Positions 1 to 53,035 of a stretch of DNA of 53,035 nucleotides are shown here, piece by piece; position 1 is the first letter of the stretch, and each line of letters opens with the position of its first letter. The position numbers and the translations under genes were made by a program. Source of the DNA: Pseudanabaena biceps PCC 7429 (lineage in GTDB: Bacteria > Cyanobacteriota > Cyanobacteriia > Pseudanabaenales > Pseudanabaenaceae); the NCBI RefSeq assembly GCF_000332215.1, contig NZ_ALWB01000007.1, forward strand, positions 1 through 53,035, in the 5' to 3' direction. A model generated the notes under the pieces. The model searched no databases and had not been told where the DNA came from. It saw only the letters and a program-made list of their open reading frames with translations.

Positions 1-2
1 CG

Positions 3-356
3 ACTATTCGCAAGCAAACTCTCGAAGATGCTAAGGTTCGCAATCGAATTGAAGGTAAGTTTGGACAGGCTAAACGACGGTTCAGTTTAAATCGTGTCAT
101 GACCAAGTTAGCAAATACTTCGGAAACAGCGATCGCTATCACTTTCTTGGTGATGAATTTGGAAGCCCTGCTCAAGCGGATTGTTTTTCGGTTTTCTTGG
201 TTTTGTTTTGCTGGCAACTCTTTGTTCTTCCTTCGCGGAAACCGCTCTTTAACTTTAATTCTTTTTCTTGGCAATTTCCTAGTAGACAGTCAAAGTATTA
301 TCCCCTTCCTCTTTGCACACTCCTTTCCGCTTAGTCTCTTTTTCAGCAAGCCCTAA
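3..356 (+). CDS. IS5-type transposase, C-terminal fragment (5' end outside window)
   Basis: The frame is open from base 3 and carries the typical end of IS5-group DDE transposases: an RIEGKFGQAKRRFSL-type stretch, then LANTSETAIAITFLVMNLEALLKR. In this family the first part contains the catalytic Glu of the DDE triad (IEGKFG). Only the last ~117 residues lie in the window, so the completeness of the element cannot be judged. The tail after residue ~60 is hydrophobic and low in complexity, and the stop at 354-356 coincides with the start of a half copy of palindromic family D. No right inverted repeat of the IS was recognised. Confidence 0.75.
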   Translation, partial: TIRKQTLEDAKVRNRIEGKFGQAKRRFSLNRVMTKLANTSETAIAITFLVMNLEALLKRIVFRFSWFCFAGNSLFFLRGNRSLTLILFLGNFLVDSQSIIPFLFAHSFPLSLFFSKP

Positions 357-416
357 GTAGTTCAGCATAATTAAAAAACCAAACCCAGAAGAGCGTACCA
401 CCCGCTCAGCAAGTGG
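355..416. repeat. Palindromic element family D, left half only
   Basis: Starts AAGTAGTTCAGCATAATTAA and continues into the arm AGAAGAGCGTACC, which is also used by the family D copies near 11.8, 12.5 and 53.0 kb. The matching right arm and right end are missing, so this is a truncated copy lying directly on the transposase stop codon. Confidence 0.6.
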
Positions 417-426
417 CGCAGATACG

Positions 427-1752
427 TCAATCACTAATTTGCCGAATGGGGAGATCGATCGCAAATATAGTTCCTTCTCCTATGCTTGATTCACAGCGCA
501 TTGAGCCTTTGTGTCTCTCTGTTACGATTTGGTAACTAATTGATAAGCCTAAACCAGTACCTTTACCAACGGGTTTAGTCGTGAAGAAAGGATCGAAAAT
601 TCGAGCTTGTAAATCTTCAGGTATTCCAATACCATTGTCGGCGATCGCAATCTGTACCCAATCATCATTCACTACTTGAGTTGTAATCCAAATTCTACAA
701 GACTGCCTCCCATGAACCTGTACAGATTCTTCCAGAATATAGATTGCATTTGATAGTAGATTCATGAATACTTGATTGATTTTACTTGGATAGCACTCCA
801 CTAGAGGTAATTCCCCATAATCTTTGATCACTTCAATATTTTCAGAATCCGCTATCCCTCTCAATTTATGATCCAAAATATTTAACGTATTGTCGATACA
901 TTCATGGAGATCGACTGCCATGAATTCAGATCGATCCAGCCAAGAGAAATTCCGAAGCGATACGACAATTTGTCTGATACGATTCGTACCTGATTGCATT
1001 GATTGCAGAATTTTTCCTAAATCCTCACTGAGAAAATCAAGTTCCAGATCATCTAGGATAGATAGTATATTTTTAGGTGGATTGGGATAATGGGATTGAT
1101 AGACTTGGACTAATCTCAGTAAGTCCTTGCTATAGCGATCGACATGGGAAAGATTGCCGTGAATAAAATTAACAGGATTATTAATTTCATGGGCTATCCC
1201 TGCTACCAGTTGACCTAAAGAAGACATTTTTTCACTCTGTACCATCTGTAGTTGAGTGCTACGAAGTTCCTCTAATATTTCTTGTAAATGACTATTTTTA
1301 CTATTTAGTTCTTGAGTGCGTTCGGCTACCTTTAGTTCTAAAATCTGGCTATATTCCTCAAGTTGTTGAGTTTTTAACTTTAACTGTTCTGATAATTGTC
1401 GTAATTCTTTTTCAATTAATTCTCTTTTTCGATTCTCAGTCCGTAAGGGGCTGTAAATAAAGTAATAAAGGGCTGGGGCGACGAGGATCGACAGTAAAGC
1501 GCCATCAAGTAAGGCTTCCTCAATCTCAGAGAGTTTTGGTATAGCCATAAAAAAGAACATAACTATTACCTCGGCACAAAATATCCAAAATGCTATGCCA
1601 ATGAGAAAAAATAAGGGAGACTTACTTTTTGCTAGCTTCACAAACCATCGAACTGCGGAGAAATGCCTTACAAATTTAAAAGATTGGGGAAATTCCCGCA
1701 TGTAGATAGCTCCTTCTGAAGCATCAACATTTTTTGAGGATGTTTTTTTCAT
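427..1752 (-). CDS. Membrane-anchored sensor histidine kinase
   Basis: 441 residues. Two membrane segments are visible (about 47-70 and 84-102), joined by a short acidic loop, so there is no large external sensor domain. A coiled coil follows (106-170), rich in Glu, Gln and Leu, and then a HisKA domain with the phospho-acceptor His188 in [14 protein letters not shown]. The ATP-binding domain has the N box around N331-N335, DNGIG at 372-376 and GKGTGLGLS at 397-405. There is no receiver domain, so the phosphate must go to a separate regulator that is not adjacent. The kinase core closely resembles that of the GAF kinase at 3720-5108 (same [11 protein letters not shown] and [12 protein letters not shown] blocks), suggesting paralogues. 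The signal is unknown. A downstream ATG (residue 18) is a possible alternative start. Confidence 0.9.
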
Positions 1753-1802
1753 AAGCTTATAAATTATTTGTCAAGATTCTAAATTCACATTTACCCTATC
1801 TA

Positions 1803-1905
1803 ATACCAAGTTAAGAAATGGCTACGCCATTTCTTAACTTGAAAACCCTTACGAGGTTTAGTTTTTAATTCACAAAACTGTGGCAACACTTTCGTGAATT
1901 GGTAT
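1803..1905. repeat. Palindromic element family A, full 103-bp copy (A1)
   Basis: Ends are ATACCAA and TTGGTAT. First hairpin arm is AAGTTAAGAAATGGC with loop TAC and a perfect complement. The second, weaker hairpin is TTCACAAAACTGTGGC paired with AACACTTTCGTGAA. The middle reads GAAAACCCTTACGAGGTTTAG. It lies between the divergently transcribed kinase and gltX. Confidence 0.9.
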
Positions 1906-1982
1906 AAACCAGTGCGAAGTGTTTTCATAGTCACGGGAACATGTTATGAAGGATAATCGGATTTTATAATGTTTGGAAATTC

Positions 1983-3419
1983 ATGTCTGTTCGAGTTCGC
2001 ATTGCACCAAGCCCCACGGGTAATCTGCACATAGGCACTGCCCGCACGGCTGTATTCAACTGGCTGTATGCCCGTCACCATCAAGGGACATTTATCCTGA
2101 GGATCGAAGATACCGATCGCGAGCGGTCTAAGGATCAATATACCCAAAATATCTTGGAAGGATTAGCATGGTTGGGGATTGATTTTGATGAAGGACCATT
2201 TTTTCAAACACAACGGAGCGATCGCTATATTGCCGCAGTCCACAAATTACTAGCCGAGAAAAAAGCTTACTTCTGTTACTGTACCGAAGCAGAGTTAGAA
2301 GCAATGCGGGAAACCCAAAAAGCCAATAAGCAAGCCCCCCGCTACGATAATCGCCATCGCCACCTCACCGACGAACAACGTCAAGCCTTTGAAGCCGAAG
2401 GTCGTCGTCCTGTAGTACGCTTCGTGATTGAGGAACCACGCCATATCACATGGCATGACCTCGTGCGCGGCACAGTGTCTTGGAATAGTAGTGATCTCGG
2501 CGGTGATATGGTTATTGCCCGTGTTGATGATCAAGGCAATATTGGCTTGCCGCTGTATAACTTTGCGGTGGTGGTCGATGACATTGATATGGAAATCACC
2601 CAAGTAATTCGAGGGGAAGATCATATCGCTAATACAGCCAAACAGATTTTGATCTATGAAGCCCTAGGCGCGAAAGCACCCCAGTTCGGACATACACCCC
2701 TCATTCTGAACCAACAAGGGGCAAAAATTTCTAAACGGGATGGCGCAACTTCAGTTTGGGAATTTCGGAATATGGGCTATATTCCCGAAGCCTTTAATAA
2801 CTATATGGCGTTACTTGGTTGGTCGCCTTCCGACGGTAAGGAGTTATTTAGCATCCAAGAGGCAGCCCAGATTTTCAGTTTCGATCGCGTTAATAAAGCT
2901 GGGGCAAAATTTGATTGGGATAAACTGAATTGGATTAATAGCCAATATTTACACTCATTACCCATTGAAGATGTTTGCGATCGCTTGACTCCATTTCTTC
3001 AGGAAGCTGGCTACGACCTTACATCCGTTGATCGTCAATGGCTCCTCGACTTGACCAAGCTGATTGCACCAAGTTTGACGGTCTTGACCGATGCCGCCAC
3101 CATCAGCAAGTTTTTCTTCACTGAGTTTGAAGAATACACCGATGAGGCAAAAGCAACCCTCCAAGGTGATGCGATCGCGGGGATCATCACCGCACTTATC
3201 GAAGCGCTCCAAGAAACTTCTGAACTGGATGTTGACCTTGCGGGTGAAGCAATCAAGACCGTCACTAAGTCTCAAGGGGTGAAGAAAGGCGTTGTCATGA
3301 AGTCGTTGCGGGCTGCCCTTACGGGTGATCTGCATGGGCCAGAGATTCTGCCAACCCTTGTACTGCTCCACCGTAAAGGGATTGCCTTGCAGCGTCTACA
3401 AAGAGCAGCTACTGCATAG
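1983..3419 (+). CDS. gltX: Glutamyl-tRNA synthetase
   Basis: 478 residues, normal for bacterial GluRS. It charges tRNA-Glu with glutamate in the cytoplasm; in cyanobacteria Glu-tRNA also feeds tetrapyrrole synthesis and, through GatCAB, Gln-tRNA. The class I signatures are both present: HIGT at residues 16-19 in SPTGNLHIGTART, and KISKR at 248-252. The fold after that matches the family, with an all-helical anticodon-binding part ending at GIALQRLQRA. ATG start after an AT-rich leader. It stands alone and converges with the kinase at 3720; a strong hairpin lies between them. Confidence 0.97.
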   Translation: MSVRVRIAPSPTGNLHIGTARTAVFNWLYARHHQGTFILRIEDTDRERSKDQYTQNILEGLAWLGIDFDEGPFFQTQRSDRYIAAVHKLLAEKKAYFCYCTEAELEAMRETQKANKQAPRYDNRHRHLTDEQRQAFEAEGRRPVVRFVIEEPRHITWHDLVRGTVSWNSSDLGGDMVIARVDDQGNIGLPLYNFAVVVDDIDMEITQVIRGEDHIANTAKQILIYEALGAKAPQFGHTPLILNQQGAKISKRDGATSVWEFRNMGYIPEAFNNYMALLGWSPSDGKELFSIQEAAQIFSFDRVNKAGAKFDWDKLNWINSQYLHSLPIEDVCDRLTPFLQEAGYDLTSVDRQWLLDLTKLIAPSLTVLTDAATISKFFFTEFEEYTDEAKATLQGDAIAGIITALIEALQETSELDVDLAGEAIKTVTKSQGVKKGVVMKSLRAALTGDLHGPEILPTLVLLHRKGIALQRLQRAATA

Positions 3420-3422
3420 ATA

Positions 3423-3470
3423 ATACCAAGTTAAGAAATGGCTACGCCATTTCTTAACTTGAAAAACCTT
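3423..3470. repeat. Family A element, left half (A2)
   Basis: Begins four bases after the gltX stop. The first hairpin is identical to A1 (AAGTTAAGAAATGGC arms), followed by GAAAAACCTTACT. It then runs into a family D element at AAGTATCTAGGCGC, so the right half is missing, probably replaced by that element. Confidence 0.8.
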
Positions 3471-3565
3471 ACTAAGTATCTAGGCGCAATTAAATATAAA
3501 ACCCCAAAAGCTGTAGCGCACGCGCAGCGTGCGCTACAGCTTTTGACTCTGGTTTTTAATTATGC
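3471..3565. repeat. Family D palindromic element
   Basis: Frame AAGTATCTAGGCGCAATTAA at the left and GGTTTTTAATTATGCC at the right. The core hairpin has perfect 18-bp arms, 3506-3523 and 3527-3544 (AAAAGCTGTAGCGCACGC), with loop GCA. Confidence 0.85.
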
Positions 3566-3590
3566 CAACCTTCTCTTCGTAGCTTTTTTC

Positions 3591-3690
3591 GATCAAAAGA
3601 ACCACAAGAAACTTGTTAAAAGTGTTGCTTTGCAACACTTTTAACAAGTTTCTTGATTTGGATTTGAGCGTAAAGCGTTATATGACTAAG
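3591..3690. terminator. Family B element with perfect 24-bp hairpin; likely bidirectional terminator
   Basis: Arms 3605-3628 and 3632-3655 are perfectly complementary with a 3-base loop. It is flanked by GATCAAAAGAACCA and GATTTGGATTTGAGCG, the same frame as the element at 7684-7830. It lies between the convergent ends of gltX and the next kinase. Confidence 0.7.
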
Positions 3691-3719
3691 TAGCTAAGCC
3701 AAAACTACTTACCTTCAGG

Positions 3720-5108
3720 CTAATCATGAGATATGGGAGATATGGGAAGTTTAATGATGCATTCAGTCCCGACCTCTCTTGGGACAACCTGAAGTTCTCC
3801 CCCATGCTCCCGAACGATGTTGTAACTAACAGACAGTCCTAAACCCACACCCTTCCCGACGGGCTTGGTTGTAAAAAACGGATCGAAAATAGAATTTTGA
3901 ACTTCTTGGTTAATACCTACGCCATTATCAATAACCTTGACTGCGATCGCGCGATCGCTTAACTCGGTGCGAATAGTAATTTCTGGCGATCGCTCCTGCA
4001 TTACCCCCTCTACAGCATCAATGGCATTAGTAATGATAGACATAAAAACTTGGTTAAGCTGCGACGCATTACAATCTAACATCGGTAAATCGTCATATTC
4101 ACGCTTAATATGGATATGCTTAAGGCGATGCTGTAAAAGTAAAAGCGTATTATCAAGCCCTTCATGCAAATCAGATTCTTTCTTTTTAGCTTCATCCAAA
4201 CGAGAGAAGTTACGCAAGGACAATACTATTTGATTGATGCGTTCTGCACCTTTTTTAACTGAAGACAGAGTATTTGGTAGATCTCCAACAAGGAATTCCA
4301 AGTCTATCTCTTTGACTTTGGTTTTAATCTTGTCGCTAGGATCTGACTCATCCTGATAGAGTTTTAGAAGCTCTAGTATTTCTAGCAATTGAGCGTGAAT
4401 ATACCCGATATTACCGCATATAAAGTTGATGGGATTATTCATTTCATGGGCAATACCTGCAACTAGTTGCCCTAGGCTAGACATCTTTTCCGAATGAATA
4501 AGTTGGGCCTGTGTATTTTTTAATTCTGCTACGGTTTGTTGAAGTTGTTGATTGCTTTCTCGTAGAGACTCTTCTACCTTCTGTCTTTCTATGATATTTT
4601 CGCTCAGAGTAGAGACATGTTTGCGTAATTCTAATTGAGTAATTACCTCCCTACCTAGGGTTTGTAATGCTTTAAGCTGCTCTGTGCTGAGATTTTTGGG
4701 AGTGCGATCAATGACGCAAAGTGTTCCCAATGCAAAACCATCGGGAGTTACTAAGGGAGTTCCCGCATAGAATTGAATATTTGGTTCATCTACTACTAAA
4801 GGATTATTCGCAAATCGTTCGTCCTCATGGGTATTGGGTACGACCAAGGGAGTAGATTGGAGAATTGCATGAGCGCAGAAGGCAAGATCTCTTGAAGTTT
4901 CCGAAGTTTCTATCCCAATTTTGGACTTAAACCATTGGCGATTAGCATCAACTAAGCTGATAAGCGCAATGGGAGTACCACAAATATACGCAGCAAGAGA
5001 TGTTAGCTCATCATAGGTTTCCTCTGGAAGCGTATCGAGAATATTGTACCTTTGTAAAGCAGCTAAACGCTCTACCTCATTGGCTGGAATAGGGGTTTTT
5101 GAATGCAT
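3720..5108 (-). CDS. GAF-domain sensor histidine kinase (soluble)
   Basis: 462 residues with no membrane segment. The N-terminal ~160 residues form a GAF domain of the type common in cyanobacterial kinases (ERLAALQRYNILDTLPEE, FCAHAIL, FYAGTPL, LGTLCVID). A coiled coil follows (165-205), then HisKA with His221 in [14 protein letters not shown], and an HATPase with an N box (NQVFMSIITNAIDAVE), DNGVGI and GKGVGLGLS. The GAF module is close to that of the hybrid kinase at 16279, and the kinase core is close to that at 427-1752, so this gene resembles both. No cysteine context for a bilin is obvious, so the ligand is unknown. No regulator is adjacent. Confidence 0.92.
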   Translation of the reverse strand: MHSKTPIPANEVERLAALQRYNILDTLPEETYDELTSLAAYICGTPIALISLVDANRQWFKSKIGIETSETSRDLAFCAHAILQSTPLVVPNTHEDERFANNPLVVDEPNIQFYAGTPLVTPDGFALGTLCVIDRTPKNLSTEQLKALQTLGREVITQLELRKHVSTLSENIIERQKVEESLRESNQQLQQTVAELKNTQAQLIHSEKMSSLGQLVAGIAHEMNNPINFICGNIGYIHAQLLEILELLKLYQDESDPSDKIKTKVKEIDLEFLVGDLPNTLSSVKKGAERINQIVLSLRNFSRLDEAKKKESDLHEGLDNTLLLLQHRLKHIHIKREYDDLPMLDCNASQLNQVFMSIITNAIDAVEGVMQERSPEITIRTELSDRAIAVKVIDNGVGINQEVQNSIFDPFFTTKPVGKGVGLGLSVSYNIVREHGGELQVVPREVGTECIIKLPISPISHD

Positions 5109-6138
5109 GATAAATATGTGTATTGATTAAAGTAAAAGTTAACACCTGCTTAAAAAGATGATGGATTCTTATAGCAAGAAGAAAATAAAGCGAGTTTTAG
5201 ACAACTAATTCCAGAAAACAGACCAGAAAATAGAAGAGAAACATAAATCAACATAGCTACGGTTTTACAAATAATTTCTTTGAGCGTGAACTGAAACAAT
5301 TTGTAATGACTTTCAAATCCAAGAGATTCAGAATATTTACTTCTAAGTTCATTTAGCTTTTTAATATTCAGCTTTTTAATGTTTAGTTGTTTATCATTTA
5401 TTTGGTTACTTATCCCCCATTTATAATCTAAATCATTTCTTTACTTGCTGTCAAACAGAATAATCGATTGCTCTTGATTAATCCCTCTAAAGTATTTTAA
5501 AATCTAGAGTCTAGGTTTAATACAGGACAGAACAATACACATCACCTTAAAGCATGAAATTATTGATAAATATTTCTATTACTACATCATTCAGCAATTT
5601 TAGTTGGCAATCTTAAATCTTTCCGTGATTTTAGTTGGCAATCTCGAATCATTAAAAAAGATGTTTTCTAGAGCTATTTATACAAAAACAATTCGCAAAT
5701 TGCCCTTGTATACGATTCATTTAGGACAACCATATAGCTTTTTTATAGTTTTATACTTGTTTTATGTTTGTTTTCTAGATTTTATTGTTTTAGCTGAAAT
5801 TAAAGTTTTTAGATGGATGAAGCACGCTAAATTTCCACATTATTTCCTTGGTTTGTGATGGGGTTTAATACAATTGCGATTATTTATTGTAAATCCGAGA
5901 GAAGCTGTTATAGATACTGCTAAATAGCGCAATATTTGGCAGCGCTAGATAGTTAAGAACCTTGCTTCACAGCGCCCATCCTTTTAAAACTGCGATAGCA
6001 GCGTAAGGCTTGCTTGGAATATAAAACCCTAAAGATGAATGACGGCGGGAAGCGCCGCCATTCATCTTTAGGGTTTTGATTTGTCCTAGTAGTTTTGGAA
6101 ATACAATGGTTAGCGAATTACTATAGCGCTTGCCAGTT
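5109..6138. other. About 1 kb AT-rich intergenic region
   Basis: No convincing gene. An open frame at 5604-5858 (84 codons, hydrophobic, no clear ribosome site) has no recognisable features and is not called. A 17-bp direct repeat, ATTTTAGTTGGCAATCT, occurs at 5597-5613 and 5628-5644. A family E-like palindrome lies at 6021-6085. Confidence 0.6.
6021..6085. repeat. Family E-like palindrome
   Basis: Arms 6023-6047 and 6053-6077 (AAAACCCTAAAGATGAATG then CGGCG) are complementary with one mismatch. The right flank TTTTGATTTGTCCTA is shared with the family E copies at 12.6 and 39.7 kb. Confidence 0.75.
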
Positions 6139-7305
6139 ATGAGTTGCCTCAACTATCGAGAGACAGTTTCGACTTTGGTCGCCGAATTTGCCGCCACCGC
6201 ATCCGATCGCGATAAGGCTGGCGGTACGCCAAAGCAAGAACGCGATCGCATCCGAGAATGCGGTTTGCTAAAAATTGCGGTTCCCAAAATTTATGGTGGT
6301 TGGGGATTACCTTGGGATGAAATATTTAAAATCAGTCGTGAGTTTGCCAAGGTTGACAGTGCGATCGCCCATGTCTACTCCTACCATCACCTCGGCGTAA
6401 CGATTCCGCATATATTCGGCTCTGAGGAACAGAAGGAAAAATTCTACACCGAAACGATCAGCCATAATTGGTTTTGGTGTAATGCACTCAATCCCCTAGA
6501 TCGGCGATCGACCCTAACCAGAGATGGTGATATCTGGCGATTAAATGGCATTAAGAGTTTCTGTTCGGGTTCCAAAGATTCTGATATTTTACCCATCACA
6601 GCTGTAGATCGAGAGACCTCTGAGTTAATAGTTTTAGCGATTCCGACCAAACGCGAAGGCGTAACTATTCACGATGATTGGGACAATATTGGACAGCGTC
6701 AGACCGATAGCGGTAGCATCAGTTTCGATCAAGTGGAAGTATTTCCCCAAGAAACCTTTGGCGATCGCCGTCAAAACGATCGCCCTTTTAAAACGATTCG
6801 TGCTTGTTTGACACAATTAAATCTTGCCAATATCTATTTAGGCATCGCGATCGGCGCTTTTGCCTCGGCGAGGGAATATACCCAAACCGAAACTCGATCA
6901 TTCCTCAATTCAGGGGTAGCTAGGGCGACCCAAGATCCCTATATCCTCGAAAAATATGGTGATATGTGGGTAGATCTGCAAGCTACGGAGGCTCTTGTCG
7001 ATCGCGCAGGATTAGCCTTACAAGCTGCATGGGAAAGGGAATGGGATCTCACGGCGGGCGAAAGGGGCGAAACAGCGATCGCGATCGCGACAGCCAAGGT
7101 TGCAGCCCACAAGGTCGGCTTAGACGTAACTAGCCGTATTTTTGAGGTGATGGGCGCGAGATCGACCGCGGCTAAATATGGATTTGACCGCTATTGGCGA
7201 AATTTGCGGACTTTTACGCTGCACGATCCCGTGGAATATAAAATTAAGGCGATCGGGGATTGGGCGCTTAACCATCAAATTCCCATTCCCGATTTTTATA
7301 TTTAA
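6139..7305 (+). CDS. Acyl-CoA-dehydrogenase-fold flavin monooxygenase (DszC/SfnB-like)
   Basis: About 388 residues from the ATG at 6139; a TTG nine bases upstream is less likely. The protein has the acyl-CoA dehydrogenase fold: a helical N-terminal part (FGSEEQKEKFYTETISHNW), a beta domain (GIKSFCSGSKDSDILPITA, DNIGQRQTDSGSISFDQVEV) and a helical C-terminal part (FEVMGARSTAAKYGFDRYWRN, LHDPVEYK). The SGS and GQRQTDSG blocks and the C-terminal RNLRTFTLHDPV motif point to the DszC/SfnB branch. These FMNH2-dependent monooxygenases act on sulfur compounds and need a separate flavin reductase. Substrate here is unknown, and no reductase or sulfonate transporter is nearby. The stop codon overlaps the first base of a family A element. 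Confidence 0.82.
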   Translation: MSCLNYRETVSTLVAEFAATASDRDKAGGTPKQERDRIRECGLLKIAVPKIYGGWGLPWDEIFKISREFAKVDSAIAHVYSYHHLGVTIPHIFGSEEQKEKFYTETISHNWFWCNALNPLDRRSTLTRDGDIWRLNGIKSFCSGSKDSDILPITAVDRETSELIVLAIPTKREGVTIHDDWDNIGQRQTDSGSISFDQVEVFPQETFGDRRQNDRPFKTIRACLTQLNLANIYLGIAIGAFASAREYTQTETRSFLNSGVARATQDPYILEKYGDMWVDLQATEALVDRAGLALQAAWEREWDLTAGERGETAIAIATAKVAAHKVGLDVTSRIFEVMGARSTAAKYGFDRYWRNLRTFTLHDPVEYKIKAIGDWALNHQIPIPDFYI

Positions 7306-7407
7306 TACCAAAGTTCAAAATGGCGTAGCAATTTTGAACTTTGAAAATCCTTACTGGGTTTGGCTTTTAATTCCCAAAAGTGTTGCCGCACTTTCGTGAA
7401 TTGGTAT
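7305..7407. repeat. Family A element, full 103-bp copy (A3)
   Basis: Ends ATACCAA and TTGGTAT. The first hairpin has arms CAAAGTTCAAAATGGC and CAATTTTGAACTTTG, different from A1 but still complementary. The middle is GAAAATCCTTACTGGGTTTGG. The last bases are shared with the start of the following family E element. Confidence 0.9.
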
Positions 7408-7519
7408 AGCTGCCGCCAGTCTTGTTAGGACAAAATTAAACCCCAAAAGAGGGTTGCCGCGCTCCGCGCGGCAACCCTCTTTTGGGGTTTATGTCCTGAT
7501 ACAGTTGACGGCAGCTATA
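7405..7519. repeat. Family E palindromic element, full copy (E1)
   Basis: Terminal inverted repeats are TATAGCTGCCGCCA and TGACGGCAGCTATA. The core is a near-perfect palindrome, with AAACCCCAAAAGAGGG followed by TTGCCGCGC in the left arm and its complement on the right, around a TCC loop. Confidence 0.88.
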
Positions 7520-7520
7520 T

Positions 7521-7667
7521 AACGTGAGTTCGGGATAATTTGAAACGGGCTTTGAGAAAGGGTTTGCTACACAAATCCTTTCTCAAAGCTCAAAAGTAAA
7601 AGCCTTGCGTAGCAAGGCTTTTACTTTTGAGCTTTGAAAATTTGCCAACTTAACGCGAACTGACGTT
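7521..7667. repeat. Family C element, 147 bp (C1)
   Basis: Ends are AACGTGAGTTCG and CGAACTGACGTT (12-bp inverted repeat, one mismatch). It holds two hairpins: an AGAAAGG-type stem, then AAAAGTAAAAGCCTTGC paired with GCAAGGCTTTTACTTTT. A second copy of identical length lies at 24387-24533. Confidence 0.88.
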
Positions 7668-7683
7668 ATTTACAGTAATCATC

Positions 7684-7830
7684 GATCAAACGAACCACCA
7701 AACGAACCACCAAACGAACCACCAAACGAACCACCAAACGAACCACAAGGAAATTTTTGAAAGCGTTGCTTCTCAACGCTTTCAAAAATTTCCTTGGTTT
7801 GGGTTTGAGCGCGAAGCGCTGTAAGTAACT
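7684..7830. repeat. Family B element with 12-bp tandem expansion and 22-bp hairpin
   Basis: Contains nearly five copies of the 12-bp unit CGAACCACCAAA at 7691-7746. The hairpin arms follow at 7747-7768 and 7774-7795 (perfect, loop CTTCT), then GGTTTGGGTTTGAGCG as in the 3.6 kb copy. The minus-strand frames reading FGGS repeats are only a by-product of this tandem array. Confidence 0.85.
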
Positions 7831-7922
7831 GGGTGAAATTTTTTCTTGTATTAATGCTATCTGTATCAACCCTCAAAAACAAAGTAATATTACTTACGGT
7901 CTTCGTCTAGAGATGTATAAAT

Positions 7923-8867
7923 ATGATGCGAATACTGGCCTTGGTTCCAGGTGGGACTGGCGATCAGTTACTGTTTTTCCCGACATTGGATACCCTCAAG
8001 CAGCAGTATCCCAATGCCGAGATTGATGTGGTAGTAGAGCCACGGGCAATGGCAGCTTATCGCGTTTGCCAATCTGTCAACCGAGTGCTCAAGTTTGACT
8101 TTAAAGATCGTAACTCTCTGGCTGATTTTGGTAATTTGCTTGGGACAATCCGCGATCGCGAATATGATGCCGCGATCGTTACTCAGCCTAATTTATCCAT
8201 GAACGTCCTGTTATGGTTGAGCGGTATCCCTAAACGGATTTCCTTCAAAGGTCAGGGTGACTTTTTGCTTACGGATATTATTGCTATGGATCCGCAGGAA
8301 TACACCGCAGTCCAAAACCATAACTTGTTGATGGCAGTAAATATCCAAAAACACTGTCCGCCCATTAAAGTTAATCTCCCCAAAAATGATTTGGACTGGT
8401 CAACTAACGAACAAAAGCGTCTAGGCATTCAACAAAGTGGCTTCATTTTGCTCAATTGTGGTGCTTACGCTAATTATCCTGCGGCAAGCTGGGCAACAAT
8501 CGCCAAGGATCTTCAAGCCAAACAGCCAAATTTGCCCATTGTGGCGATCGATAGCGTTAACAATGCCGCTCTCCTAAAGCAGTTAACCACCCTAGTTCCT
8601 AACCTTTTAATTACGAGCCCTACGGATATTGGCAAGCTGACTGCTTTTATTGCCTCAGCCAATTTATTTATCTGTGCGGAGGGTGATGCGATGCAGCTAG
8701 GCGTTGCTGTGGGTACGGCTTTAGTCGCTATTTTAGGAGCCAATACGCCTGCGGGTAAATCTCTACCGATCGCCGAAAAACGGATCAAATACGTACAGGC
8801 AAGTGCGGGACAGTCACTCAAGGCTGTCGATCCCCTCATCGTTTTAGAGACAATCTGGGCAGGCTAG
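7923..8867 (+). CDS. Glycosyltransferase family 9 (ADP-heptose:LPS heptosyltransferase-like)
   Basis: 314 residues. The N-terminal RILALVPGGTGDQLLFFPTL block and the later FILLNCGAYANYPAASW and ICAEGDAMQLGVAVGTALVAILG blocks are the two Rossmann halves of the GT-B fold in family 9. These enzymes transfer heptose or related sugars onto lipopolysaccharide core or other glycans at the cytoplasmic membrane. Cyanobacteria often lack a heptose core, so the actual sugar is open. Two ATGs lie in tandem at the start. The gene is followed by a 12-bp hairpin shared with the convergent pentapeptide gene. Confidence 0.88.
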   Translation: MMRILALVPGGTGDQLLFFPTLDTLKQQYPNAEIDVVVEPRAMAAYRVCQSVNRVLKFDFKDRNSLADFGNLLGTIRDREYDAAIVTQPNLSMNVLLWLSGIPKRISFKGQGDFLLTDIIAMDPQEYTAVQNHNLLMAVNIQKHCPPIKVNLPKNDLDWSTNEQKRLGIQQSGFILLNCGAYANYPAASWATIAKDLQAKQPNLPIVAIDSVNNAALLKQLTTLVPNLLITSPTDIGKLTAFIASANLFICAEGDAMQLGVAVGTALVAILGANTPAGKSLPIAEKRIKYVQASAGQSLKAVDPLIVLETIWAG

Positions 8868-8872
8868 TTTAC

Positions 8873-8899
8873 CAGAAGGCTCGCTTTGCGAGCCTTCTG
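8873..8899. terminator. Bidirectional hairpin terminator
   Basis: Arms CAGAAGGCTCGC and GCGAGCCTTCTG with loop TTT, lying between the convergent ends of the GT9 and pentapeptide genes. Confidence 0.7.
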
Positions 8900-8902
8900 C
8901 CA

Positions 8903-9583
8903 TTAATGTTTGACGTTTTCCAAAATCGCACCATCCAGCTTGACTGCATGAAGATCGGTATTGCTCAGGTCGGCTTCTTTCAGTCTTGCCCCATTAAAGT
9001 TAGTTTTTCGTAAAACTGCCCCACTCAGGTTTGCCCTAGTTAAATTTGCTCCACTGAGATTTGCCCCACTTAGCTCCGTATCACATAGTTGGGCATGACT
9101 TAAATTTGCCCCATTAAGATTTGCCCCACTCAGATTGGCATCGGTCAGATCGGCATTAGTTAAGTCTGCCCCACTCAAATTTACCCCCATCAAATTGGCA
9201 TTACGTAAAACTGCTCCACTCAAATTTGCCCCACTCAGATTAGCTAGACTGAGGTTGACCGTACTGAGGTTTGCCAGACTTAAGTTCGTGCCGCTAAGAT
9301 TGGTCATGCAGAGGGTAACATCTTGGAATGTCGCCAAACTGAGGTTCGATCCGCTCAGATTAGCTAGAGTTAGATTAGCTTCGCGCAGATTTGCCCCAAC
9401 TAGGTTAGAACCGCCCAAATTTGCTAAGCTCAGGTCAGCACCGCTGAAGTTGGCTTTGCTTACTTCAGCATAGGCAAGATTCGCTTCTACAAGATCGATT
9501 TGCAAGCGATGCTCTTGCGATCGCCATGTATTCCAGCAACTTACCCCTTGTTGCAATTGTGTTATATGTTCTTGATTTGCCAA
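8903..9583 (-). CDS. Pentapeptide-repeat protein
   Basis: 226 residues. After a ~25-residue start (ITQLQQGVSCWNTWR), nearly the whole protein is A(D/N)LSX pentapeptide repeats, for example NLSGANLSGA, which fold as a right-handed quadrilateral beta helix. No signal peptide or membrane segment is seen, so it is probably cytoplasmic. Such proteins are abundant in cyanobacteria and mostly of unknown role; some mimic DNA and bind gyrase. No ATG is available upstream in frame, so the start is TTG at 9583, or the protein starts further in. The repeat nature gives strong direct repeats in the DNA. Confidence 0.88.
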   Translation of the reverse strand: MANQEHITQLQQGVSCWNTWRSQEHRLQIDLVEANLAYAEVSKANFSGADLSLANLGGSNLVGANLREANLTLANLSGSNLSLATFQDVTLCMTNLSGTNLSLANLSTVNLSLANLSGANLSGAVLRNANLMGVNLSGADLTNADLTDANLSGANLNGANLSHAQLCDTELSGANLSGANLTRANLSGAVLRKTNFNGARLKEADLSNTDLHAVKLDGAILENVKH

Positions 9584-9956
9584 GATCTTGGCTCCATTGT
9601 CAGTGCGTCTATGTATAACAAGCCAGAATGAAAATTCAGAATGAAAATTCAGAATGAAATTTAAAACCTAGCAATTAGCTCCCCCTCTCAATGTCGATTA
9701 CCGTCGATTACCGATGACTGCTGCCTTGCCATTCAAGAATGGTTATTTTTGGTCAAAGCCTCACAAAAACGATTATTGAATGCGTGGAAAGACAGTAACA
9801 TCTTGTTTGATAATAAATTAACAGTAATCCAAGACCGAAAAGTTTGGCATAGTTATGACAATTCGCAACATATAGTGGTATATCTCAGTTATTGATGACA
9901 AATTGGTGATTGTAGATGAGCAAAATCACTGTGTTAGAGGGAATAGGTCTATCAAT
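9584..9956. other. Divergent intergenic region (pentapeptide gene / SPOR-like gene)
   Basis: Holds the promoters of both genes. About three copies of a 13-bp unit (CAGAATGAAAATT) occur near 9624-9660, and there is a short duplication of GTCGATTACC near 9693-9712. No RNA gene was recognised. Confidence 0.5.
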
Positions 9957-10883
9957 ATGAAATCCTTGGGAATTTCTACTAAAGGGAGTTGGACAGGGGC
10001 GATCTGCATCGTAAGCACCTTTTGTCTGGCTGGTTTTACCTTCAGTGATAATTTTGGTGGCTCTACAGCGATCGCTCAGCCTATAGGTACGCAAACCTGT
10101 CCGCAGCTAACCAATCGCCGCTATGTAGTCATATTGGATCGTGCTGCCAACCAATTGCCCCAGTTACCCGAATTTCTTGCCATTGCCGCGGCCCCTTGCA
10201 GCTATCTCAATACTTCCATGACCTTCTTTGGTGGATTTGATAATGCTCAGTCTTCTACGTTTCGGGCAAATCAACTGCGAGAGTTAGGGCTTGATGCGGT
10301 AATTCATTCTTTTTCCGCTAAGGTCAATGATGTTCCTGCTAACTTACAGGCTGCCGTGATTTTAGTGGAGATGAGCAAAGATCCAAATCTGGAAATGCAA
10401 CAGGTACAATCTTTATCAGGAAAGAGTACTTTACTGGCGACTTTTAATAATCGTTCGGTCATTTTAGCTGCGCCCCTATCGAGCCAACAGAGTGCCAATG
10501 CGATCGCGGCAAAGCTGCGGGGGCAGGGACTAGGTGCTCAAGTAATTGGGGCATCTTTGATTGCTTCTCCTACCGCATCTACAAATACAAATACAAATAC
10601 GACCGCAAACTCGACGGGATCGCTACCCACTAATTCTGTTCCTATTTCCAACCAATCAAAGCCCACGACAGGAACGGGTACGACTATCTATCGTGTTCTC
10701 GTTCCGAATGCCAATGCAAATACCTTAGCGCAGGTACGGGAACTGGCTCCTGATGCTTTTGTGACTATTTTTAAAGGGAAGTCTTACATTCAGGTACGCA
10801 CCTATAGTAATCGGAGCAATGCCCATCGCGAACGCGATCGCCTAAATGCTCGCTTTGTTGGCACGATTCTACTCCAAGATTAA
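9957..10883 (+). CDS. Secreted protein with two SPOR-like segments
   Basis: About 308 residues from the ATG at 9957; a longer TTG-started frame adds 18 unlikely residues. An N-terminal signal peptide is clear: SWTGAICIVSTFCLAGF, with cleavage likely after STAIAQ. Two parts resemble SPOR-type alpha/beta domains: RYVVILDRAANQLPQL to GAQVIGASL, and YRVLVPNANANTLAQV to the C-terminus (YIQVRTYSNRSNAHRERDRLNARF). They are separated by a Ser/Thr/Asn-rich linker with a TNTNTNT run. SPOR domains bind denuded peptidoglycan, so a cell-wall role is plausible. Stop lies 17 bases before the next gene, so the two are likely cotranscribed. Confidence 0.72.
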   Translation: MKSLGISTKGSWTGAICIVSTFCLAGFTFSDNFGGSTAIAQPIGTQTCPQLTNRRYVVILDRAANQLPQLPEFLAIAAAPCSYLNTSMTFFGGFDNAQSSTFRANQLRELGLDAVIHSFSAKVNDVPANLQAAVILVEMSKDPNLEMQQVQSLSGKSTLLATFNNRSVILAAPLSSQQSANAIAAKLRGQGLGAQVIGASLIASPTASTNTNTNTTANSTGSLPTNSVPISNQSKPTTGTGTTIYRVLVPNANANTLAQVRELAPDAFVTIFKGKSYIQVRTYSNRSNAHRERDRLNARFVGTILLQD

Positions 10884-10900
10884 AGTTAACGATTAACCCT

Positions 10901-11653
10901 ATGGCATCTGGTTTTTTACCTTCGGGTAATAATAATTTACCAACCTATACGGTGCGGGTAAGCGATCGCGCCAAATCAGTGCGCCTTTCTCTCTCGGTAG
11001 AAGCTGGCTTAGAGGTGGTGATCCCCGCAGATTACGATCGCCAGAACATTCCCGAACTGATTCAGAAAAAAAAAGATTGGATTGCCCGCAATCAACTCAA
11101 ACTCGATCAGCGCGAAGCCTTCTTTCAATCTCAATCGCCCCATCAATTGCCTGACAGGATCAATTTGCGATCGCTGGGTGAGGAATGGCAGATTGAATAT
11201 TCTCCGACCTTTACTAAATCGGGGGCGATCGCCATCCAAGAAAAGAGAACTGAGTTAAAGTTAGTGGTCAATGGCAATATTACGGATGTCGAAGCTTGCA
11301 AATTTTTTCTGAAGCAATGGTTGATGAAAAAGGCAGAAAATCATCTATTTCGGTGGTTGCGCAAAACCAGTCTTCGTCTTGAGTTGCCCTATCGAACTAC
11401 CGCTGTGCGCAATCAAAAAACTCTATGGGGGAGCTGTTCTCGCGATCGCAATATTAGTCTCAACTACAAGTTACTTTTTCTCGAAGCGAATGTCGTGGAG
11501 TATGTGCTGATCCACGAGCTTTGCCACACCGTCCATATGAATCATTCGGATCGGTTTTGGAAGTTGGTGAGCAAGTTTGAGCCTAACTATAAATCTCTAG
11601 ATAAATCGCTGAATCATGCATGGCAATTGATTCCCGCTTGGCTTAATTGTTAA
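10901..11653 (+). CDS. YgjP-type zinc metallopeptidase (DUF45/M48-like)
   Basis: 250 residues. The zinc site is HELCH at 205-209, in VLIHELCHTVHMNHSDRFW, with a further His in HMNH. The block WGSCSRDRNISLNYKLLFL before it is diagnostic for the YgjP family. The N-terminal half is a beta-rich domain (YTVRVSDRAKSVRLSLSVEAGLEVVIP). The family is predicted to be a minigluzincin-like protease, soluble in the cytoplasm, with substrates mostly unknown. It follows the SPOR-like gene by 17 bases, so an operon is likely. Next to its stop is a 43-bp perfect palindrome of family A. Confidence 0.9.
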   Translation: MASGFLPSGNNNLPTYTVRVSDRAKSVRLSLSVEAGLEVVIPADYDRQNIPELIQKKKDWIARNQLKLDQREAFFQSQSPHQLPDRINLRSLGEEWQIEYSPTFTKSGAIAIQEKRTELKLVVNGNITDVEACKFFLKQWLMKKAENHLFRWLRKTSLRLELPYRTTAVRNQKTLWGSCSRDRNISLNYKLLFLEANVVEYVLIHELCHTVHMNHSDRFWKLVSKFEPNYKSLDKSLNHAWQLIPAWLNC

Positions 11654-11659
11654 AGCCTC

Positions 11660-11702
11660 ATACCAAGTTAAGAAATGGCGTAGCCATTTCTTAACTTGGT
11701 AT
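11660..11702. repeat. Family A derivative: 43-bp perfect palindrome (A4)
   Basis: Arm ATACCAAGTTAAGAAATGGC (20 bp), loop GTA, then the exact complement ending in TTGGTAT. Both ends are the family A left end, so this copy consists of only the first hairpin closed on itself. Confidence 0.88.
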
Positions 11703-11780
11703 GAAACCCCACAAGAGGGTTGCCGCGCGGAGCGCGGCAACCCTCTTTTGGGGTTTCCTGATACAGTTGACGACAGCTAT
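11703..11780. repeat. Family E element, left end missing (E2)
   Basis: The same core arm as E1 (GAGGGTTGCCGCGC) with loop GGA, and the right end CCTGATACAGTTGACGACAG then CTATA. The left terminal repeat is replaced by A4. Confidence 0.82.
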
Positions 11781-11856
11781 AAAACCTAGAAGAGCATACC
11801 GTCCTCTGCGCGGGCGGTATGCTCTTCTAGGTTTTGTTTTTTAATTATGCCGAACT
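11781..11856. repeat. Family D element, left end missing; likely terminator between convergent genes
   Basis: Hairpin with arms AAAACCTAGAAGAGCATACC and its complement around CTGCGCG, with a mismatched centre, and the right frame TTTTTAATTATGCC ending at CTACTT. It lies between the metallopeptidase and apt, which converge. Confidence 0.75.
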
Positions 11857-11858
11857 AC

Positions 11859-12377
11859 TTAATAATTAACTAAAGAAACAATTGGAACCTCTGGCAAAGC
11901 CTTTCTGCCATTAAGGAAATCCAACTCAATTAAAAATCCATAACCTACCAATTTCGCTCCAGTTTGCTCGACCAATTTAGCGGTAGCCGCTGCCGTTCCC
12001 CCTGTGGCGATCACATCATCAATGATGATTACTCGTTTTCCCACCCCGATCGCATCTTGATGAATCTCTAGCGTATCGGTTCCATATTCCAGCGCATATT
12101 CAACGCGAAATACGGCTGATGGTAATTTTTTAGGCTTGCGAACTGGGATAAAGCTTGCCCCTAATTGCATCGCTAGTGGTGCGCCGAGGATAAATCCCCT
12201 CGACTCAATCCCAATCACCGCATCGATGTCAATATTTAATTCGGCAAATTTAGTTTGAAATCCTTGAATAATTGCTGTTAAACCTTGAGGATGGGCTAGT
12301 AAAGGCGTGATATCTCTAAAAATGATACCTTTTTGAGGAAAATCGGGAATATCGCGAATAATACTTTTAAAATCCAT
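11859..12377 (-). CDS. apt: Adenine phosphoribosyltransferase
   Basis: 172 residues, normal length. It converts adenine and PRPP to AMP (purine salvage, cytoplasm). The PRPP-binding motif [13 protein letters not shown] is at ~115-127. The N-terminal block [22 protein letters not shown] and the [10 protein letters not shown] loop are typical of bacterial Apt. ATG start. It neighbours the urate operon but is transcribed in the opposite direction; salvage and breakdown of purines thus lie side by side. Confidence 0.96.
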
Positions 12378-12483
12378 ACAATACTTGATCGCTATCGATC
12401 GCTGAAGAACTTCACAATCTTATCTGCATCTGCGATCGCATGGAACACAACAATATAGGGGTTTCACAACCTATATCTGGGTA

Positions 12484-12566
12484 TAGCCACCCAAACCTAG
12501 AAGAGCGTACCGCCCGCTGCGCGGGCGGTACGCTCTTCTAGGTTTTAAGTTTACTTGCCTAGCTAC
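12484..12566. repeat. Family D element
   Basis: Arms CCTAGAAGAGCGTACCGCCC and complement around a TG-rich centre, followed by the family right end TTTACTTGCCTAGCTACTTA. The same arm sequence occurs at 11.8 kb and in the last 60 bases of the window. Confidence 0.85.
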
Positions 12567-12686
12567 TTATAGCTGTCGCCAAGTGTATTAGGACATAACC
12601 CCCAAGAATTGAGTGGCGGCGCTTCGCGCCGCCACTCAATTCTTGGGGGTTTGATTTGTCCTCATTCAAGTGACTGTAGCTATACA
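12567..12686. repeat. Family E element (E3)
   Basis: Starts TATAGCTGTCGCC and ends GTGACTGTAGCTATA. Perfect 26-bp arms at 12597-12622 and 12626-12651, loop TTC. The left end directly follows the preceding family D element. Confidence 0.86.
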
Positions 12687-12769
12687 AGATGTGTGCAAAG
12701 GCAGAAACGCAATTCTAAGCACAGTTATCCAGCCGATATTTATTTAAGATGTGCGAACGCATCAAAAAA

Positions 12770-12791
12770 CGTTCGTGTATCGTTCGTGTAT
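12770..12791. repeat. 11-bp tandem duplication before the operator
   Basis: CGTTCGTGTAT occurs twice in direct succession (12770-12780, 12781-12791). The second copy runs into the palindromic operator of the urate operon. Confidence 0.75.
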
Positions 12792-12802
12792 ACTGTATAC
12801 AA
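12786..12802. promoter_or_regulatory. Palindromic operator, probably GntR-type, for the urate operon
   Basis: GTGTATACTGTATACAA is a palindrome centred on T12794, with the perfect core TGTATAC-T-GTATACA. It ends 17 bases before the hpxO-like ATG, so a bound protein would block the promoter or start region. The site at 18863-18879 matches it at 15 of 17 positions. The TGTATAC half-site resembles operators of GntR-family repressors; the regulator itself is not in this window. Confidence 0.68.
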
Positions 12803-12819
12803 AATGTGGGTTTATTGCA

Positions 12820-13989
12820 ATGTACGGCTTAAAGGCAATAGTAATTGGTGCGGGTATTGGTGGACTCACGGCAGGAATTGCCCTGCGGCAGGCGGGTTAT
12901 GAAGTGGAAATCTATGATCGCGTTCGCGATCTCCGTCCCATTGGTGCGGGAATATCTCTCTGGTCAAATGGAGTCAAGGTCTTAAACAGATTGGGACTAG
13001 GGGAAAAAATAGCGGAGATCGGCGGACAGATGAACCGCATGGAATATCGCCATCTATCGGGAAACTTGCTTAACGAGATCTCCCTTGCCCCCCTCATCGC
13101 ATCGGTTGGACAGCGCCCCTATCCAGTCGCGCGGCGCGATTTACAAAATATGTTACTAGAATCCTTTGAATCCTTAGGAAGCAAAGTCACCCTTGGGGCA
13201 AAATGTATCGAGGTTGTGGAAAGCGATCGCAATGTGACGGCAAAGTTTGAGGATGGAAGTACGGCTACAGGCGATGTACTAGTAGCTGCTGATGGCGTAC
13301 ATTCTATTCTCAGAGAATATATTCTCAAGGAAAGGGTTAGTCCCCAGTATGGCGGCTATGTGAATTGGAATGGATTGGTTCCTATCAGCGAAGATCTTGC
13401 ACCTGCGGATATGTGGGCGATTTACGTGGGAGAACATAAGAGGGCTTCCATGATGCCCGTAGCAGGCGATCGCTTCTATTTCTTTTTTGATGTGCCCCTA
13501 GCTAAGGGAACGACGAGCGATCGCGCAAACTATCAAACTGAGTTGAAAGCCTACTTTCAAGGATGGGCGGAACCCGTACAGTTACTGATCGATCGCCTCG
13601 ATCCCGCCACCGTTGCCCGCGTGGAAATTCATGATGTAGGACCTATATCCAAAATGGTGCAAGGACGAGTGGCTCTCCTTGGTGATGCCGCCCATGCTAC
13701 CTGTCCCGATCTCGGTCAGGGTGGATGTCAAGCGATGGAAGATGGGTTGGTATTGACAAATTATCTCGTATCTACGAATGTGAGTGTAGTTGATGCCTTA
13801 ACCCGATACGAAGCTGAACGCAAAACGCGCACTACCGAAATCGTGAACAAAGCCCGCAATCGCGCTGAAACGATCCATGGTAAAGATCCCGCAGCTACGC
13901 AAAAGTGGTACGAACAACTTGCCCAAGAAAATCCCCTAGATGTCACCACAGCGATCGCCAAAATTATTAGCGGGGGACCTTTACATTGA
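12820..13989 (+). CDS. hpxO: FAD-dependent urate hydroxylase (HpxO-like)
   Basis: 389 residues from the ATG at 12820; the longer open frame from 12751 would overlap the operator and add unrelated residues. It hydroxylates urate to 5-hydroxyisourate using NADH and O2. The FAD dinucleotide fold GAGIGGLTAGIALRQAGYEVEIYDR is at the N-terminus. A GD-type motif follows near the middle (VLVAADGVHSILRE), and the second FAD motif GRVALLGDAAHATCPDLGQGGCQAMEDG lies near 285-315. The close match to HpxO-type urate hydroxylases, and the next two genes, make this assignment better than a generic aromatic monooxygenase. Its stop overlaps the TTG start of uraD. Confidence 0.88.
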   Translation: MYGLKAIVIGAGIGGLTAGIALRQAGYEVEIYDRVRDLRPIGAGISLWSNGVKVLNRLGLGEKIAEIGGQMNRMEYRHLSGNLLNEISLAPLIASVGQRPYPVARRDLQNMLLESFESLGSKVTLGAKCIEVVESDRNVTAKFEDGSTATGDVLVAADGVHSILREYILKERVSPQYGGYVNWNGLVPISEDLAPADMWAIYVGEHKRASMMPVAGDRFYFFFDVPLAKGTTSDRANYQTELKAYFQGWAEPVQLLIDRLDPATVARVEIHDVGPISKMVQGRVALLGDAAHATCPDLGQGGCQAMEDGLVLTNYLVSTNVSVVDALTRYEAERKTRTTEIVNKARNRAETIHGKDPAATQKWYEQLAQENPLDVTTAIAKIISGGPLH

Positions 13990-14498
13990 GTTTGCCATTA
14001 ATCTATACCCTCGACAGGCTCAACCAAATGAGCCAAGACGAATTCACCGAAGCCCTCGGCAGTATTTTTGAACATACCCCAGCAATCGCCACTACCACAT
14101 GGCAGGCTCGTCCCTTTGCAGATATCGAGAACCTGCATCAAACTATGGCAGCGATCGTGATGAAAATGACCGATACCGAAAAGTTACAGCTCATATGCGC
14201 CCATCCCGATCTTGGGAGTAAGGTAAAAATGGCAGATGCTTCCGTACAAGAACAGTCCACTATTGGATTAGATCGCCTATCAATAGAAGAATACGATCGC
14301 TTTCAACAACTCAATCAATCCTACAAAGAAAAATTTAATTTCCCCTATATTATTGCCGTCCGCAACCATACTAAAGACACGATTCTGATGAATTTTATGG
14401 AAAGGCTCCAAAATAATTTAGATACCGAAAAAAAACAAGCGATCGCCGAAATTATCGAGATTGCCAGATGGCGGTTGATTTTAGCGATTAGCAATTAG
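13986..14498 (+). CDS. uraD: OHCU decarboxylase (2-oxo-4-hydroxy-4-carboxy-5-ureidoimidazoline decarboxylase)
   Basis: 170 residues. It decarboxylates OHCU, the third intermediate of urate oxidation, to S-allantoin. Family motifs are visible: the catalytic His in CAHPDLGSK, then ASVQEQSTIGLDRLS, and FNFPYIIAVRNHTK. The start TTG overlaps the upstream stop (TTGA), so translational coupling is likely; ATG at 14028 would lose conserved sequence. The last codons (LAISN and stop) are written by a 7-bp tandem repeat that continues downstream. No gene for 5-hydroxyisourate hydrolase (uraH/hiuH) accompanies it; that step may be spontaneous or encoded elsewhere. Confidence 0.93.
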   Translation: MSLPLIYTLDRLNQMSQDEFTEALGSIFEHTPAIATTTWQARPFADIENLHQTMAAIVMKMTDTEKLQLICAHPDLGSKVKMADASVQEQSTIGLDRLSIEEYDRFQQLNQSYKEKFNFPYIIAVRNHTKDTILMNFMERLQNNLDTEKKQAIAEIIEIARWRLILAISN

Positions 14499-14559
14499 CG
14501 ATTAGCGATTAGCAATTAGCAATTAGCAATTAGCGATTAGCAATTAGCGATTAGCAATT
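14483..14559. repeat. 7-bp tandem repeat, 11 copies, across the uraD stop codon
   Basis: Unit AGC(A/G)ATT repeated 11 times. The first two copies encode the end of UraD and its stop; the rest fill the gap to the next gene. The following bases (CACCAATCACCAATTCCCCA) are another short imperfect repeat. Confidence 0.9.
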
Positions 14560-14598
14560 CCCCATCACCAATCACCAATTCCCCATCACCAATCACCC

Positions 14599-15501
14599 AT
14601 GAACTATCCAAGAGATATGATCGGCTACGGGAGGTTTGTTCCCGATCCAAAATGGAAAGATAATGCCCTTATTGCCGTCCAGTTTGTTATTAATTACGAA
14701 GAGGGAGGAGAAACCTGTATCCTTCATGGCGATAGTAGTTCGGAGACTTTTCTCTCTGAAATTGTCGGTGCGATCCCTCTGCAAGGACTACGGCATATGA
14801 ATATGGAATCCTGCTATGAATATGGAAGTCGAGCGGGTTTTTGGCGCTTATATCGCATGTTTTGCGATCGCAATATCCCTGTCACGATCTATGGGATCGC
14901 GATGGCTCTCACTCGCAATCCTGAAGCCGTAGCAGCAATGCTTGAAGCCGATTGGGAAATTGCCAGCCATGGCTATCGATGGATTGATTACAAATATTTT
15001 TCAGCAGAACAAGAACGCGAACATCTGCAAAAGGCGATCGCTATCCATACACAAGTTACAGGTGAGCGTCCTCGCGGTTGGTATACGGGGCGGACTAGTC
15101 CGCATACAAGAAGGTTGGTCGTGGAAGAAGGTGGATTCCTCTATGATTCTGATAGCTATGCCGATGATCTTCCCTATTGGAATTATGAATATGGCAAGCC
15201 ACATCTGGTCATTCCCTATACCCTTGACAATAATGATATGCGCTTCGCTACGCCCCAAGGATTTAATTCAGGAGACCAGTTTTTTACTTATTTGCGCGAG
15301 GCCTTTGATGTTCTCTATGCGGAAGGAGAAACATCACCTAAAATGATGAGCATCGGTTTGCATTGCCGATTAGTCGGACGACCTGGCAGAGCGGCTGCTT
15401 TGGCAAAATTTCTCGACTATGTGCAGAAACACGAACGAGTCTGGCTCTGCCGCCGTATCGATATTGCCAATCATTGGTATAAACACCACAAGCCAGATTA
15501 A
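14599..15501 (+). CDS. puuE: Allantoinase, PuuE type (polysaccharide deacetylase fold)
   Basis: 300 residues, close to the ~308 of known PuuE. It hydrolyses allantoin to allantoate, and in this family works without the metal typical of ordinary allantoinase. The sequence starts with the diagnostic YPRDMIGYGRFVPDPKW. It continues with NYEEGGE, YEYGSRAGFWRLYRMF, the NodB-like block WEIASHGYRW, and the C-terminal MSIGLHCRLVGRPGRAAAL. Third gene of the urate operon after a repeat-filled 100-base gap. Allantoate breakdown genes (allC or alc) are not in the window. Confidence 0.94.
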   Translation: MNYPRDMIGYGRFVPDPKWKDNALIAVQFVINYEEGGETCILHGDSSSETFLSEIVGAIPLQGLRHMNMESCYEYGSRAGFWRLYRMFCDRNIPVTIYGIAMALTRNPEAVAAMLEADWEIASHGYRWIDYKYFSAEQEREHLQKAIAIHTQVTGERPRGWYTGRTSPHTRRLVVEEGGFLYDSDSYADDLPYWNYEYGKPHLVIPYTLDNNDMRFATPQGFNSGDQFFTYLREAFDVLYAEGETSPKMMSIGLHCRLVGRPGRAAALAKFLDYVQKHERVWLCRRIDIANHWYKHHKPD

Positions 15502-15524
15502 GAAAGACGACTATTTTTCTTATC

Positions 15525-15584
15525 AAGATAATCCCTTAAAGCCCAAAAACAGCGCAATATTTCTTAGCTTTAAGGGATTATCTT
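15525..15584. terminator. Inverted repeat after the urate operon
   Basis: Perfect 18-bp arms AAGATAATCCCTTAAAGC (15525-15542) and complement (15567-15584) around a 24-base loop. It is 23 bases after the puuE stop. There is no long T-run, so termination is an inference. Confidence 0.6.
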
Positions 15585-15607
15585 AGTAATAATTGGATGA
15601 GGTTATT

Positions 15608-15715
15608 TATAGCTACAGCCACTTGATTTAGGGCAAATCAAACCCCAAGAATTGACTAGCGGCGCTTTGCGCCGCTAGTCAATTCTTGGGGTTTATATCC
15701 TATTACATACAGCAA
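15608..15715. repeat. Family E element
   Basis: Starts TATAGCTACAGCCACTTG and ends near CATACAGCAATA (degenerate right end). Perfect 26-bp arms at 15640-15665 and 15669-15694, loop TTT. Confidence 0.85.
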
Positions 15716-15751
15716 TAAAGTCTGAGCAAGAAATAATTAAACCTAAAGCTA

Positions 15752-15873
15752 AAAATATAGCAGTCCCAAATCATGTATGAGCAAATTAGGGCTACGACTG
15801 TGCTCAGCCATCGGGATACTTTGGCTGAGCGAAATCGTAGGGTCTCACAACTCATTTAAAATTGCTATATTTT
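15752..15873. repeat. Large nested palindrome, 122 bp; repeat element or structured RNA
   Basis: Outer arms AAAATATAGCA / TGCTATATTTT are perfect. Inside are CTACGA / TCGTAG and GCTCAGCCA / TGGCTGAGC, giving one long interrupted stem. It is unlike families A-E. Bases 15874-16278 beyond it are AT-rich leader of the hybrid kinase with no further feature seen. Confidence 0.65.
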
Positions 15874-16278
15874 GAGAAAAATCCCTATTAAACCTGCAAA
15901 TGATCCAGATTTCATTGGATATCTAGGTTTTATAAATCAACAATATTTCTCTTGCATTATATTCTGCATTATATGTTAATAACTATGTTAATAACAATGA
16001 AGGAATTAACTTAACTACCAAATTTAACTTATAAACTAGAGCTGTTATTAAAAAACCTTGATTGACTAAAAAAATTCTTTCTTAAAAAGTGAATTTCAAT
16101 TAAGTATAAAAACCCAAAGCCTTTAGATGGGTATCAGGATGACACCCAGAACTTAAATCTAGTTTCTAATTTTGCATATTTATTTAGTAAAGCCGAACTA
16201 AAAAGATAATTTTAAAAGCTACTTTTTACTAATTACTTTGGCGAATTTTTATTATTCTCAAACAAATTTTGGAATTAC

Positions 16279-18339
16279 ATGAAGATACCAGAAATTCCAC
16301 AAAATGAAAGCGAACGTTTAGTGGCGCTAGATCGGTACAAAATTCTCGACACCTTAACCGAGCAGGTCTATGATGACCTGACCCAACTTGCAGCAGACAT
16401 TTGCGGAACGCCGATCGCCTTAATCTCCTTAGTCGATAAAGATCGTCAGTGGTTTAAATCTCATATTGGACTCGATGTTACGCAGACTCCTCGCGATATT
16501 TCCTTTTGCGGTCATGCGGTTTCCGAAAATGCCCTTTTGATTGTTCCAGATGCCTCCAAGGATCCGCGTTTTTCGGATAATCCGCTCGTAGCGCAAGAGC
16601 CCTATATTCGATTTTATGCTGGAGCCCCATTAACAACACCAGATAATTATACTTTGGGGACTTTATGCGTGATCGATCGCCAGCCGCACGAATTAACCCA
16701 TACCCAAATCAAGCAATTAGAATCTCTCAGTCGATTGGTCATCGACCAATTTGAGTTAAGGCTAAAGGAAGAATCTTCTCGACTTTTGGCTTCAGTGGTG
16801 GAGTCAAGTAATGATGCAATTATTACGAAGACCTCAGAGGGAATTATTACTAGCTGGAATCAGTCTGCCGAGAATATATTCGGCTATTCGCAATCGGAAG
16901 CGATCGGCAAGCCCATTTCTATGCTTTTCCCACCCGATCGCTTAGAAGAAGAGAAACTCATACTCGCCCGACTTAAAAAAGGAGAAAGGGTCGAACATTT
17001 TGAAACAGTCCGCATTTGTAAAGATGGTTCCTATAGTGATATTTCAGCGACAATTTCACCTTTATTTGACAAAAATGGAGAGATTATCGGCTTTTCCAAA
17101 ATAGTCCGCGATATCACCGAACTTAAGCAAGCGCAACTGGAACTCGCGAAATCCAATACCGAACTTGTCAAAGCTAACCAATTGAAGGATGAGTTTCTGG
17201 GGCTGATGAGTCACGAACTCCGTACTCCGCTTAATGCCATTCTGGGTATGACCGAGCTATTGCAGGATGAAATATTTGGGAGTCTCAATCCACAACAGAT
17301 CATCGCTCTTACAACAATTGATCTCAGTAGCTCTCATTTGTTAAAGCTGATCGATGATATTCTCGATTTGACAAACATCGCAGCGGGAAGACTCAAACTG
17401 AATTTTGAGGTAACCGACATTAATCATCTCTGCCAAAACAGTTTAGATCTAATTGAGCGATCGGCTGCTAAAAAACATCTAAGCTTGGAACTAAACATTC
17501 AGCCAAGCCTATCGACGATCGTAATAGACAGCACCCGAATTCAACAGGTTTTACTCAATCTCCTCGACAATGCTATTAAATTCACCCCTGAAAGTGGTTC
17601 TATTCGTCTTGAGGTCAGTACCTATGTCAATAATCTCAATCTCAGTAATTGGCTGAGATTTACGATTATCGATACAGGTATTGGCTTTGAATTAGAGAAA
17701 TTTTCCCAACTATTTCAGCCCTTTATGCAAATAGATAGTACGCTCAGTCGTAGATATGAAGGTCTGGGATTGGGACTAGCAATTGTCAAACAAATCGTAG
17801 AGCTACATGATGGCAAGTTAGAGGCAAATAGCATTTTGGGAAAGGGCAGTTGTTTTACCTTCGATCTTCCCTTTGAGAATAATTTTGGATCTTCCCCTGC
17901 AACCAAACAGACTATGGATATGGATATGAATATACAGTCAGATATTCCCACTAACCCTCAAGTCCATCCACTAATCCTGTTGGCTGAAGATAATGAGTCA
18001 AATATTTTGACAACGGTTTCCTACCTTGAGGCAAAAGAATATCGGGTTTGCGTTGCTAAGAACGGTCGGGAAGCGATCGCCTTTGCTAAGGAATTTTGTC
18101 CCGATATGATTTTGATGGATATCCAAATGCCCGAAATGGACGGACTGAAGGCAATTGAGATAATTCGTCTCGATCCAAGTTTGCAGGATATTCCAATTAT
18201 TGCGATGACGGCTCTAGCTATGGCAAGCGATCGCCAAAAATGTCTGGAAGCAGGAGCAAATGATTATGTTGCTAAGCCTGTCAAATTTCGTCAGTTAGTG
18301 GCAACAATTCAAAAAATGTTATTAAATATAAAGCCCTAA
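16279..18339 (+). CDS. Hybrid sensor kinase GAF-PAS-HisKA-HATPase-REC
   Basis: 686 residues, soluble. GAF domain 15-160 (YKILDTLTEQVYDDLTQLA, FCGHAVSE, GTLCVID), PAS domain with its PAC end 168-285 (VVESSNDAIITKTSEGIITSWN, FSKIVRDITELKQAQ), and HisKA with His312 in LGLMSHELRTP. The HATPase follows, with an N box (QVLLNLLDNAIKF), DTGIGF and GLGLGLAIV. The C-terminal receiver has Asp614 in ILMDIQMPEMDG and a conserved Lys in VAKPVKF. The receiver may return phosphate to a separate Hpt protein. The GAF module is closely similar to that of the kinase at 3720-5108. No output regulator is next to it. Confidence 0.94.
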   Translation: MKIPEIPQNESERLVALDRYKILDTLTEQVYDDLTQLAADICGTPIALISLVDKDRQWFKSHIGLDVTQTPRDISFCGHAVSENALLIVPDASKDPRFSDNPLVAQEPYIRFYAGAPLTTPDNYTLGTLCVIDRQPHELTHTQIKQLESLSRLVIDQFELRLKEESSRLLASVVESSNDAIITKTSEGIITSWNQSAENIFGYSQSEAIGKPISMLFPPDRLEEEKLILARLKKGERVEHFETVRICKDGSYSDISATISPLFDKNGEIIGFSKIVRDITELKQAQLELAKSNTELVKANQLKDEFLGLMSHELRTPLNAILGMTELLQDEIFGSLNPQQIIALTTIDLSSSHLLKLIDDILDLTNIAAGRLKLNFEVTDINHLCQNSLDLIERSAAKKHLSLELNIQPSLSTIVIDSTRIQQVLLNLLDNAIKFTPESGSIRLEVSTYVNNLNLSNWLRFTIIDTGIGFELEKFSQLFQPFMQIDSTLSRRYEGLGLGLAIVKQIVELHDGKLEANSILGKGSCFTFDLPFENNFGSSPATKQTMDMDMNIQSDIPTNPQVHPLILLAEDNESNILTTVSYLEAKEYRVCVAKNGREAIAFAKEFCPDMILMDIQMPEMDGLKAIEIIRLDPSLQDIPIIAMTALAMASDRQKCLEAGANDYVAKPVKFRQLVATIQKMLLNIKP

Positions 18340-18374
18340 AACCTGCGGCGCAAGCTGCGCGTGCGCCGCAGGTT
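18340..18374. terminator. Hairpin after hybrid kinase gene
   Basis: AACCTGCGGCGCA / TGCGCCGCAGGTT arms, the core of a family D-like element without its frame, at the stop codon of the kinase and before the convergent AtzF-C-like gene. Confidence 0.6.
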
Positions 18375-18384
18375 GAGGTACTTA

Positions 18385-18789
18385 CTAAGCCGTAACTAAA
18401 GTTCTTTTATAGGCTGCCCAACCGCCAAGGTGAGAAATATCAATCCAATTGAACTTTTCAATTAATTCTTGAGGATAGAAAAAGGCGGTAAGAACCTCGC
18501 CATCCTCAAGATAAACGTCCGTAGGATACATATGGGGTGGTTCGTTTTTGGCAAGATATTCAAATTCATCGTCACGCATCTCATAAACCTCCCCAGGAAT
18601 AGAAATTCCACCTGTCTCAACTTCATAAATTGCGGGATGCCATGCATCTCCTGCGGCATGAAGGCGATAACGTGACTGAGTATTTGCCGCACGTATAAAT
18701 TTTGCGTTCTGCAAATTGCCATGATCTGGTTGTCCGCGCAGTGCCGAACCACAGATAAATACATGTCTTGTCCCGTTGGATACTGTCAT
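18385..18789 (-). CDS. AtzF C-terminal / gamma-glutamylcyclotransferase-like protein
   Basis: 134 residues. It starts HVFICGSALRGQPDHGNL and continues with YRLHAAGDAWHPAIYEVETGGISIPGEVYEM, FEYLAKNEPPHMYPTDVYLEDGEVLTAFFYP. This is the GGCT-like fold of the small C-terminal domain of allophanate hydrolase (AtzF), here as a stand-alone protein. In full-length AtzF this domain decarboxylates N-carboxyurea; the stand-alone role is not established. It has no amidase partner here. A role in purine or urea nitrogen use is inferred because its upstream palindrome matches that of the urate operon. Confidence 0.75.
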   Translation of the reverse strand: MTVSNGTRHVFICGSALRGQPDHGNLQNAKFIRAANTQSRYRLHAAGDAWHPAIYEVETGGISIPGEVYEMRDDEFEYLAKNEPPHMYPTDVYLEDGEVLTAFFYPQELIEKFNWIDISHLGGWAAYKRTLVTA

Positions 18790-18862
18790 AAAGATAGGCT
18801 GAAAATTATGGGTTTAGGAAGATAAATAACTTTGGATAATGCTTATCCTCAGTCTTAGTTTA

Positions 18863-18879
18863 TTGTATACAGTATGCAA
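18863..18879. promoter_or_regulatory. Palindromic operator upstream of the AtzF-C-like gene
   Basis: TTGTATACAGTATGCAA, palindromic about A18871 with one mismatched pair, 74-90 bases upstream of the minus-strand start. Its reverse complement matches the urate-operon site at 12786-12802 in 15 of 17 positions, including the core ATACTGTATACAA... read on the opposite strand. Confidence 0.66.
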
Positions 18880-18908
18880 ATGTGAAGTACGATTTTTCAT
18901 ATTAAGTA

Positions 18909-19011
18909 ATACCAATTCCCAAAATGGCGTTGCCATTTTGGGAATCTCAAAACCTTACTGGGCTTGTTTTTCAATTCACTGAAGTGTTGGCTCACTTCAG
19001 TGAATTGGTAT
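18909..19011. repeat. Family A element, full 103-bp copy (A5)
   Basis: Ends ATACCAA and TTGGTAT. First hairpin arms are TTCCCAAAATGGC and GCCATTTTGGGAA, again different from A1 and A3. The second hairpin is TTCACTGAAGTG paired with CACTTCAGTGAA, also changed on both sides. Confidence 0.9.
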
Positions 19012-19014
19012 AGG

Positions 19015-19059
19015 GGTTTTCAAAGTTCAAAATGGCTACGCCATTTCTTAACTTGGTAT
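19015..19059. repeat. Family A left end in reverse, with chimeric hairpin arms (A6)
   Basis: Read on the minus strand it starts ATACCAAGTTAAGAAATGGC (A1-type arm), but its partner arm is GCCATTTTGAACTTTG (A3-type). The outer parts therefore no longer pair fully. It abuts A5 tail to tail. Confidence 0.8.
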
Positions 19060-19060
19060 T

Positions 19061-19168
19061 ACCCAGTAGCTGGGCATAATTAAAAACTAGAGTCAAAAGC
19101 TGTAGCTTACGCGCAGCTTTCGCTACAGCTTTTAGGGTTTTATATTTAATTGCGCCTAGATACTTAAG
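19061..19168. repeat. Family D element with mismatched arm centre
   Basis: Frame AGTAGCTGGGCATAATTAAA and TATATTTAATTGCGCCTAG. Arms AAAAGCTGTAGC / GCTACAGCTTTT pair, but the inner TTACGC / GCTTTC do not. It may terminate the aminotransferase gene. Confidence 0.8.
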
Positions 19169-19170
19169 AA

Positions 19171-20403
19171 TTAGTAACTGAGTTGTTTGACTGCTTCATG
19201 AATAGCATCAGCAATATAATCAATATGTTCATCGGTATAACGTTCGTTCCAAGGCAATACCAATACAGCCTCTAAACCAGCATAGGTACCAGCAAATTTT
19301 GCCGCATTATAATCCACAGCCTCAGGGCTCGCCAGAGTAAAGGGAAAGCGTGAATTACCAAATGTACGTTGTTTCTGGAAAATCTCGCACATAAATGCAG
19401 GCTTTTGAATATAGCGGGGGGCAGAGAAAATACCCTTGGTTTTTAAATTCTTTGCCAATCCTACAGCGCCATCAGCAATTTTACTGCTATCCACGCTCAA
19501 GCAATATTTCCAATAGACATGAGTATTTCTAGCATCAATTTGCGGCGTAGAAATTCCATTCAGTCCCTGTAGCTTGCCAGTTAATTTGCTAGCCGCATCC
19601 TGACGATTTTGGACAATCCCCTCGAGTTTATCAAGTTGGGCAACTGCAACCGCTCCTTGCAATTCACACATCCTTCCATTGAGTGCGAGAAAGTAATGAT
19701 CGGGTTGGGGATCGCCGTAGCCCCAAGCTTTGTTGACAAATAAAAACATTCGTCTAGCAAAAGCATCGTCATTGGTCGTGACGATCCCGCCTTCTCCCGT
19801 TGTAATATGTTTACCCTGTTGCAAACTAAAACAACCAATGGAACCGATCGCTCCAACTTTTTTGCCATTGTGCTCGGCTAAAAATGACTGGGCGCAATCC
19901 TCAATGATGGGAATACCACGAGATTCAGCAAGTTGGACAATCTCAGTCATATTGCAGGGATTGCCAAATAAATGGGTGACAATAATCGCTTTTGTGCGAT
20001 CGCTTAAACAAGATTCAATTGACTCGGCAGTGACATTCCAAGTTCTGGGATCGACATCAGCAAATACAGGAATAGCACCTTGGTAGAGAATCGGAGTCAA
20101 AGCACCCATATCGGTAATGGAAGTGGTGATAATCTCATCACCAGGTTCGGGATCGATCGCCGAAATAGCAGTATGAATAGCCCCTGATCCTGAAGAACAG
20201 GCATAGGCGTATTTAACACCAATCATTTCGGCAAACTGATTTTCAAGGGCTTTGACAAAACTTCCTTTGGTGCTGGTGAGAGTACCGCTGCGAATCGCTT
20301 CGGATAGCAATTTAATCTCTTCTTCGCCTAGAGTCCGCCCAGATGCATCTTGATCGGAAGGCAATTGTATTAATTTTGTCAGTGTTGGTGTAGATTCACT
20401 CAT
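19171..20403 (-). CDS. DegT/DnrJ/EryC1/StrS-family aminotransferase
   Basis: 410 residues. PLP enzyme of the sugar-aminotransferase class, which acts on nucleotide-linked keto sugars for surface polysaccharide, O-antigen or glycoside synthesis. Visible are YACSSGSGAIHTAISAID (cofactor phosphate site), IPVFADVDPRTWNV, IIEDCAQSFLAEHNGKKVG, and the Schiff-base Lys198 in FSLQQGKHITTGEGG. The C-terminal YWKYCL and LPWNERY parts complete the fold. No sugar dehydratase or epimerase lies nearby, so the product cannot be named; some members act on scyllo-inosose instead. A glycosyltransferase follows upstream, on the same strand, after a 530-base gap. Confidence 0.92.
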   Translation of the reverse strand: MSESTPTLTKLIQLPSDQDASGRTLGEEEIKLLSEAIRSGTLTSTKGSFVKALENQFAEMIGVKYAYACSSGSGAIHTAISAIDPEPGDEIITTSITDMGALTPILYQGAIPVFADVDPRTWNVTAESIESCLSDRTKAIIVTHLFGNPCNMTEIVQLAESRGIPIIEDCAQSFLAEHNGKKVGAIGSIGCFSLQQGKHITTGEGGIVTTNDDAFARRMFLFVNKAWGYGDPQPDHYFLALNGRMCELQGAVAVAQLDKLEGIVQNRQDAASKLTGKLQGLNGISTPQIDARNTHVYWKYCLSVDSSKIADGAVGLAKNLKTKGIFSAPRYIQKPAFMCEIFQKQRTFGNSRFPFTLASPEAVDYNAAKFAGTYAGLEAVLVLPWNERYTDEHIDYIADAIHEAVKQLSY

Positions 20404-20931
20404 CTTAATATCTCTTAATTTATCTATTTTTATTCTTCGCTTTTATTCTTTATCTTTATTCTTTGTAATTATCTTTTTAGATAATGAAGTAACACTTTTG
20501 CAAGGCAACTCGTTAGTTACTTAAGAATAGCTTTATTTAAAATTCAAATATTTGAATCAAATATTTAATTCAAATATTTAATTTAAATATTTATACATTT
20601 AGAACTAAGGAATCAATTGCAAGTGCAAGGAATCAATTATTGTGGGCATAGGCTTCAGCACCACTTAAAATACATTTTATATACCATTTTTAATACCAAT
20701 TCCTAAAATGTCAATGCCATTTTGCGATCTCCAAACCTTGCTGGGTTTGTTTCTTAATTCACTGACTTAATTCACTTGGGTAGCAATATATCTAATGCAC
20801 TCTTTTATTTATAAGCCTCAAACAGTACTTTTTAAAAATACTATTTATTTCTAAAATATAAAGACTTAAAGGATACAAATTGATTCTTTAATTAACATAA
20901 ATATCAACAAAATAATGCCACATCACCCTCT
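20404..20931. other. AT-rich gap with degenerate family A element
   Basis: Contains repeated TCAAATATTTAATT units around 20540-20595. A decayed family A copy (A7) begins with ATACCAA at 20693 and fades after TTAATTCACT near 20765; its hairpin arms CCTAAAATG / CATTTTGCG pair only partly. No gene seen. Confidence 0.6.
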
Positions 20932-22092
20932 TCAAGATTCATTCTTGATACTACTATTGTTTTCATAAATAGCTGTACCGAGATAAAAAATCTCTTCAAA
21001 GTAGTTCTTGCTTTGCATCGATAAAACTCCCAAGCTAAACAGTTGAATAGCCAAGATCAAAGTTATACCGCCAATAAAGAAGGTATGTGGGGCTTGACTA
21101 TATGCCATGGCGATCGCATCAGTAAAATCTGGAAATTGCTGAGACAATGCCAACTGTTGATAGTTATGCCAAGAGCGCAACATTGCATAAAAGTCAGCAT
21201 AGGCAGATAGCAAAAACAGAATCAGACTGGGAATCAAAAAGAAGATTACGGGTCTAAACAAAAAGCCAGAAACTAAAACAGCCGTGGTTTGCTTAGCGAT
21301 CTTCATGCTCGAAACTCGCTTAACTTCCTCTGTTTTTTGAGGGAGCCAACAAAGATGGGCAGGGATTTCTTCAACTCTCACCCCTAACAGTCTTGCTTTA
21401 TGGATGATCTCAGGATTTATTTCCATTCCCTTCGATCTTAGATTAAGTCTTTTGAGAAATTGAGCATCGTATACCCTAACCATTCCTGTTAGGGTTGCGA
21501 GACTACGTTTATCGGTAAAAGAGAGAAATCGGTTTGCCCAAATACTGAGAGTTTTTCGTAACCAAGGAACATTAGAGATAGAACCACCACGCATATAGGG
21601 AGATGCCACAACGATTCTGGCTTGAGTCTTGACAATGCGATCTAATAGATCGCCAATATGGTCGGCAGAGTAACTTAAATCTAAATCGACAACAACAATG
21701 TAGTCGCCTTGGCAGTTTTTGAAACCGTACCTCAAAGCCTGACCTAGCCCATGATTTATGCGATGATGTAAAACTAAAACATTTTCGCGATTTTTAGCAA
21801 ACTCTAAAGCTTTGGCATAGGTATCATCTCTACTTCCATCGTTAACGATTACCATCTCCCATTGAAACTTATTCTCTAGGGATTGCATATACTTACAAAG
21901 GATTCCTAAGTTTTTTTCAATGATGGAAGATTCATTGTAGGCTGGAACCAATAAGGACACCAATATTTTGGGAGAATCACGCTCTGATTGGCATCCTGAT
22001 TGATATCTTTGGTCAGTTAATGCTGAATTATTATCTTCAATATCGGAAGAGGAAGAAGATGTTTTCAATTCCAATGCTCTAGATGTCGCCAT
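20932..22092 (-). CDS. Membrane-bound family 2 glycosyltransferase (DPM1-like)
   Basis: 386 residues. The GT2 catalytic domain starts VSLLVPAYNESSIIEKNL, followed by VIVNDGSRDDT (nucleotide-binding Asp), GLGQALRYGFKNCQGDYIVVVDLDLSYSADHI (DXD-like metal site) and ASPYMRGG. The C-terminal part has two membrane helices, FFLIPSLILFLLSAYADFY and FFIGGITLILAIQLFSLGVL. This layout is that of dolichyl/undecaprenyl-phosphate mannosyl- or glucosyltransferases. They charge a lipid carrier with sugar on the cytoplasmic face. The N-terminal 45 residues are Ser/Asp-rich and probably disordered. Confidence 0.92.
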   Translation of the reverse strand: MATSRALELKTSSSSSDIEDNNSALTDQRYQSGCQSERDSPKILVSLLVPAYNESSIIEKNLGILCKYMQSLENKFQWEMVIVNDGSRDDTYAKALEFAKNRENVLVLHHRINHGLGQALRYGFKNCQGDYIVVVDLDLSYSADHIGDLLDRIVKTQARIVVASPYMRGGSISNVPWLRKTLSIWANRFLSFTDKRSLATLTGMVRVYDAQFLKRLNLRSKGMEINPEIIHKARLLGVRVEEIPAHLCWLPQKTEEVKRVSSMKIAKQTTAVLVSGFLFRPVIFFLIPSLILFLLSAYADFYAMLRSWHNYQQLALSQQFPDFTDAIAMAYSQAPHTFFIGGITLILAIQLFSLGVLSMQSKNYFEEIFYLGTAIYENNSSIKNES

Positions 22093-22985
22093 AGCTTTGT
22101 ACTCAGAAAGTGGATTTCAAATAACCTTGGGAACGAGTTGGAAGAGGGAAGCCAGGAACTGAAACATCAGGATTTCCTTTTGCATCACCATCATCCCTTC
22201 AACTTATTAAGGTTCTTTGAACAGGGAAACCAACAAATTAATACCTAATATAATCACTAAAAGCCGACAAAAAGACAATCATCAAAGTTATACGTAAGTT
22301 ATATATAAGTTATACATAAATAGGGCTTTAAGTATATTTTCTTAAAATAAATATCGCCTAAAAACTACCTAAGTTAGTCTATTAAATAAATACTATTTTT
22401 AGAATAGGTAGCTGGGCATAATCAAAAAACAGAACTAAAACCTATAGCGCACGCGCAGCATACCATATAGGTTTTAGGGTTTTATATTTAATTGCGCCCA
22501 GCTACTTACTAGTAAAATCGCTAATCAATAGCCTCAAGATATAGAAATTCTAAATGATTTATGAGAAGCTTTGACTTCCCCTAGCCTTCAGGATAATTTG
22601 TCTGATAGAAGTAGAAGCCCTATTTTTCTCGTAAATGAAATAGGACTGCTATAGTCTCAAGCCACCTAATAAATGTTGCAGGGAAATTGTTACTAAAAAG
22701 ACAAATAACAAAAAATTATATAACTCTAACTATATATTTTCAGCAAACTTAATCTAGGGTTTGACAATCCTATTTTTTACATATTTTCTTAGTCTTAGTT
22801 AAAAAATATTTGTTATATCTAAAGCACACTAAAACATAGTTTATAGCAATTTGTTGGCTGGGGGGGTGTGATCGCGATCGCTTAATTATTGAGACAAGGA
22901 TCTCTCAATTAGAGCCTATATCATCACATAGCAATCCCTTTCTTCAATGCACAATATATAGGTAAATTAAGGGAGGGACAAATCA
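22093..22985. other. Long AT-rich intergenic region
   Basis: Apart from the family D element at 22408-22508 it contains no recognised gene or RNA. A G-run (GGGGGGGTGTGATCGCGATC) lies near 22861. The last 60 bases form the leader of the small ORF at 22986. Confidence 0.5.
22408..22508. repeat. Family D element with one diverged arm
   Basis: Frame GTAGCTGGGCATAATCAAAA and TTATATTTAATTGCGCCCAG. The outer arms AAAACCTATA / TATAGGTTTT pair, but the inner left GCGCACGCGC faces GCATACCA, which no longer pairs. Confidence 0.8.
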
Positions 22986-23204
22986 ATGACTCCTGTACAA
23001 ATAGAGAAAACACAAACAATGTTAACCGAACGGCAACTCTACCTATTTTTTAGGCTAAGTAAAATTCGCGACTGGTTAGGGGAACTTTATTTAGAACTTG
23101 TCTTGTCTCAAGAGGAAATAGAATATATCTATAGCTCAGAAACCAATATTTGCTTTAATAGCAAAAAAGATCGCAGTAAGCAATCGCATTATTTGATGAG
23201 ATAA
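22986..23204 (+). CDS. Small hypothetical protein
   Basis: 72 codons, ATG preceded by GGGAGGGACAAATCA, a good ribosome site. The sequence is charged with one amphipathic helical stretch (LYLFFRLSKIRDWLGELYLEL) and no known motif. It is not a shadow of another gene. A real small protein is possible, but no family was recognised. Confidence 0.4.
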   Translation: MTPVQIEKTQTMLTERQLYLFFRLSKIRDWLGELYLELVLSQEEIEYIYSSETNICFNSKKDRSKQSHYLMR

Positions 23205-23587
23205 AATCTTGCCAACAATCCAGACAAATAGTGTGAAATTGCTATATTCTCTGATTTTAAATTCGATTTAGATCGCTTTCTACAAAGTTGCCATAATCTA
23301 TACTGCTAATTAACTGCTAATTAACTGCTAATTAACTGCTAATTAACTGCTAATTAACTGCTAATTAACTGCTAATTAACTGCTAATTAAGGTTCAATTC
23401 GCCATTCGTTACCAATTATCTCTCAGTCACTTCAGTTATTTAAGTCGTCAGATCAAGTCATAAATTAAGTCATCAAAAAAGCCATCAAAAAAGTATGAAG
23501 TCATGATCATTTGTCCCACAAGCCCATAGTCTTCATTGGTTTTAAATTGCGATAGAATACTTAAGAAATTAATATCGCAATATATCC
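23205..23587. promoter_or_regulatory. Leader region of purC with tandem repeat
   Basis: Besides the 11-bp array at 23302-23389, it holds short duplications (AAGTCAT/CATCAAAAAA near 23470-23500). No riboswitch fold (purine or otherwise) was recognised. Confidence 0.4.
23302..23389. repeat. 11-bp tandem repeat, eight copies
   Basis: Unit ACTGCTAATTA repeated eight times without visible error, about 200 bases before the purC start. One turn of the helix per unit. Confidence 0.95.
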
Positions 23588-24307
23588 ATGAGTGGAAACA
23601 AGCTCTACGAAGGCAAAGCCAAAATTCTGTTTACAACAGACGATCCTCATATTTTGCTGTCTCGCTACAAAGACGATGCAACCGCTTTCAACGCTCTAAA
23701 AAAAGGTACGATCACCAACAAGGGGGAAATGAACTGCGCGATCGCCTCTCACATTTTTCAGTATTTAGAAACTCAAGGCATTGCGACCCACTTTATCCAG
23801 CAAGTTTCCCCCAATGAAATGCAGGTTGCTGCGGTCAAGATATTACCCATTGAGGTCGTCGTTCGCAATATCGCCGCAGGCAGTATCTGTAAGCGGCTCG
23901 GTTTGCAACAAGGGCAAGCACTCAAGATCCCGCTAGTTGAATTTTTTTACAAAAATGACGACCTTGGCGATCCCTTAATCACGGATGCCCATGTTGCCAT
24001 GCTCGATCTCGCCACACCAGAGCAGGTTGTCCAGCTCAAAGAACTTGCCCTAAATATTAACCAACACCTGCAAACATTTTTTGATCGCTGCAATTTGATC
24101 CTCGTCGATTTTAAAGTGGAAATTGGTGTTGATCGCAAAGGGCAGTTATTGCTAGCCGATGAGATTAGTCCTGATACCTGTCGCCTTTGGGATAAAGCGA
24201 TCGCCGATCCTACCGAGCGGATTATGGATAAAGATCGTTTTCGGCAGGATCTCGGTAATGTTGCTGAGGCATACCAAGAGGTCATGAAAAGAGTATTAAG
24301 CAGTTAA
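23588..24307 (+). CDS. purC: SAICAR synthase (phosphoribosylaminoimidazole-succinocarboxamide synthase)
   Basis: 239 residues, the usual bacterial length. It joins CAIR and aspartate with ATP in de novo purine synthesis. Signatures: KLYEGKAKILFTTDDPHILLSRYKDDATAFN at the N-terminus, EVVVRNIAAGSICKRLG in the middle, and the C-terminal LLADEISPDTCRLWD with the following MDKDRFRQDLG. ATG start. Stop is followed within a few bases by a family D palindrome. Confidence 0.97.
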   Translation: MSGNKLYEGKAKILFTTDDPHILLSRYKDDATAFNALKKGTITNKGEMNCAIASHIFQYLETQGIATHFIQQVSPNEMQVAAVKILPIEVVVRNIAAGSICKRLGLQQGQALKIPLVEFFYKNDDLGDPLITDAHVAMLDLATPEQVVQLKELALNINQHLQTFFDRCNLILVDFKVEIGVDRKGQLLLADEISPDTCRLWDKAIADPTERIMDKDRFRQDLGNVAEAYQEVMKRVLSS

Positions 24308-24386
24308 GCATAATTAAAAATCAAAACTAGAGAGCGTATCGTCCGCGTAGCGAGCGGTACGAGCTCTAGTTTCAACTTAGCTACTT
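24305..24386. repeat. Family D element with imperfect arms
   Basis: Frame TTAAGCATAATTAAAA and TCAACTTAGCTACTTA. Arms ACTAGAGAGCGTATCGTCCG and CGAGCGGTACGAGCTCTAGT pair with mismatches. Position fits a purC terminator. Confidence 0.75.
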
Positions 24387-24533
24387 AACGTGATTTCGGG
24401 ATAATTTGAAATGGGCTTTGAGGAAGGTTTTGCGTAGCAAACCCTTCCTCAAAGCCCAAAAGTAAAAGCCTTGCGTAGCAAGGCTTTTACTTTTGGGCTT
24501 TGAGAATTTGCCAGCTTAATCCGAACTGACGTT
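24387..24533. repeat. Family C element, 147 bp (C2)
   Basis: Ends AACGTGATTTCGG and CCGAACTGACGTT. The second hairpin is identical to C1 (AAAAGTAAAAGCCTTGC), while the first stem differs on both sides (GAGGAAGG against GAGAAAGG in C1, with matching changes in the partner). Confidence 0.88.
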
Positions 24534-24570
24534 AAATATCAGTGCGCGGCAAAGCCGCGCACTAATATTT
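24534..24570. terminator. Hairpin downstream of recN
   Basis: AGTGCGCGGC / GCCGCGCACT at 24541-24563 with loop AAA, flanked by AAATAT and ATATTT. It is 31 bases beyond the recN stop. Confidence 0.6.
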
Positions 24571-24600
24571 GGATCTACTCTTCGAGTGGAAAAGAAGTAT

Positions 24601-26424
24601 CTATCGCTCGGATTTGATGGCGGCAGCCTGTTCTAGCAACGATTCGGCAAAGGCGATCGCTTGAGCCGCAGCGTTGGCAAATTCTTTGCTAGGGCTTTTG
24701 CCGTTGGTCTTTTTCTTGATTTCTTTCCTTGCCTGCGTTTCTGAACTTTCTTCAACCGTCATACCCGAAGCAATCTGCGCAAGTTCCTGTTTGCGCTCTT
24801 CCAACTCCAACAGGCGGATTTGTACTTGCGTGCGATCGGCTACGATTTGTTTGTTGACATGAAAGTGGCGATCGGCAATCGCCGCAATTAGCGGCTGGTG
24901 GGTGACGCAGAGAATTTGAGCACTGCGGCTCAACTGCCATAGTTGGGTGGCGATCGCCTGAGCGACCCGACCAGATACTCCTGCATCGATCTCGTCAAAC
25001 ACCATCGTGCCGACATGGGCATGGGCAAAGGTATCGGGGAGGGATCGAGCATCGTTGCTTTTTTGGTGAACAAAACAAGTTTTGAGTGCTAAAAGAAATC
25101 GACTCATTTCCCCGCCCGAAGCCGTCTCCGCTAGTGGTTGTAGGGGTTCGCCAAGATTCGGACTGAACTCAAATACAATGCGATCGCTACCTAAAGCCGT
25201 CGGTTCGCTCGGATATATTCCCACTTGAAAGCGAACTTTTTCCATTGCTAACATTTTTAATGCTTCGATTTGGGCTTTTTCTAGAGCAACGGCTGCTTGA
25301 TTGCGTAGTTCCGTGAGCTTTTTGCAAGCTTTGAGCAAAGCTTGCAAATCCGCTTCAGCTTTACGCTCTAAATCTTCTATAGAAATACCGCGATCAGTCA
25401 GTTCGGCGAGTTCCTGTTGCAATTTTTGGGTATAGGCAATCGCCTCGGGGAGCGTGCCATACTTGCGACAAATATGTTTGATCTGATTAATTCGTTGTTC
25501 GATTATTTCCAATTGTTCAGGATCTGATTCGAGACGATGGGTGTAATTATTGATTTGCCGTCCTGCCTCTTCCACTTGGGCGAGGGCGCTCGAAACTAAT
25601 TCGAGGATTCCCGCTGCTTCGCGATCGAGGGTGACCATTTCCGTAAGGGTTGACTCGGCTTGTCCCAATAGGTCGGCACAGGCATTACCAATATCATTCT
25701 GATAGATGGCTTCATAGACTGCATAGCCATGCTTTTGTAATTCCACGCTGTGGGCGAGCCGTTTGCGATCGCCTTCGAGCTGCTCTAACTCTTCGGGATC
25801 TCCTAGATTTGCGGCTTCCAGTTCCTTTAACTGATATTGCAACATATCAAGGTGTTGTAAGCGATTGCGCTCGTTTTGTTGTCTTTCTAATAAAGCTTTG
25901 CGCGATCGCTCCTTTATTTCAAATAGTCTGGCAACTTTTTGCCGTTGTGAAAATAAAGCCTGATCGGAGATCCGATCACCAAAGCTATCCAGCCATTCTC
26001 GCTGTTGCGTAGCTTGACTGAGCAAAATGGTCTGCCCCTGCGCAGTAATTTCGACAAGGCGATCGCGTAGTTCTTGAATTTGTTGCTTGTTGACGACCAC
26101 GCCATTAACACGGGTGCGATTGCTGCGGGCTGTAATCTCGCGGCTACAGATGAGCGTGTCAGCATCTAGGGCATCAATTTCCTGTAGCTCTAGCCATTGC
26201 GCGATCGCTTGATTTGTAGAAAAAGTTGCTTCGATATTTGCCCGCTCGGAGCCAGTTCTAAGCATCCGCGACGATACCTTACCTCCTAGTGCTGCATCTA
26301 GAGCATCTAAGACGATTGATTTACCCGCACCTGTTTCTCCAGTGAGAATATTCAATCCCGCATATAGCTCTAGTTCGAGGCGATCAATCAGAGCAAAATT
26401 TTCGATTTTGAGACTCAGCAACAT
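24601..26424 (-). CDS. recN: DNA repair ATPase RecN
   Basis: 607 residues, slightly longer than the ~555 of E. coli because of a C-terminal Lys/Ser/Ala-rich extension. SMC-like ATPase that acts early in double-strand break repair on the nucleoid. Walker A GETGAGKS is at 29-36. Two coiled-coil stretches fill the middle (150-400), the ABC signature is in ASGGEMSRFLLALK, and Walker B ends in DEIDAG starting at residue 477. VTHQPLIAAIADRHFHV is the usual H-loop region. ATG start. No operon partner. Confidence 0.96.
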   Translation of the reverse strand: MLLSLKIENFALIDRLELELYAGLNILTGETGAGKSIVLDALDAALGGKVSSRMLRTGSERANIEATFSTNQAIAQWLELQEIDALDADTLICSREITARSNRTRVNGVVVNKQQIQELRDRLVEITAQGQTILLSQATQQREWLDSFGDRISDQALFSQRQKVARLFEIKERSRKALLERQQNERNRLQHLDMLQYQLKELEAANLGDPEELEQLEGDRKRLAHSVELQKHGYAVYEAIYQNDIGNACADLLGQAESTLTEMVTLDREAAGILELVSSALAQVEEAGRQINNYTHRLESDPEQLEIIEQRINQIKHICRKYGTLPEAIAYTQKLQQELAELTDRGISIEDLERKAEADLQALLKACKKLTELRNQAAVALEKAQIEALKMLAMEKVRFQVGIYPSEPTALGSDRIVFEFSPNLGEPLQPLAETASGGEMSRFLLALKTCFVHQKSNDARSLPDTFAHAHVGTMVFDEIDAGVSGRVAQAIATQLWQLSRSAQILCVTHQPLIAAIADRHFHVNKQIVADRTQVQIRLLELEERKQELAQIASGMTVEESSETQARKEIKKKTNGKSPSKEFANAAAQAIAFAESLLEQAAAIKSER

Positions 26425-26528
26425 AGGTTTTTCTTATCATGCCCTTACCCTTGTTTTCCTTCCCGTAAGCCTAGGAGAAAACTTGATTTCCCAATTCCGC
26501 AGCATAGGATAGGGAGAAGGACTGTATT

Positions 26529-29500
26529 TTAGATCGGCAAGGTTTCTCCATTTAAAAGACGTTTGGATGCACTTAGTAATTCTTCTTCGAGATAGGGCTT
26601 AGTGAAGTATCCCTTTGCTCCTAGCTGAATGGCTGACTGACGGTGGCGATCGGCTCCTCGCGAGGTTAACATCGCCACAGGAATCTCCTTGAGTCGGGAA
26701 TCCTTCTGCAATCTTGAGAGCAGATCCAATCCATCCATCCGTGGCATTTCAATATCACAGAAGATCATATCGCAGGGCAGCCCAGCACGGAGTTTTTCCC
26801 ATGCGTCTTGCCCGTCTTTTGCCTGTTCGACACGATAGCCCACCTTCGCAAAAGTTAAGGACAGTAGTTCGCGTACCGTAATCGAATCGTCAACAATGAG
26901 TACGGTCGGATCGACGGCAACATCTTCTTCCACGGTTGGCTGAATTGGTGCGCCAGAGGTGGAAGGACGCAATCTACCGCTAGCGATATCGAATAGCTCT
27001 AAAACGTTAGCGATCGCCATAACGCGACCATCCCCAAGTACCGTTGCACCTGCGATTCCCGCAGGTTGGGGAATGGGACCTTCTAACTGTTTAATTACGA
27101 TCTCGTATTCACCGAGGAATTGATCGACCTGTAGGGCGAGGTAACTCGTATCGTTGCGAAGAATGATAATGCAGAGTTCGTCGTTTTCCTGCTTACCGTA
27201 GATGCTGCTGCGGCTGAGATGACGGCTATAGGAGAGCAGATTCGAGAGATGCTGGAATGGCAAAATCGTATCGCGCCAAGGTAAGCAGGGCTGTCCTTTT
27301 TCGTTAAGAACGATTTGACTTTGTGGTACTTCCACCATATCTTCAAAACCGTCAACGGGGAAGGCAATCCTCGCGCGATCGCTAATGCAGAACATCGCCT
27401 TGGAAATACTTAAGGTCAGCGGTAAGCGAATGGTAAAGGTGGTTCCCTTGCCAATTACCGATTCTACGATAATGACACCACGAATATCATCAAGACAGGT
27501 TTTGACTACGTCCAACCCAACGCCGCGCCCTTTAAATTCATCGGCTTGAGCCGCTGTACTAAAGCCCGCCTCAAACAGCAGCGCATAAACCTCGGTATCG
27601 TTAAGGCGATCAACTTCAGCTTGCGATCGCACTCCCTTAGAAACAGCACTTTTCTTAACCCGATCGGGACTGATCCCCGCGCCATCGTCGCTAATAGAAA
27701 TGACGGTTTGGTTACCTTGGTGATAGGCGCGTACCGTTAATCGACCAGTCGCCGATTTCCCTGCTGCTTGACGGGTAGCGGGATCTTCTAAACCATGGTC
27801 GATCGCATTGTTGACAAGGTGGGTAAGTGGGTCGGTCAAGGATTCTAAAATCGCTTTGTCGATCAGGGTTTCCCGTCCAAAGATCTCCAATTCGGCTTGT
27901 TTGCCAGTTTTAAGGGCGCGATCGCGAATACCTCTTGGCAGGCGATCGGCAATCTGCGCGAAGGGAACCATGCGCGATTGCTTGAGGTCATCTTGGACTT
28001 GGGTGGTAATCGTTCCCAACTGACGGGTTACCTGATCCGTTTCCCCAACCACGAACTCAATGTCGGAAGCAGATTCGCGAACTCGGACAATTAACTCAAT
28101 AATTTCCTGCGAGAGAACGTGGAAGGTGTTGTAGCGATCGAACTCAATACCTTCAAAATCATTGCTAACCGAACTATTCGAGTTTGCGCCATCATTGGCA
28201 TAGGAAGTCTCAAAGCTACTGTAAGAACGACCTCTTCCAGCAGTTAACGAAGCTTCCAGTAAGGAGCGATCGTACTGATCCCGCATTCTTTGGGATACGT
28301 CGCTCAGTAATTGCACTTGATGTAACAAATTGGTAATGAACTGCTGTAGTCTCTCTTGATCCTGCTCCAACAGATTACGGTTGACAACCAGCTCCCCAAC
28401 TAGATTATTTAAACTATCTAGATACTTGACATCAACACGCATAGTCGTATCGGTCAACCTCTGCTTACGGGTAGTCGTAGGAGGTCGCACGGGCGCTTTA
28501 GTTTTGATTGGGCCAACATCCTTCGCAAATGCTGACTGAAGCATATTTTCTAATTCGTCAAAGTCATCGGGAGGCTTTGAAGGTACAGGAGGTATGGAGG
28601 TGAAATTGTTAGCGGCGTTTGTTTCCGCATCGATGGTATCCGCATCGCCCAGAAGCGCTTCTAAGGCATCAAAATCCATATCATCATTGTCGGGATTGAC
28701 TACATCTTGATGATTCCTTGGTACATTGACAGAGGGAGCTACTTGACTAGTACTATTGCTATTAATAGAGTTAATAGAGCTACTGAATTGCTGGGTCTGC
28801 TCACTATTTAAGCCCTCATCAGCAACATTAATAGAACTGCCAATCATGGCTTCTAAATCATCGAAATCGAAGTTGTCATCAATTCCATTGAGTTCTTCTG
28901 GTGGTAATTGATTCTCAGTTTCTAAGGTGGGCTTTGTCTGAGTATCTTGGGTGAAAGAATCATCTACGCCTAAATCATCTTGATTCAAATCAGAGAGAGG
29001 ATCAGACTCATCAAAAACTATTGACTCGTCAATCGCCAAATCGCTACTCACGATTTCTTCAATGGATAGCGAATTATCTTCTATTTCATCATTACCTTGA
29101 AAGAAGTCCACTAGGTTGTCAATGGTTGTAGTGGCAGTGCTTGGACTGTCAACTTCGAGATCGATATCTTCCTGAGTTGTCAAATTGGCTTCTATGGACT
29201 CTAATTCAAAATCTTGAAATTCCTTATCTAACGCGCTATCTAATGCGCTATCTAACGCGCCATCTAACGCGCCATCTAACACGCTAGTTAAATCGGCAAA
29301 TTCATCGCTTTGTGTCAGTTCTCCATTGCCATCGAACTCGAAGTCACTTTCCAATACCGTTAGGTCTTCTTCTCCAGCATTAACAAATAAATCTGCTAAG
29401 TCGGAGTTGTCTGTAAGTGACTCTTCAGCAAGTAGCTCTTCGGAAAGTAACTCTTCAGAAAGTAACTCTTCAGAAAAGGGCTCGATCGCTAAATCGACAG

Positions 29501-32500
29501 AACTTTCTGCGGGTACTTCTTCATCCGTTACCATGTCTAAGAAGTCTAAATTGACATCCTCAGATTCCCCAAAATTTACAAATTCCTGTTTGTTTAAATC
29601 TTGAGGATCTTCCGCTACGTCAAAGAAATCGCCAAGATCGTCAGTATTGGTGATGTTCTCAGAATAGCTAGCTAGATGGCGATCGTCTAGCTCATCATTA
29701 ATTTCATCATTAATTTCATCATTAATATTGTGACTAGATGCAATTGCAGGGCTTTCGGATTCAGCAAAAAAATCAGCCAAGGATTCAGCATCACTGATTT
29801 CCTCTGCTAAGTCATCTTCATAACTTAGTTCCTTGCTGGTGAAGGTAATGTTTTCGATCTGTTCAGAGCGATCCAGAAATTCATCAGGATCGCCATTAAT
29901 ACTAAATTCTTGCTCATCATGATCGACAGTAATATCGCCAAGATCGTCAATAGATTCAGCGCTAATAGATTCGGAGCTAATAGATTCGGAACTGAGTTCC
30001 GAGTTAACAAAGAAATCATCATCTAGTTGCTCGGATTGATCTAGTTGACTAAAGTTGTCTTCTATGCGATCGCCCAAATCTTGTGCTGGTTCGTCCGTAG
30101 AAACATCATCTACCAAAGGATCGGTAGCGAGAGAACTATCGAAAGAGTTGTTAGCTGCAAAGAAATCATCTAAATTGTCGTCGCTATCCAACTCGCTAAA
30201 TTCATCAATAGCATCAGAAAGACTAGATATCTCGTTATGATCAGCATTATTGGCTGATTCTATAAAGAATTCCTCTAAGCCATCTTCGCTACTAATATCA
30301 TCGGTAGCATCAGTGTTTATAGCATCGGCACTATCGGTACTAATACCATCAAAGAATTCCTCTAAGCCATCTTCGCTACTAATATCATCGGTAGCATCAG
30401 TGTTTATAGCATTGTTATTATCGGGACTATCGATACTAATACCATCAAAGAAGTTCTCTAAACCATCTTCTCCAATAAGATCAATATCATCGGTAGCTTC
30501 ACTCAAATTCGTGATTGCTTGATTCGTATCATCTAAATCGGAAATACCTGCAAAGAAACCACCCAGATCTTCGTTAGTTTCTTCATCCATCGATGTTGAA
30601 GAGTCATGAATTCTGACATCTTCTTTGAATGTTACTGATTCATCCAACTCATCACTATCAAAGCCGAGTTCGTCAAATATCTTTAATCCAGTAGTATCGA
30701 GAGGGTCAGCGTCATTGCTCTCAGATTTTGCCTCTTGAGGAGACTCAGATGCGGAATCACCTAACAAAAATCCATCAAGATTTTCATCAATTGCAAAGGG
30801 ATCCTCAAGTAAGGTCATCCCTTCTTCAGAAAAAGTCAAAGCAAATGGCTCCATAGAACCATCATTATTACCATTCGCAATGGCATTTTCCTGTCTGGCA
30901 ATCTCAGCAAAATATTCTTCACTAGAGAGAGAGTCGGATTCATCCTGAGCATCAATAATAGGATTATGATCGCTAAGATAGCTGTCGCTAAGATCGTCTA
31001 ATTGCTCGGCGGATGATTCTGATAAATCGTAAAAATCGATATCATCAGTATTGATCTCACTAATGTTAATGTCATCAAATGGGTCAAATTGATCAATCTG
31101 ATCGATTTGGTTAATCTGATCGATTTGATCAATCTGATCAATCTGATCGATTTGGTCAATGCGATCACTATTTGATAGGTTATTTTCGATTTGAGGATTG
31201 TAGTTTTCCTCTAAAAGATCCAACCCTAAGTCCATATCAAACTGCTCATCTAGATCTGTGGCCTTGCCAAAATCATTGCTAAACAGCTCCTCTATACTCG
31301 CTTGACTTGTTTGAGCATCTTCAGCATCAACATCTGTCTCAAGTTCTGAGAAGTTGTCAGTAACTTGGTTTAATACACCGTCTAGATCGTCTGGGAAGAG
31401 GGAGTCCTCAGATGGGAAGAGGGAGTCGTCAGATTCTTCAGCCCTAATTTCAGCAGCTGAGTCTTCCGTGGAAAAATCACCAAACAACTGATCGATGCTA
31501 GATTCCTTATTATTTAAATTGGGGATTGTCTCATCATCATTACTAGAAGCATTGCCAAGTAGGTCGGCAAAATCATCGCGATTTTCAGATGCGCTTGTGA
31601 CTCCTTGGTTTGACATATTTGTTTCATTGGATTCGATGTCTTCCCAAGCAGCATCAAAGTCAATGTCGTCGTTTTCAAAGAGAATTGCCAAGGACTTCAA
31701 CTCTGAAGCCCCTACTTTTGGCCCATCAATATGTTGATTTTCGGCGATCTCATATTCACCATCCATCCAATCTATCTGATCGATTTGGCTTTCATTGACC
31801 TCGGACAGATCGAATATTTCTTCGTTGACTTCACTAGCATCATCGGCAAACAGGTCGATATCAATGGGGTTGAGGTCGAGAGCTATATTATCGTGATCAG
31901 TAATCGACTTATCCTCGGCAATTGGCTCGTTATCAAAACCAATATCTCCAGAAGCAGTCGTGAAGATTGTGCTGACCTCGTCATCTTCTGGTTCGGAAAA
32001 TCTATAGGGCAATAGATTTTGAATCTGCGAGGAGACCACTATTTCCGCCTCACGATTGTCAAGTACTAAATCCTGAGCTTCCTTTAATTCTCTGATTAAA
32101 ATTGGCGCGAGGGTTCTGTAGGAGTTATTAGGCTGAGCGATCGCATTTTTAATCTGGATGACCAAATTCGTCCAATTTCGCAGATCAAAGTTATTGCCAA
32201 CTTCTTGAAAATAATTGCAAACCGTTTGTAACTGCGATCGGCTTTCGGGCGTATCCGCCGAGCGAAATAGCTGCAACATATCTCGCATTTTGGTCGTAAC
32301 TTCTTTTTGAAATATCGACTTTTGGGAGACAATATCGGGTTGCTCTATGGTAGCAACTGCTTTTTCTGGGACTTTTTGACTAGATGTTTGGGCAGGTGTT
32401 TGGGTAGATATTTCGCCATCTACCTCGGTGACTAACTGATTGAGATAGGCTTCTAACTCGGCAAATACAGGCTTAACACGATTATTGGTTTCAGCAGTTA

Positions 32501-32852
32501 GCTCATCGGATATTTTGTAACCCCCTTGCAATTCTTCAAGGAGTTCTGATAGAGGATCGAAACCAGCTAGTAGTAAGCTTTTTAAACGCTCATCAACATT
32601 TATCTGTGAATTTTCCTTGAGGATCTTGAAAAAGTCTTCTAAGCGGTGGGCTACATGTTGGATGCTCCCCACACCCAACATGGCGGCTCCTCCCTTAATC
32701 GAATGCGCCGCCCGAAAAAGTTCGTTAATTGATTCGGAATCATCTAGGATTTCTTGCAAGTTTAAAACGCCTTGCTCAATTGTCTGAAGATGTTCTCGGG
32801 CTTCTTCGATGAAGTAACCCATGATGCGCTGCTGTTGTTGTTCCGAGTTCAT
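26529..32852 (-). CDS. Giant CheA-type hybrid histidine kinase (PilL-like)
   Basis: 2107 residues. An N-terminal Hpt domain has the phosphorylated His50 in FRAAHSIKGGAAMLG. Residues ~280-1400 are a very acidic, Asp/Glu/Ser-rich region with internal repeats (DQI units, LSEEL units, a DGLEEFFDGIS segment in several copies). Next comes the CheA core: P3 dimerisation (YLDSLNNLVGELVVNRN), ATPase (LTDPLTHLVNNAIDHGLEDP, GRGVGLDVVK), then a CheW-like domain. The end is a receiver with Asp2033 in MIFCDIEMPRMDG. Last gene of the pilH-pilI-pilJ-pilL-type operon; it would phosphorylate CheY-like partners that control type IV pili and phototaxis. The start is 55 bases after the MCP stop. Confidence 0.93.
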   Translation of the reverse strand: MNSEQQQQRIMGYFIEEAREHLQTIEQGVLNLQEILDDSESINELFRAAHSIKGGAAMLGVGSIQHVAHRLEDFFKILKENSQINVDERLKSLLLAGFDPLSELLEELQGGYKISDELTAETNNRVKPVFAELEAYLNQLVTEVDGEISTQTPAQTSSQKVPEKAVATIEQPDIVSQKSIFQKEVTTKMRDMLQLFRSADTPESRSQLQTVCNYFQEVGNNFDLRNWTNLVIQIKNAIAQPNNSYRTLAPILIRELKEAQDLVLDNREAEIVVSSQIQNLLPYRFSEPEDDEVSTIFTTASGDIGFDNEPIAEDKSITDHDNIALDLNPIDIDLFADDASEVNEEIFDLSEVNESQIDQIDWMDGEYEIAENQHIDGPKVGASELKSLAILFENDDIDFDAAWEDIESNETNMSNQGVTSASENRDDFADLLGNASSNDDETIPNLNNKESSIDQLFGDFSTEDSAAEIRAEESDDSLFPSEDSLFPDDLDGVLNQVTDNFSELETDVDAEDAQTSQASIEELFSNDFGKATDLDEQFDMDLGLDLLEENYNPQIENNLSNSDRIDQIDQIDQIDQIDQINQIDQIDQFDPFDDINISEINTDDIDFYDLSESSAEQLDDLSDSYLSDHNPIIDAQDESDSLSSEEYFAEIARQENAIANGNNDGSMEPFALTFSEEGMTLLEDPFAIDENLDGFLLGDSASESPQEAKSESNDADPLDTTGLKIFDELGFDSDELDESVTFKEDVRIHDSSTSMDEETNEDLGGFFAGISDLDDTNQAITNLSEATDDIDLIGEDGLENFFDGISIDSPDNNNAINTDATDDISSEDGLEEFFDGISTDSADAINTDATDDISSEDGLEEFFIESANNADHNEISSLSDAIDEFSELDSDDNLDDFFAANNSFDSSLATDPLVDDVSTDEPAQDLGDRIEDNFSQLDQSEQLDDDFFVNSELSSESISSESISAESIDDLGDITVDHDEQEFSINGDPDEFLDRSEQIENITFTSKELSYEDDLAEEISDAESLADFFAESESPAIASSHNINDEINDEINDELDDRHLASYSENITNTDDLGDFFDVAEDPQDLNKQEFVNFGESEDVNLDFLDMVTDEEVPAESSVDLAIEPFSEELLSEELLSEELLAEESLTDNSDLADLFVNAGEEDLTVLESDFEFDGNGELTQSDEFADLTSVLDGALDGALDSALDSALDKEFQDFELESIEANLTTQEDIDLEVDSPSTATTTIDNLVDFFQGNDEIEDNSLSIEEIVSSDLAIDESIVFDESDPLSDLNQDDLGVDDSFTQDTQTKPTLETENQLPPEELNGIDDNFDFDDLEAMIGSSINVADEGLNSEQTQQFSSSINSINSNSTSQVAPSVNVPRNHQDVVNPDNDDMDFDALEALLGDADTIDAETNAANNFTSIPPVPSKPPDDFDELENMLQSAFAKDVGPIKTKAPVRPPTTTRKQRLTDTTMRVDVKYLDSLNNLVGELVVNRNLLEQDQERLQQFITNLLHQVQLLSDVSQRMRDQYDRSLLEASLTAGRGRSYSSFETSYANDGANSNSSVSNDFEGIEFDRYNTFHVLSQEIIELIVRVRESASDIEFVVGETDQVTRQLGTITTQVQDDLKQSRMVPFAQIADRLPRGIRDRALKTGKQAELEIFGRETLIDKAILESLTDPLTHLVNNAIDHGLEDPATRQAAGKSATGRLTVRAYHQGNQTVISISDDGAGISPDRVKKSAVSKGVRSQAEVDRLNDTEVYALLFEAGFSTAAQADEFKGRGVGLDVVKTCLDDIRGVIIVESVIGKGTTFTIRLPLTLSISKAMFCISDRARIAFPVDGFEDMVEVPQSQIVLNEKGQPCLPWRDTILPFQHLSNLLSYSRHLSRSSIYGKQENDELCIIILRNDTSYLALQVDQFLGEYEIVIKQLEGPIPQPAGIAGATVLGDGRVMAIANVLELFDIASGRLRPSTSGAPIQPTVEEDVAVDPTVLIVDDSITVRELLSLTFAKVGYRVEQAKDGQDAWEKLRAGLPCDMIFCDIEMPRMDGLDLLSRLQKDSRLKEIPVAMLTSRGADRHRQSAIQLGAKGYFTKPYLEEELLSASKRLLNGETLPI
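29225..31165. repeat. Intragenic repeats in the CheA linker
   Basis: Short tandem arrays lie at about 29230-29282 (CTATCTAACGCG-type), 29425-29480 (AGTAACTCTTCAGAA-type), 29690-29730 (TTAATTTCATCA) and 31085-31160 (GATCAATCTGATCGATTTGG-type). Near 30250-30440 about 95 bases are duplicated (ATTCCTCTAAGCCATCTTCG and what follows). All keep the frame. Confidence 0.8.
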
Positions 32853-32907
32853 GACAGAATCCTCTCAAAGATTAGGGTGTGAGTAGCTAGAGCTAGAGGT
32901 AATAATC

Positions 32908-35265
32908 CTAACGACCTCCCGTTGTTTTATCACCCGAATCAACGCGGAATCGTTCTACTGAATCCTGTAGACTGCGTGCAACACCTACTAGATTTTGTAG
33001 AGAGGCTGACACCCGCTGAGACTCTTGCGAAGTTTCTTGGGCGGTCAACTCAACTGATTGCATAACTTGCGATACGGTTCTTGATGTCTCGGTTTGTTTG
33101 ACCGTATCTTCGGTAATTGATAGCACGAGGGTTTCGATGCGATGGGAAACTTGGATAATATCAGTAAGGGACTGACGGGCTTGTTCAGCACGTTTTGTAC
33201 CATCGATAACCTGTTGAGTACCAACTTCCATCGCTTGTTGCACATTACTGGTTTCACTCTGAATTTGCAATACGATCTGTTCGATTTCTTTAGATGCTTT
33301 TGCCGCCCGATCCGCTAATTGGCGTACTTCATCTGCAACGATCGCAAAACCTCTTCCCGCGTCACCTGCACGGGCTGCTTCAATACTAGCGTTAAGCGCG
33401 AGTAAGTTGGTACGGGAAGCAATTTGGGAAATCAAACCAACGATCTTGGAAATTTCCTGTGAAGATTCGCCCAAACGCTTTACCTTTCTTGTAGTTTCGG
33501 CAACCGTTTCGCGAATGTCCAGAATACCTGCTACGGTACGTTCTACCGCATCACCGCCCTTAATCGCAGTCTCAGAGGCAAGCTTAGCAACCTGATCGGC
33601 TTCACGAGCGCTCTCTGCTACCCGTTGAATTGATTCGGTCATCATCTGTACTGAATTTAAGGTCACGCTCAATTCTTCGGCTTGCCGCAATGCGTCCGAT
33701 GACAAACTGCGGGCAAATGCTTCGTTTTCGCGGGAGCTTTCGTTTACCTGACGCGCCGCAATTTTTACTTGGTTAACGATCTCACGAAGGTTTTGAATGG
33801 TCAGGTTAAAGGAGTCAGCAACCGCACCGAGTACGTCAGCAGTTACCTCAGCCTGTACGGTCAAGTCACCTCTTGCCGCGCCTTCTACGTCATCAAGTAA
33901 ACGAATTACCTGACGCTGTAAATCTTCTTTAGCCTGTTCTTGCTCGGCAGCTTTCCGTTGCGCTTCATTGGTGTTAGATACAATCGATTGAATCATTTGG
34001 TTAAAGCTAGCTGCTAATCTACCAAACTCATCTTCGCTGTAAACCACTGCACGGGGGCTCATATCGCCACGAATTACGGCTTCAAACTGAGCTTGCAAGT
34101 TGGCGGTCGATTGGTCAATTATTCTGGTGGAACGTTTGCCCAAGCCCCAAGCGATCGCACCACTTGCTAAGGCGGCGGCTCCAGCCATCATCCACCCAGT
34201 ATTGCGCACCTGTTCCCGTTGTCCTTGGTCTTTGATCGTGCCTGTTGCGAAATTAGTAACCACACCTGCGGCGACCATAGCCACCACGCCTGCGGCGATC
34301 GCTGTGACTAGCCCTTTAGTTTTGAGGGGCATATTGTCAAAGGGAGAAAACAATCCACCTTGGTCAGAGGCTTCGGTGACAATATCAACGCCACCACGCT
34401 TGGCTCCAACGGGCGTATTGATATTCCCCAATCCAAATAGCTCTGCTTCGTTTTCTGATTGGTTAAACCTTGCAGTCGCGATGTCCTGACTGGCTACCGA
34501 AGTGGTATTACGACTAGAAGAGGTAGTAAAGTCCTGACCGCCAAAATCATTTAGCGATCGGTCGGACACCATCTGAGTTGCATCGGATTCGCCAAAAGAA
34601 CTTGAAAAAGATGACTCACTAATATCATCAAAGTCATCAAATTCATCCATAAAGACTACATCGGTATCGGCGTTTAGGCTACCCGAAGAGCTACTGGGTT
34701 TATAGCTAGAACTAAATCCAGAGTCACCCGTAATTTGAGTTTCAGCACCATAGCTATACTGGCTAGAGCCATTTAGTGAAGAGTTAGAACTAAAATCCTC
34801 AAAATCAAAATCTTCTGAACGCCCCGAACCAGTACTTTGTCCACCACTGTCATTACTTGACCAAGAACCCTGCATATAGGTGGATTGGTTTGACTGGTTA
34901 TATCGATTGCTTTCATAACCGTACTGGTTACTACTAAAATCATCGTTAGCGCTTCCTAAGGCTCCAAGGTTGTAACTATCATCATTGATATCTAATCTTT
35001 CTTTGGCTGCCGCAATACCACTATGGGCATACTCCAAAATTGAATTGTCGTCAGTTAGCTGCAAAACCGTTTGGTATTCACCAATTGAATCCTGATAGCG
35101 CTCTAGGGCGAGATTGATATGGGCATGGAGTAAGCGATACATCGGATCGCTAGGGCAAGCTTTAACAAGCTCTTGCGTCAATTTCCCAGCTTGATTGTAG
35201 TCTCCCTGCATGTAGGCTAAGGAAGCTTTTTCGTATTCTTTTTGGTATTGCGTACTAGATGCCAT
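32908..35265 (-). CDS. Methyl-accepting chemotaxis protein (PilJ-like) with TPR-like N-terminus
   Basis: 785 residues. The N-terminal ~95 residues look like TPR helices ([33 protein letters not shown]). Residues 100-310 are a Ser/Asn/Tyr-rich, disordered stretch. Two membrane helices follow (319-342 and 357-376), joined by a loop of only ~14 residues, so no outer sensing domain is present. HAMP-like segments come next, then the long signalling coiled coil with its hairpin tip [37 protein letters not shown]. No bilin-binding GAF domain is found, unlike the phototaxis receptor PixJ/TaxD1. So it transmits rather than senses light itself, or senses inside the cell. Confidence 0.93.
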
Positions 35266-35402
35266 TTGCTTTCTCCTAAAATCCCTAAAATCTCTGCCAT
35301 TTGTGCGAAATCATTTTGAAATTACTTTCTTAATATTTTGTGCCTAGCCATGCTTTATGTCATTTACATATAGTGCATCTACATATAGTGCATCGACTTT
35401 GC

Positions 35403-35954
35403 CTAGGATGCCCACCGCGCCGATCTCAAAATATTGACTTGATCTAGCAGTTTTAACGGCTCGCTGTCTTCCATTATCCACTCACCTTTGATAAACGGAG
35501 CCATACTGTCAGAGCTATTTCTAGATACATTGAGTTTTGAAGAATCAAGCCAAGCCATTACACCAATCTGCTCTACTGCTAAGCCTAACATCATGCCCTG
35601 ATCCTCAATGGCAATAATCGAGATTTCTGCCCGATCCGTATTCACGGGAGGGGTTTCTCCCAAGAACTGACCGAGATCGCCTACCCACACTACTCTACCC
35701 CGAATATTCACTGTACCTAGCAATAAGGGGGAGACATTAGGCATCGGATTTATGCGATCGGGCGCATATTCTAAAACTTGACTGACCCCAATTGCAGGTA
35801 AAGCAAATTCAATTCCAGAAGCTACAAAAAATCTTAAATGCAGCTCACCCTCTGGAGCTTCAATACCTTGATCGAAGTCAGTTGCTTGATCCTGTCCGAT
35901 GCCAGGGAAGAATTCTTGGTTTCCTACCATAATTTGAGGATCTCTACCTTGCAA
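35403..35954 (-). CDS. CheW-domain coupling protein (PilI-like)
   Basis: 183 residues. After an acidic ~35-residue start, a CheW domain runs from LHLRFFVASGIEFALPAIGVSQVLEY through PNVSPLLLGTVNIRGRVVWVGDLGQFLG to the C-terminus. It would connect the MCP to the CheA kinase in a membrane-side signalling array. ATG at 35954; a second ATG at residue 9 is possible. 137 bases separate it from the MCP gene and 202 from the upstream CheY gene. The repeat-rich leader at 36000-36070 lies just before it. Confidence 0.9.
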   Translation of the reverse strand: MQGRDPQIMVGNQEFFPGIGQDQATDFDQGIEAPEGELHLRFFVASGIEFALPAIGVSQVLEYAPDRINPMPNVSPLLLGTVNIRGRVVWVGDLGQFLGETPPVNTDRAEISIIAIEDQGMMLGLAVEQIGVMAWLDSSKLNVSRNSSDSMAPFIKGEWIMEDSEPLKLLDQVNILRSARWAS

Positions 35955-36004
35955 AATAGCAATTTTTAATAGCGAGTCTAGGAAGTCTTAAATATTTTCA
36001 AAGT

Positions 36005-36065
36005 TTGGAAATAAACTTTGAAAATAAAACCTTGGAAATAAAACCTTGGAAATAAAACCTTGGAA
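36005..36065. repeat. Tandem repeat upstream of the CheW gene
   Basis: About three copies of the 15-bp unit AAACCTTGGAAATAA, plus a degenerate one (AAACTTTGAAAATAA), in the gap between the CheY and CheW genes. Confidence 0.8.
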
Positions 36066-36156
36066 AATATTGAAAAAATCTTAAGGTATTGATGTTAACC
36101 AACAGCCCTTAAATAATCAAGAATTGTTCATAGTTTTAGCATTCTTCGTGAAATTA

Positions 36157-36525
36157 TTAAGTTTTTCGTAATAACTGTTTTACAGTGCCAACTAATTCTT
36201 GAGGCTGAAAAGGCTTAGCTATATAGGCATCAGCCCCTTGTTTCATTCCCCAGTAGCGATCAAATTCTTCACCCTTTGACGAACACATTACGACAGGAAC
36301 GCGCTCGGTTTTGGGATCGGTTTTAATGCGACGGCACAGCTCATAGCCATTCATGCGGGGCATGACAATGTCCATGACGACGATGTCTGGGCAACTGCCT
36401 TGCATTTGCTCGAGGGCCTCTACACCATCGCCTGCTGTCTTAACATTTAGACCGCTGCCTTTAAGTAAGTCCTCAATCATTTCTCTCTGTGTCACGCTGT
36501 CTTCAACCACCAGAACTGTACTCAT
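36157..36525 (-). CDS. CheY-like response regulator (PilH/PixH-like)
   Basis: 122 residues, a single receiver domain. Phospho-acceptor Asp52 in DIVVMDIVMPRMNG, acidic pair in VVEDSVTQ, and the conserved Thr/Ser and Lys positions (VVMCSSKG, YIAKPFQP). No DNA-binding part. It is first in the operon and would be a phosphate target of the CheA-like kinase. In Synechocystis-type clusters a PatA-like regulator (PilG) usually precedes it; that gene is missing here. Confidence 0.93.
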   Translation of the reverse strand: MSTVLVVEDSVTQREMIEDLLKGSGLNVKTAGDGVEALEQMQGSCPDIVVMDIVMPRMNGYELCRRIKTDPKTERVPVVMCSSKGEEFDRYWGMKQGADAYIAKPFQPQELVGTVKQLLRKT

Positions 36526-36831
36526 ACATGAATGCCCCGATAGGATTCTTCCACTAGCAACTCACCAAACGAATATATTAGGGTTAAATGATTGGCATTG
36601 TGCTTTGCCCATCTTAATTTTAAGTTAGCGGTTAATTTTTTATCTAACTGTTCATATCTTAGTCTTCTCCTTTCTAGAGATTTAGATTAGAGCCGAAAGT
36701 CAAGTCACAAAATAGCACGTATAGTGCTTTGTGCCCTCATTAAAGCCAAAGAATTTTTATTCATCTTGTGAAATCAGACTTTTCCCGATCGCCATCGATA
36801 TTAACCGTCGATCGATTTTCGATAGATATTT
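36526..36831. promoter_or_regulatory. Promoter region of the chemotaxis-like operon
   Basis: The upstream region of the minus-strand operon should hold its promoter. AT-rich, no palindrome or clear operator seen. Confidence 0.4.
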
Positions 36832-38355
36832 TTAAGTAACTCGATCAAGGGTGCGGTATTGGACAGCTTCCGCGACATGGGCAAGCTGAATGTTTTCGGC
36901 ATGGGCGAGATCGGCGATTGTTCGGGATACTTTGAGTATCCTGTCTGTAGCTCTGGCTGATAAACCCAAACGCTTAATGGCGGTTTCTAAAAGCTCCCGA
37001 GAAGAATGATCCAGTACACACCATTGGCGTAGATGTCTAGATTGCATCTGAGCGTTACAGTTTATTTTTATTTCTTGCTGAAACCGACTCTGTTGAATTT
37101 TTCGCGATGCTTGTACTCTCTCTTTAACGGCACTGGAGCATTCCCCTTCAGGCGATCGCGTCATTTCTTCGGGTTTGAGCCGAGCAACTGTTACCTGTAG
37201 ATCGATGCGATCCATTAGGGGACCAGAGAGCTTTGCCCAATATTGTTCGCGCTGTCGTGGCGTACAAGTACAAGGCTGCACCGAGTCGCCATAATATCCG
37301 CACTGGCAAGGGTTGGTACTAGCGATCAATGTAAATTGCGCTGGGAAGGTAACCGATTGACGGGTGCGGGAAATACTGACAAATCCATCCTCTAGAGGCT
37401 GGCGCAAAAATTCTAGGACATCCCGCTTAAATTCGGTTAGCTCGTCCAGAAATAGTACTCCGTTCGTGGCAAGGGTAATTTCTCCAGGACGGGGAAAGCT
37501 GCCGCCACCGACTAGGGATGGACCTGAGGCGGAATGGTGAGGGCTGCGAAAGGGGCGATCGCTGACAAGTCCTTTACCTTTTAATAGTCCCGCGACAGAG
37601 TGAATTCTGGTCACTTCTAGGGCTTCATCAAAGTTCATGTTGGGCAGAATGCTGGGCAATCGTCTTGCCAAAAGGGTTTTTCCCGATCCTGGAGGCCCGA
37701 CAAAAATGAGATTATGTCCACCAGCAGCCGCTATTTCGAGAGCACGGCGGGCATGTTGCTGCCCCTTAACGTCTTTGAGATCGAGCTTAAAGTCGCTGTC
37801 ATGCCATTTCAGTTCAGAATCAATGACCACTGGCTGATATTTGTTGGGATTAGCTAAGAAATCGCCAACTTCAGTAATACTTTGTAAACCATATACAGCT
37901 AGTCCCTTAACTAAGGCTGCTTCTTGGGCATTTTCCTTGGGTACGACGATCCCCATCATCCCCAAACGTTGGGCGGCGGCAGCGATCGGTAATACCCCTG
38001 AGACTGGACGTAGTGAGCCATCAAGGGAAACCTCACCCAAGAATAGATGATCTCCTAATAATTGGGGATTGACCTGTTCCGAAGCGGCAAGGATCCCAAT
38101 ACTAATTGGCAGATCGAAAATTGGTCCCTCCTTGCGAAGATCGGCAGGGGTTAAATTGATGACGATCTTTCGCATGGGGAAGGCGAAACCTGCATTTTTG
38201 ATAGCTGCTTTTACCCGTTCGCGGCTTTCCTGAACTGCGGTATCTGGTAATCCTACTAAAGTGATTCCAGGCAGTCCTCCCGATACATCTACCTCCACCC
38301 CCACTTGGATGGCATCGATCCCTAAAATTGCTGCACTCCAAACCCTTGCTAACAC
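36832..38355 (-). CDS. YifB/ComM-family Mg-chelatase-like AAA+ ATPase
   Basis: 507 residues, GTG start. The N-terminal ~180 residues have the Lon-protease-like fold typical of the family (ARVWSAAILGIDAIQVGVEVDVSGGLPGITLVGLPDTAVQESRERV). Walker A is GPPGSGKT at 220-227; FLDELTEFKRDVLEFLRQPLEDG contains Walker B and STNPCQCGYYG the sensor-type Cys cluster. The C-terminal Mg_chelatase_C domain ends the protein. ComM is a helicase that promotes branch migration during natural transformation, so a role in DNA uptake recombination is likely. It lies next to the pilus-control operon, but on its own promoter. Confidence 0.94.
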   Translation of the reverse strand: MLARVWSAAILGIDAIQVGVEVDVSGGLPGITLVGLPDTAVQESRERVKAAIKNAGFAFPMRKIVINLTPADLRKEGPIFDLPISIGILAASEQVNPQLLGDHLFLGEVSLDGSLRPVSGVLPIAAAAQRLGMMGIVVPKENAQEAALVKGLAVYGLQSITEVGDFLANPNKYQPVVIDSELKWHDSDFKLDLKDVKGQQHARRALEIAAAGGHNLIFVGPPGSGKTLLARRLPSILPNMNFDEALEVTRIHSVAGLLKGKGLVSDRPFRSPHHSASGPSLVGGGSFPRPGEITLATNGVLFLDELTEFKRDVLEFLRQPLEDGFVSISRTRQSVTFPAQFTLIASTNPCQCGYYGDSVQPCTCTPRQREQYWAKLSGPLMDRIDLQVTVARLKPEEMTRSPEGECSSAVKERVQASRKIQQSRFQQEIKINCNAQMQSRHLRQWCVLDHSSRELLETAIKRLGLSARATDRILKVSRTIADLAHAENIQLAHVAEAVQYRTLDRVT

Positions 38356-38403
38356 GTTTGACCTGTGAAAATTAGGTTTACAAATTCTTAGTTAATAAAG
38401 AAT

Positions 38404-38485
38404 ATCACAGTAAATTTACGAGTGTAAATTTATTGTGGTTCGTTTGAGCGCAATGCGCTGTAGCAATCGGGATAAGTTGGTTAAC
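38404..38485. repeat. Family B-like element (degenerate)
   Basis: GTAAATTTACGAGTGTAAATTT followed by GTGGTTCGTTTGAGCGCAATGCGCTGTA, the same right frame as the 7.7 kb copy (TTTGAGCGCGAAGCGCTGTA). Sits upstream of the yifB start. Confidence 0.65.
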
Positions 38486-38530
38486 CGAAGTCGAAGCTCT
38501 ATTTTTCTCATATAGCTATATTTACTTAGG

Positions 38531-38612
38531 TCAGGACATAAAACCCTAAGCCCTGCGGCGCACGCAGCGTGCGCCGCAGGGCTTAGGGTTTTATGTTTAA
38601 TCAAGCCCACTT
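38531..38612. repeat. Palindrome with family D/E hybrid frame
   Basis: Left flank TTAGGTCAGGACATAAAACC is of the E type and the right flank TTTTATGTTTAATCAAGCCC of the D type. Perfect 26-bp arms at 38540-38565 and 38567-38592 (core CCCTGCGGCGCACGC). Confidence 0.8.
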
Positions 38613-38647
38613 ACTCCCTTCCCACTAAAGAAATCGATATATAAAAC

Positions 38648-38691
38648 CAAGAAATAGCGGTGCGGAGCAAAGCCCCGCACCGCTATTTCTT
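38648..38691. repeat. Perfect 18-bp-arm palindrome
   Basis: CAAGAAATAGCGGTGCGG and its complement around AGCAAAGC. The outer flank CTTCCCACTAAAGAAAT / GACTGGGAAGGGAG is also inverted (TCCCTTCCCA near 38626 and TGGGAAGGGA near 38695). Confidence 0.78.
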
Positions 38692-38911
38692 GACTGGGAA
38701 GGGAGTAGCTGAGTGATAAATATCACGAATGACTTAGTAATTTTACATATCAGTAATTTTACATGTTTTAAATATTGAGTATTTGGTATTTCTAAAAAAG
38801 ATTTAATACGATCAAAATATTGATTCCTGACTTATTTAGAAGTAAAGATTTGATTTAATATCTAAAAAATGTAAACAAGAAGATAAATGATCATCGATTT
38901 AATTACCGATC

Positions 38912-39256
38912 CTAATAGTCTGACAAGCTGAGCGATCGCTCGTGAATATTTTGACCGTGTATTTGACCGTGTATTTGACCTTGCATTTGACCTTGTATGT
39001 TTTGGAGATCGGTCATTTCTTCGCAGCTTATCTCAACCTTTTCATGCAATGAATCATGTAATGAATCATGTAAAAGTGAATTGAAATTGTTCATCGATTG
39101 CCATGATGCTTCAAAGGGATGAGCCGCTAAGCTACATGCCTCCCATGATGGGCTTACAGGAACATCTAATTTTCCACAAAATCCCCCTCTCCGACCTTCA
39201 GGACTGTAATGTTGACACAATCGACAAGCTGTAACCGAATTGTCTGAAGAGTTCAT
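38912..39256 (-). CDS. Small Cys-rich conserved protein of unknown function
   Basis: About 114 residues from the ATG at 39256; the longer frame from 39343 adds an unlikely start. The N-terminal half has a cluster CRLCQHYSPEGRRGGFC followed by WEACSLAAHPFEASW, giving four Cys in the pattern CxxC...C...C that could bind a metal or an Fe-S cluster. The C-terminal half is low in complexity with (Q/H)GQ(I/M) repeats from a tandem DNA repeat at 38950-38998. Similar small proteins seem common in cyanobacteria, but no function is known to me. Confidence 0.65.
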   Translation of the reverse strand: MNSSDNSVTACRLCQHYSPEGRRGGFCGKLDVPVSPSWEACSLAAHPFEASWQSMNNFNSLLHDSLHDSLHEKVEISCEEMTDLQNIQGQMQGQIHGQIHGQNIHERSLSLSDY

Positions 39257-39578
39257 AGGTCTTAGTCTGACTTTGCCAAACTTAATATAAAAATCTATTA
39301 ATAATTCAATTATGTCAGGTTGATAATTGAGGATAAATTGCACTCAAGTTCATTCTTAGAGGCTATTTCAGCGATCCCCACCCCCATTTGAATTTAATAA
39401 TGTCTTAACTGACTTCTGTAATGCTTTGCTAACAATCTTTTTAGGATATTTACAAATAGAAATCAAACGCGTTAATAATTAAGAAAATATAAAAAAGAAT
39501 AAAAACACTTTACTTGTAATCCCAGTGAGTATTTATACGCATATTTATGTGTGGTATTTATGTGTGGTATTTATACGC

Positions 39579-39640
39579 AGTATTTATATTTAGTATTTAT
39601 ATTTAGTATTTATATTTAGTATTTATATTTAGTATTTATA
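39579..39640. repeat. 13-bp tandem repeat
   Basis: Unit AGTATTTATATTT, four full copies and a partial fifth. Upstream, related units (GTATTTATGTGTG) occur from about 39540. The rest of the 39257-39680 gap is AT-rich, with no gene seen. Confidence 0.88.
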
Positions 39641-39679
39641 AATAGTTTCTTTTTATCTATCGTAACGAAAGAGTTATTT

Positions 39680-39773
39680 AGAATGTAAACTCCAAAAGAC
39701 AAGTTACGGCGCGAAGCGCCGTAACTTGTCTTTTGGAGTTTGATTTGTCCTATTATCTTTTTTATTGCTATAT
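39680..39773. repeat. Family E element with missing left end
   Basis: Perfect 26-bp arms at 39687-39712 and 39716-39741 (AAACTCCAAAAGACAAGTTA then CGGCGC), loop GAA. The right frame TTTGATTTGTCCTATTATC is as in other E copies. Confidence 0.85.
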
Positions 39774-39788
39774 ATCAATGCTTGAGTT

Positions 39789-39891
39789 ATACCAAAACCA
39801 AAAATGGCAACGCCATTTTTGGTTTTTCAAACCCTTATGAGGCTGGGTTTTTAATTCACAAAAGTGTTGTCACACTTTCGTGAATTGGTAT
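39789..39891. repeat. Family A element, full 103-bp copy (A8)
   Basis: Ends ATACCAA and TTGGTAT. First hairpin arms AAAACCAAAAATGGC and GCCATTTTTGGTTTT are a fourth arm version. Middle TCAAACCCTTATGAGGCTGGG; second hairpin TTCACAAAAGTGTTG with CACACTTTCGTGAA. Confidence 0.9.
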
Positions 39892-40019
39892 TAGTTAGTG
39901 TAAAGTGAACTCCAAAAAATGATTTCTGGAAAATAGCTATATTTTGTGAATATTTGTTAATAATTTGTGAGTAAAAAACATGTAACCTATAGCAACGTAA
40001 GAGATAGCTGGGTGGTTAA

Positions 40020-42458
40020 CTATTTTAAGGCTATCTTCTTGGGAACGGCAGTTTGACTTGCCGATGTTTCTAAATCATTGGTTTCGCAAAGATGATCGGG
40101 CAAGGCAGAACCCGACGGATCGAGTTTGTTCGCTAGGTTTGGATATTTAATCCTGCCATGATTGCGCTCTTGCCAGACCTTAATAAATACGGGGGCAATG
40201 CGGTCTAAATCTTCCCAAGTTAAGGAGCAGTCTTTGAGTTGACCATCATTCCATCGGGTTTCAAAGATTCTCATAAGCAGGCTCTTTGCGGCTTCAAGTG
40301 TGGTATCTGTCCCAAGCGATCGCAAAGCTGCTTCACAGGCATCAGCCAGCATTACAATTCCAGTTTCGCGAGATTGGGGAATGGGACCAACATAACGAAA
40401 ATCTGACTCATAGACTCGATCCGATCGCTTTTGGGCTTGGCAATAAAAGTAGGTAATTGCGATCGTTCCCTGATGTTCGGGGATAAAGGCTTGTAGCATT
40501 TCAGGAAGATGATATTTTTGAGCGAGCTTTATGCCACCTGAAACATGCTCTTTTACAATTTGGGCGCTTTCCCAAGGATCGTTAAGAAGGTCATGGGGAT
40601 TGGGTTGTCCCATTTGATTTTCAATAAAATATTCTGGGCGCAGGGTCTTGCCAATATCGTGATAGAGCGTACCCGTTCTGACTAAAGTGGTATCTGCACC
40701 CAGTTCGCGAGCGGCTGCTTCGGCGAGATTGGCTACAAATAAGGTATGTTGAAAAGTACCAGGAGTTTCAGTTACCAAAAGGCGCAGCAGGGGGCGATCG
40801 AGGTTGGCTAGCTCCGCTAGACGGAAGGGGGTTAAGGCGTAGGCAATATGCTCAAGGTAGGGAATTGCGCCGAGGGCAACGATCGCGGCAATGATGCCTC
40901 CCGATGCGTACTGAAGTGCAGTAATCGCCATAAGTACGGGGGGAGTCGATCCTGCGATTATCGCGATCGCAATATATACTGATGCCTGCAAAAATCCTAC
41001 TAATAGCCCCGTTGCCGCAAGGTGAGATCGCGTTAAAGGTCGATTTGTGATTGCTGCCGCAACAATTGCGCCCACTAATACAGGCGCGAGGGATAACAAA
41101 TTGGCACTGATGGCGATCGTTAATAAACCTGATATCAGCAAAGTAATTAGGAGTGCAAGCCGCGAACTATAAAAGCTGCCAATAATTAAGCCCATACTCG
41201 CTAAGGGCACAAATACGAGCATATTGGGAGCCATAATGACGGTGGCAAGGGTGCTACCCGTACAAACTATGCCTAGCGCTAACAGATCTTTGACATGGAG
41301 TTTGACCTTTAGTAAATATTGCCATCGCTGGTTAGCATAGCCAAAGATGCCGAAAGCAAGTGCTGTGGTTAACGTCAGTAAAACTAACCTCTTAATATTG
41401 ACCTGTCTTTGGGTCATTTTTAGTTCGTCTAAAATGACAAACTGTCGCTCCGTAATTTTTTCGCCGCCTTTAACGATCAAGTCCCCAACTTGCAGAGCCA
41501 CTCGCTGGGTTTGGACAGATTCTGAGGCTTTGATCGCTCTTTCGGTTGTACCAACATAGTCAATGGTTAGATTGGGTTTAACTGTAGACCGAATTAGGGC
41601 GATCGCCATCATGCGATGATCTTCATTGATGGGTAGATTGCTCAGATTGGTAAGGCGTTTTAACAGCATATCGTCTGGCAACCCTGCGACAATGCCTGCG
41701 GACTGTACATCAAGCAAGGCTTGTCGCGTTAGTTTCTTGCAGTTTTCCCATTCCTCATTGGACATTTCTAAGAGGCGATCGCGAAACATTTCTGGTCCTT
41801 TTGCCGCCTTATCCTGAGTCATCGCATAGGCTCTACGAACCTCAGTTATCTTATTGAGGAGCCTTTGGTAGTCTTGAGGAAGCGCATTGAGTTTATAGGT
41901 CGTTAACTCGGCTAAGGCTACGGAAGGTGACTCTTTGTCTCTATTGATTGCACTTGTGATTGCACTTGATATCGAGCCCTGATTGCTAACATTAGTAGCA
42001 AGTTTATTGGCTTTATCTTGTAACTGCACCCACTCAGGCTCAGAAATCCTCCTGAGATATCGCTGTACGTCATCGCTAAGAATTTGGCGATCTACATAGG
42101 GCAAATTCCCCGATGATATGCGTAAGTTGTCCCCTACCTGCAATAGTTCTTCAAGATGCTTAACAGCACTAGCATCAAACTCAGGGTTGCTGCGATAGAC
42201 AGGAATCACTTGCTGTTTGGCTATTTCCTTTGCCTGTCTAGTTGCTTCGATGTCAGTTGCTTCGATACTTTTAGGCGATCGCAAATCTTGATCGACAAAA
42301 GTGCCAATGTCTAACCTCGGCTCAGAATAAAAGCGAATGCTGAGGGAGGAAATTAGGCAAACAAAGGTAATTCCTATAACCGCTCTACCAGACCACTTTC
42401 GGGAAATGCGATGGGTCGTTTTAGGGAGCAGAGATGAGTGGTTGGGAGCAATTCCCAT
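40020..42458 (-). CDS. pgpH: 7TM-HD phosphohydrolase (PgpH-type cyclic-di-AMP phosphodiesterase)
   Basis: 812 residues. An N-terminal membrane anchor (VIGITFVCLISSLSIRFY) is followed by a ~300-residue outer domain of the 7TMR-HDED type. Seven membrane helices span roughly 345-545. The cytoplasmic HD domain comes last, with LVRTGTLYHDIGKTLRPEYF (His600-Asp601) and the HD-GYP-free end SDRVYESDFRYVGPIPQSRETGIVMLADACEAALRSL. PgpH cleaves cyclic-di-AMP and so affects osmotic and day-night stress in cyanobacteria. ATG start. The gene stands alone, with a family A element about 130 bases past its stop. Confidence 0.93.
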   Translation of the reverse strand: MGIAPNHSSLLPKTTHRISRKWSGRAVIGITFVCLISSLSIRFYSEPRLDIGTFVDQDLRSPKSIEATDIEATRQAKEIAKQQVIPVYRSNPEFDASAVKHLEELLQVGDNLRISSGNLPYVDRQILSDDVQRYLRRISEPEWVQLQDKANKLATNVSNQGSISSAITSAINRDKESPSVALAELTTYKLNALPQDYQRLLNKITEVRRAYAMTQDKAAKGPEMFRDRLLEMSNEEWENCKKLTRQALLDVQSAGIVAGLPDDMLLKRLTNLSNLPINEDHRMMAIALIRSTVKPNLTIDYVGTTERAIKASESVQTQRVALQVGDLIVKGGEKITERQFVILDELKMTQRQVNIKRLVLLTLTTALAFGIFGYANQRWQYLLKVKLHVKDLLALGIVCTGSTLATVIMAPNMLVFVPLASMGLIIGSFYSSRLALLITLLISGLLTIAISANLLSLAPVLVGAIVAAAITNRPLTRSHLAATGLLVGFLQASVYIAIAIIAGSTPPVLMAITALQYASGGIIAAIVALGAIPYLEHIAYALTPFRLAELANLDRPLLRLLVTETPGTFQHTLFVANLAEAAARELGADTTLVRTGTLYHDIGKTLRPEYFIENQMGQPNPHDLLNDPWESAQIVKEHVSGGIKLAQKYHLPEMLQAFIPEHQGTIAITYFYCQAQKRSDRVYESDFRYVGPIPQSRETGIVMLADACEAALRSLGTDTTLEAAKSLLMRIFETRWNDGQLKDCSLTWEDLDRIAPVFIKVWQERNHGRIKYPNLANKLDPSGSALPDHLCETNDLETSASQTAVPKKIALK

Positions 42459-42920
42459 AGTTTGATTACTCTAGTTAAAAAGGTTCGTAAGAACAAATGC
42501 AGCTTAAATTTATAATTCAGGCGATCTGGCGATCTCATTCAGACTTCTAGATGTACCAGATTTTCAAGGTTAATTTCAATCAATAAACGCAAAATCTCGT
42601 CACTATTTTGAGGTCGATTGGCGCAAGGCTTTAGAAATCAGACATTCTGACCATAAGTAAATACTTAAGCAACTACTTAAGCAACTACTTAAGCAACTAC
42701 TCATGCGACTGCCTAAGATTGGCTCAAGATCTGTACAAGCTTGGTTCGAGGCATGGGGCAAAAAACATCTCAGTATCATTTTGAGATAGGAATTTGAGCG
42801 TAACTCGAACCGATCACTTGATGAAAGATTATGGACATAGCTGCGGTTAAGCTCTGTGATCTAGAGGGCGAGGCAAATACCATAGCCCCTGACCTCTTGA
42901 TTTAGATAATTTATCGTTAT
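42459..42920. other. Intergenic leader of pgpH
   Basis: Includes about three copies of an ACTACTTAAGCA unit near 42669-42700 (TTAAGCAACTAC repeated). Otherwise nothing recognised. Confidence 0.5.
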
Positions 42921-43022
42921 AAGTAGCTGGGTATAATTAAAACCCAGAATCAAAACCTGTAGCGCACGCTGCGCGTGCGCTACAGGTTTTTGAGTTTTAT
43001 ATTTAATTGCGCCTAGCTACTT
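42921..43022. repeat. Family D element, full copy
   Basis: Ends AAGTAGCTGGGTATAATTAA and TTAATTGCGCCTAGCTACTT. Perfect 18-bp arms 42952-42969 and 42973-42990 (AAAACCTGTAGCGCACGC), loop TGC. Confidence 0.88.
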
Positions 43023-43055
43023 AATTCATCATTAAAATTCATCATTAATTTGAAT

Positions 43056-43510
43056 AGGGAGAGTAAGACATAAGCCGGGTTCTGTTTCGGGAGTTTTATC
43101 AACTACCCTAGCGGTTATCTATCTGGGATGTTTGTTACCAAACACCTCATGCGGCACACACTCAATTGCGATCGCCTAGCTTTCACTAAATAATCGCATT
43201 AAGTAACGGACATAGGATCGACTGAAGATCGCAACACCTATATCCTCTCGCCTTGCTTCCAACTGGGGTTTACCGAGCCAGAGCCTCACGACTCTGCTGG
43301 TACGCTCTTAACGCACCTTTGCACCCTTACCATTTGATCTCTCAACTGGCGGTATCTTTCTGTGGCACTATCCTCACGATCGCTCGCACTGGGCATTATC
43401 CAGCAGCCTGATCTTCATGGAAGCCCGGACTTTCCTCAAAACCGATACTCAAAAACATTTTGCAATGACTTTTGAGTCAGATTTCGCAACCACTCGCTTG
43501 CTCTCCCTTA
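43056..43510 (-). ncRNA. rnpB: RNase P RNA (bacterial type A)
   Basis: Catalytic RNA that trims the 5' end of tRNA precursors. On the minus strand the 5' part reads GAGGAAAGTCCGGGCTTCC near 43415-43445 (the universal CR-I block). The 3' part ends with AACAGAACCCGGCTTATGTC near 43067-43088. The helix P1 pair GGGAGAG (about 43501-43507) with CTCTCCC (about 43057-43063) sets the ends, giving ~455 bases. The conserved AGAGGATA...GAGGCTCTGG parts are in place. The boundaries are accurate only to a few bases. A family D palindrome follows after ~30 bases. Confidence 0.95.
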
Positions 43511-43608
43511 TTACCATTATGTACTAAAGAACGTTACGGTACAAAGTGTGGCTTCTAGCATTCTCTAGTATTCTTGGGTTGGGCGATGGTTGCAAAAAAT
43601 TATTAAGT

Positions 43609-43710
43609 AAGTAACTGGGCGCAATTAAATATAAAACTCTAAGACCTATAGCACAGGCTGCGCCTGTGCTATAGGTCTTAGTTCTGTTTTTTAATTATGC
43701 CCAGCTACTT
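43609..43710. repeat. Family D element, full 102-bp copy
   Basis: Ends AAGTAACTGGGC and GCCCAGCTACTT (12-bp inverted repeat, one mismatch). The core arms GACCTATAGCACAGGC and complement are a version not seen elsewhere in the window. Confidence 0.9.
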
Positions 43711-43812
43711 AAGTGGGCTTAATTAAATCTAAAAAAACTAAAACCTGCGGCGCACGCGCAGCGTGCGCCGCAAGTTTTAGCTCTGGATTTTAATTATGCT
43801 GAGGTACTTAGC
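43711..43812. repeat. Second family D element, head-to-tail with the previous one
   Basis: Starts AAGTGGGCTTAATTAAATCT and ends AATTATGCTGAGGTACTTAG. Arms AAAACCTGCGGCGCACGC and complement, one mismatch. It abuts the preceding element without a spacer. Confidence 0.88.
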
Positions 43813-44011
43813 AAAAATAATTAATACATTAATTCGATAATTTCATGTAAAAACTGGTATAAGTATGCGGAAATAATGTTTATCAAAATCAAGTTGTTTT
43901 GCTAAACTATCTGGTTATTCGGGGCTAATCTTAAAAAGCCTTAATATTGAATGCCCAACTCATATAAACAATTTTACATTCTTTGATTATCAGGTGTGAG
44001 TGACTAACTAA

Positions 44012-44821
44012 ATGATGAAACACTTCTCCAAAGGGATGTACACGCTGATTTTGTCCTTGATGTTGGTAATTGTTGCAGGGGTTTCCCAAGCCGCTGCCGC
44101 AAACTTATTGAGGGTTTTGGTCAGAGAGGAAAATGGCTCTAAAATGTCTGTAGCTGTGACTCAACCAGCAACTCTACAAACTTCAGGACAAGCGAGCCGT
44201 CGTCTCGATCCTGGTAAGTGGTATACGCTACCGCTTACCTCGGCATATCGCATTACCCCTAGCAATAACGGATTGGTTCAGGTTGGCAGTAATCTTTATC
44301 CAGGTGAAATTGAACTTCGTGCTTGGAATAATAAGGCGATCGCTGTTAACGTACTCTCCCTTGAGGAATATCTTCGTAGTGTGGTTCCCAGTGAAATGCC
44401 TGCCAGTTGGCATATGGACGCATTAATGGCGCAAGCAGTGGCTGCTCGTAGTTATGCTGTTAATACCCAAAGGCAACGCAAATGGGGTGAGGCTCCCTAC
44501 GATCTAGTCAGTGATACGCGCGATCAGGTATATAAAGGTTTCTATCGTTTCGACCCCAAAACAGGGCAAGCGATCGCCCTAATTCATAGTCGTAGCGATC
44601 AGGCAGTTGCTTCTACGGCGGGCTATATGCTTCGCCCAGGATTTAAGGGTTATTATCGCGCCCGTCTTCCCCGCAACTGGATTAGTTGGGGTGGTGGATA
44701 TATGCCTGTCTCCGACGGGCAACACCTCGATCAAGAAATGACGCAACAGATGGCTGAAAATGGCTGGAATTGGGTGCAAATTCTCTCTTGGTGGTATCGC
44801 GATCAACCCATTAAAAACTAA
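44012..44821 (+). CDS. SpoIID/LytB-domain protein (secreted)
   Basis: 269 residues. Signal peptide MKHFSKGMYTLILSLMLVIVAGVSQAAAAN, with cleavage likely after QAAA. The SpoIID domain fills most of the rest: SLEEYLRSVVPSEMPASWHMDALMAQAVAARSYAV contains the catalytic Glu and the conserved SEM motif, and GYMLRPGFKGYY is near the end. In sporulating bacteria SpoIID is a lytic transglycosylase that acts on denuded peptidoglycan; cyanobacteria use related proteins in wall maintenance. It is shorter than the LytB type, and the C-terminal WVQILSWWYRDQPI completes the domain. The start may be either of two adjacent ATGs. Confidence 0.9.
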   Translation: MMKHFSKGMYTLILSLMLVIVAGVSQAAAANLLRVLVREENGSKMSVAVTQPATLQTSGQASRRLDPGKWYTLPLTSAYRITPSNNGLVQVGSNLYPGEIELRAWNNKAIAVNVLSLEEYLRSVVPSEMPASWHMDALMAQAVAARSYAVNTQRQRKWGEAPYDLVSDTRDQVYKGFYRFDPKTGQAIALIHSRSDQAVASTAGYMLRPGFKGYYRARLPRNWISWGGGYMPVSDGQHLDQEMTQQMAENGWNWVQILSWWYRDQPIKN

Positions 44822-44849
44822 TCAACTAAACTAATAAATTAAGTAGCTA

Positions 44850-44933
44850 AACCCTAACAATTTGCTTAGGACATAAAACCCCAAAGATGAGTGGCGGCGC
44901 TTCGCGCCGCCACTCATCTTTGGGGGGGCTTTC
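44850..44933. repeat. Family E element, right end missing
   Basis: Left frame GCTTAGGACATAAAACCCC, arms AAAGATGAGTGGCGGCGC and complement around TTC. The right end is cut at TTTGGGGGGGC, where the remnant gene begins. Confidence 0.8.
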
Positions 44934-45178
44934 GTGCAACAAGAAGATGCACCTAAAGATTGCTGTATAGGCGTTCGGCTGAAAAAATATCAAGTTTTTA
45001 TAACAAAAAACAAATAGATGAATCAATTACAATGATCAAATCTCGTTTGTCAAAAATTATTGAGAGCGTGACTCTAAAATTTGATAACTACGATGATTGT
45101 ATAAAAATCTTAATCTTGGAACCTCATACACATATTTGGAATTTTCTATCTGATATTTTTAAGCCTGCAATACAATCT
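44934..45178 (+). pseudogene. Remnant of an unknown gene, cut by the IS element
   Basis: One frame reads FVQQEDAPKDCCIGVRLKKYQVF from about 44930, then stops. After a single-base shift at the T5 run (44995-44999) another frame continues YNKKQIDESITMIKSRLSK to KPAIQSG, where the IS begins at 45178. With one extra T the two halves would join. The 3' part is lost to the insertion and the 5' part to the palindrome. No family recognised. Confidence 0.5.
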
Positions 45179-46217
45179 GGCTCAATAGGTGAATCAGGGA
45201 GGTGAGGAAAGTAGAGAGTGGAGCAAAGCACTGAGCAAAGCTTTGCCCCTCCTCTTAGCATTATGAACAAACTCAAAAAAGCTTAAATACAAAGGCAACT
45301 TTTCTTGAGATATGCCACGATGAGGACGTAACCAAGAGCGCAAAAGCGACCAGAAGCCTTCCATCGTATTGACATGAACCTCGCAAAAGCCATCACCATC
45401 TTCATCTCTAGCATATTCTCCTGAGCCATGACAAACAGTTTTGTGAGCATAGCCCCAATCTTGTAAAGGGTTATAGATAGCGTATTCGTCCGTGTAAACC
45501 AAAGTACCAAGAGCAATTGTTGCTTTAATCAGAGGCTCAATAGTGCGCTGTTGCACATTTTCTAACATACGAATTACCACTTCACCACCGCGCTGAATCA
45601 TGCCGAAGATAGGTGGTTTTTCTTTTTCGAGTGTCCCCCGCCCCCGAACCCCCTTGAGCCGATTACGCCTTCCTTTACGCCCTTTTTTTTAACTTCTTCG
45701 GGTTTGCCCTTGTGTCCTGCCGTCACATACACTTCATCACACTCGACCGCACCAGATAAGTTTACTTCTGGCTTGCTTTGGTCAATACCTGCTCGCAATT
45801 GCGTGGTCATATCTTGCACCACATCTTTATCTAGGTCTAGTTCTTGGGCAATTTGTCGATTCGAGAGATTTAATCCCATCAAATACAGACACAATATCCA
45901 CATCCGTAAGGGTTGATGGTGTCCTGCAAATATTGTGTCCGTTAGATCGTCAAAGTTGGTGTTGCAAGTTTTACACTGGTATCGTTGGCGAGCAGGTTGT
46001 GTTTCATCTTTGCCTCGCTTGATCACCCCTAAGCTTTGACATTTGGGACAGCATACTCCTCTTTCCCATCGCATCTGACGCACTGTTTCGTAACATTTTC
46101 ATCATCGATTAGATGCGTTAAGTTCACGCTCAGCATTGTGTTCGCTGCTTTTTATTGTTGCTACTATATTATCAATTTCTTCCTTTATTTCACCTCCCCG
46201 AATCACCTATTGAGCCA
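45178..46217. mobile_element. IS1595-family insertion sequence (decayed)
   Basis: Terminal inverted repeats: left TGGCTCAATAGGTGAATCAG, right (complement) TGGCTCAATAGGTGATTCGG, continuing into GGAGGTGA on both sides. About 1040 bases. It encodes one interrupted IS1595-type transposase on the minus strand. No 8-bp target duplication is seen (left ATACAATC, right AAAATTAT), so the flank has changed since insertion or is a rearranged junction. Confidence 0.85.
45194..46136 (-). pseudogene. IS1595-family transposase in three frames
   Basis: The N-terminal part starts at ATG 46136 (MLSVNLTHLIDDE). A missing A in the A4 run (46096-46099) shifts it; the next frame runs KCYETVRQMRWERGVCCPKC, zinc finger CCPKC...CKTC, helix part and the first catalytic Asp in ECDEVYVTAGHKGKP. 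At the A8 run (45683-45690) the frame shifts again by -1 into GRKGRRNRLKG...IFGMIQRGGEVV, and the second catalytic Asp (VYTDEYAIY) and HVNTMEGFWSLLR follow. With two added bases the product is ~314 residues, normal for the family. The A8-G site contains the A AAA AAG slippery heptamer in phase, so that shift might be programmed; the first one cannot. Confidence 0.85.
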
Positions 46218-46499
46218 AAAATTATTATATGTGTAAATAAAAATATCTTTTTGTATCTTTTTATTTTAAAAAAATATTAGGCATAATCTTTTCTGCGTAA
46301 TATCCCAATTCAGGTAATTAGGTAGAATCTTTCCGTATAACTACCCTAAAATGGTGTTTTAGAAAGGATTTTTCTGCATAAGATCTCGTATAAGCAATGT
46401 AGAAAGAACCTTGACATTCAGCCTATATCGCCTATATTCAAATTAGACAGAATTTTTCTGGCTAATTCATAGTTAGACAGTCTATTTGGAGGAACCAAA
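46217..46499. promoter_or_regulatory. Leader of the small glycine-rich gene
   Basis: AT-rich, with a repeated TTTTCTG(C)(A/G)TAA-type motif near 46279, 46332 and 46370. A direct repeat TTAGACAG lies 31 bases apart (46442-46449, 46473-46480), just before the ribosome site. Function unknown. Confidence 0.4.
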
Positions 46500-46715
46500 G
46501 TGAGCAACAACACACATCGTCCCCATGTCCACATTCCGCACGAGTTAATAGAAAAAGATCCCAGAGGAGTCGAAATTCACTGGCTTTCTATTTTGGCTGC
46601 TGGAGGAGTTGGTATTTTAACAGGTGGTGCGGCTTTACCCGTCTACGGGACTTATTTAGCTGCAAGTGCAGGTCTCTCTATTGCTGATGCAGTCGCCAAG
46701 AAAAAGAAACGGTGA
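46500..46715 (+). CDS. Small Gly/Ala-rich membrane-type protein (bacteriocin-like or unknown)
   Basis: 71 residues, GTG start, with a strong ribosome site GGAGGA six bases before it. The N-terminal half is polar and His/Pro-rich (HRPHVHIPHELIEKDPRGVEIHWL). A hydrophobic Gly/Ala-rich part follows (ILAAGGVGILTGGAALPVYGTYLAASAGLSIADAV), then KKKKR at the end. This amphipathic, basic-ended build resembles small membrane-active peptides and some bacteriocin or pore precursors, but also simple membrane proteins. No processing or transport gene is nearby. Confidence 0.55.
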   Translation: MSNNTHRPHVHIPHELIEKDPRGVEIHWLSILAAGGVGILTGGAALPVYGTYLAASAGLSIADAVAKKKKR

Positions 46716-46750
46716 GATTTGTCTATCCGATTAGTGTGATTCCAGATTTT

Positions 46751-46861
46751 GTAGGGTGCGTTCATGAAATGTAACGCACCCTTTTAATATCAATTAGATG
46801 AACTTTTACAACCTTTGCCATAACAAATGTTTGTGCTTTACGCTACGCTAACACACCCTAC
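46751..46861. repeat. REP doublet, 3' side of the RAYT gene
   Basis: First hairpin GTAGGGTGCGTT / AACGCACCC (46754-46781), then after ~55 bases TGTGCTTTACGC / GCTAACACACCCTAC (46831-46861). The outer ends GTAGGGTG and CACCCTAC-type are inverted. Confidence 0.78.
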
Positions 46862-46869
46862 CGAAATGG

Positions 46870-47421
46870 CTATTCATCCCAAATATCTTGGGGCTTTTCT
46901 AGAACTTCTGTGACTCCCCAATCGGTTGGATATTGCCCCTGTGCAATAAAACGATGAATGCTGGAAAACTGCCAATCTTCTGCTTTTGCACATAATCCAT
47001 GTCGTACTGGATTGTAATGAATATAATCGCAATGGAGAGCGTAATCTCGCTCATCTCGGATTAGATGCTCCCAAAAACGACGCTGCCATAGATTCTTTTC
47101 TTGTCGTTTTTGTCGTGATAGAGAAACTTCTGCATTAATACCTAATTTATCCCCATAGTGCTTGGTGACATAGGTTTCGATTAGTCGTAATCTCACAGAA
47201 AAATCTTTATCTCCTTCTGGTAAAGTCCACAAACAATGGAAATGATCAGGCAATAGAACAAAAGCATTTATTTCAAATGGATATTTCTCCCGAACTTTAG
47301 CGATCGCCTCTCGCAAGCCTATCCGTCCCAAATCACTACAAAACCAAGGAATTCTCTGATAGGTAACTTGGGTAATAAAATAAGTTCCTCCCGTAATTGT
47401 TGGTCTTCGATAATTTGACAT
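46870..47421 (-). CDS. REP-associated tyrosine transposase (RAYT, Y1_Tnp)
   Basis: About 183 residues from ATG 47421 (MSNYRRPTITGGTYFITQVT); the longer frame to 47469 runs through a REP copy and is unlikely to be the real start. Single-strand transposase with the HUH motif: the His-rich site VLLPDHFHCLWTLP and the catalytic Tyr in the helix DYALHCDYIHYNPVRHGL. Also seen: NLWQRRFWEHLIRDERD, a block diagnostic of RAYTs. These proteins spread or maintain REP palindromes rather than moving as classic IS elements. REP doublets of one type flank the gene on both sides. Confidence 0.9.
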   Translation of the reverse strand: MSNYRRPTITGGTYFITQVTYQRIPWFCSDLGRIGLREAIAKVREKYPFEINAFVLLPDHFHCLWTLPEGDKDFSVRLRLIETYVTKHYGDKLGINAEVSLSRQKRQEKNLWQRRFWEHLIRDERDYALHCDYIHYNPVRHGLCAKAEDWQFSSIHRFIAQGQYPTDWGVTEVLEKPQDIWDE

Positions 47422-47440
47422 CACCTTTAGTGCGAATCGT

Positions 47441-47532
47441 GTAGGGAGCGTTAATGGAATGTAACGCACCTTAATTTACTTATTTAATGCTAACTGTTTG
47501 TGCGTTACGCTTCGCTAACGCACGCTACGAGG
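47441..47532. repeat. REP doublet, 5' side of the RAYT gene
   Basis: GTAGGGAGCGTT / AACGCACC at 47441-47470, then TGCGTTACGCTTCGCTAACG and CACGCTACGAGG at 47501-47530. Same order and orientation as the copy at 46751-46861. Confidence 0.78.
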
Positions 47533-47595
47533 TTGGTTATTTATTTAAAATTTCTTGAGTGCGATCGCCAATTTTGTAATGCGATCGCTGATTGC

Positions 47596-47892
47596 TCAAT
47601 AGGCTGAATCATGATCGGAATGCAAAGATAAAAATCTTAGATAATCACCTTCCCGTACAGCAACGGCTCGACATTTTTGAGTAATTCTCAAACTATAGAG
47701 TTTTTCACCATTTTTTCCTTGCTTAGAACGAATCAATTCCCATTTTAAGCCCTGATCTTTGTACAATTGCTCCCAAGTCAACTGAGAAACTTTTCTGAGG
47801 ATTTTCAAGGCTGCAAGAGCCTCAGACTTCGGCAAAACAAACAAGTCTTGTTGAAAAACAGGATTATTTAGATCGAGTAAAATTCTACTCAT
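47596..47892 (-). CDS. RelE-like toxin
   Basis: 98 residues, basic. The sequence DLNNPVFQQDLFVLPKSEALAALKILRKVSQLTWEQLYKDQGLKWELIRSKQGKNGEKLYSLRITQKCRAVAVREGDYLRFLSLHSDHDSAY fits the RelE/ParE fold, with Arg/Lys residues in the strand SLRITQKCRAVAV and a C-terminal HSDHDSAY. RelE-type toxins cleave mRNA at the ribosome. Its ATG overlaps the antitoxin stop by 8 bases, the usual translational coupling. A further copy of only its last codons lies at 49132-49150. Confidence 0.72.
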   Translation of the reverse strand: MSRILLDLNNPVFQQDLFVLPKSEALAALKILRKVSQLTWEQLYKDQGLKWELIRSKQGKNGEKLYSLRITQKCRAVAVREGDYLRFLSLHSDHDSAY

Positions 47893-48136
47893 TATTCAAT
47901 AGTTGAGTTTCTAATGAGTCTAGATTTGATAACTGAGAGGGATGATTATGATTCCATTGTAGAGCTTTATCCAGTTTTTTCGAGAAAGAATTCTCATGCA
48001 CCCAACTTTCAGAAGGGAATGATTGCTTCAATAAAAGATTGTAAAACGATTCCCATTCCTTACCCCATTGCTCCAAATTAATGACAACGGCAGTCTTCTC
48101 TCCTTGGTCATCTATGATATATTCAATGCCTTTCAT
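47885..48136 (-). CDS. Antitoxin of the RelE-like pair
   Basis: 83 residues, acidic. N-terminal GIEYIIDDQGEKTAVVINLEQWGKEWESFYNLL resembles short Phd/YefM-like or cyanobacteria-specific antitoxins; the C-terminal half (FSKKLDKALQWNHNHPSQLSNLDSLETQLLNNE) would wrap around the toxin. Upstream gene of the pair, as usual. A truncated second copy of this region lies 1.2 kb away. Confidence 0.68.
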   Translation of the reverse strand: MKGIEYIIDDQGEKTAVVINLEQWGKEWESFYNLLLKQSFPSESWVHENSFSKKLDKALQWNHNHPSQLSNLDSLETQLLNNE

Positions 48137-48393
48137 AGGAAAAAATAGCAGTAATTTCAGTAAATTATATCATTTTTTGCCTCGGGAAGTAGTGCGATTG
48201 GTGATCTTGTAATTTGGTGATCTTGTAATTTACTGTCCAGAAAGTAACTTACTTGTAAATGCCCAGATCCCGACTTTTTGTATGACTAGCAAAAGCTATC
48301 TGCACTCGCACAAAAACTCTGACTCTGCATCTTAACTCCTAGACTGACGAGCGATCGCTTAAAATAGTTATATAAAGAGTAGCCAAAAACTTT

Positions 48394-48726
48394 ATGACCG
48401 CAGCACCAACCTTAGCAAAACGATATATCGAGCAACGCGATCGAGGATACTGGATCGAAGGAACCCGTATTTCTCTTGATTCAGTTGTTTATGCCTTTTT
48501 GAATGGTAAATCACCTGAAAGCATTGCCCAAGACTTCCCATTACTCTCACTAGAACAGGTTTATGGAGCGATCGCCTTTTATCTTGGCAGTCGAGAGTTA
48601 ATTGACGCATATCTCAAGGAAGGTGAAGAAGAATTTGAGAAATTGCAAAAGTCTTGTAGACAAACAAATCCACTTCTGTATCAGAAGTTGAAAACCGCTC
48701 AAACCCAGAAGCTAATCAAATCATGA
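48394..48726 (+). CDS. DUF433 protein (probable antitoxin)
   Basis: 110 residues. The core TLAKRYIEQRDRGYWIEGTRISLDSVVYAFLNGKSPESIAQDFPLLSLEQVYGAIAFYL is the DUF433 helix-turn-helix-like domain common in cyanobacteria. DUF433 genes are usually followed by a DUF5615 PIN-like gene, forming a proposed toxin-antitoxin pair. Its stop overlaps the ATG of that next gene (ATGA at 48723), as expected. The partner is frameshifted here. Confidence 0.8.
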   Translation: MTAAPTLAKRYIEQRDRGYWIEGTRISLDSVVYAFLNGKSPESIAQDFPLLSLEQVYGAIAFYLGSRELIDAYLKEGEEEFEKLQKSCRQTNPLLYQKLKTAQTQKLIKS

Positions 48727-49072
48727 CGGTAGTTCACTTTCAAGCTGATGCTGACCTTAATCAAGCAATTGTTACTGGTGATGTAGACAACCCAATCTGA
48801 GTTTTCAATCAGCGTACAGTGCCAAACTTGAAGGCAAGAAAGACCCAGAAGTATTAGCAATAGCAGCACAAGATCGGAGAGTACTTGTGACCCACGATCG
48901 CAAAACGATGCCTGCTGAATTTGGCGAATTTATCATGACAAAAAACAGTTCAGAGGTTTTGATTCTTTCCCAGAAATTGCCAGTTAGTGACGCAATTGAT
49001 GCACTTATCCTCATTTGGGAAGCCTCTACTGCTGAAGAATGGGTCAATCAAATAATGTCCATTCCATTCTGA
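48723..49072 (+). pseudogene. DUF5615 PIN-like protein, frameshifted
   Basis: It begins VVHFQADADLNQAIVTGDVDNPI and stops at 48800. The next frame from about 48788 reads QPNLSFQSAYSAKLEGKKDPEVLAIAAQDRRVLVTHDRKTMPAEF and continues to MSIPF. One base is missing near 48783-48788. The acidic sites DADL and THDRK are those of the PIN-like fold (Mg-dependent RNase). With one added base the protein would be ~117 residues, the usual length. The toxin is therefore probably inactive. Confidence 0.78.
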
Positions 49073-49095
49073 GGAGCTAGAAGATTTAGGATGAA

Positions 49096-49271
49096 TGCGA
49101 TCGCCAATTTTATAATGCGATCGCTGATTGCTCAATAGGCTGAATTATGATAGGTCTAGATTCGATAATTGCGAGGGGTGATCATGATGCCACTGTAGAG
49201 CTTTATCCAGTTTCTTCGAGAAAGAATCTTCATGTACCCAACTTTCAAAAGGGAAGGACTGCTTCAATAAA
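49096..49271 (-). pseudogene. Truncated second copy of the RelE-like toxin-antitoxin locus
   Basis: Bases 49096-49150 match 47556-47610 (the flank and last codons of the toxin gene), and 49151-49271 match about 47914-48035 (the C-terminal half of the antitoxin). The rest of the toxin is deleted between them. The copy ends two bases before the stop of the following kinase gene. Confidence 0.8.
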
Positions 49272-49272
49272 C

Positions 49273-50403
49273 CTATCCTTTCCGCTTCAACGTTACGGCG
49301 AAAGTGCTTCCCTTGCCCACTTGACTGATTACATGAATGCTTCCTTCCATTTTCTGGACTAACTCATTAGCGATCGCTAATCCCAGTCCCGTTCCTGAAA
49401 TATCACCATCCGCCTGTCTACCGCGAAAGTTGCGTTCAAATAAACGGGGCAGATCTGCTTCAGGAATTCCCACACCCGTGTCTTGAACATAGATATAAAC
49501 CGTGTCGGGCTTCACATCTGCTCCTAGAAATACATAGCCTCGTTCGGGTGTATATTTGAGGGCATTTTCTACCAAATTTCCGAGCGCTTCTCTCAACGCC
49601 GATTCATGACCGATCACTTTGGGTAGATTCAAAGGAATATTCGATAGAAATTGAATATTGCGCTCTTGGGCGATCGCGCTGGCAAAATTAGTAATTGCAT
49701 CCAAAATTTCGCTGAGATCGAGCTCTGTAAGTTCCATTGCCGCAGGTAGGAGCGCCTTTTCATGCTCGGCTTCAGATAGCAACAATGGTATAGGGCGATC
49801 GGCTTCGCTGAGTAAATCTTGAATATGCTTGGTCTCTCGCAAAATACCCGTCACAAATTTTTGATTCGGATCTTCGGCAACGATGCGCCGCGACAGCAGT
49901 TGGGCAAAGGTACGAATGGCAGTGAGGGGATTGCGGAGTTGATGTAGTAGTGAAGCTAAAAAATTATTTTGCTCTTCGTAACTGCGTTGTTGGTTAGCTG
50001 CTAGCCATTGGTTGCGGCGATCAAGGGCGCAGGCGATCGCTAATGTGTTGGCGATTTGCTGAATTTGCGATTGTTCGTAGTCCAGCCAATCGCGATCGTC
50101 CCGCCCTGTCATTAAAAATCCTAAAATTGCCTCTTCGTAGATCAAAGGCAACACAAAACGGCGTTGTCTTACCAAGCCCCCAGCCCCCATCGACAGGATC
50201 GGTAAAGCCTCGGTCGAAAAAGCTTCTGGTAAAGCGATCGCCCCCTCTTCTGGAAAAACAGCCACCTCAATTAGGTGGGGAGGCATCCCATCCGCCACAT
50301 TTTCGGTGATATACATAGCGCTAGCGACTGCACCCAAACTTTGGGTCAGCAATATAATTTGCGATCGAGCTAGGGCTATGAGGTCGGGACTAGCGGAGAG
50401 CAT
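49273..50403 (-). CDS. GAF-type sensor histidine kinase
   Basis: 376 residues, no membrane segment. The first ~135 residues form a GAF-like sensing domain (SLGAVASAMYITENV, RRFVLPLIYEEAILGFLMTGRDDRDW). HisKA has His154 in FLASLLHQLRNPLTAIRTFAQLL, an uncommon HQLRNP form of the H box. The HATPase has EALGNLVENALKYTPERG, DTGVGIPEADLPRLFERNFRG and GTGLGLAIANELV. The cyanobacterial chloroplast-type kinases are similar in build, but no identity is claimed. No regulator is adjacent. Confidence 0.92.
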   Translation of the reverse strand: MLSASPDLIALARSQIILLTQSLGAVASAMYITENVADGMPPHLIEVAVFPEEGAIALPEAFSTEALPILSMGAGGLVRQRRFVLPLIYEEAILGFLMTGRDDRDWLDYEQSQIQQIANTLAIACALDRRNQWLAANQQRSYEEQNNFLASLLHQLRNPLTAIRTFAQLLSRRIVAEDPNQKFVTGILRETKHIQDLLSEADRPIPLLLSEAEHEKALLPAAMELTELDLSEILDAITNFASAIAQERNIQFLSNIPLNLPKVIGHESALREALGNLVENALKYTPERGYVFLGADVKPDTVYIYVQDTGVGIPEADLPRLFERNFRGRQADGDISGTGLGLAIANELVQKMEGSIHVISQVGKGSTFAVTLKRKG

Positions 50404-50548
50404 TAATCGGTTGAGGGAAAGGCTTAAATCTTAGTATATAGCGATCGCTAACTCAAAAAAGTGGCAGCATCTAAAGCCCGCCCATGCTTTCTGAGAGATG
50501 CTATTATCTCTAATAATTAATGAATGCGATTCGGTATTCTTGTGACCC

Positions 50549-50842
50549 ATGAAAAAATCCTCATTAGCCCTGATTAGTAGCCCCGCAGTTTTTGCAGCTA
50601 TCTTGCTCGCAAGCGCTCCCGCCCATGCCAATCCCTCTAGCAGCTTAAACAAAGATTCTGATTCCTATAGTTCCTCAATTGTCATTACGCGAACCGCTCA
50701 AAGCCTTGATTCTAAAGATATCTCCTCCGACGATCGCGCTAATATTTTGACTAGCGATCGGATTGGTGATATGGCAATTCAGAAATTGGGCTGTGACTGT
50801 ATGGGATGTCGCCAAGCAGTATTGTCACTTTTATCGAAATAA
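50549..50842 (+). CDS. Small secreted Cys-containing protein, unknown function
   Basis: 97 residues, ATG. Signal peptide KKSSLALISSPAVFAAILLASAPAHAN with an AHA-N cleavage site. The mature part is Ser/Asp-rich and ends in IGDMAIQKLGCDCMGCRQAVLSLLSK, where three Cys (CDCMGC) lie close together. They could form a disulfide or bind metal, copper or zinc in the periplasm. Similar short proteins with a CxCxxC end occur in cyanobacteria, but I know no function. A good terminator follows directly. Confidence 0.72.
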   Translation: MKKSSLALISSPAVFAAILLASAPAHANPSSSLNKDSDSYSSSIVITRTAQSLDSKDISSDDRANILTSDRIGDMAIQKLGCDCMGCRQAVLSLLSK

Positions 50843-50853
50843 CAAAACTCCCA

Positions 50854-50888
50854 AAAAAGAGAGGGGTGCATAGCGTCCCTCTCTTTTT
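50854..50888 (+). terminator. Rho-independent terminator
   Basis: AAAAAGAGAGGG / CCCTCTCTTTTT around a GTGCATAGCGT loop, with a T-rich end, 11 bases after the preceding stop. Confidence 0.85.
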
Positions 50889-50974
50889 GGTTTTAAGAAC
50901 TGCGATCGCAATGAACGTTTGTGGGTGATGCTTCAGTTAAACTAAAGAAAGCCATTTTAAAAAAATAAGTATAT

Positions 50975-52894
50975 ATGCGGTTAAGTGAAGTTACCCATCC
51001 CAACCAATTGCATGGTCTGACGATCTCGCAATTAGAAGTGATTGCCCGTGAAATTCGACAAAAACATTTAGAAACCATTGCTGCGACAGGCGGACACCTC
51101 GGACCAGGACTAGGTGTAGTCGAGCTAACCCTCGCTTTATACCAAACCCTTGATCTAGATCGAGACAAGGTGGTTTGGGATGTGGGACATCAGGCTTATC
51201 CCCACAAGCTGATCACTGGTCGTTACAAAAATTTTCATACCTTACGTCAAAAGGACGGGATTGCAGGCTATCTCAACCGTCGCGAAAGTGAATTTGATCA
51301 TTTCGGGGCTGGGCACGCTTCTACTAGCATCTCGGCGGCTCTGGGTATGGCGATCGCCCGCGACTTGCAAGGCGATAATTACAAAACCGTAGCGATTATC
51401 GGTGACGGCTCCTTGACGGGCGGGATGGCTCTCGAAGCGATCAACCATGCAGGACATCTTCCCAAAACTAATTTATTAGTTGTCCTCAATGACAATGAAA
51501 TGTCGATTTCCCCCAACGTGGGCGCAATCCCTAAGTATCTGAATAAAATGCGCCTCAGCCCACCGATGAAATTTATCACCAACAATCTAGAGGGACAAAT
51601 CCGCAATATTCCCTTTGTTGGCGAACAAATCAGTCCCGAAATCGAGCGCATCAAAGACAATCTCAAGATTGTAACCATGGTTCAAAATAAGGTGGGAGCC
51701 GTATTTGAAGAACTTGGCTTCACTTACATTGGTCCCGTGGACGGTCATAATCTCAGGGAATTGATCGATACCTTTAAGATGGCGCATACGCTCACGGGTC
51801 CTGTCATGGTTCATGTTAGCACCACTAAGGGTAAGGGTTACAGCTATGCCGAAGCCGATCGCGTTGGCTATCATGCCCAAAATTCCTTTGACCTCGCTAC
51901 AGGCAAAGCGAAGCCATCCACTTCCAGCAAGCCCAAACCTCCTAGCTATTCCAAGGTTTTTGCGGATACGCTCATCAAACTTGCCGAGCATGACAAGCGC
52001 ATTGTTGCCATTACCGCCGCCATGTCTACGGGGACAGGTTTAGACAAATTCCAAGCCGCTTTACCTAATCAATTTATCGATGTCGGCATTGCTGAGCAGC
52101 ACGCGATCACCGTGGCTGCGGGTATGGCTTGCGAAGGAATGCGCCCCGTTGCTGCCATTTATTCCACCTTCCTCCAACGTGGCTTTGACCAGATTATCCA
52201 TGATGTCTGTATCCAGAATTTGCCCGTGTTCTTCTGTCTCGATCGCGCAGGTATCGTTGGCGCTGATGGACCTACGCACCAAGGGATGTATGACATCGCC
52301 TATCTGCGCTGCATTCCTAACATAGTGCTGATGGCTCCTAAGGACGAAGCAGAAATGCAGAACATGATCGTTACGGGCTTGACTCACAATGGCGCGAGTG
52401 CCATGCGTTATCCTCGCGGTAACGGCGTAGGCGCACCATTACAAGACGAAGATATCGAGCCATTACCAATTGGCAAAGCTGAAGTATTGCGCGAAGGGAA
52501 GGATGTACTGCTCCTAGCCTATGGCTCGATGGTTTATCCTTCTCTACAGGTTGCGGAACTTCTCAACGAGCATGGAGTTAGCGCCACGGTGGTTAATGCC
52601 AGATTTGCGAAGCCTCTCGATACTGAGCTAATTCTGCCCCTTGCTCAAAAAATTGGTAAGGTGGTTACCCTTGAGGAAGGTTGTTTGATGGGTGGATTTG
52701 GTAGTGCGGTTTTGGAAGCCTTGAATGATGCGAATGTGCTGGCTCCCGTTTATCGTATCGGCGTTCCCGATATTCTGGTCGAACATGCTTCCCCAGAGCA
52801 GTCCTTTAATGCGCTCGGTCTATCTAGCGGTCAAATCTGCGATCGCATTCTCCAACAATTTGCCTTTAATAAGCAAGCTGCCATGAGCAATTAA
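50975..52894 (+). CDS. dxs: 1-deoxy-D-xylulose-5-phosphate synthase
   Basis: 639 residues, usual length. First step of the MEP isoprenoid pathway (carotenoids, phytol, quinones), joining pyruvate and glyceraldehyde 3-phosphate with thiamine diphosphate. Motifs: [32 protein letters not shown] (ThDP/Mg site, GDG), then [29 protein letters not shown] with the catalytic Glu, and [18 protein letters not shown]. The insert before the pyrimidine domain ([17 protein letters not shown]) is typical of cyanobacterial enzymes. ATG start preceded by a weak ribosome site. A 16-bp hairpin follows. Confidence 0.97.
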
Positions 52895-52934
52895 ATTTTG
52901 ACTATGTTTCCCGCTGCGCGGGAGTCACAGTTAA

Positions 52935-52971
52935 TAAGAAGAAGGTGGCACTTTGTGCCACCTTCTTCTTA
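52935..52971 (+). terminator. Hairpin after dxs
   Basis: TAAGAAGAAGGTGGCA / TGCCACCTTCTTCTTA, perfect 16-bp arms, loop CTTTG. Confidence 0.75.
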
Positions 52972-53035
52972 TAAGTAACTAAGCATAAGTAAACTTAAAA
53001 CCTAGAAGAGCGTACCGCCCGCGTAGCGGGCGGTA
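52972..53035. repeat. Family D element, cut by the window end
   Basis: Left frame AAGTAACTAAGCATAAGTAA and arm CCTAGAAGAGCGTACCGCCC, the same arm as at 12.5 kb. The right half continues beyond the window. Confidence 0.8.

What the first reader, a model, noticed from the sequence alone, without database searches (positions are those of the whole stretch)
19015..19059. A chimeric hairpin that looks like a half-converted intermediate
One arm is the A1 type (GTTAAGAAATGGC) and the other the A3 type (GCCATTTTGAACTTTG), so the outer stem is mismatched. This is what one would expect if one arm had been replaced and the other not yet repaired to match. The family D copies at 19061-19168 and 22408-22508 show similar one-sided changes in their centres.
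Basis: seen in the sequence. Interest (0 to 1): 0.6.

Follow-up and report, generated by a model that had tools for sequence, protein, structure and literature searches.

The report
Recombinant hairpin of a mobile repeat
The odd hairpin is the end of a tiny mobile DNA repeat in a Pseudanabaena cyanobacterium whose two arms come from two different sub-families; it looks like a rare recombination product in a genome where hairpin arms are otherwise quickly copied back into agreement.

Summary
The hairpin at 19015-19059 is really chimeric. Its outer arm is the common A1 sequence and its inner arm the A3 sequence (5 mismatches in 14 nt, joined in the shared core AAATGGC-NNN-GCCATTT). It is not free-standing: it is the left-end half, on the minus strand, of a ~104-bp non-coding TA-flanked repeat (a MITE), abutted by a complete copy of the same family (18907-19012). 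In 1.54 Mb of this Pseudanabaena genome 100 of 118 such hairpins have perfectly matched arms and 4 (3 types) are chimeric; three more two-type hairpins lie elsewhere in the genome. No other genus genome (25) has an A1 x A3/AAAGCTCA chimera. The sister 'Roaring Creek' has a matched hairpin at one chimera's position, an empty site at another, and its own chimera where our genome is matched. At the window locus the unique flanks are not adjacent in the sister or other relatives, so the chimera lies at a lineage-specific rearrangement junction. Orthologous hairpins show compensated arm changes and flipped loops far above chance, the mark of template switching.

The parts
19021..19036 (-). Inner arm of the left-end hairpin (A3 type, CAAAGTTCAAAATGGC on the + strand), the side towards the element body
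   Evidence: same arm in the matched copies at C62, C83 and C136 and in one arm at 7309 and C242
19037..19039 (.). 3-nt loop TAC; TAC and its reverse complement GTA are about equally common in the family
19040..19055 (-). Outer (terminal) arm, A1 type (reverse complement of CAAGTTAAGAAATGGC), followed by the GGTATTA end
19030..19046 (.). 17-bp core AAATGGC-TAC-GCCATTT shared by all sub-families; inferred junction of the two parental copies
   Evidence: every chimera found changes type across this core
19013..19061 (-). Left-end half of a ~104-bp TA-flanked MITE: TAATACC-hairpin-GAAAACCCC, cut in its spacer; the right half is missing
   Evidence: G007:C388 shows the same nesting with both halves present
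18907..19012 (+). Complete MITE of sub-family AATTCCCA: TAATACC, left hairpin 18915-18945, spacer CAAAACCTTACTGGGCTTG, right hairpin 18972-19007, GGTATA
   Evidence: about 40 copies listed at 86-100% identity in the genome
19062..19169 (-). Family D hairpin repeat with ~20-bp imperfect terminal repeats and a mismatched centre (TTACGC/GCTTTC)
   Evidence: D is also next to the aminotransferase gene in G007 (L032)
18385..18789 (-). Left flanking gene, AIG2/gamma-glutamyl cyclotransferase-like; its usual neighbour in the genus (5-hydroxyisourate hydrolase-like, named from its sequence) is no longer next to it
19171..20403 (-). Right flanking gene, DegT/DnrJ/EryC1 aminotransferase
7309..7343 (+). 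A3-type left-end hairpin of a full element in the same window (one arm carries GCAATTTT)
1807..1841 (+). Matched A1-type left-end hairpin of a full 103-bp element

Best explanation
The hairpin is the recombinant left end of a MITE. Two copies with different hairpin arms (A1 and A3) were joined at the short core AAATGGCNNNGCCATTT that all sub-families share, so the terminal arm comes from one copy and the inner arm from the other. The route I think most likely is short-homology recombination between copies at different places, as part of the lineage-specific rearrangement that brought the cyclotransferase-like gene next to the aminotransferase gene; deletion between two neighbouring copies is the closest rival. 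Shown: the anatomy, the chimeric state, its rarity, the non-collinear flanks, other chimeras of the same form, matched or empty states in a sister genome, and the concerted evolution of hairpin arms. Inferred: that the junction formed in the core, that it belongs to the rearrangement, and that the arms of such a chimera would later be homogenised by template switching within the hairpin.
For: All chimeras switch type across the core: window, C14 and C36 (L065, L095), C23 (L082), C110 (L112, the reciprocal combination), C103 (L113), C242 (L185). Where the body is long enough to type (C14, C36, C110, C103) the inner arm agrees with it and the terminal arm does not. At C110 the sister G007:C602 has the same left flank with a matched AAAGCTCA hairpin, and G000 keeps that terminal arm but has an A1 inner arm and A1-like body. 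At C40 the sister has a CAAAG-type terminal arm with an AATTCCCA inner arm and body, while G000 is matched. The cyclotransferase-hydrolase neighbourhood is kept in nearly all genus genomes checked and broken in G000 exactly at this repeat cluster. At C242 the outer arm and the unique flank beyond it differ from the sister together.
Against: The window junction cannot be compared with its pre-state: the sister contig stops inside D. The rearrangement could have happened in the adjacent complete element or in D, which offer longer homology, with the chimera older. A 17-bp core is short for RecA recombination. At C110 the flanks are collinear with the sister, so rearrangement is not needed in every case.
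Confidence: 0.5

Rival explanations
1. Half-converted intermediate: one arm of a matched hairpin was overwritten in place by gene conversion or template switching from another copy, and the second arm has not yet been corrected.
For: Arms do change in concert: 27 compensated stem pairs in 35 orthologous hairpins, and loops are flipped or nearer to flipped in 17 of 36. The mechanism is known to homogenise short inverted-repeat arms and invert spacers (PMC8604942; PMC8794818). Such a state would be short-lived and therefore rare, as seen (4 of 118).
Against: In the chimeras that can be typed the inner arm matches the body, so a single junction suffices. The flanks at the window locus are rearranged. 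One chimeric element (AAAACTAA outer, GATTTCAA inner) sits at two loci.
Confidence: 0.17
2. Local deletion between two neighbouring hairpins: an A1 copy and an A3 copy lay side by side and the stretch between their cores was lost by replication slippage, fusing the outer arm of one to the inner arm of the other.
For: Head-to-tail and nested copies are common (L002, L047, L084, L086), and cores 33-159 bp apart occur 11 times in 1.54 Mb. At C110 the flanks are collinear with the sister, as a local event predicts.
Against: No pre-deletion tandem was found at the window site, and its flanks are not collinear with the sister.
Confidence: 0.24
3. Ordinary decay of one arm by point mutations and small indels.
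For: Edit distance between the two arms is only 3 when indels are allowed.
Against: The result is exactly the commonest sub-family arm; one-sided mismatches are ~0.4% per site; nearly the same pair of types recurs at C103 and, reciprocally, at C110.
Confidence: 0.03
4. Assembly error joining two repeats.
For: The genome is in 464 contigs and several contigs end in hairpins.
Against: The chimeric stretch is 35 bp with a shared core of only 17 bp, below usual k-mers and read lengths; independent chimeras occur on other contigs and in the sister assembly; the C110 chimera has collinear flanks.
Confidence: 0.06

Closest known systems
Bacterial MITEs, such as Nezha of Anabaena/Nostoc (Zhou et al. 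2008, cited in PMC10969869 and PMC3733652)
   Same: Short, non-coding, inverted ends, many copies, foldable
   Different: Each end carries its own hairpin whose arms differ between sub-families; ends TATACC/GGTATA; no sequence comparison with Nezha was made here; no transposase partner found
Small dispersed repeats of cyanobacteria (Elhai et al. 2008, not held in the library; cited in PMC3733652) and GTAG-type REPs (PMC3733652)
   Same: Short intergenic palindromes, often nested in one another (nesting in the small dispersed repeats is from memory)
   Different: ~104-bp two-hairpin element with TA target; no GTAG or CGTC tag seen at the ends
Template-switch homogenisation and spacer inversion of short inverted repeats (PMC8604942, PMC8794818)
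   Same: Compensated arm changes and reverse-complemented loops at orthologous hairpins
   Different: Here the loops are flipped in about half of the orthologous hairpins between two species at ~95% identity; the chimera itself needs material from another copy

Membership tests
MITE | Short element without coding capacity | tested here: met
   103-bp ATACC...GGTAT unit in ~50 listed full copies, too short for a gene
MITE | Terminal inverted repeats | tested here: met
   (T)ATACCAA ... TTGGTAT(A) in nearly all full copies
MITE | Target-site duplication / empty site in a relative | tested here: met
   C36 element: G007 has TTTTA|ATTGG, G000 TTTTATACC...GGTATTAATTTG, i.e. a TA duplication. One locus only
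MITE | Autonomous element with the same ends supplying the transposase | tested here: inconclusive
   A scan of 1.54 of 5.47 Mb and a look at ORFs between six candidate end pairs showed no obvious transposase by inspection; no profile search was run on them
Gene-conversion intermediate | Both matched parental states at the same site in sister strains | tested here: inconclusive
   Found at C110/C602 (one matched state only) and C40/C450; not readable at the window site
Template-switch homogenised inverted repeat | Arms change in matched pairs and spacers invert | tested here: not met
   Met for orthologous hairpins as a class, but this hairpin itself has unmatched arms

The most novel reading that the evidence does not exclude
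Chimeric hairpins such as this one feed a cycle: recombination at the shared core swaps one arm, then template switching within the hairpin copies one arm onto the other. New matched arm types would thus arise in two steps, and the MITE family diversifies its hairpins without selection for pairing.
Probability: 0.3. Interest if true: 0.65.

Novelty: new member of a known kind. Interest (0 to 1): 0.48.

Why it matters
Compensated changes in hairpin stems are usually read as proof of selection for structure. Here a mobile repeat with well over a hundred copies in one genome, plus a close sister genome, shows arms and loops being rewritten within a few percent of divergence. The rare chimeras show what happens when two different arms meet. 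This gives a natural system for measuring template switching in bacteria and warns against taking covariation alone as evidence for an RNA function.

Tried and rejected
Search for the window's A1-D junction in G007: none. Search for the missing half of D in G007: 12 D copies, none recognisable as the aminotransferase-side copy. Search for an autonomous partner between distant ends: only ordinary genes seen by inspection. Paper searches for Pseudanabaena MITEs or palindromes: nothing relevant; Elhai 2008 is not held. Rejected: simple decay and a reading of the D centres as chimeras. An early count of 138 hairpins double-counted symmetric copies; the corrected number is 118.

Full report
What is there. 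The window is contig C7 of a 5.47-Mb draft genome. It belongs to Pseudanabaena: its closest held relative (G007) is Pseudanabaena sp. 'Roaring Creek', as the same 12,419-base contig carries a 99% identical flanking protein, with about 95% DNA identity in the flanks. The intergenic region between a gamma-glutamyl-cyclotransferase-like gene and a DegT-type aminotransferase gene is filled by three repeats. They are a complete MITE at 18907-19012, the finding's hairpin as the left-end half of a second MITE in the opposite orientation (19013-19061), and a family D hairpin repeat.

The element family. Full copies are 103 bp from ATACC to GGTAT, flanked by TA-like bases. They carry a left-end hairpin with the core AAATGGC-NNN-GCCATTT, a spacer near AAAACCCTTACTGGGTTT, and a right-end hairpin. 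Symmetric 'solo' hairpins (ATACC...GGTAT, 43 bp) make up 19 of 118. At one locus the sister genome has an empty site with a single TA. Copies insert into one another, repeatedly in the spacer TA: the window, L077, and G007:C388 where both halves of the interrupted element remain. At the window only the left half remains, which is why the hairpin looked free-standing.

The chimera. In the strand sense of its element the outer arm is CAAGTTAAGAAATGGC (A1, the commonest type) and the inner arm is the complement of CAAAGTTCAAAATGGC (A3, present in only six elements genome-wide). Of 118 left-end hairpins in 1.54 Mb, 100 are perfectly matched over 14 nt, 9 have one mismatch, and four have four or more: the window copy, two copies of an AAAACTAA/GATTTCAA element at C14 and C36, and a solo AAAGCTCA/CAGCAAAG hairpin at C23. 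A pattern search of 26 genus genomes found A1 x A3/AAAGCTCA combinations only in this genome: the window, C103 (same sense) and C110 (reciprocal sense). C242 combines AAAGCTGA with AAAGTTCA.

Sister-genome tests. C110: flanks collinear in G007, which has a matched AAAGCTCA hairpin at the same left flank; G000 keeps that outer arm but continues with an A1 inner arm and A1-like body. C40: G000 has a matched AAAGCTCA element, while G007 has a CAAAG-type outer arm with an AATTCCCA-type inner arm and body. C36: chimeric element present in G000, empty in G007. C242: inner arm and left flank shared, outer arm and right flank different. Window: the cyclotransferase gene is followed in G007 and in nearly all of the genus by a hydroxyisourate-hydrolase-like gene. 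In G000 that gene is on another contig beginning in a D half-hairpin and a solo A hairpin, so this intergenic region is a lineage-specific junction. The corresponding G007 contig starts inside D, and no A1-D junction was found in G007, so the pre-state of this very hairpin remains unread.

Why arms usually match. In 36 hairpins of any family that could be aligned without gaps between G000 and G007, the loop was unchanged in 12, exactly reverse-complemented in 6 and nearer to the reverse complement in 11. Leaving out one hairpin whose element is inverted between the genomes, both partners of a stem pair had changed at 33 positions, 27 of them compensated. Sliding the partner by one to four positions gives 4-9, and shuffling arms between hairpins gives 4.3 +/- 2.2 with a maximum of 13 in 5000. 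Examples at single orthologous elements are AAGTTGAG/AAGTTAAG at C33 and AAAACTAA/AAAGCTAA at C103. Arm homogenisation with spacer inversion is the described signature of template switching between short inverted repeats (PMC8604942; PMC8794818). Selection on pairing could contribute for terminator-like hairpins but does not explain flipped loops.

Conclusion. The most economical account is one recombination junction in the shared core, probably linked to the rearrangement at this locus. Whether dispersed copies or neighbours were joined is open. Two points weigh against it as the whole story: inner arms agree with their bodies, and a chimeric element occurs at two loci.

Limits. Only 28% of the genome and about 11% of the sister were read in full. 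The genome-wide chimera count used a pattern limited to one pair of sub-families. Orthologous cases C110, C40 and C242 were read by eye from alignments. Direction of change was not polarised with an outgroup: other genus members are only ~80% identical, and those checked lack the repeats next to the aminotransferase gene.

Noticed in passing
All orthologous hairpins, G000 vs G007: Loop sequences of intergenic hairpins of several families are flipped to their reverse complement, or nearer to it, in about half of the cases between two species at ~95% identity.
   Followed up: yes
L075 around 13030 vs G007 contig C504 (L187): Same flanks, but the MITE lies in opposite orientation in the two species and both arms differ in a matched way (AAATTAAG vs GAGTTAAG): inversion in place or independent insertion at the same TA.
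   Followed up: partly
18385-18789 and G000:C284:1-131 (L115): A gene neighbourhood kept in nearly all of the genus (cyclotransferase-like gene next to hydroxyisourate-hydrolase-like gene) is broken in this genome, with A and D repeats at both broken ends.
   Followed up: partly
G000:C284:1 and G007:C209:1: Contigs begin inside D-family palindromes, so perfect hairpins appear to break the short-read assemblies.
   Followed up: no
window 3505-3545, 7437-7491, 7583-7637, 12493-12651, 38536-38596 and others: Several further families of long perfect hairpins (stems 19-30 bp, mostly 3-nt loops) fill the intergenic regions, often with loops in both orientations.
   Followed up: partly
18972-19007 and other right-end hairpins: Right-end hairpin arms also vary in matched pairs between copies (TTCAC/GTGAA, TTCCC/GGGAA, TTTCC/GGAAA).
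   Followed up: partly
window 23307-23389: Tandem array of TAATTAACTGC-like units.
   Followed up: no
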